In this document: positions 1 through 39,104 of the stretch, one piece after another | Position numbering within the stretch: position 1 is the first letter of the stretch | Layout: each line of letters starts with the position of its first letter | Assembly (NCBI GenBank): GCA_026195255.1 | Contig: JAPHSS010000058.1 | Location: forward strand, 1-39,104 | Length of the DNA: 39,104 bases | Source: Gammaproteobacteria bacterium | GTDB lineage: Bacteria > Pseudomonadota > Gammaproteobacteria > SZUA-229 | Direction: 5' to 3' | Made by a program: the position numbers and the translations under genes | The notes under the pieces: generated by a model | What the model saw: the letters and a program-made list of their open reading frames with translations, nothing else | What the model was told of the DNA's origin: nothing | Database searches by the model: none

Positions 1-368
1 GCAGAATTTATTCCATCTTTTAAAAACAACTAGTGAATCACCGCTCATTCTATAAATAAGAACCAGTTGAGTTACGTCGCCCCGTGTCGCAGTAAACAAG
101 GTATTGTTTGTTTTCATCCAGTAGTCAATTTTTTATGGTGTGAGGTACTGGTGACAGGAGTAAAGAGGGTTGTTGGTATGTGTTAACTGGTTAGCTATAC
201 ATTCCGACGCTGGAGCTTGGGAACGAGTTAAGTTTCTAAGCTTAATATTCGCGTTCATTTACTACGTGCTCCTACGCTTCGCCCTTTCAGGGTCGCACTT
301 ACGTGCGTTCAAAATGTTCTCTACATTTTAGTGCGATTCCTACTGCTTTTGACCCTGATCTTTATCTC
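1..368. other. Gene-free left edge of window
   Basis: I see no credible coding region here. The first 240 bases show no obvious structure. The right third holds a nested set of inverted repeats, listed separately, lying directly against the 3' end of the symporter gene. Confidence 0.5.
282..357. repeat. Nested palindromic (REP/BIME-like) element
   Basis: Inverted arms are nested within one another. CAGGGTC (288-294) pairs with GACCCTG (351-357), TCGCACT (293-299) with AGTGCGA (330-336), and AAAATGT (311-317) with ACATTTT (323-329). A competing local hairpin CGCAC/GTGCG lies at 294-307, and CCCT/AGGG at 282-292. All arms listed are exact. It sits within 12 bases of the stop codon of the symporter gene, so it could act as a 3' stabiliser or terminator for that minus-strand transcript, or be an interspersed repeat. 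Confidence 0.6.
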
Positions 369-1790
369 TTAAGATATGCGTCTAGTTGTTTTTGACACAG
401 AGGGAAACCAGGCACGTCCGATAAAATAGGTTAATAAACCTGCGAGAATCCCGGGTGCTACACTGTAAATCAGGCCCCCTAAACCCAGCTGTTGCCATAA
501 CAGAAAGCCACCAACACCCATCACGATCATGCCGATAGCCAGTGTCTGTTGCACTCGCTTGCCCAATGCTAACAGCAGCACTAATGGTGTAAATGCTGAA
601 CCGAGCAGACCCCAGGCATCAAGCACCAGTTTAAACACGGAATCTGCGCCGGTCAGTGCAATGATTACAGCAATCGATAAGATGCTAATGGTAGTTAGTT
701 TTGCTGCCCACAGGCTGTGCAGCTTGCCGGGTTTGCTCGTAAAGTCGCGGGTCACCGAGGCGGAGCATGAGAGAATTAATGAATCTGCGGTAGACAGTGT
801 GGCAGCAAACAGCGCAGCGAGCACCAGACCTGTCATGGCATCAGGTAAAACAAACATAGCCAGTGTGGGCAGGGCAAGTTCGGCATCAAAATCGGCCTGT
901 TCCGGAAAAGCAATACGACTGAGAAGCCCCACTGCAATGGTGGCGCCATAAAACAGGGTAAACCAGCTGTAATAATAAAAACGCATACGATTAATATGCT
1001 GAGGGTTTTCGAGGCAGATAAAACGTATCACAATGTGTGGTTGCCCAAAAACGGCGATACCGCCAAATAACCAGCCGAGTATAAATAACACAACACCCAA
1101 TGTGCTGGTATCGGGAAACCAGTCTAAATAGTGACCATCGACATTGTCCATTTTCAGAAGGGCAGTTTCCCATCCACCTGCGAGTTCAATTCCACCCATA
1201 ATTAGCAGTCCCATGCCAACTAGCATCACCAGCGACTGGGCTGCATCAGTCCAGATAGAAGCACGTAGGCCACCGGCTGCGCTATACAGTAAAACAATAA
1301 CCGCTCCAGTCAGAATGCCCCAACTGGGTTCCCAGTCCATCAATACCTCGGTGGCCTTGCTGCCGGCTTTGAGCTGGGCTGCTGCGTAAAGTGTTAGAAA
1401 CACGATCGTTAATACACCAATAAGACGTCGCAGCTGGAAATTACTGTCTCCATTCCATTGAGAGAGTAAGCCACCATAGGAATTAATTTTGTTCGAACGT
1501 GAGGCTGCATGCAGAGGGCGGAGTATATAAAAGGAAGCCAGTAAATCGCCAAGAATCCAGCCTATCATCAGCCAGATGGAGGAGAGGCCGGTGGCATAGG
1601 TGAGGCCAATCATGCCAATAAACATAAAACCACTGTTGTTGGTGGCAACCGCCGACAGTCCGGAAAGCCAGGCGGGTATTGATTTACCTGCAACAAGATA
1701 GTCCTCCTGAGTGTTACGGCTTTTTAGCAGCGAACTCATGCCAATGATTAGAAAAATGGCGAGAGACAACAGGAAACTGGTGGTAATCAT
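369..1790 (-). CDS. Sodium:solute symporter (SSS family, PutP-like)
   Basis: Inner-membrane secondary transporter, likely Na+-coupled uptake of a small organic solute such as proline; the substrate cannot be fixed. It is almost wholly hydrophobic with about 13 membrane segments. It carries the family pattern EDYLVAGKSIPAWLSGLS near the N-terminus, the GGLRASIWTDAAQ segment after TM5, and the ATLSTADSLILS motif of TM8-9 that holds Na+-coordinating serine/threonine residues in LeuT-fold SSS members. An ATG 60 bases further upstream is in frame, but the extra 20 residues are polar and unlike the family, so the start MITTSFLLS is preferred (473 aa, usual length). It appears monocistronic; a structured repeat lies just beyond its stop. 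Confidence 0.88.
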   Translation of the reverse strand: MITTSFLLSLAIFLIIGMSSLLKSRNTQEDYLVAGKSIPAWLSGLSAVATNNSGFMFIGMIGLTYATGLSSIWLMIGWILGDLLASFYILRPLHAASRSNKINSYGGLLSQWNGDSNFQLRRLIGVLTIVFLTLYAAAQLKAGSKATEVLMDWEPSWGILTGAVIVLLYSAAGGLRASIWTDAAQSLVMLVGMGLLIMGGIELAGGWETALLKMDNVDGHYLDWFPDTSTLGVVLFILGWLFGGIAVFGQPHIVIRFICLENPQHINRMRFYYYSWFTLFYGATIAVGLLSRIAFPEQADFDAELALPTLAMFVLPDAMTGLVLAALFAATLSTADSLILSCSASVTRDFTSKPGKLHSLWAAKLTTISILSIAVIIALTGADSVFKLVLDAWGLLGSAFTPLVLLLALGKRVQQTLAIGMIVMGVGGFLLWQQLGLGGLIYSVAPGILAGLLTYFIGRAWFPSVSKTTRRIS

Positions 1791-2034
1791 ATAAAACCTA
1801 TGTGATGGTTCGACTGGGTTGAAGGTGACGGCGGGATAAAATATAACCAATAAAAAATTTTATGAAAACGCAGAGATAATTTATTAAAAATAACTTAAGT
1901 AATTCGGCACAAAGTAAAATTTTACATTCAATCACTCAATAGTTTTTACTCTGATCTCAAATATCCCGTCGTGTCTCGCATATGACTGATCATTTATCAA
2001 AAAGATTGAATATTTATAGGTTTTAAAAAATAAT

Positions 2035-2604
2035 TTATTGATTAAAACTAATTTTTTTCAACTCGGCATCTATAACGTCAACAATAGTTCTATTCAATGG
2101 ATCGATTGCGCTCGGGTAGCTCGATACCAGTAAACCATCACTGCCTATGAGATACTTATGAAAGTTCCATTTTGGATAACTGCCAGAAGCTTCAGCTAGA
2201 TTTCTATAAAAAGGGTCAGCATTGCCTTGCGTGACACGAGTCTTGCTGAACATGGGAAACTCTACGCCGTAAGTTACACTACAGAAGTCTCTAATTTCTT
2301 TTTCAGTTCCCGGTTCCTGATTAGCAAAATCATTTGATGGGAAACCCAGTACCACCAGTCCTTTATCCTGATATTTTTTATAAAGCTTTTCCAGTGAGTC
2401 ATATTGATTAGTGTAGGCACATTTACTCGCGGTGTTAACCACCAGCAAAACTTTACCCTGATACTCATCACAGAGGTTAATTACTTTATTTTTGTTTAAT
2501 GTTTTAACATCAACATCAAGTAGAGCTGAACAATCTCCTGCATGTAATTGCGTACTACCAAAAGCGGTCATGATTAATGATGTGATTAATAATATAGTTC
2601 GCAT
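2035..2604 (-). CDS. Exported glutathione peroxidase family protein
   Basis: Thiol peroxidase of the GPx family, expected to reduce hydrogen or lipid peroxides in the periplasm. Residues 1-22 form a signal peptide (cleavage probably after LHA). The body has the three family signatures: VNTASKCAYTNQY with peroxidatic Cys62, the GFPSNDFANQEPG loop, and WNFHKYLIG with the catalytic Trp and Asn. The active site uses Cys rather than selenocysteine. At 189 aa it is about 25 longer than cytoplasmic homologues because of the signal peptide. It lies downstream of an alcohol dehydrogenase on the same strand, but a strong hairpin between them suggests separate transcripts. Family assignment is firm; export is inferred from the N-terminus. 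Confidence 0.9.
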   Translation of the reverse strand: MRTILLITSLIMTAFGSTQLHAGDCSALLDVDVKTLNKNKVINLCDEYQGKVLLVVNTASKCAYTNQYDSLEKLYKKYQDKGLVVLGFPSNDFANQEPGTEKEIRDFCSVTYGVEFPMFSKTRVTQGNADPFYRNLAEASGSYPKWNFHKYLIGSDGLLVSSYPSAIDPLNRTIVDVIDAELKKISFNQ

Positions 2605-2636
2605 ATTTCTTTTTCTTTTTAAGCTAATTCAAAAGG

Positions 2637-2664
2637 TAATTGGGGGCTGATCTTCCCCCAATTA
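2637..2664 (-). terminator. Perfect 10-bp stem hairpin behind the alcohol dehydrogenase gene
   Basis: TAATTGGGGG and CCCCCAATTA form an exact 10-bp stem around an 8-base loop. It lies 37 bases past the dehydrogenase stop codon and 33 bases before the peroxidase start on the same strand. There is no good U-run on the minus strand, so it may attenuate or protect RNA rather than fully terminate. Confidence 0.6.
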
Positions 2665-2701
2665 ATTCTTGTATTCAAGGGTCAGTTCTACCTGTAACAA
2701 G

Positions 2702-3721
2702 TTATTCGTTTGAAAGCACGATTCTGTATTTTGCTTTACCAGATTTCAGATGATCAAAGGCATCATTAATCTTGCTCATCGGATAGGTTTCAACCTGTGG
2801 TTTAATCTGGTGCAGTTTGGCAAATTCCAGCATCGATTCAATCGTTGCAGGGCTTCCGACTGGCGAACCAGAAATTGATCGCTGTCCCATGATCAAGGGG
2901 AAAACGCCCAGGTCGAGGGGCTCTAATGTTGCGCCAACAAAATGTAGACGTCCTCTGGGTTTTAATGTGTTGACGTAAAGATTCCAGTCCAGTTTTACGT
3001 TGACCGTGGAGATAATAAAATCGAAGCTGCTCGCAGCGGCTTCGATTTCTGATTCATCCCTGGAATTTAATGTGTTGTGTGCACCAAGGCTAATCGCCTC
3101 CTGACGTTTTGATTCACTTGAAGTAAAAGCGGTGACCTCGCAACCCCATGCATTAAGAAATTGCAGCGCAATATGACCAAGCCCGCCGATGCCGATGACA
3201 GCCACCTTATCGGTGGACTTAACGTCGAATTGCACAAGTGGGTTGAATACTGTTATGCCACCGCAGAGTAGTGGGCCGGCAGAAGACAGCTCGACTCCTT
3301 CAGGAATTTCAATGACACTGGCAGCATCTGCGCGAACTTTATCTGCAAATCCGCCATGGTGAGCAACAATAGTGCCCTGTGCAGTCTGGCAAAGATTCTG
3401 GTCTCCCGTTTTGCAGGAATGACAATGCCCGCAATAACCACTGTGCCAGCCCAGACCAACAGTCATACCTTGTTGCAGATTCTGAACATTGTCACCTTTG
3501 GCAGTGATCTTTCCAATGATCTCGTGGCCTGCCACCAGAGGGTATTGCGAGATTCCCCACTCATTGTCGACCATGCTTAAGTCGCTGTGACATATGCCGC
3601 AGTTGATAACGTCGATCTCTACTTCATTGGGCAGAAGTTCTCCGGCCTGGTAACTGAATGGTTCAAACTGTCCGCCAGCTTCACTGACGGCATATGCATT
3701 TATTGTCTTTGATGTACTCAT
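2702..3721 (-). CDS. Zinc-dependent NAD(P)-alcohol dehydrogenase (CAD/YahK-like)
   Basis: Medium-chain dehydrogenase/reductase that interconverts alcohols and aldehydes. GICHSDL (catalytic-zinc Cys44) and AGHEIIG (His66/Glu67) form the active site. [15 protein letters not shown] supplies the four structural-zinc cysteines (97, 100, 103, 111). [12 protein letters not shown] is the Rossmann nucleotide loop. The [11 protein letters not shown] segment before the cofactor domain and the 339-aa length match the cinnamyl-alcohol-dehydrogenase/YahK branch rather than GroES-type quinone reductases. It probably serves aldehyde detoxification and neighbours a peroxidase, so a joint oxidative or electrophile-stress role is plausible but only inferred. 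The substrate is unknown. Confidence 0.9.
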
Positions 3722-4302
3722 TATAGTTTCCGTAAATTTAGAGCTGATGATTGTTACAGCATTAAAAAGAGAGCTTATGCTTAAGCGCCATGTTAACTAA
3801 TAATTATCGAGATTCCAGGTAATAATAAACTCAATATCGTGTGGCCACACTGGCTCCGGCTATCGAGTAAAATTACCCGTTTTTGACGTACAATTGTTTG
3901 CTCTTACAGTGGCAAACATCGAAAAAATAACAAGAGTCACAACAATAATACTGTGATTTTTTATATCGCTACTAAAAATTAAAACAGGAATCGATAAAAA
4001 TGCTGTCGTTAAAATATAGTATATAAGATGTTATTCCTGTTTATTATAATGCAGTCGAAAGTTCTTTCTAGCAATACGGGTATCAGTCTTTATATCTGTC
4101 TTCTTATTTAATCAAAGAAGTTTATAAACCGGGAAAAAGCACCAGTTAAATGTATATAAATAAATTACTCGTGATTAAACAGCAAGTGAGGTGTTTAAAC
4201 ACGGAAGTACACAAACAGTCTGTTAAATATTCTAGAAATTAGTAGTGTAGAAAATCCGAAATTTACAAATAATTATAGATTTTATAATTATGTTTTTTGT
4301 GA
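3722..4302. other. AT-rich gene-free stretch with two inverted repeats
   Basis: No gene is visible. GTGTGGCCACAC at 3839-3850 is a perfect 12-base palindrome and could be a dimer binding site in the dehydrogenase upstream region. AAACAGGAAT (3982-3991) pairs exactly with ATTCCTGTTT (4033-4042) across 41 bases, which would make a long weak hairpin. The rest is AT-rich without recognisable structure. Confidence 0.45.
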
Positions 4303-4572
4303 CTAAGTCATAACACCAGGACGAAAATTCTTAACGCTGCCGTTGCCTTTATTATGCTGGCCGTGGGACTTATTCTGCTGTAGAAGTTTAACTTTTTTAG
4401 CGATTAAACCACGCTTATCTGAATGGCATTCAAATTCAACTGTGACCCCAACTTTTAAAAATTCACAGTTAACAAGATCAGATTTGTTTACCATAATGTC
4501 TGAACCGCCCCCGTTATCAAGAAAACCGGAGTTTTTATCTCGGAACCACTTTTTTACGATAGTTTTTAACAT
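4303..4572 (-). CDS. Divergent cold-shock-domain protein
   Basis: Small (89 aa) single-stranded nucleic-acid-binding-type protein. Residues 3-65 follow the cold-shock fold: VKKWFRDKNSGFLDNGGGSD (strands 1-2), IMVNKSDL (strand 3), VEFECHSDKRGLIAKKVKLL (strands 4-5). The usual RNP1 KGFGFI and RNP2 VFVH aromatics are largely missing: the second Phe of RNP1 is replaced and RNP2 reads IMVNKS, so RNA binding may be weak or altered. A basic, Gly/His/Asn-rich tail of about 25 residues follows. AAGG lies 6 bases before the ATG. The 300-base upstream gap would allow the long 5' leader typical of cold-shock mRNAs. The fold is moderately certain; function as a chaperone is uncertain. Confidence 0.72.
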   Translation of the reverse strand: MLKTIVKKWFRDKNSGFLDNGGGSDIMVNKSDLVNCEFLKVGVTVEFECHSDKRGLIAKKVKLLQQNKSHGQHNKGNGSVKNFRPGVMT

Positions 4573-4872
4573 TTCACACCTTACTTAACTTTATGTTGAT
4601 AATTGTTTTTAGCGTCGAAGCTTAATAGCAGGGAAAAGACATAATTGCATTTTTAGTGTATGGGCAAATATTAATCTTATCCTGAATGTTTAGGAGCTGA
4701 CTCTGAAAATAGTATTTTTACGACAGCTGATTCCATGCTGAGTGTTATATTATAATAAACACAACGATTCGTTAACCTTAAAACATCATAAAATATGGCA
4801 ATAAGACATCAATTGAGAAGTAGTTTAAATTATAACGTTAAAAGCGATTGACCTGACTGGCTAATATTAGTT
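4573..4872. other. Upstream region of the cold-shock-like gene
   Basis: AT-rich, no coding region. It would include the promoter and possible long leader of the minus-strand cold-shock-like gene. No individual element is convincing. Confidence 0.4.
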
Positions 4873-5199
4873 TTAAGTTGTTTTTGCTTTAGTACTACGT
4901 GCGGCATAACCAGAATAACCCATGGTTGAACGTAAATTCAAATTTTCAACAAAATCCTCTGCGTGACGTGTTACTTCTTTAAGTGTGCCGCCTCTAACAC
5001 AGTTAATTTTTGAGTCACCATAACTTACCACGTATTTAAACCAGTCACCTTCTGGCATATCTTCAGGTGGCGGTGTTTCTTCAACAGTCACTAAGTGATA
5101 TCTTTTAACATCGTTATTATTGGTTTCTGGGTTCATTTTATTAACTCTTGAAGGGACAGCCCTTGCCATGTATTGGGGGTGATAGGCCTTTTTACTCAT
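4873..5199 (-). CDS. Small hypothetical protein
   Basis: I do not recognise this family. The product is 108 aa, polar and soluble, with no signal peptide or membrane segment. The central part (HLVTVEETPPPEDMPEGDWF followed by a KYVVSYGDSKINCVRGGT stretch) looks like a compact alpha/beta domain, and the C-terminus is basic. The first ATG has no visible ribosome site. An internal ATG at 5136, starting MNPETNNNDVKRYH, is preceded by GAG and may be the real start, giving 87 aa. Coding appearance rests on the length and balanced composition of the reading frame only. Confidence 0.6.
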   Translation of the reverse strand: MSKKAYHPQYMARAVPSRVNKMNPETNNNDVKRYHLVTVEETPPPEDMPEGDWFKYVVSYGDSKINCVRGGTLKEVTRHAEDFVENLNLRSTMGYSGYAARSTKAKTT

Positions 5200-5797
5200 C
5201 TAAGCTAAAAAGGGCTGAATGCAACAATTACAGTAAACAGGTGTAAATTAGCTGTCAGAGAGTAATGGCACTTACTCAAGCCAAAGTAACTTTATGCAAG
5301 TTATTATAACCCATTAACAAATCAGAGTCAGACCCATGTTCACTAATATACACTTATTAGTGAATAATGTAACTCAGCTGTGGTTTCTCAGGTACGAAAT
5401 TGGCCATATTTTCTATATTAGTTAAAACTGGTATTTATAAAAATCTCGACTTAGGTAGACAGTTTATACTGTTATTAAATTATTATTTAATGATTAATAT
5501 GACAGAACCGACGGTTTTTAACTGACATTATGGCATTAAAGACTGACAAAAATGTCAGGTGTGAAATGTGTTTTTAAGAATGTGGAAATGGGTATGAAGC
5601 TGATTTCCTGTTGATAGCGAAACAGTTTGAGTTCTGTCTGTTTTCAAAATAACTGTTGAAGTAGGGGTAGGGCATGCCTGAGTTTTTGCTCACCAGTAAG
5701 CGAGCAGGTTGGTCTAGTTAACTGCTCACGTGATTAACAAGGGTGTCTGGAATCGAGGTTTCGAAAAACAATTGAAAGCAATAGGATCAAACTCGGG
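5200..5797. other. AT-rich gene-free stretch with one strong palindrome
   Basis: No reading frame here looks real. The only clear structure is TTCACTAAT (5339-5347) paired exactly with ATTAGTGAA (5356-5364) around an 8-base spacer. Confidence 0.5.
5339..5364. repeat. 9-bp inverted repeat TTCACTAAT/ATTAGTGAA
   Basis: Exact arms with an 8-base spacer, preceded by AGTCAGACCC. The same TTCACTAAT word recurs inside the palindrome at 12567-12600, so the two may belong to one repeat family. Confidence 0.5.
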
Positions 5798-6118
5798 TTA
5801 ATCCACATCACCAGAAATAATCTCAGGATCCCATCCACGTGCTTTTGCTTTAGCGATGGCCTCATCATAGATGCGTTTGTGTCGAGTTTGTAATTCTTCA
5901 GGTAACGAACTGACCATGCTGCCGTATTTGTCCCATTCATCATTTACCTGCTGGTAAATGACATCGATTTGCGCGCCTCCCCAACCTTCACAGGTTTCAG
6001 ATTCGGGCAGGATATTAAACAGCCATGCATCACGTATGATTTTGCCGACTGTTGTCATGCCACCATTCATGTCATGGTCTAAACCAGGGTAAGTTTTGGG
6101 TTTATCAGGTCGATTCAT
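5798..6118 (-). CDS. Conserved hypothetical protein with TYPGLDHDMNGGMT motif
   Basis: A 106-aa soluble protein of unknown function. The N-terminal phrase NRPDKPKTYPGLDHDMNGGM is strongly reminiscent of a conserved gammaproteobacterial hypothetical family. It is followed by an alpha-helical region with WLFNILPESETCEGW and a C-terminal helix RHKRIYDEAIAKAKARGWDP. No catalytic motif, signal peptide or membrane segment is visible. It sits alone between the RND efflux operon and a gene-poor stretch, on the same strand as both neighbours. The start ATG has GGA about 12 bases upstream, which is weak. Real gene: confident; role: unknown. Confidence 0.75.
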   Translation of the reverse strand: MNRPDKPKTYPGLDHDMNGGMTTVGKIIRDAWLFNILPESETCEGWGGAQIDVIYQQVNDEWDKYGSMVSSLPEELQTRHKRIYDEAIAKAKARGWDPEIISGDVD

Positions 6119-6213
6119 AATTTTGTAATTCCAGGTGACTTGTTATGTGTTTTATTTTTCGCGAAGACAGGGTATTTCAGGTTCGTAGATTAATTAAACA
6201 TTAAAAAATAGCA

Positions 6214-6241
6214 GGGTCAGAAAAGCAATCGAGTCTGACCC
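6214..6241. terminator. GGGTCAGA/TCTGACCC inverted repeat behind the RND operon
   Basis: An exact 8-bp stem with a 12-base loop lies 74 bases past the stop codon of the minus-strand RND permease. The GGGTCAGA...TCTGACCC form is typical of interspersed REP-like elements, so it may be a repeat that doubles as a terminator. Three direct CTTGAAC repeats (6242-6267) follow at a 9-10 base period. Confidence 0.5.
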
Positions 6242-6314
6242 CTTGAACCGCTTGAACTCCCTTGAACTCCTGATTCACTCTCTATTAGTTTTCGACTATA
6301 TTTTTCTGCAATAA

Positions 6315-9300
6315 TTATTCGTTGTGAGTGTTTTCCTTCAGCTCTTTTTCCAGTTGCTGAGTCACGGCTTTTGGCGACGATGAGTGTCTACCGAAAAGGT
6401 CATAGGCGGCAGGTACAATGAACAGGGTAAACAGGGTGCCGGCAATAACGCCGAACAAGATCACCACACCGATAACATAACGGGTTTCTGTGCCGGCGCC
6501 AGATGAAATCAACAGTGGCACAGAGCCGGCGGCGGTGGTAATGCCGGTCATGACAATCGGACGGAAACGGGTATCGGCCGCTTCAACCAGTGCTTCGTGA
6601 AAGTCACGGCCCTGGTCACGTAACTGATTGGCAAACTCGACAATTAATATGCCGTTTTTCGCCGATAGCCCGACCAGCATAATAAGACCAATCTGACTAT
6701 ACAGGTTCAGTGTCTGCCCGGTGAGATATAAACCCAGCAGTGCGCCGGTCATTGCCAGCGGGACGGTAAGCATAATGATGAAGGGGTGAATCCAGCTTTC
6801 AAACTGCGCCGCCAGTACCAGAAATACCACCATAATACCCAGCATGAAAATAAACAGCAGCGACTCACCAGCAAACTTGTAGTCACGTGACTGCCCCTTG
6901 TAATCGATAATCACCTGACCCGGCAGGTATTCATCTACCAGCCCTTCGAGATGTATCAGTGCCTCGCCCAGAGAATAACCTTCCGTGAGGTTGGCTTCCA
7001 GGGTAATACTGCGCACCCGGTTGTAACGGTTGAGTTTGATAGAGTCAGCAAACTCTTCCAGTTGTACCAGGTTAGATAAAGGAATCAATTGCCCTGTGCG
7101 TTCTGAACGCACATAAATATTCTGAATATCACTTGGGGAGCGCTGCTCGCTGCGTTCGCCTTCGAGCAGGATGTAATACTCCTGACCTTCATCGATATAG
7201 GTGGTTACCCGGCGCGAGCCCAGCATGGTCTCCAGGGTGCGGCCGATATTACTCACGGTAACCCCCAGATCAGCGGCGCGGTCATAGTCGATCACTACCT
7301 GCATCTGCGGTTTGGTTTCTTTATAGTCCCAGTCCAGGCCGCTGAGGCCGGGGTTATCCTGTTTGAGTTTGGCCAGCAGAATATCGCGCCACTCGGCCAG
7401 TTCTTCATAAGTGCCGCCGCCGATAACGAACTGCACCGGTTTCTGAATGCGCGCACCAAAGCCCTGACGCATTACCGGAAAGGCTGTAACACCGGGCAAA
7501 TCTGCAAGTCTGGCACGTGCGTCAGCCATAATCTCCCAGGCCGAACGCCGTGAATCCCATTCATTCAACACCAGAATGAAGATGCCGTTATTAAAAATGG
7601 CGACATTGCCGAAACTGCGCGGAGCACGCACAAGCATGCGAGTGATTTCACCCGACTCTACCAATGGCATCAAACGACTTTCTGCTTCGTCCATGTATTT
7701 TTTCATGTAGTCAAAAGATGCGCCTTCCGGGCCGTTAACCAGCATATAAAATGCACCACGATCTTCTTTTGGTGTGTATTCATCCGGAATGTGTGTCAAT
7801 AACCATGACGATAAGCCGCCCATGGCGAGAAACACCAGCACGATAATCCACTTGTGCCTCAAGGCACCTGCAAGCACCATATGATAACCGCGTTGCAGAC
7901 GGCGAAAACCGACATCAACCCATTTTGTTGCGGCATTTTCATTGCCATTGGGGCGTAAAATTTTTGAGGCCAGCATGGGCGATAACGACAGCGCCACAAA
8001 ACTCGAAAATGCTACCGCCGCAGCCATGGCGATGGCAAATTCGGAGAACAGGCGACCCACATCACCCTGTAGAAAAGCAATAGGTACAAACACTGAAACC
8101 AGTACCAGCGTGGTTGCGATTACTGCAAACGCCACCTGGCGGCTGCCACGATAGGCCGCTACCAACGGGCTTTCAGCGTATTTATCCATGCGCCGGTGAA
8201 TGTTCTCCAGCACCACAATGGCATCATCCACCACCAGACCAATCGCCAGCACCATCGCCAGTAACGTTAGCATGTTGATGGAGTAATCCAGTGCCAGCAG
8301 CACTATCGAGCTGGCGATCAATGAAATAGGCACGGTTATCGCGGGTATCAGGGTGGCACGCAAACTGCCTAGAAACAGGTAGATAACCAGCACAACCAGA
8401 ATTATAGCGATGGCCAGGGTCTTGTATACTTCGCTGATCGCACCCTCGATAAACACAGAGCTATCATAACTCTGGTCAATCTCCATGCCATCGGGCAGGG
8501 TCGGGTTGAGGCGTAACATTTCTGCCTTGGCGGCGCGTGAAACCTGTAGTGTATTGGCAGTGGACTGTTTGATAATGCCAATGCCAACCATGGGTATACC
8601 GTTACCACGAAAGAACAGGCGGTTTTCTTCGGCGCTGCGCTCGACGCGGGCAATATCACCAAGGCGGGTAAGGTGAGCATCATTACCCTTGCTTATTACG
8701 AGTCGTGAAAACTCCTCAGCAGTACGAAACTGGCGTTTAATGCGCACAGTAAACTGACGCTCATCGGAGTCGATACTGCCGGCGGGCAGTTCGACATTTT
8801 CGGTGCGCAGCGCATTCTCTACGTCGGCCACTGTGAGGCCGCGTGCAGCTAGCCGGTTGCGGTCAAGCCAGACACGCAGAACGTATGACTGCTTGCCGCC
8901 GATGCGCACACGGGCCACACCATCTAGTACCGAAAAGCGATCCAGCAGGTAACGTTCCGCATAGTCAGTTAATCCCGGCAGGGTGAGTTGGTCACTGGAC
9001 AGGTTAAGCCACATAATGACATCGTCATCACTGCTGGCTTTTTGAATATTGGGCGGTTCGGCCTCTAGCGGCAGGTTGCCTAACACACCGGATACCCGGT
9101 CACGAATATCATTGGCAGCAGAGTCAACGTCACGGTCGACGTCAAATTCGATGGATATTCTTGAGCTACCATCTTCACTGCTGGACTCGATAAATCGCAT
9201 ACCTTCTATACCGGCGATACGATCTTCGATAATGCGCGTAATACGACTTTCTACCACGTCAGCCGAGGCGCCCTGGTAAATCGTTTCGATAGAAACCACC

Positions 9301-9428
9301 GGCGGATCGATATTCGGAAATTCGCGCAGCGGCAGGCGATCGTAGGCAAGCAGGCCAAAGGCGACCAGCAGGATGGATAAAACGGCTGCCAGTACCGGGC
9401 GTTTGACCGACACATCAGAGAGAATCAA
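6315..9428 (-). CDS. RND efflux permease (HAE1 family, AcrB/MexB-like)
   Basis: Inner-membrane proton-driven pump of a tripartite efflux system, expected to export hydrophobic or amphipathic compounds. The length of 1037 aa is normal for the family. TM1 lies at residues 11-30, followed by the porter motif REFPNIDPPVVSIETIYQGA. The TM4 proton-relay pair is in GLVVDDAIVVLENIHRRM, and a second TM bundle follows with the characteristic FESWIHPFIIMLTVPLAMTG stretch. The start codon overlaps the stop of the upstream adaptor gene (ATGA), so the pair is translationally coupled. No outer-membrane TolC-like gene is in the window, so the pump would use a channel encoded elsewhere. GC content is visibly higher than in flanking genes. 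Substrate unknown. Confidence 0.95.
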   Translation of the reverse strand: MILSDVSVKRPVLAAVLSILLVAFGLLAYDRLPLREFPNIDPPVVSIETIYQGASADVVESRITRIIEDRIAGIEGMRFIESSSEDGSSRISIEFDVDRDVDSAANDIRDRVSGVLGNLPLEAEPPNIQKASSDDDVIMWLNLSSDQLTLPGLTDYAERYLLDRFSVLDGVARVRIGGKQSYVLRVWLDRNRLAARGLTVADVENALRTENVELPAGSIDSDERQFTVRIKRQFRTAEEFSRLVISKGNDAHLTRLGDIARVERSAEENRLFFRGNGIPMVGIGIIKQSTANTLQVSRAAKAEMLRLNPTLPDGMEIDQSYDSSVFIEGAISEVYKTLAIAIILVVLVIYLFLGSLRATLIPAITVPISLIASSIVLLALDYSINMLTLLAMVLAIGLVVDDAIVVLENIHRRMDKYAESPLVAAYRGSRQVAFAVIATTLVLVSVFVPIAFLQGDVGRLFSEFAIAMAAAVAFSSFVALSLSPMLASKILRPNGNENAATKWVDVGFRRLQRGYHMVLAGALRHKWIIVLVFLAMGGLSSWLLTHIPDEYTPKEDRGAFYMLVNGPEGASFDYMKKYMDEAESRLMPLVESGEITRMLVRAPRSFGNVAIFNNGIFILVLNEWDSRRSAWEIMADARARLADLPGVTAFPVMRQGFGARIQKPVQFVIGGGTYEELAEWRDILLAKLKQDNPGLSGLDWDYKETKPQMQVVIDYDRAADLGVTVSNIGRTLETMLGSRRVTTYIDEGQEYYILLEGERSEQRSPSDIQNIYVRSERTGQLIPLSNLVQLEEFADSIKLNRYNRVRSITLEANLTEGYSLGEALIHLEGLVDEYLPGQVIIDYKGQSRDYKFAGESLLFIFMLGIMVVFLVLAAQFESWIHPFIIMLTVPLAMTGALLGLYLTGQTLNLYSQIGLIMLVGLSAKNGILIVEFANQLRDQGRDFHEALVEAADTRFRPIVMTGITTAAGSVPLLISSGAGTETRYVIGVVILFGVIAGTLFTLFIVPAAYDLFGRHSSSPKAVTQQLEKELKENTHNE

Positions 9429-10561
9429 GGGATATTACCTTTAGGGTCTGCCGCTTTGACGTTGTGTTTTTTAATAATGTCGCTGATATCAACACTGCCA
9501 TCATCAACCGCCATTACATTGAGTGTATCACCCTCTTGCACCTTACTGTTGCCGTGGGTGACCACCTGATCGCCCACATTTAAGCCGTCCAGTACCTCGA
9601 CAAAACCCGGCAGGCGCTGGCCGATGTTCACCAGCTGTTTTTCAACCGTGTCTTTGCCACCTTTAGAAACGCGGCGCATAACGTATTGTCTGTCTGCCAG
9701 TGGTAACAAGGCGGCCTCTGGAATGAGCAGTGCCTGACGGGTGTTACGCAACAGGTCAACCTGCATAAGAACCCCGGGAATAATGCTGCTATCGGTATTA
9801 GGCAGCAGGGCGCGTACCTGGATGGAACGAGTTACTGTGTCGATGCGGCTATCAATGCTTTTAACCTGGCCATGGAATTCTTTATTACCGAGTGCGGCGG
9901 CGCGTGCTTTTATCTTCAAACCGGGTTGAAGTTCCTGAAGAAATATTGAGGGTACACTGAAATCAAGTTTGATCTCGCGGGTATCATCCAGGGTGGCAAT
10001 CAGGTCGCCGGTTTCAACCAGCGCGCCGATGCTTATATTACGCAGGCCGATGGTGCCGTCAAACGGAGCACGAATAACGCGGTCGCTGATGAGCGATCTA
10101 ATGACACTGATGCTGGCTTCTGCCTGTTCCAGTTCGAGGCGGGTGCGGTCGATTTCATCCGGCGAAGTCAACTGTCGTTCTTCAAGTTGTCGCAGACGTT
10201 GCAGCGCAAGTTTACGTTCGCCTCGCACGGCCTGTGCGCGTACAAGCTGGGCCTGCTCTTCAGCCTGCTCAAGCACGACAAGTATGTCCCCGGCCTTTAC
10301 CTGCTGGCCATCATCAAAATTGATCTTCGTGACTTTTTCGGTAACGCTGGCGCTGATATTGGTAGACTCTGTGGCGCGCGCCGATCCCAGTGCTTCTATC
10401 CGGTTAGAAATTTGCTCTATTACCACGGGAGCCACAATGACATGTTTAGCGCCTTTCGCGGCAAAAGAAATGTTGCTGCCTGCCAGTAAAAATGTTGCGG
10501 TTAGCAGGCAGACAAGCTGTTTAAAAACACGGTAAGAACGAACACACTGATTAGAAATCAT
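9425..10561 (-). CDS. RND efflux periplasmic adaptor (membrane fusion protein)
   Basis: Bridges the inner-membrane permease to an outer-membrane channel. A signal peptide spans roughly residues 12-35 (LTATFLLAGSNISFAA). Next come the first lipoyl half-motif KINFDDGQQVKAGDILVVLE, a coiled-coil hairpin rich in Glu/Arg/Leu (about 100-160), and the second lipoyl half with IRAPFDGTIGLRNISIGALV. The beta-barrel region follows (KLDFSVPSIFLQEL) and a membrane-proximal domain ending LNVGDQVVTHGNSKVQEGD. No lipobox is seen, so it is likely anchored by an uncleaved helix or free. First gene of a two-gene operon with the permease. No regulator gene is adjacent. Confidence 0.93.
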   Translation of the reverse strand: MISNQCVRSYRVFKQLVCLLTATFLLAGSNISFAAKGAKHVIVAPVVIEQISNRIEALGSARATESTNISASVTEKVTKINFDDGQQVKAGDILVVLEQAEEQAQLVRAQAVRGERKLALQRLRQLEERQLTSPDEIDRTRLELEQAEASISVIRSLISDRVIRAPFDGTIGLRNISIGALVETGDLIATLDDTREIKLDFSVPSIFLQELQPGLKIKARAAALGNKEFHGQVKSIDSRIDTVTRSIQVRALLPNTDSSIIPGVLMQVDLLRNTRQALLIPEAALLPLADRQYVMRRVSKGGKDTVEKQLVNIGQRLPGFVEVLDGLNVGDQVVTHGNSKVQEGDTLNVMAVDDGSVDISDIIKKHNVKAADPKGNIP

Positions 10562-10747
10562 TTGTTATCTCTGCTGCTATGACAGTAGTTAAAGTTTGCT
10601 TGCATCCTAACCTTTGTACACAGGCTAAACAATACTATAAATAGTGTGTATATAATTGTGTGAGCAACAGGTGTTTTGCAGGTGACGGGCAGGGCTTGTA
10701 AGCATCTCTTTATTTTAATTACTTAGGTGTCTTTAATTATTTAAAGT

Positions 10748-11425
10748 TCACTGTTTTCTGGCCAGATAAATAGTATGTCGACTACCTTTGCCTTTATGTG
10801 CCCTAACGGTTTTAGTTTCAACCTTAAAGCGGGCTTTTCTTAGAAGCTGAGAAAATTCTGGATTATGCCAGGCTGACCATATCGCTAACACGCCACCTGG
10901 TTTAAGTGTTTGCTGAATAAGCTGTAGACTTTCACCTGAATAGAGTTTGTTATTGTCAGCATGTGTAAAACTCTCGGGGCCATTATCAACATCTAATAAT
11001 ACAGCATCATAAGTCGCCTGTTTTGTTTTGAAAAGTTCAGCTACATCACCCAGATGCAGCTGAACTCTACTATCATCAAGCGGCCTGTTTGCGCATTCGC
11101 CCAATGGGCCTGTATTCCATTCAATTACTTCGGGCACGAGTTCAGCAACCACCACCTCAGAACTTTTTGAGATGGCTTTAAGTGCAGCAGCCAGGGTAAA
11201 CCCCATGCCCATGCCGCCAACTAATACCTTTGTATTCTGCTTGCCTTGTATAAACGCACAACCTAACTCAGCCAGTGCTACCTCGGAGCCATGAACACGA
11301 CTGGTCATTAATATGCCACCTGCACCTTTTAGTGAGATAGAAAACTCATCACCGCGCTGTGTTAATCTCAGTTCACCGCCGTTATTGGGAATCCTGGCTG
11401 TGCCTAGTAATGTCGTGGGAAGCAT
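10748..11425 (-). CDS. Spermidine-synthase-like SAM-fold protein
   Basis: Rossmann methyltransferase-fold protein of 225 aa related to polyamine aminopropyltransferases. VLVGGMGMGFTLAAAL is the glycine-rich cofactor loop, VVVAELVPEVIEWN the acidic end of strand 2, and YDAVLLDVDNGPE occupies the place of the spermidine synthase catalytic Asp region. LKPGGVLAIWSAW forms strand 5. The N-terminal beta tetramerisation domain is short, and the canonical GGGDG loop is GGMGMG, so true putrescine aminopropyl transfer is uncertain; it may be a methyltransferase-like relative. It is flanked by gaps on both sides and probably monocistronic. Confidence 0.75.
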   Translation of the reverse strand: MLPTTLLGTARIPNNGGELRLTQRGDEFSISLKGAGGILMTSRVHGSEVALAELGCAFIQGKQNTKVLVGGMGMGFTLAAALKAISKSSEVVVAELVPEVIEWNTGPLGECANRPLDDSRVQLHLGDVAELFKTKQATYDAVLLDVDNGPESFTHADNNKLYSGESLQLIQQTLKPGGVLAIWSAWHNPEFSQLLRKARFKVETKTVRAHKGKGSRHTIYLARKQ

Positions 11426-11532
11426 AATTTTTCAATTTAGGAATGGAAATATAGATTACATGATTATAATGAATAAAACGGGTGCAGGGATTATTTATTA
11501 GCTGAATTTTGGCATACGCAAGAGTAATCAGG

Positions 11533-11579
11533 GGCAGAGTAAAAATTTATAAAACATTATTGATAGTTTTTACTCTGCC
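11533..11579. repeat. 47-base palindromic element / possible terminator
   Basis: GGCAGAGTAAAAA (11533-11545) pairs perfectly with TTTTTACTCTGCC (11567-11579). It lies 11 bases past the stop of the minus-strand amidohydrolase gene, where a terminator would be expected. A second element of the same 47-base length and similar sequence lies at 25306-25352. Confidence 0.65.
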
Positions 11580-11589
11580 AAAATTTTTA

Positions 11590-12465
11590 TTATTTTTTTA
11601 GCGGAAACATTCGATCAATGTTGCCGCCGCCAATTAATTTTCTGGTCTCTGGTTGCAGTTGACTTAACCACTGGCGTGCAAAATCTACATTCTCGGGTAA
11701 ATTGGCCCAGCGACGTGGTATGTAGGTATCCATTCCCAGGATAAACCTTTTTGAGTATTCTTCGAGTAATGTTTTCCACTGTGTTAGTAACTTGCCCTGT
11801 TTATCAAACATATTATATCTAAAAGATAATTCACAAAACAATTTGGGGTACTGTGCAAGCATGCGGCGCACATCTTCAACAGGGTGATCCATTCCACAAT
11901 GTGCCCAGATTACGCTGACCTCAGGTTGCATTTCAATTAGCGCCTCAATAGTTTCTACATCCGCATGTGCGCTGAGCATAATTTTATGATCAGCAACCAT
12001 TTGCATTAATTGACGTATTACAGTTGTATCTTTATGTTCTTTAAATAGATGAAATTCACCGAAACCTTTATATATTCCAGTCGACAGCTGCTGTTTTACA
12101 TAATCAGGCATTGTCGGATCTGAATGCCAGGTATGACGATCACGAAAAACACGATAGGGCATTAAAAAAGGAATAACTCGCTGCGGAGAAAGTTTATAAA
12201 GTTTTTCAGTTCCTGCTGTTGGTGTGCCAAAAACAATTGCCCGATTTATTTCATTTTCAGTTAAATAACTGATGACCTGATCTGGAGACAAATCATCCCA
12301 GACATCGTCGTTATAATGTATATGACCGTCATTTAATTTGTTCGCCCATGATGGGGTGATATATAAAAACAGTAGAAAGCTGAAAATAGCTACGAATGTT
12401 ATCGAAAATTTAAAGAAAAAGTTGACGAAAAGATTATTTATTAATGATTTTGTATAGACATACAT
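11590..12465 (-). CDS. Exported or membrane-anchored amidohydrolase family protein
   Basis: TIM-barrel metal-dependent hydrolase of the amidohydrolase_2 type (291 aa). After an N-terminal hydrophobic segment (about 15-40, ending TPSWA) come DGHIHY, the HxH metal pair, GEFHLF with the strand-4 Glu/His, LSAHADVE, AHCGMDHP and LGMDTYIPRRW, which supplies the barrel-end catalytic Asp. The hydrophobic N-terminus, long and slightly charged, suggests a signal peptide or anchor and so periplasmic action. This is unusual for the family, which is mostly cytoplasmic. Substrate unknown. It is divergently oriented from the thioredoxin-like gene, with a palindrome in the shared upstream region. Confidence 0.82.
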   Translation of the reverse strand: MYVYTKSLINNLFVNFFFKFSITFVAIFSFLLFLYITPSWANKLNDGHIHYNDDVWDDLSPDQVISYLTENEINRAIVFGTPTAGTEKLYKLSPQRVIPFLMPYRVFRDRHTWHSDPTMPDYVKQQLSTGIYKGFGEFHLFKEHKDTTVIRQLMQMVADHKIMLSAHADVETIEALIEMQPEVSVIWAHCGMDHPVEDVRRMLAQYPKLFCELSFRYNMFDKQGKLLTQWKTLLEEYSKRFILGMDTYIPRRWANLPENVDFARQWLSQLQPETRKLIGGGNIDRMFPLKK

Positions 12466-12566
12466 TTTTTAAGCCCTCTGCTCTCATATTTCGAATAAAA
12501 TAGGCTCAGTACACACAGATAAAGGGAACCGAGCTATTTTTTTAAAATAGTCAATCCTGTTAATTC

Positions 12567-12600
12567 TGACAGATCCATTCACTAATGAATAGATCTGTCA
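12567..12600. repeat. Near-perfect 14-bp palindrome in a divergent promoter region
   Basis: TGACAGATCCATTC pairs with GAATAGATCTGTCA (13 of 14 positions) around a 6-base loop. It lies between the divergent amidohydrolase and thioredoxin-fold genes, 36 bases before the latter's ATG, so it is more likely an operator or leader hairpin than a terminator. Confidence 0.55.
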
Positions 12601-12636
12601 CCTTTAATTACATTTGACCCGGGAGATAACACGACG

Positions 12637-13038
12637 ATGATTAAAACGATTACGCTGAGCACCGCATTAATCGCGGCTCTGCTTGCACTGGGTTTTCTTT
12701 TGACAATGGGTATAGGAAAACCTGTTAGCACCGATCTTTCTGTGATTGGTCAGGGCAAACCGGTTCTGGTTCTGGCATATGAGAGCTTTTCACCTAACGG
12801 CGTTGAGGCGCTTAATAGCCTGCAGCAGGTGAGGCACGATTTTGATTCGCGTCTGGATTTTGTGGTGGCCGATTTGGGAACTCCGCAGGGTCGAGGGTTT
12901 GCCAGTCGCTATAAGCTGGCCAATGGTCAGGCGCTGTTCCTGAATCAGAATGGCCAGCCACTTCGGGTTATAAATATACCGGCAGACGAGCACGAGTTGC
13001 GCAGAAGTCTGGAATCTAAACTGGCGGCTGTGGAATGA
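12637..13038 (+). CDS. Membrane-anchored thioredoxin-fold protein lacking CxxC
   Basis: A 133-aa protein with an N-terminal signal or anchor segment (about 5-28). It is followed by a thioredoxin-like region: KPVLVLAYESFSPNGVEALN (strand, then the active-site helix), DFVVADLGTPQGRGFASRYKL (strand and helix), and QALFLNQNGQPLRVI, which resembles the cis-Pro/beta-hairpin part of the fold (FLNQNGQPLR resembles the usual FFDxxGxxv). The position of the redox CxxC reads FSPN and the protein contains no cysteine at all, so it cannot be a disulfide oxidoreductase. GGGAG lies 12 bases upstream of the ATG. A binding or chaperone role is possible. The fold call is moderate. Confidence 0.6.
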   Translation: MIKTITLSTALIAALLALGFLLTMGIGKPVSTDLSVIGQGKPVLVLAYESFSPNGVEALNSLQQVRHDFDSRLDFVVADLGTPQGRGFASRYKLANGQALFLNQNGQPLRVINIPADEHELRRSLESKLAAVE

Positions 13039-13085
13039 GCCTGATACACCGTTTATATTAATAAAGGTTAGAAAAACTGTTAAGT

Positions 13086-13102
13086 CACCCATTATATATT
13101 TG
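13086..13102. repeat. Dispersed repeat CACCCAYTATATATTTG, copy 1
   Basis: First of four copies in the window (others near 18828, 28133 and 35369). This copy has the core but a diverged right part. Confidence 0.55.
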
Positions 13103-13146
13103 TTAAGTGAGAGGGCTATTGAAGATTCCTAATCACAGGGTTTTGC

Positions 13147-13165
13147 ATTACAATCAAATTATAAT
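13147..13165. promoter_or_regulatory. Probable RHH operator overlapping -10 of the RHH gene
   Basis: ATTACAAT (13147-13154) and ATTATAAT (13158-13165) are direct repeats with an 11-base period. The second contains the perfect -10 hexamer TATAAT. The same repeats with the same period occur before the SulP gene at 15167-15196, which marks this as the likely binding site of the RHH protein encoded just downstream. Confidence 0.6.
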
Positions 13166-13187
13166 CATATGTTAACAGGATGCTTTA

Positions 13188-13379
13188 ATGGAAAACAAAA
13201 CGGCACGTTTTACCGTATTACTTGACCCCAGAAAAAAGAAGGCGTTTGAGTTGCTTTGTGCGTCACAGGATATAACCCCCTCACAGGTTGTCCGCCAGTT
13301 AATCAGGGGTTATCTCGAGCAGTATGATGTTGATTTTCTTGAACCTGAGAATAGTCATTCACAACTACCCAGAAAATAA
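13188..13379 (+). CDS. Ribbon-helix-helix (CopG/Arc-like) DNA-binding protein
   Basis: A 63-aa regulator. ARFTVLLDP is the N-terminal beta strand that pairs in the dimer and enters the major groove. It is followed by helix 1 (RKKKAFELLCASQD), the turn ITPSQ and helix 2 (VVRQLIRGYLEQY), the standard RHH layout. A short acidic-then-basic tail completes it. It is convergent with the SulP transporter, the stop codons being 11 bases apart, and shares direct-repeat operators with it. Inferred role: autorepressor and repressor of the SulP gene. No toxin gene follows, so it is unlikely to be an antitoxin. Confidence 0.8.
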   Translation: MENKTARFTVLLDPRKKKAFELLCASQDITPSQVVRQLIRGYLEQYDVDFLEPENSHSQLPRK

Positions 13380-13390
13380 TCATTGTAGTG

Positions 13391-15142
13391 TTAATTTTTA
13401 GGAGGTCGCATATCCTCTTTAATCGATTCAATATAATCTTTGCAGGTTGTTAGAAAATTTGAAACAGGGTAAGTCTCATCATTAGACGATGCTGATTGCT
13501 CATCTAGTTCAGAAATGTGTTTTATGGCGCTTTCAAAACTCTCAAAATAGTTGTTCTCGCCAATTTTTGCAACGATACCGGCTCTGCGCAGCTTACCATC
13601 AACACGGCTATTAGCGCCTGACAGCATAACGATAACATTGCGTTTTTGTAACGAGTCAATAACTTCTTCCAGGGTTTGTAAACCGGTCTCGTCAATAAAC
13701 GGCACCCACTTTAAACGGATAAGTAAAAATTTCGGAACCGTATGTGTACCCGCAAGTGCCCGTTCAAAGTTTTCAACAGCACCAAAAAAGAATGGACCTT
13801 CAACGCTAAAAACGACACTTGAATCCGGTATGTTTTTTTCGCCCTGGAGGGATAACTCTTTATTTATTTCTTCGGATGTGGATTGGTAAACCTCTACACT
13901 AGAAGCCATTCTGCGTAAAAAGTGAAGTGTTGCCAAAATAACACCGATGTTGACTGCGATAACCAGATCAGCAAAAATCGTTAAGGTAAATGTAATAATT
14001 AATATTGCAACATCTGCCTTAGGTGCACGTTTAAGCATTTTAATAAAATGCCGGGCATTGCTCATATTCCACGCAACAACAAATAAAATGGCAGCCAGTG
14101 CAGCAAGTGGGATGTTGGCGGCTAATGGTGCGAGGGCAATCAGTATTACGATAAGAGTGACTGAATGAACGATTCCTGCAATCGGGCTATTGCCGCCATT
14201 GCGTATATTGGTGGCAGTTCTTGCAATGGCACCGGTTGCCGCGAATCCACCAAATAATGGTGCCATTATATTAGCAATACCTTGCCCGACAAGCTCCTTG
14301 TTGGAGTTGTGGCGAGTGCCTGTCATACCATCCGCCACCACTGCGGAGAGTAGTGATTCAATTGAGCCTAACATGGCAATAGTAAACGCGGGGCCGATAA
14401 GTTCGATCACCTGAGACCATTCAGGTGAGGGCAGATGAAATTCAGGTAAGCCCTGTGGAATACCGCCAAATGCACTGCCAATAGTTTGCACACCATTCAG
14501 TGGGAGCAGGCTTTGAAATAGCGTAGCCACTATAAGCACAATAAGCGGCCCCGGAACGCGCTTTAAAAAGACCAGGCGTGGAGAGAATATAACCAGCACC
14601 AGTGATGCAACTGCAATGAGGGTTGTATTCAGGTGAAATTGAGGTAACACACTGAATAGATGGATGAGCTTTTCATGAAAGTGTTCACCGTGTATCTCCG
14701 GTAATCCAAAAAAATACTGCCACTGTCCAATGAAAATAATAATGCCGATGCCAGAAGTAAAACCGACGATCACGGGGTCGGGAATAAATTTTATTATGCC
14801 GCCCATTTTTGTCAGGCCCAGTGCGAGTAAAATTAATCCGGCCATAATTGTTGCTATCTGTAGGCCTTCAATTCCATATTGCGCCGTGATGCTAGCTAGA
14901 ACAACGATAAAGGCGCCGGTAGGGCCGGCAATTTGAAATCGACTACCGCCAGAAATAGAGACGATTAACCCGGCAATGATAGCCGTGTAAATACCTTGTT
15001 CGGGTTTTGCACCAGAGGCGATGGCAAAAGCCATTGCTAAAGGCAGTGCGACCACACCAACGATAACGCCAGCTATCAGGTTGTTATACCAGTGTTTTGT
15101 GCCTAACAAACCAGCATAATAGGCTTCTTTTAGCGCAAACAT
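13391..15142 (-). CDS. SulP family inorganic anion transporter with STAS domain
   Basis: Inner-membrane anion transporter (583 aa), possible substrates sulfate, bicarbonate or other small anions. The N-terminal pattern NLIAGVIVGVVALPLAMAFA and AGPTGAFIVVLA are SulP signatures. About 12-14 membrane segments run to residue 410. A C-terminal STAS domain (about 440-545) follows, with VVFSVEGPFFFGAVENFER and IRLKWVPFIDETGLQTLEEV resembling the anti-sigma-antagonist phosphorylation loop. An extra acidic tail of about 40 residues ends KEDMRPPKN. Its upstream region carries three operator-like repeats shared with the convergent RHH gene. BicA-type bicarbonate uptake is an option but cannot be distinguished by eye. 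Confidence 0.92.
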   Translation of the reverse strand: MFALKEAYYAGLLGTKHWYNNLIAGVIVGVVALPLAMAFAIASGAKPEQGIYTAIIAGLIVSISGGSRFQIAGPTGAFIVVLASITAQYGIEGLQIATIMAGLILLALGLTKMGGIIKFIPDPVIVGFTSGIGIIIFIGQWQYFFGLPEIHGEHFHEKLIHLFSVLPQFHLNTTLIAVASLVLVIFSPRLVFLKRVPGPLIVLIVATLFQSLLPLNGVQTIGSAFGGIPQGLPEFHLPSPEWSQVIELIGPAFTIAMLGSIESLLSAVVADGMTGTRHNSNKELVGQGIANIMAPLFGGFAATGAIARTATNIRNGGNSPIAGIVHSVTLIVILIALAPLAANIPLAALAAILFVVAWNMSNARHFIKMLKRAPKADVAILIITFTLTIFADLVIAVNIGVILATLHFLRRMASSVEVYQSTSEEINKELSLQGEKNIPDSSVVFSVEGPFFFGAVENFERALAGTHTVPKFLLIRLKWVPFIDETGLQTLEEVIDSLQKRNVIVMLSGANSRVDGKLRRAGIVAKIGENNYFESFESAIKHISELDEQSASSNDETYPVSNFLTTCKDYIESIKEDMRPPKN

Positions 15143-15166
15143 ACTTAACCGCCTCTTAATAAAATG

Positions 15167-15196
15167 ATTACAATTGGATTATAATAACATTACAAT
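15167..15196. promoter_or_regulatory. Triple direct-repeat operator before the SulP gene
   Basis: ATTACAAT (15167-15174), ATTATAAT (15178-15185) and ATTACAAT (15189-15196) are spaced exactly 11 bases apart, one helical turn. The middle unit is self-complementary and contains TATAAT on the minus strand, 36 bases before the SulP start codon. It matches the pair before the RHH gene. It also lies within the divergent upstream region of yjdM. Confidence 0.65.
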
Positions 15197-15257
15197 GACA
15201 GTGTTATGAACATAAAATGCAGTAAGTAACATCTGTTTACCGGGTACGAGGTCTTTT

Positions 15258-15599
15258 ATGAGTTTTACTTTACCATCCTGTCCAAAATGCGGCTCTGAGT
15301 ATGTCTACGAGGATCAGCAAATGTTAATTTGCCCTGAATGTGCCCATGAATGGAATCCTTCAGAGGCTCAAGTAGATGAAGATGTTTTACAGATTAAGGA
15401 TGCTAATGGCACCCGGTTGGCCGATGGTGACAAGGTTACCTTAATAAAGGATTTAAAAGTTAAAGGCACATCATCCGTTCTCAAAATAGGCACAAAAGCC
15501 ACCATTAAACGATTAGTGGATGGTGATCACGATTTGGACTGCAAGGTCGATGGTGCGGGGGACATGATGCTTAAATCAGAATTTGTTAAGAAAGTGTAA
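15258..15599 (+). CDS. yjdM: Zinc-ribbon protein YjdM (PhnA family)
   Basis: A 113-aa protein with an N-terminal zinc ribbon, [20 protein letters not shown] ending in a CPEC pair, and a C-terminal KOW/SH3-like domain: VKDANGT-type strand, [19 protein letters not shown], then KSEFVKKV. Length and order match E. coli YjdM, formerly called PhnA although it is not phosphonoacetate hydrolase. The molecular role is not known. It is divergent from the SulP gene and may share its control region. Confidence 0.93.
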
Positions 15600-15810
15600 C
15601 GCCTTAGGTGAACTAACGGGATTCATGTTAGAGATTTAGTTAAATAAATTTATTTAAAAATCATTCCTGCTGACTAATGGGTGCTTACGATGGGTGCCCA
15701 GCTAATATAATACGGCTAATATTTTATGACTGTTATTTAGATTAAAACTGTGTTTTGATTATGCTTTGATAACATATTAATTGTGTACTCATTTATATGA
15801 GGAGAAATGA

Positions 15811-16419
15811 ATGAAATCGTGTCGTATTCTTATAACTCTAACTTTATGTTTATTCCTGTCACCGTCTTTTGCTAACCCTTATCAGCGTTACCCGGCATCA
15901 CCTCAAGCTGTTCAGCAAACACCTGCTGATGTATTAAAGCGGGCTATAGAGCAGCTGACTCATTATCTTGGTAATAGAGAAGGCAAAAATGTACTGCCAC
16001 TTGAGGTTTTTGTAGAAAATAACATTGCACCCTTTTTTGACTTTGCTTATATGACAAAGTGGACTGCTGGTCATCAGGCACGATTTATGAACCCGCAACA
16101 GGCGACAGCCATGCAGCAGAAACTACGCCGACTTTTTCTGGCGGGCATGGTTGAAAAGTTATCAGAGTATCGACACGGACATGTGAAGTATTTAAGGCCA
16201 ACCGGTAATTCTCGAACTGGTGAAATTACCCTGAGATTACTGGCATACCAGCAGGGTAGCCCTTACCCGCAGCGTCTTAATTTCAGAATGTATCGAAGTA
16301 ATCAGGGCTGGAAGGTATTTGATGTGTCTTCTAACGGTCAGAGTGCTTTGGCTTTTTATCGAACTCAATTTTCAATCGAGGCGAGGAATCAGAGAAGACA
16401 AAATTACAGTCGATATTGA
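15811..16419 (+). CDS. MlaC-like phospholipid-binding ABC substrate protein
   Basis: Periplasmic lipid-binding protein of the Ttg2D/MlaC family (202 aa). It has a signal peptide (cleavage after PSFA), a helical N-terminal half, then the typical MlaC pattern: FFDFAYMTKWTAGHQARFMN, QQKLRRLFLAGMVEKLSEY, and a beta-rich half ending GWKVFDVSSNGQSALAFYR, where homologues usually read W+VyDv.veGvSl...YR. GAGG lies 9 bases before the ATG. In other bacteria mlaC lies within mlaFEDCB and works with an inner-membrane ABC transporter for lipid trafficking. Here it stands alone, so it must either pair with a distant system or have a separate role. The C-terminus is unusually basic. Confidence 0.85.
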   Translation: MKSCRILITLTLCLFLSPSFANPYQRYPASPQAVQQTPADVLKRAIEQLTHYLGNREGKNVLPLEVFVENNIAPFFDFAYMTKWTAGHQARFMNPQQATAMQQKLRRLFLAGMVEKLSEYRHGHVKYLRPTGNSRTGEITLRLLAYQQGSPYPQRLNFRMYRSNQGWKVFDVSSNGQSALAFYRTQFSIEARNQRRQNYSRY

Positions 16420-16503
16420 AACTAAATCTGTTGCCTGGTATTTTTCGAACATTGAAAATAGCTCATGAGAGATAAAGCATAAACCAGGGGCATAAACCAG
16501 AGA

Positions 16504-16546
16504 CAGACCGCGAGGTCAGTTTATTGTTTTTATTAAACGCGGTCTG
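16504..16546. terminator. 9-bp inverted repeat between convergent genes
   Basis: CAGACCGCG (16504-16512) pairs perfectly with CGCGGTCTG (16538-16546) across 25 bases that include a T-rich run. It is placed between convergent genes and could terminate both transcripts or be a REP-like element. Confidence 0.5.
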
Positions 16547-16651
16547 ACTTTATGGTTTTACACTCCAGCGTAATATCTGGAGATGCAGTTGAAACCTCAA
16601 ATTCAGAACTATTTAGTTCAAATTATGAGCTTATGTTCTTCTTTAAAAAAA

Positions 16652-17470
16652 TTAATTTGTGCCATATAACTCTTTGTAAGGTACAGCGTAAAAAGCTTTA
16701 GCTCCACCCTCTAAAAAGTAATATTCATTCATTTTTTTCTCTTTTAAGTAGTACTGCAACCAGCGCACCTGTTTACCAACAGCATCATAAATACACAGTG
16801 CATTTTTCTTTGCTTTAGCTTCTGCAATATAATCATTGAGTTTGTTTGTGTTATCAAGGTTTACCGGTTTTTCAAAACCAGCAAATATGCGATCTTTACG
16901 TTGCAAACTATCTCTAACATCTAACACAATGCACTTGTTATTAGATTTATCAAGAAAGGCCTTTGGCTTAAGCAAATGTTTTTTAAATTCTTCTTCCGAT
17001 ATTAATTTATCAACATTAATTCGAGCTTCATTCAGTAATATAGATGCTTTAGGGTAACGTTTCACCCAGTCATATATGCCACCATCAAACGCCAGGGTAT
17101 CGGTTAATTTTCCCATGCGTTTAGTTTTCAAAACTGCTTCGTAAGATTTTGTGCAGGTATGTCCATTGCAATAAAAAACGATAGTTTTTCTGTTATCTGC
17201 GTATAACTTGTTTACCTTAGTAGTAAAGTCAAAACTAGATAGAGGAATATTAACTGCATTTTTAATATGTAATACTGAATATTCATACTTTGATCGTGTG
17301 TCAACAATTGTGTATGAATTTCTCTTCTTATAAAGATCGTCTAGTGCAATAGTCTTCACATGAGGGTAGTTTGATCTAACCGGAAAATCATCTGCTGCTT
17401 TAGCGAAACTCATAAAAAACATATTTAATAATAAAATAAATATAATGGATGGTTTAATTAGGTTGCGCAT
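16652..17470 (-). CDS. Exported tandem-rhodanese protein, copy A
   Basis: Periplasmic protein (272 aa) with a signal peptide (1-26, ending AKA) and two rhodanese-like domains. The first (about 38-140) has YTIVDTRSKYEYSVLHIKNA and the active-site loop CNGHTCTKSY with Cys101, so sulfur transfer or thiol chemistry is possible. The second (about 150-270) keeps IVLDVRDSLQRKDR and ends LEGGAKAFY, but the active-site cysteine is replaced by Asp in YDAVGKQVRW, so it should be inactive. It is clearly paralogous to the gene at 17887-18699 (same layout, same loop). No strong ribosome site is visible. Partners and substrate unknown. Confidence 0.82.
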   Translation of the reverse strand: MRNLIKPSIIFILLLNMFFMSFAKAADDFPVRSNYPHVKTIALDDLYKKRNSYTIVDTRSKYEYSVLHIKNAVNIPLSSFDFTTKVNKLYADNRKTIVFYCNGHTCTKSYEAVLKTKRMGKLTDTLAFDGGIYDWVKRYPKASILLNEARINVDKLISEEEFKKHLLKPKAFLDKSNNKCIVLDVRDSLQRKDRIFAGFEKPVNLDNTNKLNDYIAEAKAKKNALCIYDAVGKQVRWLQYYLKEKKMNEYYFLEGGAKAFYAVPYKELYGTN

Positions 17471-17886
17471 ATTATTTTGTTACAGGTATCTTTCTGAACC
17501 TGAGTACATCTCCATTGGTTAATTGTAATTTCTGATAATAATAGTTATTTAAATTGAAAGCTGATTTGTGAATATTTGCTTATCTAACCCTGCATTTCGC
17601 AAATTAAACGGCGAATTTAGCAGGTTTTAAGTTTAATTATGCCATTTCAGAGATAAACCCTGCATATTCACATATATAAATTAAAGCTAATCCGCGTGTT
17701 TATTAGAATAACAAGGCAATTCAAGATTATCCATACCGCTTATTTTACACGCATATGTCTAATTGCGTACTTTCTAAATAACTTTACTTGAAGTTAGCAG
17801 CAATGATAATAATGCCGGTTATAATTAAATACACATTAAATCATGCAACTTATTGATTAGTATAGATTATTTGTGGTTTTCTGTTT
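17471..17886. other. Gene-free stretch between the rhodanese paralogues
   Basis: AT-rich, no coding region. ACCCTGCAT occurs twice (about 17587 and 17657), bracketing about 60 bases, and the segment between contains palindromic fragments around AAATTAAACGGCGAATTTA. No element can be named with confidence. Confidence 0.4.
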
Positions 17887-18699
17887 TTAATCCATAAGAT
17901 TTTTTATGGGTATTTTAAAGAAGGCGTCAGCTCCACCTTTCATAAAGTAATAATTTTTTATTCCCTTGGATTCGATTAAATACTGGAACCAGCGAACCTG
18001 TCTTCCGACCAGATCATACACATACAGGGTTTTATTGCTCTTTTTCACCTTATCCAGAAACTGATCCATTAAGACTTTATCTTTACCTGTCAAACTTATC
18101 GAGGTCTCATCTCTTGCGAATAAATAAAAGCCATCTCTATCTATACGATCTCTTATATCGAGTATAACCACTGTTTCATCAGCAGATTTTATAAATTTCT
18201 CCGCGTCCATCAAATGCGAATTAAAATTGTCTTTTGATATAAGTTTTTTCGGGTCTTTGAGCTCATTTCCTAACAACATGGCTTCCATCGGATATTTAGA
18301 TGACCAGTCAAATATTCCAGCATCAAAAGCGTATACATTTGTCAGGCGTACATAACTCATAGCACGAAGTGCTGCTTTATACGACTTCATGCATTTATGG
18401 CCATTACAATAAAACACAATCTTCTTATCGGGATGCATGTCGCGAAGAGCACTTATTTGCTCTGCATATTTTTTGGGAGTTAATGACAGGGGGACTGAAA
18501 TTGAACCTTTAATATTTAATGTTTCATATTCATATGGAGATCTTGCATCTACGATTACAGCATTCTCGCGCTGATTATATAGGTCATCTAACTCAATATA
18601 TGGCACATTTGGGTAAACTGATCGACCGGGAAAATCATCACTAGCAACTGAAGCTATTGAAATCATACTCATCAGTATAATAGCTATTATTTTATTCAT
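17887..18699 (-). CDS. Exported tandem-rhodanese protein, copy B
   Basis: Paralogue of the neighbouring downstream gene (270 aa). Signal peptide at about 1-20 (ending SVAS), then domain 1 with VIVDARSPYEYETLNIKGS and the active-site loop YCNGHKCMKSY (Cys98). The second domain has VVILDIRDRIDRDGF and the degenerate loop YDLVGRQVRW without cysteine. The ATG chosen is preceded by AAAGGG at 6 bases; an in-frame GTG 21 bases upstream overlaps that ribosome site and is rejected. Both copies share DDFPxRSxYPxV immediately after the signal peptide. The pair probably arose by local duplication followed by divergence; the intervening 400 bases argue against a tight operon. Confidence 0.82.
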   Translation of the reverse strand: MNKIIAIILMSMISIASVASDDFPGRSVYPNVPYIELDDLYNQRENAVIVDARSPYEYETLNIKGSISVPLSLTPKKYAEQISALRDMHPDKKIVFYCNGHKCMKSYKAALRAMSYVRLTNVYAFDAGIFDWSSKYPMEAMLLGNELKDPKKLISKDNFNSHLMDAEKFIKSADETVVILDIRDRIDRDGFYLFARDETSISLTGKDKVLMDQFLDKVKKSNKTLYVYDLVGRQVRWFQYLIESKGIKNYYFMKGGADAFFKIPIKNLMD

Positions 18700-19207
18700 C
18701 CAACACCCTTTAAAAATCACGCAGATTGATATTAGTACATTATCAAATATAAGTTTAAATTTATTATTATAATTTCTAACTATAACTCATTTTTAACAAT
18801 TATTTAAACATCCGTTAACTGTTTAAACACCCACTATATATTTGATAAGTAAAATCATCAAGCCTAGTTTCAATCAATGCAGGAGCACAGTGTGTTCAAT
18901 GAGTTGAAATACCAAACCACATTATGATCAAATCTCACTCGCAGCCAGGCTTTATTAACACGGCATGTCTCGTTATGTTTTTAGAGCGTTTCTATGTGTA
19001 ATAGATAACCATACAGGTAATAACTAAGAGCATCAAAACGCTTCGTAGAAGATAAAACAAATGGGCTCAGTAACATCTTTACAATAGGCATCAGTGTCTA
19101 TGCTGCTATGTCTAATCACATTTATTAGTCCTACATTTTATAAATCACAGAAAGTCTTTAATATGGGTGTCTTTACATTTGTTGACCACTTATTATTCTT
19201 TTATTAA
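18700..19207. other. Gene-free stretch with a dispersed repeat
   Basis: No gene is visible. It contains repeat copy 2 of the CACTATATATTTGA family and, near 19164, an isolated ATGGGTGTCTTT word matching the GGGTGTC repeat family seen at 31.6 and 38-39 kb. The left end should hold the promoter of the rhodanese copy B gene. Confidence 0.45.
18828..18862. repeat. Dispersed repeat CACCCACTATATATTTG, copy 2
   Basis: The best-preserved copy: CACCCACTATATATTTG followed by ATAAGTAAAATCATCAAG. The right part matches copies near 28133 (CAGATATAATCATCAA) and 35369 (AGAGTAAGGTCATTAAGC). Confidence 0.65.
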
Positions 19208-21043
19208 TTAGGAAAGTGTATAGATAATTGGTAATAATAAAGATAAACCCAACCAGACAATGAGTGTTAATGGTACACCGACGCGCACAAAATCCATAAA
19301 GGTATAACCACCTGCGCTCATCACCAGCAGGTTGGTTTTGTACGCCATGGGTGTAGCATAACTCATGTTGGCCCCGAAGAGCACGGCAATGACGAAGGGT
19401 TCCGGGTCAAGCTGAAGTTGATGTGCAATGCTGATGGCGATGGGAGTACCGATAACGGCTGCGGCATTGTTGGAAACGATATTTGTCATAACCGCCATTA
19501 ATAACATCAAACCCGAGAGGATCACCGCCGGTGAAGCGCCGGCGGTGATGGCAACGAAGGCCTGCGCGAGGTATTCAGCACCGCCGGTTTTTAGTAACGC
19601 CGAGCCCAGTGCCAAACTCGCCACTACGATGAGAATGACCTGGGTGCTGAGTGCCCTGGAAGCATGGCGCCATGTCAGGCAGTGTGTTATTAACATTAAT
19701 AACACACCACACACGGCACTAATGGCAATGGGTGCGAGCCCGAACCCAGCAACGATGACGATGCCAGCCATGATAAGTAATGCGGTTAACGCCTTGTCGG
19801 TGTAGGGCAGGTCGGCGGTGGCATCCAGCACCAGTAATTCACCGGCACGTTTGGCTTCTGCTATTTTTTCATGGTGCCCCTGAACCAGCAGGATATCGCC
19901 TGTGCGCAAACTGATCTGTTCTATTTTCTCACGTAAGGTCGCTAGTGTGCTGCCTTCGCGAGATATCGCCAGCACCAGCAACTGGTAACGGTCGGCAAAG
20001 TTTATCTGTTTCAGTGTCATGCCCCGCAAGGGTGAAGCCTGCAGCACGATAATTTCAGCGATTTGCTGGCCTTCACCGGACAGGGGGTGCTCTTCATCTA
20101 CCGCAGTATCACCAACATATAAGGTGGCGCCGAGTGCACTTTCGAACTCTTTGAGGTTGTCCGGAGTATCATTCACTAATAACCTGTCACCGGCGTGAAT
20201 ATGAGCGTCTGGTAATGGCATGATGGACGTGCCACTGTCACGAATGATGTGTGAGACTTCCATCATGCCGCCGGTGGCCTCTATGAGTTCTGCCAGTGTT
20301 TTATCCACAGCAAAACCCTTATCCAGAATAGCCAGTTGTGCAGAAAATATTCTGGGAGAGGTATCGGCAAGTGTGGCTTGCCTGTCGGGTAACAGTAGTG
20401 GTGCGATCAACCACAGGTAAACAATAGCAATGCAGGCAACGATGGCGGCGGGGATGAAAAAATCAAACATCTGTATTTTATGCAGACCCATGTCTGCCGC
20501 CACGGAGACCACCAGCAGGTTGGTCGAAGTGCCAATGCTGGTGCTCATACCTCCTACCAGTGTCGCAAAACCCATGGGCATTAACATGCCGCTAGACGAT
20601 CTACCAGTACGTAATGACACACTAATAAGTATGGGCAATAGTAATATAACGATGGGAACATTGTTAACGAAGGCGCTGAGAAAAGCGCCGATGATAAGGG
20701 TGAGCAACATGCTTAGTGCCGGACTCAGTTTCCACAAACGCGCGAGATTTCGGCCGAGTGGTTCAAGTGCACCGGTGCGCACCAGACCATTTCCGGCGAT
20801 CATCAACGCGCATACAGCCACCAGCGCTTCGTGGCCAAAACCGCTGAAGAAATCTACTGCTTCAAGGTGTTCACCCTGAGGCGTAATATATGGAAAAACC
20901 ACAAAACCGATGGTGAGTAACACCAGTATGAATAGACTTGAGGTTTCAATGGCAATTTTTTCGCGGCTAAACAGAACAAGGGCAAGCACGACCAGCGCGA
21001 GCACAGCCAGTGCATGGGGTTCTGGCATAGGTGGATAATTCAT
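19208..21043 (-). CDS. SLC13/DASS permease with TrkA-C domains
   Basis: Inner-membrane transporter (611 aa) of the divalent anion:sodium symporter group, substrate possibly sulfate or a dicarboxylate. Layout: an N-terminal half of membrane helices containing AFLSAFVNNVPIVILLLPI and STSIGTSTNLLVVSVA (the SNT-type substrate/Na+ hairpins). Next, two cytoplasmic TrkA-C/RCK_C-like modules (about 240-400), with GDRLLVNDTPDNLKEFE and GDILLVQGHHEKIAEAK. The second membrane half has NIVSNNAAAVIGTPIAIS and NMSYATPMAYKTNLLV. Twin NxP-type hairpins and two TrkA-C domains are the usual arrangement. It stands alone. GC content is higher than in its neighbours. Confidence 0.92.
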   Translation of the reverse strand: MNYPPMPEPHALAVLALVVLALVLFSREKIAIETSSLFILVLLTIGFVVFPYITPQGEHLEAVDFFSGFGHEALVAVCALMIAGNGLVRTGALEPLGRNLARLWKLSPALSMLLTLIIGAFLSAFVNNVPIVILLLPILISVSLRTGRSSSGMLMPMGFATLVGGMSTSIGTSTNLLVVSVAADMGLHKIQMFDFFIPAAIVACIAIVYLWLIAPLLLPDRQATLADTSPRIFSAQLAILDKGFAVDKTLAELIEATGGMMEVSHIIRDSGTSIMPLPDAHIHAGDRLLVNDTPDNLKEFESALGATLYVGDTAVDEEHPLSGEGQQIAEIIVLQASPLRGMTLKQINFADRYQLLVLAISREGSTLATLREKIEQISLRTGDILLVQGHHEKIAEAKRAGELLVLDATADLPYTDKALTALLIMAGIVIVAGFGLAPIAISAVCGVLLMLITHCLTWRHASRALSTQVILIVVASLALGSALLKTGGAEYLAQAFVAITAGASPAVILSGLMLLMAVMTNIVSNNAAAVIGTPIAISIAHQLQLDPEPFVIAVLFGANMSYATPMAYKTNLLVMSAGGYTFMDFVRVGVPLTLIVWLGLSLLLPIIYTLS

Positions 21044-21350
21044 TGTTTATAACTGCCCGTGGTTTTGCTTCATTTAAAGAGCTTTTATCCGAATGGCACT
21101 AAGTTAAGGCGCTTCGGCAAGAGATAATAACATGCAATATTAGTCTAAAGGTGGCGCTATATCATGCTGGGCTCTAGACCCCTGTTTTCTACTTTCCACT
21201 TACAAACGCTGCACAGAAAATCCCTCACTGAAAGCCAGATATTAGCCGATGAATTATAAAAATTAAAACATAAATCGTTTACTCCGTTAAGCGTATTTAA
21301 GGTGTATTTAAGCTGGGTGTCCTGATAAGACGATAAGACGCTAATCAGGT
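21044..21350. other. Divergent upstream region before the PhoPQ-like module
   Basis: Shared upstream DNA of the SLC13 gene and the His-rich protein operon. Apart from the PhoP-type site listed next, a GGGTGTCC word at 21315 and short repeats of GATAAGACG (21324-21340) are visible. No coding region. Confidence 0.45.
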
Positions 21351-21394
21351 GTTCATATTCGTTCAGCTTTCGTTCAGTAAGGCTGCGTTATCTT
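21351..21394 (+). promoter_or_regulatory. PhoP-type direct-repeat box and -10 before the His-rich/PepSY/PhoPQ operon
   Basis: GTTCAG (21361-21366) and GTTCAG (21372-21377) are separated by 5 bases, the spacing of PhoP/OmpR-class binding sites. A weaker third half-site GTTCAT lies at 21351. The downstream half ends 11 bases before TATCTT (21389-21394), a plausible -10, so the box occupies the -35 position, as in activator-dependent promoters. The same box and spacing recur at 24399-24432. Confidence 0.65.
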
Positions 21395-21444
21395 AAAACC
21401 ATCGGGAAAGACCTGATATTACTGACTAACTCAGGAGAACTAAG

Positions 21445-21885
21445 ATGAACATTATTTCAAAGTTAAAAAAACTACCACTAACAGGCCTGCTTGCCGCCGC
21501 ACTTGTTTTTTCACCCGGCCTTTCTTTTGCCGAGGGAAATAACAAGGGAAATAATCAGGCTAACAAGGGCCGCCATAACGCTCATTCATATCAGCAGGCC
21601 AAGCATAACCATAACCGCTCACAACACAAGGCTCACAAACGCGAAAAGAGTAGTCGTCATTATCGAAATCATAGGCAACGAGATAATCACCATAATGGAC
21701 AACGGCATAGAGGCAGGCACCAGGTAGTACACAACTACAACCGCCATACCCACAATCGACATGATCATGGTTACTCGAATCACTCACACTCAAATCACTA
21801 TAATCGCGGATTTCTCAACCTGCGTAACCTGGGAGTTGTTTTTGGTTTACACACCGACAGATTTGATGTTTATGTTCGTGACTAA
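21445..21885 (+). CDS. Secreted histidine-rich protein
   Basis: A 146-aa protein with a classical signal peptide (1-29, ending LSFA). It is followed by about 90 residues of extremely His/Asn/Arg/Lys-rich, low-complexity sequence (many NH, HN, RH and HS pairs), then a short ordinary tail: LRNLGVVFGLHTDRFDVYVRD. AGGAG lies 8 bases before the ATG. Poly-His composition suggests binding of divalent metals such as Zn, Ni or Cu in the periplasm or at the surface; the tail may be a structural or docking element. It is the first gene after the PhoP-type box and precedes PepSY and PhoPQ-like genes, so it may buffer the metals or cations that such systems respond to. No recognised family. Confidence 0.75.
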   Translation: MNIISKLKKLPLTGLLAAALVFSPGLSFAEGNNKGNNQANKGRHNAHSYQQAKHNHNRSQHKAHKREKSSRHYRNHRQRDNHHNGQRHRGRHQVVHNYNRHTHNRHDHGYSNHSHSNHYNRGFLNLRNLGVVFGLHTDRFDVYVRD

Positions 21886-21899
21886 GCCTTACGCCAATC

Positions 21900-21932
21900 G
21901 TTATCTGTATAGCCTGCGGGCGTACAGATAAC
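21900..21932 (+). promoter_or_regulatory. Strong intercistronic hairpin
   Basis: GTTATCTGTA pairs perfectly with TACAGATAAC around 13 bases whose GCC/GGC can extend the stem. It lies 15 bases past the His-rich stop, has no U-run after it, and precedes the PepSY gene. It could stabilise the upstream message or partly terminate it, giving more His-rich protein than regulator. Confidence 0.55.
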
Positions 21933-22005
21933 TGGGCCGTGTAGTGTGGTAGCCAATGGCACGGCAGTGTAAACTGCACCTTAATTAAATATTACGATCT
22001 GGCTT

Positions 22006-22245
22006 ATGAAAGCACTTATATCATTATTTCTATTATTAATGCTCACACTAACAACCCCTGTATACGCAGATAAGCAGGTTATTAGCAAACAGCAGGCGGT
22101 AAGCATTGCCCTGCAACAGCATCCTGGGCGTGTACTCTCAGTTAAACATAATGGAAATGTCTATCGCGTTAAAATACTCAATGCGAGTGGCGAAGTGCGC
22201 TCTATTTCAGTTGATGCGAATAGCGGAAAGACGGTTAACCGGTAG
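22006..22245 (+). CDS. Small exported PepSY-domain protein
   Basis: A 79-aa periplasmic protein: signal peptide (1-21, ending VYA) followed by a single PepSY domain, with ISKQQAVSIALQQHPGRVLS (helix), VYRVKILNASGEVRSISVDA (strands) and the typical end SGKTV. PepSY proteins of this size often sit beside PhoPQ-type two-component genes and are thought to modulate the sensor or bind a ligand. Here the gap to the response regulator is only 5 bases, so co-translation is likely. Confidence 0.88.
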   Translation: MKALISLFLLLMLTLTTPVYADKQVISKQQAVSIALQQHPGRVLSVKHNGNVYRVKILNASGEVRSISVDANSGKTVNR

Positions 22246-22250
22246 TCGTT

Positions 22251-22958
22251 ATGCGTATTTTAATTATTGAGGATGAGCTGGATTTACTCAACGACATTAA
22301 AAGCCAGCTAGAATCTGACGGTTATATCGTTGACACAAGTAGTGACGGAAATGAGGGTTATTATTTTGCAACCGAATATCCATTAGACGCGGCTATTATT
22401 GATATTGGCCTGCCGGGTATGTCGGGTATTGAAATCATTAAAAAACTTCGTCAACAGGGACACGTTCTGCCTGTGCTAATTTTAACCGCGCGAAGTCGTT
22501 GGCAGGAAAAGGTAGAAGGCCTGGAGGCGGGCGCAGATGACTACCTGGTAAAACCATTTCAGATGGAAGAACTACAGGCCAGGTTAAAAGCCCTGTTGCG
22601 TCGTGCAAGCGGCTCCCCATCCACAGAGCTTAGCTGCGGTTGCATTACACTTAAACCTGAAACCCAGCAGGTGTTACTTAATAACGCAGGGCTTGAAGTA
22701 ACCGCCTTTGAATATCGCTTGCTGGAATATCTAATGCGCCACTCCAACGAGGCCGTATCCAAATCACGACTAGCAGACTACCTCTACCCACACGATGATG
22801 ATCGCGATAGTAATGTTATCGAGGTGCTTATCGGGCGCTTACGCAAGAAGTTAGACCCGCAAGGCCAGCTTCTGCCAATCGAAACACTGCGTAATCGGGG
22901 TTACCGTTTTACCCTCTGCAATAGCAATAGCAATAGCAATAACGACAGTGAAACCTGA
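22251..22958 (+). CDS. PhoP-like response regulator (OmpR/PhoB class)
   Basis: Two-domain transcription factor (235 aa). Receiver domain at 1-117: EDE acidic pocket, phosphoacceptor Asp51 in AAIIDIGLPGMSG, and the PhoP-lineage phrase LTARSRWQEKVEGLEAGADD with Lys in YLVKPF. The winged-helix DNA-binding domain spans about 130-225, with LTAFEYRLLEYLMRH and the recognition-helix region SNVIEVLIGRLRKKLD ending RNRGYRFTL. The C-terminus is a run of Asn-Ser repeats encoded by a hexanucleotide repeat. Partner kinase directly downstream. Expected to bind GTTCAG-N5-GTTCAG sites at 21361 and 24399 (inference from position and spacing). Confidence 0.94.
   Translation: MRILIIEDELDLLNDIKSQLESDGYIVDTSSDGNEGYYFATEYPLDAAIIDIGLPGMSGIEIIKKLRQQGHVLPVLILTARSRWQEKVEGLEAGADDYLVKPFQMEELQARLKALLRRASGSPSTELSCGCITLKPETQQVLLNNAGLEVTAFEYRLLEYLMRHSNEAVSKSRLADYLYPHDDDRDSNVIEVLIGRLRKKLDPQGQLLPIETLRNRGYRFTLCNSNSNSNNDSET
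22920..22940 (+). repeat. In-frame hexanucleotide repeat (AATAGC)n at the regulator C-terminus
   Basis: Three exact AATAGC units plus AAT encode Asn-Ser repeats at the very end of the response regulator, beyond the winged helix. Slippage would change tail length without a frameshift. Confidence 0.6.
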
Positions 22959-22987
22959 TAACAGACTCAAAATGATAATAATAAACA

Positions 22988-24301
22988 ATGTCACTTAATC
23001 TTCGAATCATTCTAAGCGCAACCAGCGTACTGGTAATTTTTATTACACTGACGGCAGCGGCATTAAACCGCGCATTTGTCGAGAGTACCGAAAGCGCCCT
23101 GCGTGACAACCTAACCAGTCAATTGTATGCATTATTGGCTGCAGCAGAGGTAACAGAAGGCGAGATAATAATGCCTTCCAGTGAACTGGATGCGCTACTC
23201 GGATTACCTAGCTCGGGCGTCTATGCCTATATTATTAATCAGTCAGCGCAGACCTTATGGCAATCATCATCTGCATTAGGTGCAAAACTACCGCGGGCTG
23301 AAGCACTGGCAAGTGGTGAAAAACAATTCAAAAAAACAGACGTAGGAGAGTTAAGTTATTACACCTTTGCCTACGGCATAAACTGGGTTACCGATACCAG
23401 CGCCATTGCGCTCACATTTACTATAGCAACGGATCTTGTGTCATTTAATAAACAGATAACAGAATATCGTAACACCCTGTGGGGCTGGTTATTAGCAATG
23501 GCCATACTTTTACTGATTAGCCAGGCTGCGATACTGCGTTGGGGTTTATTACCTTTACGCCAGGTGAAACTCGAATTAAATAAAATTGAAAGTGGTGATC
23601 AGCAACAAATAGAACAACATTACCCACAGGAAATTGAACAACTGACAAACAACATTAATCAGTTATTAGTACAGGAGCGTAATCAGAAAACACGTTATCG
23701 AAATGCACTTGGTGATCTTGCACACAGTCTTAAAACACCTCTTGCTGTATTACAAAGTAGTTTGAACTCAAACAATACAGCTGATGACTCAATGAAAGAG
23801 CAAATAACACGCATGAACTCTATTGTTGAATATCAGTTGCAACGTGCGGCAACCGCGGGCACCTCGACAAGTGCAAAATCATTAAAAATAAAGTCGATTA
23901 TTATTCGAATGCTCGAGTCACTTAAAAAAGTTTATCGTGACAAAGCGATTAGACTTAATTTGACTGCGGATGAAAACCTCACATTCAAAGGTGATGAAGG
24001 CGATTTAATGGAGCTGTTAGGTAACCTCTTAGACAATGCATACAAATGGGCCGATAAACGTATTGATATTATTGCTGAATCTGAGGCAGGTAAACTATCT
24101 ATACGTGTATTAGACGATGGCCCGGGTATTAAAGCTGAGCAGGCGCAGATGTTATTAGAACGAGGCGTGCGCGCCGATCAAAATATTGCCGGACACGGCA
24201 TCGGTTTATCAATTGTGCATAATATTGTTGATGCTTATCAGGGCGAATTATTTATTAAAAAAAGCCCACTCGGTGGCGCTGAAATTCAAATTATACTCTA
24301 A
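22988..24301 (+). CDS. PhoQ-like sensor histidine kinase
   Basis: Membrane sensor kinase (437 aa) with TM1 (about 6-26), a periplasmic domain (27-162) and TM2 (about 163-185). A HAMP-like linker follows. The DHp helix LGDLAHSLKTPLAVL (His246) is the form specific to PhoQ-type kinases. The ATPase domain has an N box (LGNLLDNAYKWA), DDGPGI and GHGIGLSIVHNIVDAY. The periplasmic sensor is shorter on acidic clusters than enteric PhoQ, so the signal need not be Mg2+. It is cotranscribed with the regulator (29-base gap). The ATP-binding motifs look intact. Confidence 0.94.
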   Translation: MSLNLRIILSATSVLVIFITLTAAALNRAFVESTESALRDNLTSQLYALLAAAEVTEGEIIMPSSELDALLGLPSSGVYAYIINQSAQTLWQSSSALGAKLPRAEALASGEKQFKKTDVGELSYYTFAYGINWVTDTSAIALTFTIATDLVSFNKQITEYRNTLWGWLLAMAILLLISQAAILRWGLLPLRQVKLELNKIESGDQQQIEQHYPQEIEQLTNNINQLLVQERNQKTRYRNALGDLAHSLKTPLAVLQSSLNSNNTADDSMKEQITRMNSIVEYQLQRAATAGTSTSAKSLKIKSIIIRMLESLKKVYRDKAIRLNLTADENLTFKGDEGDLMELLGNLLDNAYKWADKRIDIIAESEAGKLSIRVLDDGPGIKAEQAQMLLERGVRADQNIAGHGIGLSIVHNIVDAYQGELFIKKSPLGGAEIQIIL

Positions 24302-24398
24302 CGCTGCATCTATCTCGAATACACATCCGTGGTTTCAAAAATACCTCCTCAATACTTTATTTAAGTAACTTTTCATAAAAACATAACAGTTAAATTCC

Positions 24399-24432
24399 GT
24401 TCAGCTACTGTTCAGCTAACACATGATGAAAT
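24399..24432 (+). promoter_or_regulatory. Second PhoP-type direct-repeat box and -10
   Basis: GTTCAG (24399-24404) and GTTCAG (24410-24415) with 5 bases between, ending 11 bases before TGAAAT (24427-24432; 4 of 6 match to TATAAT). The geometry is identical to the site at 21361-21394. It precedes the anchored surface protein gene, which is therefore probably in the same regulon. Confidence 0.62.
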
Positions 24433-24476
24433 AGAACCGTAATTTAGAGAATGAATTAAATAAAGCGGAGAATCTC

Positions 24477-25268
24477 ATGTCAAACAACACAATAATAAGA
24501 AAAATAAGTCTGAACATATCAGTACTGCTTATCGCTATTCTGGCGCTGCCGACAATTACCCTGGCTGCTGATTCAACTAGCAGCAAATCGATCAGTTATA
24601 GCAGTAATGCTCTAATGGATGATTCAACAAAAGACACACAACTAAAACAGGCTATATCAACAACGCTTGCGCCCACACTCAAACAGGGGTATCGCAGCGA
24701 AACAGAAATACCAGAGAAATTGACCACAACAATCGCTCATTACTCTGTGAATGCGTTTAACATTTATAACGTAACAACTGAATTAATTAGCGACTTTGAC
24801 TATGATGGTTTCTATCATCGATTTAGCGTAGAAATTGATGCGGATACTATTTATGATGTCTCATATGTATATGCAAAACTTTACCTGAGTTACGAGGGTG
24901 GCCCGTGGAATTATTATGCCACCAGCAGTGCTTATCACATTTATGGAAATAGCGAGAATGATGCCTTTGTTATTGAATCAGAACTTACAGATGGATTCCC
25001 TAGCGGTTATTATGATGTACGCATTGAATTATACGATGCGGACTATAATGAATGGTTAACTAGTTACGGCCCATATGATGATGCATCAATCAGCACGCTA
25101 CCACTGGAAGACAGTTATTCTGATGATAGCAATATAGAGATTATACATCCAGTACAGACAGATGTTGTAGTTGTCGGAAGAGGCTCTATGGGTATTTGGC
25201 TATTACTTTTGAGTGCTTTGGTATTAACGATAAGCAGATACAAGTTAACAAAAAAACAGAAAATTTAG
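24477..25268 (+). CDS. Exported protein with C-terminal GlyGly-CTERM-like anchor (choice-of-anchor H type)
   Basis: A 263-aa protein with an N-terminal signal peptide (ending TLAAD), a Ser/Thr-rich linker, and a beta-sandwich-like domain (about 95-210) rich in Tyr/Asp: DFDYDGFYHRFSVEIDAD and DGFPSGYYDVRIELYDADYN. The C-terminal tail has GRGSMGIWLLLLSALVL then basic residues, the pattern of rhombosortase/GlyGly-CTERM sorting signals. This matches the choice-of-anchor H family. GGAG lies 7 bases before the ATG. It probably ends up at the cell surface or is released. It is linked to the PhoPQ-like operon by position and by a shared promoter box. Function unknown. Confidence 0.78.
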   Translation: MSNNTIIRKISLNISVLLIAILALPTITLAADSTSSKSISYSSNALMDDSTKDTQLKQAISTTLAPTLKQGYRSETEIPEKLTTTIAHYSVNAFNIYNVTTELISDFDYDGFYHRFSVEIDADTIYDVSYVYAKLYLSYEGGPWNYYATSSAYHIYGNSENDAFVIESELTDGFPSGYYDVRIELYDADYNEWLTSYGPYDDASISTLPLEDSYSDDSNIEIIHPVQTDVVVVGRGSMGIWLLLLSALVLTISRYKLTKKQKI

Positions 25269-25305
25269 TTTATGTTAAGAGTATCAGAGATCATAGTTAA
25301 TTCGT

Positions 25306-25352
25306 GGCAGAGCACAAAACTTATAAATATTTGAAGTCATTGTGTTCTGGCC
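25306..25352. terminator. Palindromic element between convergent genes (relative of 11533-11579)
   Basis: CAGAGCACAA (25308-25317) pairs with TTGTGTTCTG (25340-25349), one position being a G-U pair in RNA. Together with flanking GG and GCC it spans 47 bases, the same length as the GGCAGAG element at 11533-11579, with several shared internal words (TTATAAA, ATT, TTGA). It probably serves as a bidirectional terminator. Confidence 0.55.
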
Positions 25353-25383
25353 TGAATAGTGAATTTGCAACCTTTCAGATTGA

Positions 25384-25827
25384 CTAATTGGCGCTTTGTA
25401 TAATCTCCCAATCCTGATCAAATATTGGCTTTAAATCTTGCTGGATATAGTGTTCCAGTAATATGCCGCCTTTCTGTGTTGATTTCCAAATCCTAAATGT
25501 ATGCTCACTACCTCCTGAGCCCTCGTTAACCGTCTCAAGTTTTGAAAAGTAATCTACACCGTTAATAGTTTTCGTTTCATAGGAGGATAGGTCATTAGGT
25601 GAACTATCGGTTTTTTTTATTTCAAGCTCATTTATTGCTCGGCTATCATCAGACGAAAAATTAATCTTGAAACCTGTTTCTATTTTTTTAAATTTATTCA
25701 CATTTTTTCTAATGTTAATAGTCAAACCATTTTCATGTGATAGTGTTTCCAATTTATTCTCCGCTTCATTGTTTATTTCACAGGAAATAAAGCTTAGTAA
25801 AAGTAAAAAAAGTATTATTTTTTTCAT
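25384..25827 (-). CDS. Lipoprotein, candidate immunity to the lysozyme-like effector
   Basis: A 147-aa lipoprotein with the signal MKKIILFLLLLSFIS and lipobox cysteine at residue 16, followed by a mostly beta/charged mature part. There is no known domain. Its ATG overlaps the last base of the stop codon of the upstream effector gene, so it is translationally coupled to it. A periplasmic lipoprotein paired with a cell-wall hydrolase is the classic arrangement of interbacterial effector immunity, since the toxin acts on peptidoglycan. That role is inferred from gene order and localisation, not from sequence similarity. Confidence 0.72.
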   Translation of the reverse strand: MKKIILFLLLLSFISCEINNEAENKLETLSHENGLTINIRKNVNKFKKIETGFKINFSSDDSRAINELEIKKTDSSPNDLSSYETKTINGVDYFSKLETVNEGSGGSEHTFRIWKSTQKGGILLEHYIQQDLKPIFDQDWEIIQSAN

Positions 25828-26963
25828 TAAAATGCACCAGACTTTACTATATCTGAATAAGCCTCATAAACGAAATAAGCCCAACCTGTTGACACCCTGT
25901 CATCCCATGCTCTGGAGGTGTATTCAGATGCCATTGCTCTGATATTATCATCTGGCCATTTCGATGAATGTTCTTTATATAGTGTGAAGTTAATCCCTGG
26001 GAATTCACTTACTGTATTAGGTAAACTCGTTTTAGAAATTGTACTCGCCTTATCAGCTGTTAATCGTATGTATTTTGCCATTGAAAATATATTGAACTCG
26101 TCTGAGGTTAAAAGCAAAGCTATTTCATCGTGTACTAAGAGTTTTGTGATTTTAGTTGATAACAGACCAGAAAATAAATTATGGTTTCGTGCGGTTGAAA
26201 CAACCACCTGCCCTAAACCTATAGATGTATTACCCTCCATGAAACTTGCAGCAGCAGTATAGTCTTTTGCATCTTCTTTCTTAGACTGGTCACGTTGTTC
26301 TGCTAGAATAAACGCTGCTATCAATGCAGGCTGCAACTTATACATTTTTCCTGCTGCATTTATGACTTGAGTCCTACTCGGTAGCCCGCCGATATAACTG
26401 TCAGGGTAAACCGTCACTATTTTGTGCCTTACCATTACCAGCGCCTGTGATTTTCTTGCATCAGGCGTTAAACCTGCTAAATATGCAGATAAGCTACCAG
26501 GTATAGGATTACTATATTCTTGAACAGTTGTTTTTGATTTTTTTGCTAATAGTATTTTATCAAGTGCGCTTATAGAATGAGAGGTAGGGCTTATGCCTGT
26601 TGCGCCACTACCAGTGAAGGCATCTTTAGATTTAGCCGATATAAGTTTAGATGCTGGTATGGATGGCGCAGGTGAAACAATGCCATAGGGTTTAAGGTTA
26701 GTTTGCAAGTCAAAGCATCTCTCAAATACTTTTCTGACTTTTGGGTAATTAGCTAGCTCATTTGCAATTACTGGAAACGTAGTATGAGTTATTTTCGCAG
26801 CAAGTGTCTGAACAAGAACGCCTCGATGATTGCTGCTATCAATTCTATTAATCAGTTTTTTTAGTAAGCCCTTGGTTTTGAGATATCGAATTGTAGTATC
26901 AACATTAGGGTCACCTCGTAAAACACCTATAATTTTTAATTCATCATTACTAGTAACAGCCAT
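25827..26963 (-). CDS. Lysozyme-like peptidoglycan hydrolase, probable secreted antibacterial effector
   Basis: A 378-aa protein without signal peptide. Residues 1-150 are a helical region and Ser/Thr-rich linker of unknown kind. Residues about 195-370 look like a lysozyme/transglycosylase fold: PALIAAFILAEQRDQS with Glu222 as candidate catalytic acid, followed by TSIGLGQVVVSTARNH in the place of the S.GxxGLxQ.xPxTA motif. A helical tail (LTSDEFNIFSMAKYIRL) resembles the family's late helices. Absence of a Sec signal plus an overlapping lipoprotein gene fits a type VI or contact-delivered effector. No secretion apparatus gene lies nearby. Alternative: a phage-type endolysin. Enzyme call moderate; effector role inferred. 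Confidence 0.68.
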   Translation of the reverse strand: MAVTSNDELKIIGVLRGDPNVDTTIRYLKTKGLLKKLINRIDSSNHRGVLVQTLAAKITHTTFPVIANELANYPKVRKVFERCFDLQTNLKPYGIVSPAPSIPASKLISAKSKDAFTGSGATGISPTSHSISALDKILLAKKSKTTVQEYSNPIPGSLSAYLAGLTPDARKSQALVMVRHKIVTVYPDSYIGGLPSRTQVINAAGKMYKLQPALIAAFILAEQRDQSKKEDAKDYTAAASFMEGNTSIGLGQVVVSTARNHNLFSGLLSTKITKLLVHDEIALLLTSDEFNIFSMAKYIRLTADKASTISKTSLPNTVSEFPGINFTLYKEHSSKWPDDNIRAMASEYTSRAWDDRVSTGWAYFVYEAYSDIVKSGAF

Positions 26964-27343
26964 ATCTGTTGCTGTATATGATAAAAAAGCTCTCTATTAT
27001 TTTTCCGTACACTGACATTATATAACTCCGAGTCTTAAAATATTTTCATCCTGATCTTTATATAAATATATACAAAATCTATACGCTCTTACTTAACCTC
27101 ATTATTCAAGCACTTAAAGGATTACTTATATGGTCCGATTCTATCATAGTAATGCAAAAGGCAAGACCTGAGATGCCCACTTTTCCGTATACTCAAAAAA
27201 GAGAATGCTTTCTCTAGGAATGTGCCTTGCAGAAACGACAAATATTTAGTAATTAATTCAAACAAGATGCTGATTTTAGTTGGGCTCCCATGCTGAGAGA
27301 CTGAAAAAATAAAGGTTTAGGTTGAATTAACAAATTTATATTC
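26964..27343. other. Gene-free region upstream of the effector gene
   Basis: No gene is visible. TTTTCCGTAYACT occurs twice in the same orientation (about 27000 and 27183), and GCAAGACCTGA near 27163 resembles the GCAAGACCTGACCCC repeat word found at 34.4 and 36.8 kb. It should contain the effector promoter, but none is distinct. Confidence 0.4.
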
Positions 27344-28105
27344 TTACAGCCTGGCTGAATTCAGAAACTTAATAACGGCTTGCCAGTATTTTTCACTATC
27401 GATGTACTTGTTCCACAAAGCTCTTGAACCATGTCGACCAGCTGTTGCAGGAATAAAACCTGTTTTGGTTGTAGAGGGAATAACTTCATAAATAACCTTC
27501 CAGCTGTCTGCTTCATCTTTTGATGATGTTATGAATGTGGGCACTTTAATGTTTTTTGCAGAATCTCGTATCCATGTTTTACTTTTTCCTATGTGAGAAA
27601 AATATTCTCCCGGTGAAAAAGCAAGTACAGCATCGACCAGCTGTGGGTGGTCGCCCGCTACTTTGAGTACCAGCGAGGCTGAATAGGAGCTGCCCCAGGC
27701 TATTATTTTATTATGTTTATATTGCTTGCGGGTGTGCTCTAGTGTTGCAATGATATCAGGCAGGGCATCAGCGTAGTTTGTGCTTAATCCTGCGTTACTT
27801 GCACGCATCGCCGTTTCATTGTCCTTACCCCGTGAATATTCTCCAGAGCGTAAATCAACTGCAATACAGTTAAAACCTAGCTGGTTTAAGCGTGGTGTAA
27901 TTTCGTTATATTCGCCGCGGCTCGATCCAGCCTGATGGAATAATACAATAATAGGCGTGCTGCCTGTGGGCTGTGAAAAATATGAATCTGCTGTTATCAA
28001 TAAATTATCAGCTGATTTGAATTCTATGACAGTGCTTTGCGATGCATGAGATAGGGTAGTAAACAAAATTAAGAGGCCGCTAGCCAGTAGTTTTCGTAAC
28101 AGCAT
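27344..28105 (-). CDS. Exported alpha/beta hydrolase (dienelactone-hydrolase-like)
   Basis: A 253-aa periplasmic hydrolase with a signal peptide (1-21, ending SHA). IIVLFHQAGSSRGEYNEI forms the oxyanion loop after strand 3, AWGSSYSASLVL the nucleophile elbow (Ser in GSSYS), TSSKDEADSW the acid position, and AGRHGSRALW the catalytic His. Layout and length suit the DLH-type esterase group. Substrate unknown. Same strand as, and just downstream of, a second exported alpha/beta hydrolase, but a dispersed repeat lies in the 150 bases between. Confidence 0.8.
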   Translation of the reverse strand: MLLRKLLASGLLILFTTLSHASQSTVIEFKSADNLLITADSYFSQPTGSTPIIVLFHQAGSSRGEYNEITPRLNQLGFNCIAVDLRSGEYSRGKDNETAMRASNAGLSTNYADALPDIIATLEHTRKQYKHNKIIAWGSSYSASLVLKVAGDHPQLVDAVLAFSPGEYFSHIGKSKTWIRDSAKNIKVPTFITSSKDEADSWKVIYEVIPSTTKTGFIPATAGRHGSRALWNKYIDSEKYWQAVIKFLNSARL

Positions 28106-28132
28106 GTTTGTTGCCCTCAGTAGTTGATAAAA

Positions 28133-28166
28133 CTCACACTATATATTTGACAGATATAATCATCAA
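28133..28166. repeat. Dispersed repeat ACTATATATTTGA, copy 3
   Basis: CTCACACTATATATTTGA followed by CAGATATAATCATCAA. It sits 28 bases before the start codon of the esterase-like gene, so it is likely in its promoter or leader. Confidence 0.62.
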
Positions 28167-28255
28167 ACGTAACAACGGTGTCAGATTGTATGTTTTGTTA
28201 GTTTTAATTAAATTATGTTTTTATTAAAAAAGTATTAAGGTTCACCTGTTAACCG

Positions 28256-29248
28256 TTATTTATCAATGACTTTATAGAGTGCCCTAATAAAAACATTGTA
28301 GTTTTCATATTGAGGCATATGACCTAATCCGTCCAGCTCAATAAGCATTGAATCCTCAATTTTGTTTTGAGTGCTTTTCCCGAGGTTTTTGTAATCACCC
28401 AGCTTTCTAGTTACACCTTCTTTTAACCAGGCTCTGCCGGGGCCGGTTTTATCTCTAGTGCCAATGATAAGGAAAGTTTCATTCTTAATTTGTGAAAACC
28501 GGGCCACTATGTTTTCTGAGAATATGGGGCCATAGGTTAATGCGTTATTCCAGGCAACAATTTTCCAGTCTTCTCCCGCAAGCATGCCTTTTAGAGGTTT
28601 TAAAAGATTCTCGTATTCACTTGACCACTTTCCATCATAATAATTATTTTTCTGATAGTTTATGGCTTTATCTAATGTTGTATCAAGCTCTCTTTTGTAG
28701 AAGAAATTGGTATCTTTGAATTCTACATATTTACTGTAGTCTTCTAAACCAATGGGGTTAATCAGAATGAGTTTATTAACGAAATTTACATAATTAACAG
28801 CAAAGGTAACCGCTAACATACCGCCCATTGAATGGCCGACAATATCAGCTTTTTTGATGTTTAAACTATCCAGTAAGGATTTAGTGTTCAAGCCCAGTTG
28901 CCCAAAGCTGTATTGGTAAAAATCTGGTTTGGATGATTTACCAAAGCCAATTTGATCCGGTATAATTACCCTGTATTTTTTCTTTACAAAGTCTTTTGCG
29001 ATTTTTTCCCAATAGTATCCTGAAAAGTTTTTGCCATGTAATAAGATAATTACTTTTCGTGAATGCTTGTCTCCAATATCCATGTAGCGCATTTTTAAAT
29101 CCTGGTTTTGAGAATTAAGCTTGAATGTATAAACTTTAAATGGGTACTCAAAACCATCCAGCTCTTTATTATACTTAACGGAAGTCTCAGCAAATGCCTG
29201 TGCAGTTAGTGTAAAAAAAGCAACTAAAATTAAAAGATACTTATTCAT
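28256..29248 (-). CDS. Exported alpha/beta hydrolase
   Basis: A 330-aa hydrolase with a signal peptide (1-20, ending AFA). KVIILLHGKNFSGYYWEK holds the HG oxyanion loop, GHSMGGMLA the nucleophile Ser, LIIGTRDKTGPG the acid, and ELDGLGHMPQYE the catalytic His. An inserted lid region of about 60 residues lies between the strands. These features fit the prolyl-iminopeptidase/epoxide-hydrolase branch of the fold, but no specific activity can be named. The triad is complete. Probable periplasmic enzyme. Upstream gap of 130 bases, likely own promoter. Confidence 0.83.
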   Translation of the reverse strand: MNKYLLILVAFFTLTAQAFAETSVKYNKELDGFEYPFKVYTFKLNSQNQDLKMRYMDIGDKHSRKVIILLHGKNFSGYYWEKIAKDFVKKKYRVIIPDQIGFGKSSKPDFYQYSFGQLGLNTKSLLDSLNIKKADIVGHSMGGMLAVTFAVNYVNFVNKLILINPIGLEDYSKYVEFKDTNFFYKRELDTTLDKAINYQKNNYYDGKWSSEYENLLKPLKGMLAGEDWKIVAWNNALTYGPIFSENIVARFSQIKNETFLIIGTRDKTGPGRAWLKEGVTRKLGDYKNLGKSTQNKIEDSMLIELDGLGHMPQYENYNVFIRALYKVIDK

Positions 29249-29378
29249 ATTAACCTCATTTATTGTATTTTTATCTAAACTAACGTTCGTGTTGAGCGTA
29301 CTATGAATGCTGATTGCATGGTCTTAATGTATGCGTAATTTTATACATACACACAACTAGAATGCATGTTAAAGTTAT

Positions 29379-29864
29379 TTAATACCTTATTATATTAAAG
29401 TGTTCAGTATCTGATGGCGGCTGAAAATATTGATTAATAAAGTCGAATTCTGCTTCTGATGTAAATGCTGTCTGTTCTGGATTATTCTCATTTCTTTTCT
29501 TTAACTGTTCTTTACACTTTTCATTACTAGCCTCTACATAATGAAGCGTGTGTGTTACATCGGCTGATTCGAATATTGAGCGAAGGGTATTACGTTGTTT
29601 AATAGTGTTTGCTGGAAAATCAAGAACGACTGAAGTGCCATGTTTCAACAGTGATATAACATGTGATCTAATTATATTCTGTAAACGGCTAGAGTATTTA
29701 ATGTAATCGTTTATAGTTCTAATTTCATCAGGGTAGAGCTTACTCAGCCATTCATCTTCAATAATTAGAATGGCATTATTCTTATCAGCGAGAGAAGCTG
29801 CTAATGTGGATTTTCCTGATGCCATTTTCCCACACATCAGATGTAATGTAGTTTGCTTGTCCAT
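29379..29864 (-). CDS. P-loop kinase-like AAA_33 protein
   Basis: A 161-aa cytoplasmic nucleotide-binding protein. Walker A is GKMASGKST at residues 12-20. IIEDEWLSKLYPDE follows as the lid or substrate region and SVVLDFPANTIKQRNTLRSI as the Walker-B-like strand. LHYVEASNEKCKEQLKKRN matches the typical AAA_33/zeta-toxin-like adenine-binding region. Relatives include chloramphenicol phosphotransferase-like and polynucleotide-kinase-like enzymes. No antitoxin is adjacent, so a zeta-type toxin is unlikely. It lies downstream of the PAAR/immunity pair on the same strand with a 68-base gap. Substrate unknown. Confidence 0.78.
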   Translation of the reverse strand: MDKQTTLHLMCGKMASGKSTLAASLADKNNAILIIEDEWLSKLYPDEIRTINDYIKYSSRLQNIIRSHVISLLKHGTSVVLDFPANTIKQRNTLRSIFESADVTHTLHYVEASNEKCKEQLKKRNENNPEQTAFTSEAEFDFINQYFQPPSDTEHFNIIRY

Positions 29865-29932
29865 TGTTGTTTATTCTTCTGATTTCCTGAGTTCAGTGTT
29901 TTCATTTATAATATTTTATAATCTGATCCTTT

Positions 29933-30670
29933 TTATTCTGAGTCTAATAGTATGTTTTTATTGGCTCTGGTTTTAAGCTCGCCGTTGGTATCCCAAAGAA
30001 GGAAGATAGCGAGTGTATAAAAAGGTCCATCAGCCTTATAATCAACATTGGCATGCTCATTAAAAAGTAGAGCCTGATCTCGGCTATTGAATAGACAATA
30101 ATCATTCATGTTCTTAGCCCATTTTTTTTCAAGAGCGTTTTTATCTTTTAGAACAAAACCAGAGATGGCGCTTTGAAATCCACTATTAACGACATCGAAG
30201 CCTAATAATGGCCAGTCAATTGCTGTTTTAGGGGGTACCACACCAGACTCTGAATAAATCGCATCAAACCAGTCGTCACTTATAAGTTCATTTGCGTAAT
30301 AATTTGGTTTAACAAGCCCAAAGGCGACTCCACAGTCGCCAGTCGATGATTCTTTATAAGCTTGCAACATCGCACTGAGTTCTTCCCAAAGATCAAAAGC
30401 CTGGAAGTAATCATCACTTAATGTTTCAGATATAATAATGTCATCAGTAAATTTGTTCTCTACGTACTGGTACGACTCCTGATTATAAAAAACAGAAGGC
30501 CATATAGACCGGTCTGCTGATAGAACAGTAGGGCAATTGGGTTGTAATAAACTAGCTAATCGTCTCTCAGGCGGCATAACTATGCTTTCAATGGGTTTTG
30601 GTGAACGACGCACATCGAAGCCAATAAACGAAACAGATTTTAATAATTCAATGAGAGTTTTATTTGTCAT
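29933..30670 (-). CDS. Cytoplasmic hypothetical protein, candidate immunity to the PAAR-like effector
   Basis: A 245-aa soluble protein with no signal peptide, membrane segment or known motif. It is acidic and rich in aromatic residues (SDDYFQAFDLWEELSAML, SGVVPPKTAIDWPLLGFD). It begins 11 bases after the stop codon of the PAAR-like gene, on the same strand. Cognate immunity genes normally sit directly behind toxin-bearing PAAR genes, so a cytoplasmic immunity protein, or a chaperone for the effector, is the leading guess. The absence of export implies a cytoplasmic target for the toxin. Not recognised as a member of any named family. Confidence 0.6.
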   Translation of the reverse strand: MTNKTLIELLKSVSFIGFDVRRSPKPIESIVMPPERRLASLLQPNCPTVLSADRSIWPSVFYNQESYQYVENKFTDDIIISETLSDDYFQAFDLWEELSAMLQAYKESSTGDCGVAFGLVKPNYYANELISDDWFDAIYSESGVVPPKTAIDWPLLGFDVVNSGFQSAISGFVLKDKNALEKKWAKNMNDYCLFNSRDQALLFNEHANVDYKADGPFYTLAIFLLWDTNGELKTRANKNILLDSE

Positions 30671-30681
30671 AAGATATTTCT

Positions 30682-31362
30682 CTAAATGGCGACCATACCA
30701 TGCTCAGGTGTAAATGTAGTGCCGTCTGGAAGGCACTGTACAGGGCGAAAGTTACGCTTCCAGAAACACTTACATCCCTTTGATTTAGGGCTTTGATGTC
30801 GTTGAAAAAAATGAACATGATCACCTGTGCATGGATAATGTGGAGTGCCCGGTGGGCAACGATGTACTTCATAGGCAACCGTTCCAACAGGAGGATCGCA
30901 TGGGTCACACTCATCTGATTTTTTTGTTGTAACAGCAGCGGCTGCAATTAAAGGTGGTTGCACTTCAGGAAAAGGCGGTGTATTTGGTGAAGAACCTTTG
31001 TTCTGCAACATCATATCACCTAGTCTGGGTACATTTTTACCATCCACTTTTACATCAAACGAGTAGTTTACATATTCTGCCTTGCCCTTAGTTGTGCTTG
31101 AAACTATTCCACCACCGGCACTTCCAGCCTCATCTCCCGTGCTAGTCGAGAAATTAGAGTCTTTAAGCATAATAGGGTTGCCATTCATCTTAACTGAAGT
31201 GCTGCCATTTGCAGTATCAGCCGAACGCGCAATATTAGGGTAGGGGATGGGTACAGGGCCGCCCGGTGTGGGTGTTTTACATACATCAGGAAAAGCAGTA
31301 GAAATGCCATCGCTAGATTTGTGAACAACAGTTCGTTTGTTCACGTTTATTGTTGAGCTCAT
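30682..31362 (-). CDS. PAAR-like (DUF4150) protein with Cys/His-rich C-terminal extension
   Basis: A 226-aa protein. Residues 1-124 match the PAAR-like DUF4150 fold: DVCKTPTPGGPVPIPYPNIA, a GxPIMLKDSNFSTSTGDEAG loop, and DGKNVPRLGDMMLQNKG. Such proteins cap type VI secretion spikes and carry effectors. A Pro-rich linker (about 125-140) leads to a short tail (150-226) with seven cysteines (152, 155, 169, 178, 197, 199, 210) and DHVHFFQRHQ, perhaps a small metal-binding toxin. GGGAG lies 7 bases before the ATG chosen; an in-frame start 45 bases upstream is rejected. The following gene is the candidate immunity or chaperone. No other T6SS genes are in the window. Confidence 0.82.
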   Translation of the reverse strand: MSSTINVNKRTVVHKSSDGISTAFPDVCKTPTPGGPVPIPYPNIARSADTANGSTSVKMNGNPIMLKDSNFSTSTGDEAGSAGGGIVSSTTKGKAEYVNYSFDVKVDGKNVPRLGDMMLQNKGSSPNTPPFPEVQPPLIAAAAVTTKKSDECDPCDPPVGTVAYEVHRCPPGTPHYPCTGDHVHFFQRHQSPKSKGCKCFWKRNFRPVQCLPDGTTFTPEHGMVAI

Positions 31363-31903
31363 TAATTTACTCCCATCCTTGAGTATGCGTATCGATAATG
31401 ATCTCATTTTATATGCATAAATAAAAGCATTATTAAAACCATGCTGAGGTAGTGCATTCAGAAACAGGTTGAATAAAGCATTGTTTAGAAATCCACTATA
31501 TTGGCTAACACACTAGCCCCATTCGTATGTAAACCATTAAAAAATTTGCCTGAATTTAAATTGTGCGTTTTATTTTAGCTTATCCAGACGTAGCTTATCC
31601 AGACACCCACAAGCTTATCCAGACACCCAAGCTTATCCAGACACCCAAGCTTATCCAGACACCCATAATAACGAAAGATCTTGATACAAGTTAAGCCTTT
31701 GTTTTTATTGCAATCTTATTATGGGTGCCTTAGTTATTTTCAACTCACAGTATTTTTCATAAGCCTCTTTTTTATCCATATTTTTAAGAGGAGAGGACTT
31801 AATGTTTTTTTATTGATGTGACATGGAAAGAGCTGATCTCATATTTATTTCGAAAAGTGAGCTATATTATAAGCTCAAGCACATTAATTTATAGGTCGTA
31901 CAT
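31363..31903. other. Gene-free stretch dominated by a repeat element
   Basis: No gene. It holds the tandem array plus inverted cap described at 31577-31730. Upstream of the PAAR gene about 200 bases show nothing distinct; the last 170 bases should contain the promoter of the Rossmann-protein gene. Confidence 0.5.
31577..31730. repeat. Tandem array of AGCTTATCCAGACACCCA with inverted cap
   Basis: Five units, the first truncated: 31577-31590, 31591-31610, 31611-31629, 31630-31647 and 31648-31665, at 18-20 base period. The last unit continues into AGACACCCATAATAA (31657-31671), which pairs 14 of 15 with TTATTATGGGTGCCT (31716-31730). The 44-base spacer ACAAGTTAAGCC... is shared with the element at 38865-38971. 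The repeat units are joined directly, so this is not a CRISPR. Confidence 0.82.
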
Positions 31904-32296
31904 ATGAGTGAAAAAATAAAAGTAGCACTACTCGGTTTGGGAGAAGTTGGACAGGAATTCGCAGAACATTTCCTTGAAATCATTCAGGAAGGTGGTAAGC
32001 CAGTTGAGATAGTGGCAGTGGCTCATGACGATTTAAATTCTCCGATAGTGCTAGGGTTTAAACAAAACGGCGTACATGTTTATGAAAATGCAGTAGATGT
32101 CATTGAAATGGGAGATGCTGTTGATATGATTTTTGACCTAACGGGTAACGTAGACACTAGACAGGCTTTACGTCAGGGCATGCAGGATAGCAATAATAAA
32201 CATACAGTGATAGCGCCTGAAGTTATGGCCAGATTATTATGGATGTTCTTTGATAGCGACGTAAAAATAAACAAAGGTAAAGCAGGAGGTTATTGA
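31904..32296 (+). CDS. Small NAD-binding Rossmann protein (homoserine-dehydrogenase-like N-terminal domain only)
   Basis: A 130-aa stand-alone Rossmann domain. VALLGLGEVGQEFAEHF is the dinucleotide loop, VEIVAVAHDD the strand-2 end, DAVDMIFDLTGNVDTRQAL strand 4, and KHTVIAPEVMARLLW follows. Homoserine dehydrogenase and related enzymes carry this domain at the N-terminus, but the catalytic domain is absent here. Since the reading frame is intact with a good start (AGG 9 bases upstream) it looks like a genuine short family rather than a fragment. Role unknown; perhaps a regulator or NAD(P) sensor. Confidence 0.72.
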   Translation: MSEKIKVALLGLGEVGQEFAEHFLEIIQEGGKPVEIVAVAHDDLNSPIVLGFKQNGVHVYENAVDVIEMGDAVDMIFDLTGNVDTRQALRQGMQDSNNKHTVIAPEVMARLLWMFFDSDVKINKGKAGGY

Positions 32297-32493
32297 TATT
32301 TATAATAACTCGTTTAGTAAACGCAGTGTATATTATAAGGAGTATAACTCGCTGTTTATGGCATAAGGCTGCCCCCAGGGAGACCAGCCCCAGAAAGAGC
32401 AACATAGTCCAGACCAGAAAATTTTGAGGGCAGGCTTAAGTTTTACTTTGGTATTGAGTAATAAGATAAAAGCCAGGGCCTCAGTTTCACCCG

Positions 32494-32793
32494 TTAATTC
32501 TGTTTCCAATTAATTTCTACGGCTCTTTCATTGCGACATTCATATGAGCCCATTTCAAACTCGCGACAAATCCACGGGCGATTTTGATAAATAGAACACA
32601 TGTAAGTCTCACGATCTAAAGCAGAGCACCAGCCATCTTCTAAACGCAACATCGTTTCACCACCCCATTCATCGCGAGTTATATGCTCGTCAGGAACACC
32701 CGTGTCGGTGATAATCAATACCTCTAAACGACAGCAGCAAGCCTGACAGCTTGAACAGGTGACTTCGTTCTCGGTTATATCTTTAGTATTAAT
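32494..32793 (-). CDS. YkgJ-family cysteine-cluster protein with non-ATG start
   Basis: Zinc/iron-chelating YkgJ-type protein. From the first usual start codon (TTG at 32718) the product would begin LIITDTGVPDEH and lack the family's defining N-terminal cluster. The frame stays open upstream and encodes CSSCQACCCRLEV, the cluster itself, followed by GGETMLRLEDGWCSALDR, MCSIYQNRPWICREFEMG and YEC. Upstream of the cluster there is no ATG, GTG or TTG before the in-frame TAA at 32800-32802, so ATT (32793) or ACG (32799) must serve, or there is a sequence error. With ATT the protein is 99 aa. An ATGATGTAA mini-frame lies just before. Family call firm, start uncertain. Confidence 0.8.
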   Translation of the reverse strand: MNTKDITENEVTCSSCQACCCRLEVLIITDTGVPDEHITRDEWGGETMLRLEDGWCSALDRETYMCSIYQNRPWICREFEMGSYECRNERAVEINWKQN

Positions 32794-33025
32794 GGTCGTT
32801 TACATCATCAGTTAGAATAATTGCGTATTTTACCCCAGGTTGTCCTGCTTGGTACTTTATTAAGATATTCGGGTGGCCTAATAAGGTTATCTTATTGCCA
32901 GGCCTGGTTTTTAAAAGTGTTATCCAACACACAATTACAAAAATACATATTAGTTAATATTACGGGCTGTTAAAACAGGGGTTATCAGTTGTATTAACTG
33001 ATTAATGGCGTTTTGAGGATTTGAG

Positions 33026-34222
33026 ATGGATTTTATAGTTACTTTAGAGAAGAAAATAGATGCAGTCGTTCAACATATTGAGCGATTGGTTACAAAATTT
33101 CATCGAACTTATCTCGTCTTAATCGGTTTATTTGCGCTAATTGGTTATACCTTTGTCCTGCTGTTTCCCGCACTGGCTCTGTTAAGTATCAACTCTCTTT
33201 ATGAAGCTCTCATTGCTAATGGTGATATAAACTGGAAATCGGTATTTACCTGGTTATTAACACTGCTTCTATCTGTTCAGCTGAGTTACCGAATGTTTAT
33301 AACCCGACCTGTACCAGCTGTTGGCTTTACCATGCCAGAGTCTAAAATCCCCAGGGTGTATGAAGTGATTGACCAGGTGCAGTCTCATTTCAAACGGCCC
33401 GTAATACATCGCGTTATTATCAGTGCAAATTATGAGCTTGATATAGTCAAAACCCCACGTTGGATGTTGCCCGTATGGTCGAGTAATACGCTTGTTATCG
33501 GGCTGCCCCTGATGATTTGTCTTAGCCCTGAGCAATTTGAACATATGCTTGCCCGGCGCATAGGCCAGTATTCAAAACAAAATAACATGATGACAAACTG
33601 GATATACCAGCTAAATGGTATTTGGCAGCAGTATAGTTATATTTATAGCAAACAGAAATCAATAGAGAGCCTGATACTGAAACTGTTTTATACGATGTAT
33701 TCAGCTTTGTACAAAAAGTTTTCGGTTTACGCGGCAAGGTCGGATGAATTTAACGCAGATGCTTATGCAATGGAGATGTATTCACATGATGTGATATGCG
33801 AAATGATAACGGCAGATGCCTTTTCTCGTTGGTACCTCGAAAAACGATTCTGGCCGGCTATTGAAAAGGCCAATTTAGAAAATCATGACGCAATGACTCA
33901 ACCCTATAGAAAACTGACCACGGTAATTAAAAATAACCTGAAAATAATTACCCCGGATATGTTAATTAAACTCGCACGAGATGAGGTTATTGAACGAAAA
34001 AATCGCTACCCATCACTACAACAGAGGCTTGAAAGAATAGGCCATGCCAAACCCTGTATGAATAGAGGGGCAGGTGAGTCGGCCGCAGACTATTATCTTG
34101 CGGCCTCGCTTAATGGCGCGCTTAATCTTATGGATAAGTTATGGTATAAAAAACTTAAGAAAAAATTAAATAAGAAAAAGATCTTTAACAAAGGCTGGAT
34201 GCCGGCATTTAAGAATGGATAG
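33026..34222 (+). CDS. M48-like membrane protein with degenerate active site (pseudoprotease)
   Basis: A 398-aa protein resembling M48 membrane metalloproteases. Two N-terminal membrane segments (about 29-54 and 73-88) precede a soluble domain with NTLVIGLPLMICLSPEQFEH (family: N.i.v..gl...l..eEl.avl) and MLARRIGQYSKQNN, where the HExxH-type AHELGH should be. It reads ARRIGQ: both His and the Glu are lost. The downstream SDEFNADAYAME keeps the ExxAD third-ligand motif. Catalysis by the normal mechanism is not expected. The C-terminus is very basic (KKLKKKLNKKK). GAGG lies 8 bases before the ATG. Role unknown; perhaps a scaffold or regulator. Confidence 0.75.
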   Translation: MDFIVTLEKKIDAVVQHIERLVTKFHRTYLVLIGLFALIGYTFVLLFPALALLSINSLYEALIANGDINWKSVFTWLLTLLLSVQLSYRMFITRPVPAVGFTMPESKIPRVYEVIDQVQSHFKRPVIHRVIISANYELDIVKTPRWMLPVWSSNTLVIGLPLMICLSPEQFEHMLARRIGQYSKQNNMMTNWIYQLNGIWQQYSYIYSKQKSIESLILKLFYTMYSALYKKFSVYAARSDEFNADAYAMEMYSHDVICEMITADAFSRWYLEKRFWPAIEKANLENHDAMTQPYRKLTTVIKNNLKIITPDMLIKLARDEVIERKNRYPSLQQRLERIGHAKPCMNRGAGESAADYYLAASLNGALNLMDKLWYKKLKKKLNKKKIFNKGWMPAFKNG

Positions 34223-34537
34223 AGTATTCGCTGTTTTGTAGCGAAAATAATGTTCCTGGTCTAACCGTGTAATATTGCCCTTATAACAAGTCTTAATCAG
34301 ATTACCAATAATAAGTAATTCGCAGAATTATTCATAAAACTTTTTTATACTGGTATTTTAAGATGGGTGTACTTAATGTCTTTTTAGTGATGTTTTAATG
34401 CAAGACTTGAACCCGTTTTGTGCTTTTTGGGAATTTGTTAAATTACGTTAAAAATAGGGAGTAATTCCTGTTGATATAACAAGGCCTTACTAATATTCTC
34501 CTGTTATAGAAGTTATTATAATTCGTCAGGGGTTTAC
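34223..34537. other. Gene-free stretch with a hairpin and one repeat copy
   Basis: TTCGCT (34227-34232) and AGCGAA (34240-34245) form a small hairpin just past the M48-like stop, possibly its terminator. The repeat at 34362-34425 follows. Otherwise nothing clear. Confidence 0.45.
34362..34425. repeat. REP-like repeat, copy 1 (TTTTTAGTGATG...GCAAGAC)
   Basis: Shares the order GGGTGT, TTAATGT/TGAATGT, TTTTTAGTGATG, ATGCAAGACTTGA, CCCGTTT with the copy at 36761-36813, over about 55 bases. The GCAAGACCTGACCCC word resembles ends of REP elements mobilised by IS200-like RAYT transposases. Confidence 0.62.
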
Positions 34538-35362
34538 ATGTTTAATATATCGTCAATACGAGTAATTTTGTCAATTGTTGTTTTACTCATACCACAAACT
34601 GTACTTAGCGCTTATACCTTTACGGCTCCACCCAGAGAAACCACCGAAAAAGGCCATCAGGTTTACAAACCTATTGCAGATTTTTTAACTCAAGCGACAG
34701 GTCAACAGTTTGAATACAAACAGCAATCTACCTGGCCTGAATATGTAAAAGGTATGCGCAGCGAGAAATATGATCTGGTTTTTGATGGTCCACATTTTGT
34801 CGACTGGCGTATACATAATATTAATCATCACACCGTATTGAAAATACCGCACCTTTTACAGTGGCGAATAATTACGCGTAAAAACAATACCTCAATTACT
34901 AAAGTTGAAGACCTGGTCGGAAAGAAGACCTGTGCCCCTGGGTCTCCGAATTTTGGCATGTTAAATCTTTTTAATCATTTTAAAGATAAACAGAAACAAC
35001 CCGTTCATGTGCAGGTAAAAGGCTGGAAGAATGTTTTTGATTCTGTCAAAAATGGTGATTGTGTGGCAGGCGTTTTGCCGAAAAAAAATCACCTGATTTA
35101 TGATAAAGAAGGTAAACATACAAAATCAATTCATACACATTTGCCTTATCCAAACCAGGCATTTACCGTAGGTAAAAACATACCCGAACATATGAGAGAA
35201 AAAATTCGTACTGCTTTATTATCCGAAGAAGGGCAGGAGGCAATGAAGCATCTACGCCAACGATATACAGGAGGAACAAACCTGGTCTCTGCAGTTAATG
35301 AAGAATATGACAGTATCGGTGCACTGCTAATTAAAGTTGAGAGTTTCAACCGAAACGAGTAA
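34538..35362 (+). CDS. Periplasmic PhnD/SsuA-type substrate-binding protein
   Basis: A 274-aa protein with a signal peptide (1-24, ending LSA) and a type-2 periplasmic-binding fold of the phosphonate-binding PhnD family: TFTAPPRETTEKGHQVYKPI, FLTQATGQQFEYKQQSTWPE, EKYDLVFDGPHFVDWRI, and VEDLVGKKTCAPGSPNFGML. The family phrase YDlafgGP.. is clearly present. It binds a small anionic ligand such as phosphonate or phosphite, but no ABC permease or ATPase gene lies next to it. It is thus either an orphan binding protein or a ligand sensor input for a distant kinase. AGGGG lies 6 bases before the ATG. A dispersed repeat starts 6 bases after its stop. Confidence 0.85.
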   Translation: MFNISSIRVILSIVVLLIPQTVLSAYTFTAPPRETTEKGHQVYKPIADFLTQATGQQFEYKQQSTWPEYVKGMRSEKYDLVFDGPHFVDWRIHNINHHTVLKIPHLLQWRIITRKNNTSITKVEDLVGKKTCAPGSPNFGMLNLFNHFKDKQKQPVHVQVKGWKNVFDSVKNGDCVAGVLPKKNHLIYDKEGKHTKSIHTHLPYPNQAFTVGKNIPEHMREKIRTALLSEEGQEAMKHLRQRYTGGTNLVSAVNEEYDSIGALLIKVESFNRNE

Positions 35363-35368
35363 GACTAG

Positions 35369-35423
35369 CTACTATATATTTGAAGAGTAAGGTCATTAAG
35401 CGAGATTAATTAAAATGGGTGGC
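35369..35423. repeat. Dispersed repeat ACTATATATTTGA, copy 4
   Basis: CTACTATATATTTGA followed by AGAGTAAGGTCATTAAGC, closing with TGGGTGGCC (35415-35423). The closing word links this family to the GGGTGTC family. Immediately follows the PhnD-like stop codon. Confidence 0.62.
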
Positions 35424-35482
35424 CTATATCGTTTTCACTTATTCGAAGCGTCGGCTTAAGTACATTCTTTAGTTGTTATTAT

Positions 35483-35803
35483 TTATTTCACTACTTTTAG
35501 TAATTTAATTATTTTCTTTTCATCAATTTCGTCAAGTGAATATACTTTAATGTGCCGCATTAGTTTTCCTTTACCTTCAAATAAGTTTAGTTCTTCTGGC
35601 GAAAGACCCTCGATTGAAAAACCAATATTGACATGATCCTTAAGACCAACAATATAGTATTTGTCCTCGAATGATGGAACTCCATTTTTCATCGATTCTT
35701 CTAGTTCAGGGCAGGTTTTTTTAATTATTTTCCGAATTCTTTTGCAAATTTCCTTTTGAGGTGATGGTAAATTATCAAGGTAAAGTTTTATATTTTTATC
35801 CAT
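35483..35803 (-). CDS. DUF1801 (YdhG-like) small protein
   Basis: A 106-aa cytoplasmic protein of the DUF1801/YdhG fold: LYLDNLPSPQKEICKRIRKI with Leu-rich helix 1, CPELEESMKNGVPSFEDKYY (the family's typical ExxxxgmPsF), YIVGLKDHVNIGFSIEG, and a C-terminal LMRHIKVYSLDEID helix-strand. Family members are similar to iron-chaperone frataxin-like folds but the role is not known. It lies downstream of the nuclease-like gene on the same strand; a 64-base gap permits cotranscription. Whether it is related to that gene's function is unclear. Confidence 0.82.
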   Translation of the reverse strand: MDKNIKLYLDNLPSPQKEICKRIRKIIKKTCPELEESMKNGVPSFEDKYYIVGLKDHVNIGFSIEGLSPEELNLFEGKGKLMRHIKVYSLDEIDEKKIIKLLKVVK

Positions 35804-35867
35804 AAGGCTCTCTTTACACTGTTTATAGAACAGCCATTTTATATTATTAGATTGGCTGTCCTTATAT

Positions 35868-36626
35868 TTATTTATTATAAGTTCTTAATTTAAGTAAACC
35901 TTGTTTGACTCTTCGATCCTGAACTTTTTTGGTTAACTTTTGTTTAAAGATCCCGCCCTGAAGAATCGCCGTTAGCTTACGGGGTTTATTCATTGATTTA
36001 CTTTTTTGTAATTTGTCATGTACAGCTTTTTCATTGCTTTCACCTGAAGATAGATCAGCGGATGGTCTTTGTTCTAATCTAAATGAATCAACTACATTCT
36101 CTCCCTCTAATATGTCAACGTAGATGCCGACAGGTATAGAAGCCCTGTCGAATGCGGTTTCAGAGTCGAGATAGATGGCCGATGCCTGAAATATTACTTC
36201 TTCCTGGCTATTCATAGCAAGATTTTTTGCATTAGTTTCAAACTTTTTCCAGCTTGCATTGTTTTGTATATTTGACCATAGGGGAATGATATTAAATGGA
36301 ACATCGGGCCCCCCAAGTTCTAATGCCATAATGTAATCCTTATGCATATCTGGACGCCCTGAATTTCTTACATTACCCTTCATGAAATTTCGACTTTTAA
36401 CAGATGCAGAAACTGAAAACTGGCTAATAGGGTCGGGTGTATTTGTCTGCGCATCAGCCTCTGTCACTTCAATCACACCTTCTACATAGACGGGGCGTTC
36501 AAATACCGGGATACGAGCATAAAACCAGCCCATTGTCTCAATGATAATTTCCACGGGTTTGTTGCGTTTTATTCCTTTAGTTTTTTCATCGAATTTATAG
36601 GAAGTGGTTTCTATAACTTCATACAT
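35868..36626 (-). CDS. Putative endonuclease-like protein (candidate toxin)
   Basis: A 252-aa soluble protein. The N-terminal part (1-80) is beta-rich. Residues 90-135 hold RPDMHKDYIMALELGGPDVP, NIIPLWSNIQNNASW and KKFE, which resemble the core of DNA/RNA non-specific (beta-beta-alpha-metal) endonucleases: H95 as catalytic base, LGGPD loop, N112 and N122/123 as metal-site candidates, W126, E130. The usual DRGH is absent. A strongly basic tail (about 205-252) could bind nucleic acid. GGAG lies 9 bases before the ATG used; a start 15 bases upstream overlaps the ribosome site and is rejected. Toxin or nuclease roles are inference only. Confidence 0.55.
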   Translation of the reverse strand: MYEVIETTSYKFDEKTKGIKRNKPVEIIIETMGWFYARIPVFERPVYVEGVIEVTEADAQTNTPDPISQFSVSASVKSRNFMKGNVRNSGRPDMHKDYIMALELGGPDVPFNIIPLWSNIQNNASWKKFETNAKNLAMNSQEEVIFQASAIYLDSETAFDRASIPVGIYVDILEGENVVDSFRLEQRPSADLSSGESNEKAVHDKLQKSKSMNKPRKLTAILQGGIFKQKLTKKVQDRRVKQGLLKLRTYNK

Positions 36627-36760
36627 ATGCTTTATCTCCATGCAAGTAAAAAAGAGGGCTTAATTTACTTATGTCAACGATGCTAATTTATATTTATTGA
36701 TTAGCTTTTATTTTTATATTCTTAAGATGGCTGTATTTATATCTTACTATAAATTTTAAA

Positions 36761-36813
36761 ATGAGTGTCTGAATGTTTTTTTAGTGATGCTGCATTGCAA
36801 GACCTGACCCCGT
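36761..36813. repeat. REP-like repeat, copy 2
   Basis: Better-preserved copy of the 34362-34425 repeat: ATGAGTGTCTGAATGT, TTTTTTAGTGATG, TGCATTGCAAGACCTGACC. It precedes the nuclease-like and MipA-like genes' gap on the minus strand. Confidence 0.62.
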
Positions 36814-36854
36814 TTATTTTTGAACCCGTTTATTCCATTATCAAATTTTTCATG

Positions 36855-38279
36855 TTACCAATGATATTGCAGATAAAGAGATGGGTAGTTGCTGCCGCCT
36901 TTTATCCGCCCGAAGGCAGACGATGATTCAAATATAGAAGACCGATGGTGAATACCGGCACCCAGATAAATTTCCCTCATTGCGCCAACACCAAAGGCAT
37001 CGCCCAGACTAAAATCAACCGTGAAATCTATGTAGTTCATGAGCTGGCTAGAGCGATAGCCTTTTATATCCATCTCTCTTTGTTCAAGGTTGCTAACAGT
37101 CTCAATGTAGGACAAACCCTCAGCCAGGCCAATTCGCCAGTGCACCGGCCAGCTCATGTTGTAGTAGGCCTTGATAGCCAGAATATATTCACTGGTCGGC
37201 TGTTTGTTATATGTGATTGTGCAGGGATTAATGCCATCACAGGGGTTATTGCCAAAATCAACCGAGTCAGACGTGTTAATACCTTGCCCGGGTGTCAGCG
37301 TCTGGCTGTAGGAATCAGAGCCGTGGTGATATACATAACCGGTAGTGATGTAAAGATCCACGGCTTCAATTCCAAACAGGCTGTCCGCGATTGGATGCCC
37401 ATAAAAAAATGATGTTAACTGATTGTTCTGATCGTCACCCTCTGCGTTAAATACAATAGTATCTCCCAGGTTTGATGGTGTTGCCCAGCCGTGGGCGACT
37501 CGACCATAAGGTTTTGCTTTTAGTGACGACACTTTCTTACTGGATCTATCATTAAAAAAAGCGATACCCATGTAGATTTCACCGAACGAGCTGTTCTCGA
37601 TGCTGATTGAGTTGCGGGTTTTGCTATCGAGGGCTGTATATTGAGCGCGACCGAGTAAGTAAAAGTTGCTCGTTACGTGATAACGCAGTTCACTTCCCAC
37701 TGTCATATCAAACGCACTGCCGATTTTATTATTTAATGTACTGGATGGATTACCTGGTTCGCTAAAACCATCGAGGCCATAATAATAATCGTTAAAGTCA
37801 GCACTCTTGAAGCGCAGATCGGCGTATGGAAACAATTCCCACGAAGCGGACTTCCAGAGATAGCGTGTATTCAAGGATGTGTAGTAACGATGATCCTGGT
37901 CGTTTAATATCTCAAAATTGGCTTCAAAATTATACTTAAAGCGGTATTTTAATTGTCCGCCAATATCAAGCGCATTGCCCTGCAGCAGATTTTGATATTC
38001 CGCAGGAATGTCAAAATAGCGGTATTTTCCAAGCAGACTAAATTGCCACGCATCGTTGTTGAATAACTTTACACCTCCGCTCAGGCCACGAATAAAAAAT
38101 AGATCGCCGTCGTAATATAAAAGAGGAATGATATCCTGAACGCTTTCTTCTTCTGTTTTAAACGGGATAGTTGCGTCTCGTATGCCTATAGCGATACCCC
38201 AGTTTTTTTCAGGGATGTCGTAGGCATAACTCGACATGGCAAATGTAATAGTTACTATTCCTGCGATTACTCTTTTCAT
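36855..38279 (-). CDS. Double-length MipA/OmpV-like outer membrane protein
   Basis: A 474-aa outer-membrane beta-barrel protein. A signal peptide (1-19, ending SYA) is followed by a MipA/OmpV-like half (about 20-240): NWGIAIGIRDATIPF, IIPLLYYDGDLFFIRGLSGG, EIYMGIAFF. A second barrel-like half (about 245-474) has alternating aromatic strands and ends YPSLYLQYHW, the terminal-aromatic signal for outer-membrane insertion. MipA/OmpV proteins are usually about 250 aa, so this is nearly twice the length; fusion or a two-lobed family is possible. The in-frame ATG 33 bases upstream derives from the neighbouring tandem repeat (MGVSISSS) and is rejected. MipA relatives support peptidoglycan scaffolding; function here unknown. 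Confidence 0.75.
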   Translation of the reverse strand: MKRVIAGIVTITFAMSSYAYDIPEKNWGIAIGIRDATIPFKTEEESVQDIIPLLYYDGDLFFIRGLSGGVKLFNNDAWQFSLLGKYRYFDIPAEYQNLLQGNALDIGGQLKYRFKYNFEANFEILNDQDHRYYTSLNTRYLWKSASWELFPYADLRFKSADFNDYYYGLDGFSEPGNPSSTLNNKIGSAFDMTVGSELRYHVTSNFYLLGRAQYTALDSKTRNSISIENSSFGEIYMGIAFFNDRSSKKVSSLKAKPYGRVAHGWATPSNLGDTIVFNAEGDDQNNQLTSFFYGHPIADSLFGIEAVDLYITTGYVYHHGSDSYSQTLTPGQGINTSDSVDFGNNPCDGINPCTITYNKQPTSEYILAIKAYYNMSWPVHWRIGLAEGLSYIETVSNLEQREMDIKGYRSSQLMNYIDFTVDFSLGDAFGVGAMREIYLGAGIHHRSSIFESSSAFGRIKGGSNYPSLYLQYHW

Positions 38280-38293
38280 TTCATATATGCTGG

Positions 38294-38442
38294 AGCTTAT
38301 CGAGACACCCATTAGCTTATCGAGACACCCATAATAATATAGCTTATCGAGACACCCATAATGAGCTTATCGAGACACCCATAATGAGCTTATCGAGACA
38401 CCCATAATAACAGAAGTTCTAGAAGTATTAAGGTGGGTATCC
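38294..38442. repeat. Tandem array of AGCTTATCGAGACACCCAT with cap
   Basis: Five units at 38294-38312, 38314-38332, 38341-38359, 38364-38382 and 38387-38405, spaced 20-27 bases. The last runs into ATAATAA and, about 25 bases on, GGTGGGTATCC (38432-38442), the right-hand member of the GGGTG family. The array is in the 5' region of the MipA-like gene, only 15 bases from its start codon. Confidence 0.82.
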
Positions 38443-38451
38443 AGTTAGTTG

Positions 38452-38838
38452 CTAGTTGTTGTTTGCTGTCTGGGACTCTGTGCAGCGCTCGATAATTTCT
38501 CCAGTAGTGCCATCAGCCATATGGCTGAAAAGAGTGCCTTCAGATCCAGGGCCAGAAGCCTTTGTCCACCATTCCAGCTTATCACCAACGAAACGCGAAC
38601 CACTGGCAGAAACCGCGATTTTCAAGTTGTGCTTACTAGCCTTGTATTGAACTGTGGCCGATTCGTTGGAGGGGTAGGTTACAACAATTGTTTCACCGCT
38701 CTTGCATTGATAGTTATGCGCGGTAGACGTTGACGGTGTTGTCATACTCCTCTGTGCGTCGGCTGTTTCCTGCGGGGTGTTTTCACATGCAGAAACGAGC
38801 AGGATAGAAGTGAATATCAAGAGAGCTACAATTTGCAT
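38452..38838 (-). CDS. MliC-type lysozyme inhibitor lipoprotein
   Basis: A 128-aa lipoprotein with the signal MQIVALLIFTSILLVSAC (lipobox LVSAC). The mature part is an MliC domain: NYQCKSGETIVVTYP, a central VSASGSRFVGDKLEWWTK (the inhibitory SASGxxxxxxxxxWWTKG motif) and a final cysteine that can bond with the first. MliC proteins block C-type lysozymes and protect the wall. The start at 38838 is chosen because an upstream in-frame ATG adds 30 residues derived from the repeat element. It may defend the cell against lysozyme-like toxins such as the one at 25.8 kb, an inference from function only. Confidence 0.85.
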   Translation of the reverse strand: MQIVALLIFTSILLVSACENTPQETADAQRSMTTPSTSTAHNYQCKSGETIVVTYPSNESATVQYKASKHNLKIAVSASGSRFVGDKLEWWTKASGPGSEGTLFSHMADGTTGEIIERCTESQTANNN

Positions 38839-38864
38839 ATGAGTCTTCGTTTTGTTGGTGTGTT

Positions 38865-38971
38865 GCTTATCGATGCTTATCGAGACGATGCTTATCGAGA
38901 CACCCATAATAACAAAACAACTAGACACAAGTTAAGCCATTATTTTTATTGGATTCTTATTATGGGTGTCT
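38865..38971. repeat. Short tandem GCTTATCGA array with perfect inverted cap
   Basis: Three units, two truncated (38865-38873, 38875-38886, 38890-38907). AGACACCCATAATAA (38898-38912) pairs perfectly with TTATTATGGGTGTCT (38957-38971) across 44 bases. The spacer carries ACAAGTTAAGCC and TTTTTATTG at the same places as the element at 31577-31730. Confidence 0.85.
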
Positions 38972-39096
38972 TAGTTATTCCTTTAGCTTTTTGATTTTAT
39001 TAGGGTGGGTGATGGGATGGACGCCCCTTGAAATACGGCGTCGCTATGCGCCAAACTGGTATTTTCTAACTCAGTTAAATTCGAGGAGCATCCATC

Positions 39097-39104
39097 ATGA
39101 ATAA
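39097..39104 (+). CDS. Start of a gene truncated by the window edge
   Basis: Only ATG AAT AA is visible. GAGGAG at 39083-39088 lies 8 bases before the ATG, an excellent ribosome site, so a plus-strand gene very likely starts here. A GACGCC/GGCGTC inverted repeat (39020-39025, 39037-39042) and a possible -10 element TATTTT (39060-39065) lie in its upstream region. Product unknown. Confidence 0.5.

Follow-up and report, generated by a model that had tools for sequence, protein, structure and literature searches.

The Arc repressor of phage P22 binds as two dimers to adjacent half-sites spaced by roughly one helical turn, and MetJ regulates metabolism and transport from 8-bp palindromic boxes that are contiguous, with an 8-bp period, in tandem arrays of two or more. 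CopG and AmrZ share the RHH fold and autoregulation. Arc is a bare RHH protein of 53 residues (PMC4803016). Among transporters, DauA, the SLC26 C4-dicarboxylate transporter of E. coli, is described as carrying succinate, fumarate and aspartate (PMC5703999); where that source deals with C4-dicarboxylate regulation in E. coli, it treats DcuS/DcuR and DctA, not an RHH protein. Among the papers listed in searches of the open-access PMC library, we found none on RHH_9 or PF19839 and none in which an RHH protein is connected with SulP, DauA, malic enzyme or PEP carboxykinase. Here, we describe a locus in which a 63-aa RHH protein very probably controls, judging from comparative sequence analysis, the expression of its own gene, of yjdM and of a gene for an organic-acid or anion transporter through a shared, conserved repeat. 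The kind of system, an RHH autoregulator, is ordinary; its content would be a regulon for an undescribed family and a context for YjdM. Such an assignment would provide a function and a precise operator for a small protein family so far carrying a fold name only, as well as a regulator for SulP/DauA-type transporters. Its most interesting part is the link to YjdM, a protein of unestablished role.

The window, i.e., the whole 39,104-nucleotide stretch of gammaproteobacterial DNA that was analysed, contains the RHH_9 regulator gene on the plus strand (13188-13379, ATG at 13188), a convergent gene for a 583-aa SulP/SLC26 transporter on the minus strand (sulP, 13391-15142) and, divergent from sulP, the plus-strand gene yjdM (old name phnA, 15258-15599) for a 113-aa zinc-ribbon protein. 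Family matches were accepted for the 63-aa protein with PF19839 (RHH_9; 76 bits against a cut-off of 23.4) and for YjdM with TIGR00686 (159.3 bits against 80.2). The transporter exceeds the cut-offs of both PF00916 (Sulfate_transp, 301.8 bits) and PF01740 (STAS, 54 bits) and falls slightly below that of TIGR00815 (370.9 bits against 380.45). Like DauA it combines SulP and STAS domains, and DauA (NF008660) is its best NCBIfam model; unlike DauA, it remains under the equivalog cut-off, with 530.5 of the 614 bits required. A related 546-aa stretch from Microbulbifer (L010) scored 510.4 bits with the same model, also below 614.

Among described regulators, the 63-aa protein resembles Arc (1myl, 1bdv and 1par among the fold matches) in being a bare RHH protein, yet here every half-site is an 8-bp palindrome, two or three of them occur together, and the genes concerned serve metabolism and transport. 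Tandem 8-bp palindromic units at metabolic and transport genes are also a feature of MetJ, from which the present system differs by its 11-bp period and by a protein of 63 residues in which no ligand- or cofactor-binding domain was recognised. CopG and AmrZ (1ea4, 3qoq) are alike in fold and in autoregulation and differ in operator sequence, and the sequence relation of RHH_9 to solved RHH proteins is weak. The general RHH_1 model gave 15.7 bits, below its cut-off of 20.5, and the best RHH hit in a PDB sequence profile search was ParG, with an E-value of 0.048. A structure predicted from 36 sequences (mean pLDDT 80, pTM 0.54) contains helices at residues 14-26 and 31-45; no N-terminal strand was assigned in this monomer model, where mean pLDDT over residues 1-10 is 69. 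Fold comparison of the model against the PDB returned no match that reaches an E-value of 0.001; the solved RHH proteins CopASO, ORF56, AmrZ, Arc and CopG were among the top rows, all rows having weak E-values, the best being 0.14. In the PDB profile search, 28 of 41 hits, mostly named TALE proteins, match only a short repeated stretch at about 4 bits per repeat and were set aside as an artefact of repetition. An alignment of the window's protein with 35 of 80 relatives contains 26 invariant residues, among them A6, R7, T9 and L11, which presumably form the expected DNA-reading strand. Cys24 (codon 24, 13257-13259) is likewise invariant in 36 of 36 sequences, and a redox or ligand role for it is possible.

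The initial annotation had placed a pair of repeat units 22 bases before the RHH start codon, and the same pair plus a third unit at an exact 11-base period before sulP, and both sites were recovered. The first operator candidate, O1 (13147-13165), is an exact match to ATTACAAT-N3-ATTATAAT and reads ATTACAAT CAA ATTATAAT, separated by 22 bases from the ATG at 13188. The second, O2 (15167-15196), reads ATTACAAT TGG ATTATAAT AAC ATTACAAT and is common to the divergent sulP and yjdM genes, with 24 bases to the sulP start (15142) and 61 bases to the yjdM start (15258). A possible weak third unit of O1, ATGTTAAC (13169-13176), lies in phase with the other two and falls below the threshold of the unit count, such that O1 was scored as two units and O2 as three; the variants ATTAACAT and ATGTTAAT are used as units in relatives. 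The earlier description as a direct-repeat operator holds for the repetition and not for the direction: every 8-bp unit is a palindrome or near-palindrome, ATTATAAT being identical to its own reverse complement, so that strand is undefined for all of these elements and the apparent direct repeat is a row of palindromes. With up to three mismatches allowed, the window contains 10 matches, whereas 100 dinucleotide shuffles averaged 1.85 and never exceeded 6; nine of these matches are O1 and O2 read in overlapping registers or on both strands, and the tenth lies at 29764.

To describe the repeat in relatives, we used a palindromic 19-bp motif model derived from upstream regions of RHH relatives with the window excluded. 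The model was seeded with ATTATAAT-N3-ATTATAAT, the window's pattern, and 64 of 77 usable regions scored above the inclusion score; because the seed came from the window, these RHH training sites are not independent evidence. Applied to the window, the motif ranked the positions starting at 15167 (22.6 bits), 13147 (22.5 bits) and 15178 (20.0 bits) on top, followed by 13158-13176 (13.7 bits), in phase with O1; the remaining scores were at most 11.2 bits, and the reversed window reached a maximum of 11.8. Under a third-order Markov model, a genome of this size would contain about 0.36 sites scoring 22 bits or more, a rough figure that corresponds to 1 hit per 10 Mb. Among the RHH upstream regions of 80 named loci, 65 scored at least 11 bits and 15 below, compared with about 2% or less of dinucleotide shuffles, and in most RHH genes with a site it ends 17-31 bp ahead of the start codon. 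Background 150-bp windows of the same loci contained a site in 0.4% of 3435 cases, pckA and malic-enzyme sites still included. Class-sample RHH loci outside the training set, which represent 12 of 15 other positive genomes after the three with the weakest single matches were left out, had a site scoring 13 bits or more, either ahead of the RHH gene or between it and sulP, in 10 of 12 cases, the two without one in these places being L151 and L159; sulP neighbours the RHH gene in six of the 12.

The sulP upstream regions lay outside the training and allowed a control beyond those proposed initially. A site of at least 11 bits precedes 38 of 42 sulP orthologues that adjoin an RHH_9 gene and none of 16 taken from genomes without a detected RHH_9 gene (Fisher p 6e-11, uncorrected for phylogeny or near-duplicates), so that dependence of the repeat on the presence of the RHH gene can be read from the sequences. 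The 42 orthologues share at least 54% identity and were aligned from the N terminus; they include several loci of the same genus and a pair from a single genome. Of the 16, three have a stop codon inside the matched frame, and upstream GC across all 16 spans 0.27-0.66, AT-rich regions included. When all 48 sulP loci are taken whatever their identity, 40 have a site of at least 11 bits and eight do not; these eight include two Marinobacter loci where the site precedes pckA, the gene ahead of sulP, and a Halomonas locus (L049) with a site further upstream. The same pattern extends to plasmids: on Sulfuricella pSCD, which carries the cassette with its RHH gene annotated as a hypothetical protein, sites of 22.6 bits (sulP) and 19.6 bits (RHH) were found, and a Vibrio plasmid sulP (66% identity) with no RHH relative within the fetched 8.7 kb has no site above 11 bits. 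The predicted reach to yjdM was supported as well, as all 21 yjdM genes at RHH loci without sulP in the fetched stretch, from five genera, are preceded by the repeat. In several Cupriavidus, Pseudogulbenkiania and Pusillimonas loci a site lies before sulP and none before the RHH gene, which indicates that autoregulation is not universal.

The spacing of the units is conserved along with their sequence. In deduplicated upstream regions (62 RHH, 35 sulP and 15 yjdM), unit pairs are spaced by 11 bp in 93 cases, by 22 bp in 24 and by 17, 18 or 29 bp in three, compared with about 0.01 or less per spacing in shuffles, and the 3-bp spacers between units vary among relatives, as expected if the protein reads the units on one helix face. 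In-phase runs of three units occur in 20 of 21 yjdM regions; the 80 RHH regions contain two units in 50 cases, three in four, one in 13 and none in 13, and the 44 sulP regions contain three in 10, two in 14, one in 16 and none in four.

The strong form of the repeat is also rare elsewhere. Its frequent occurrence at random AT-rich sites, or its absence from relatives with both genes, had been set beforehand as refuting observations; it passed both tests, being infrequent away from these loci and conserved in most relatives that have the genes. In the 3,557,706-base assembly, the exact ATTACAAT-N3-ATTATAAT pair occurs twice only, as O1 and O2. With two mismatches allowed, 14 forward and 11 reverse matches compare with 8 and 8 for a reversed control, and the loose form (ATTATAAT-N3-ATTATAAT, three mismatches) is not enriched in this assembly (136 against 166 for the reversed control), which leaves the strong repeat as the only informative form. 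When 16 genomes picked for carrying the RHH gene were searched with a degenerate consensus, one mismatch being tolerated, 45 sites were obtained if overlapping registers are counted separately, compared with one for the reversed control. By position, 40 of the 45 fall at RHH loci, one of them placed via a contig whose coordinates match a known locus; those of L095 and L103 among the five off-locus sites fall within coding sequences, and in Pseudomonas citronellolis, one of the 16, no consensus site was found. Ten further sites, taken from among the matches listed, were scored as candidates for a wider regulon in the source assembly. The best of these ten (C67, 51107-51125, 22.4 bits) lies immediately upstream of a gene whose 286-aa product contains a 17kDa_Anti_2 domain (37.8 bits, cut-off 26.6), and the next are at 20.0 bits (C12) and 19.0 bits (C25). 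Chance expectations at the strengths of the C67 and C12 sites are about 0.4 and 1.8, rough figures from 1 and 5 hits per 10 Mb, and the C67 site may be due to chance. A 15.6-bit site on C50 that overlaps the end of an open reading frame was rejected as an operator and taken as chance. For the repeat as such, chance or AT-richness as its source is rejected on the basis of the shuffles, the Markov expectation, the specificity, the sulP control without RHH_9 and the spacing.

From the conserved arrangement, we regard it as likely that the RHH_9 protein is a local, autoregulating Arc/CopG-like repressor that binds tandem units and represses sulP, yjdM and itself, with a C4-dicarboxylate function as the most probable purpose. 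For the latter, we followed sites beyond the RHH, sulP and yjdM regions in ten loci, four of which (L060, L085, L069 and L071) fit a C4 theme. In Marinobacter santoriniensis, which has two copies of the locus, sites precede pckA, with a DauA-like sulP directly behind it, and a 414-aa malic-enzyme gene; in Agitococcus a site precedes pckA. The pckA products exceed at least one curated cut-off in both Marinobacter and Agitococcus, and the malic-enzyme name is the best NCBIfam match, below the model cut-off, with only the first 410 of 764 model positions matched. In Halomonas (L069) a site lies before a SulP gene whose product is above the DauA cut-off (749.7 against 614 bits). In Haliea (L040), the region that separates yjdM from a divergent malic-enzyme gene contains two overlapping sites (14.1 and 12.8 bits), and at L071 an additional, weaker site (14.7 bits) precedes a gene judged by eye to be aminotransferase-like. 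Both PEP carboxykinase and malic enzyme convert C4 acids to C3 acids. With DauA, PEP carboxykinase and malic enzyme as the other targets, C4-dicarboxylate use is the simplest common theme, and the controlled function would most likely be the uptake of C4-dicarboxylates by SulP together with their handling. The anion-uptake switch proposed initially is thereby supported and narrowed towards C4-dicarboxylates, with the SulP substrate remaining putative. Against this model count the RHH and sulP upstream regions in which no site reaches 11 bits, the weak fold matches, the two further strong sites of the source assembly (C67 and C12), the score of the window SulP below the DauA cut-off and the six of ten loci outside the C4 theme: the L058 site lies 131 bp ahead of that locus's own RHH gene, the L056 and L076 sites lie about 200 bp ahead of a second RHH copy (the one in L076 has a universal-stress-like gene close by as well), open reading frames are overlapped by the L084 site and by one of the two in L086, and the L088 site does not fit the theme.

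The main rival accepts binding of the sites by the RHH protein and takes the transported ion to be bicarbonate (or sulphate), so that the regulon would manage the inorganic carbon needed in carboxylation. CO2 is handled by PEP carboxykinase as well as by malic enzyme, and in the PDB the window SulP finds its best sequence match in 6ki1 (BicA, titled low affinity sulfate transporter, 188.9 bits). Bicarbonate and sulphate are moreover named, besides carboxylates, as substrates of bacterial DauA/SLC26 relatives (PMC5703999). The window SulP nevertheless scores far higher with the DauA model than with the BicA model (530.5 against 288.9 bits), the Halomonas target passes the DauA cut-off, and no carbonic anhydrase family was found among 26 distinct proteins scanned, a minority of the neighbours. 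We consider inorganic carbon an unlikely reading. Extending the C4-dicarboxylate reading, we see about an even chance that RHH_9 is a dedicated regulator of a small C4-dicarboxylate and PEP-pyruvate-oxaloacetate regulon comprising a DauA-type SulP, PEP carboxykinase and malic enzyme, that it ties in YjdM, and that the cassette moves between genera as a unit. A conserved 76-aa protein is encoded beside pckA or dauA on the minus strand in Marinobacter and Halomonas RHH loci (L060, 5071-5298; L085, 5073-5300; L069, 1121-1348); the Halomonas copy is 33% identical, and the L060 copy has no NCBIfam or Pfam match.

In the proposed mechanism, one RHH_9 dimer would occupy each 8-bp palindromic unit (consensus ATTATAAT, with the variants ATTACAAT, ATTATCAT and ATTAACAT), and two or three dimers would align on one helix face, since the units recur every 11 bp. 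The middle unit of O2 would supply the -10 TATAAT of both divergent promoters, such that occupancy of O2 would repress sulP and yjdM together, and protein bound at O1 would shut down its own gene. Physical binding, cooperativity, repression over activation, the substrate and the relieving signal are features that we infer. A consensus-only promoter scan is consistent with the O2 arrangement: TATAAT belongs to a 10/12 match on each strand, with 18-bp spacers (15207-15178, minus; 15156-15185, plus). The same scan gave 13 promoter-like sites in 2.3 kb where 5.0 were expected, two others at 10/12 lying inside sulP, which makes the overlap at O2 suggestive only. At O1 it listed no promoter-like match of at least 9/12, and the mode of autoregulation there is less certain. 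Promoter blocking, as first suggested, is thus plausible for sulP and yjdM and was not borne out at the RHH operator. The RHH protein might conversely activate its targets, and the scan result at O1 is what a weak promoter in need of help would give. Overlap of the units with a possible -10 at sulP and yjdM and their repressor-like position at most site-bearing RHH genes, 17-31 bp before the start codon, speak against activation, which we regard as improbable, and repression is retained here.

It is highly improbable that the repeats are mere AT-rich -10 promoter elements without a dedicated regulator: ATTATAAT does include TATAAT, and the loose genome matches do not exceed the reversed control, but second and third units are kept at exactly 11 bp with free spacers, and sulP orthologues without RHH_9, AT-rich ones included, have no repeat. 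Even less credible is an antitoxin or plasmid-maintenance protein placed beside sulP by chance, which might be considered because small RHH proteins are often antitoxins (see also PMC4803016) and antitoxin DNA-binding domains occur among the fold matches: no toxin family was found among the Pfam and NCBIfam matches of the neighbours in the window, although the gene directly upstream of the RHH gene (12637-13038) has no match above cut-off, and the recurrent neighbours elsewhere are sulP, yjdM, pckA, malic-enzyme and Hyf-like genes.

The cassette is sparsely distributed. The RHH protein is present in 4 of 96 genomes, the source genome included, and was not found in the other four genomes of the genus or in 49 of the family; PF19839 occurs in 16 of 274 genomes of a class sample (15 above cut-off) and in 0 of 14 control genomes. 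A close orthologue of the window SulP is absent among the 4 genus and 32 family genomes searched, where the best matches have 44% identity (G030, with internal stop codons), 43-44% in two fragments (G034) and 40% (G017), and the remaining listed ones at most 38%. Among the 80 named loci, Microbulbifer provides the best RHH match by E-value (85-90% identity over 51-54 residues) and the highest SulP (77-79%) and YjdM (84-86%) identities. Scarcity in the genus and family, together with closest relatives in Microbulbifer, suggests that the cassette may have been acquired as a unit. In 43 of the 80 loci, from gamma-, beta- and a few alphaproteobacteria, the RHH gene and sulP (57-79% identity) are convergent; at six further loci a SulP match is placed or oriented differently (identity 41-43% in five of them and 24% in the sixth), and 31 lack SulP in the fetched stretch, 21 of which contain yjdM. 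The RHH gene is followed by a co-oriented yjdM, without an intervening sulP, in 8 of 8 Marinomonas, 9 of 10 Shewanella and 2 of 3 Photobacterium loci as well as in Aliiglaciecola.

Two minor observations were made in passing. RHH_9 genes also lie near Hyf/complex-I-like membrane genes (L062, L056, L040, L150 and L151), as is also the case for several betaproteobacteria and for G060 and G093 (the G093 gene being assigned by eye), and several loci also include a distant spermidine-synthase-like gene; this neighbourhood is possibly a second regulon branch. Within the window, two adjoining genes encode similar-looking rhodanese-like proteins (16652-17470, a PF00581 match, and 17887-18720, assigned by eye), perhaps as the result of a tandem duplication.
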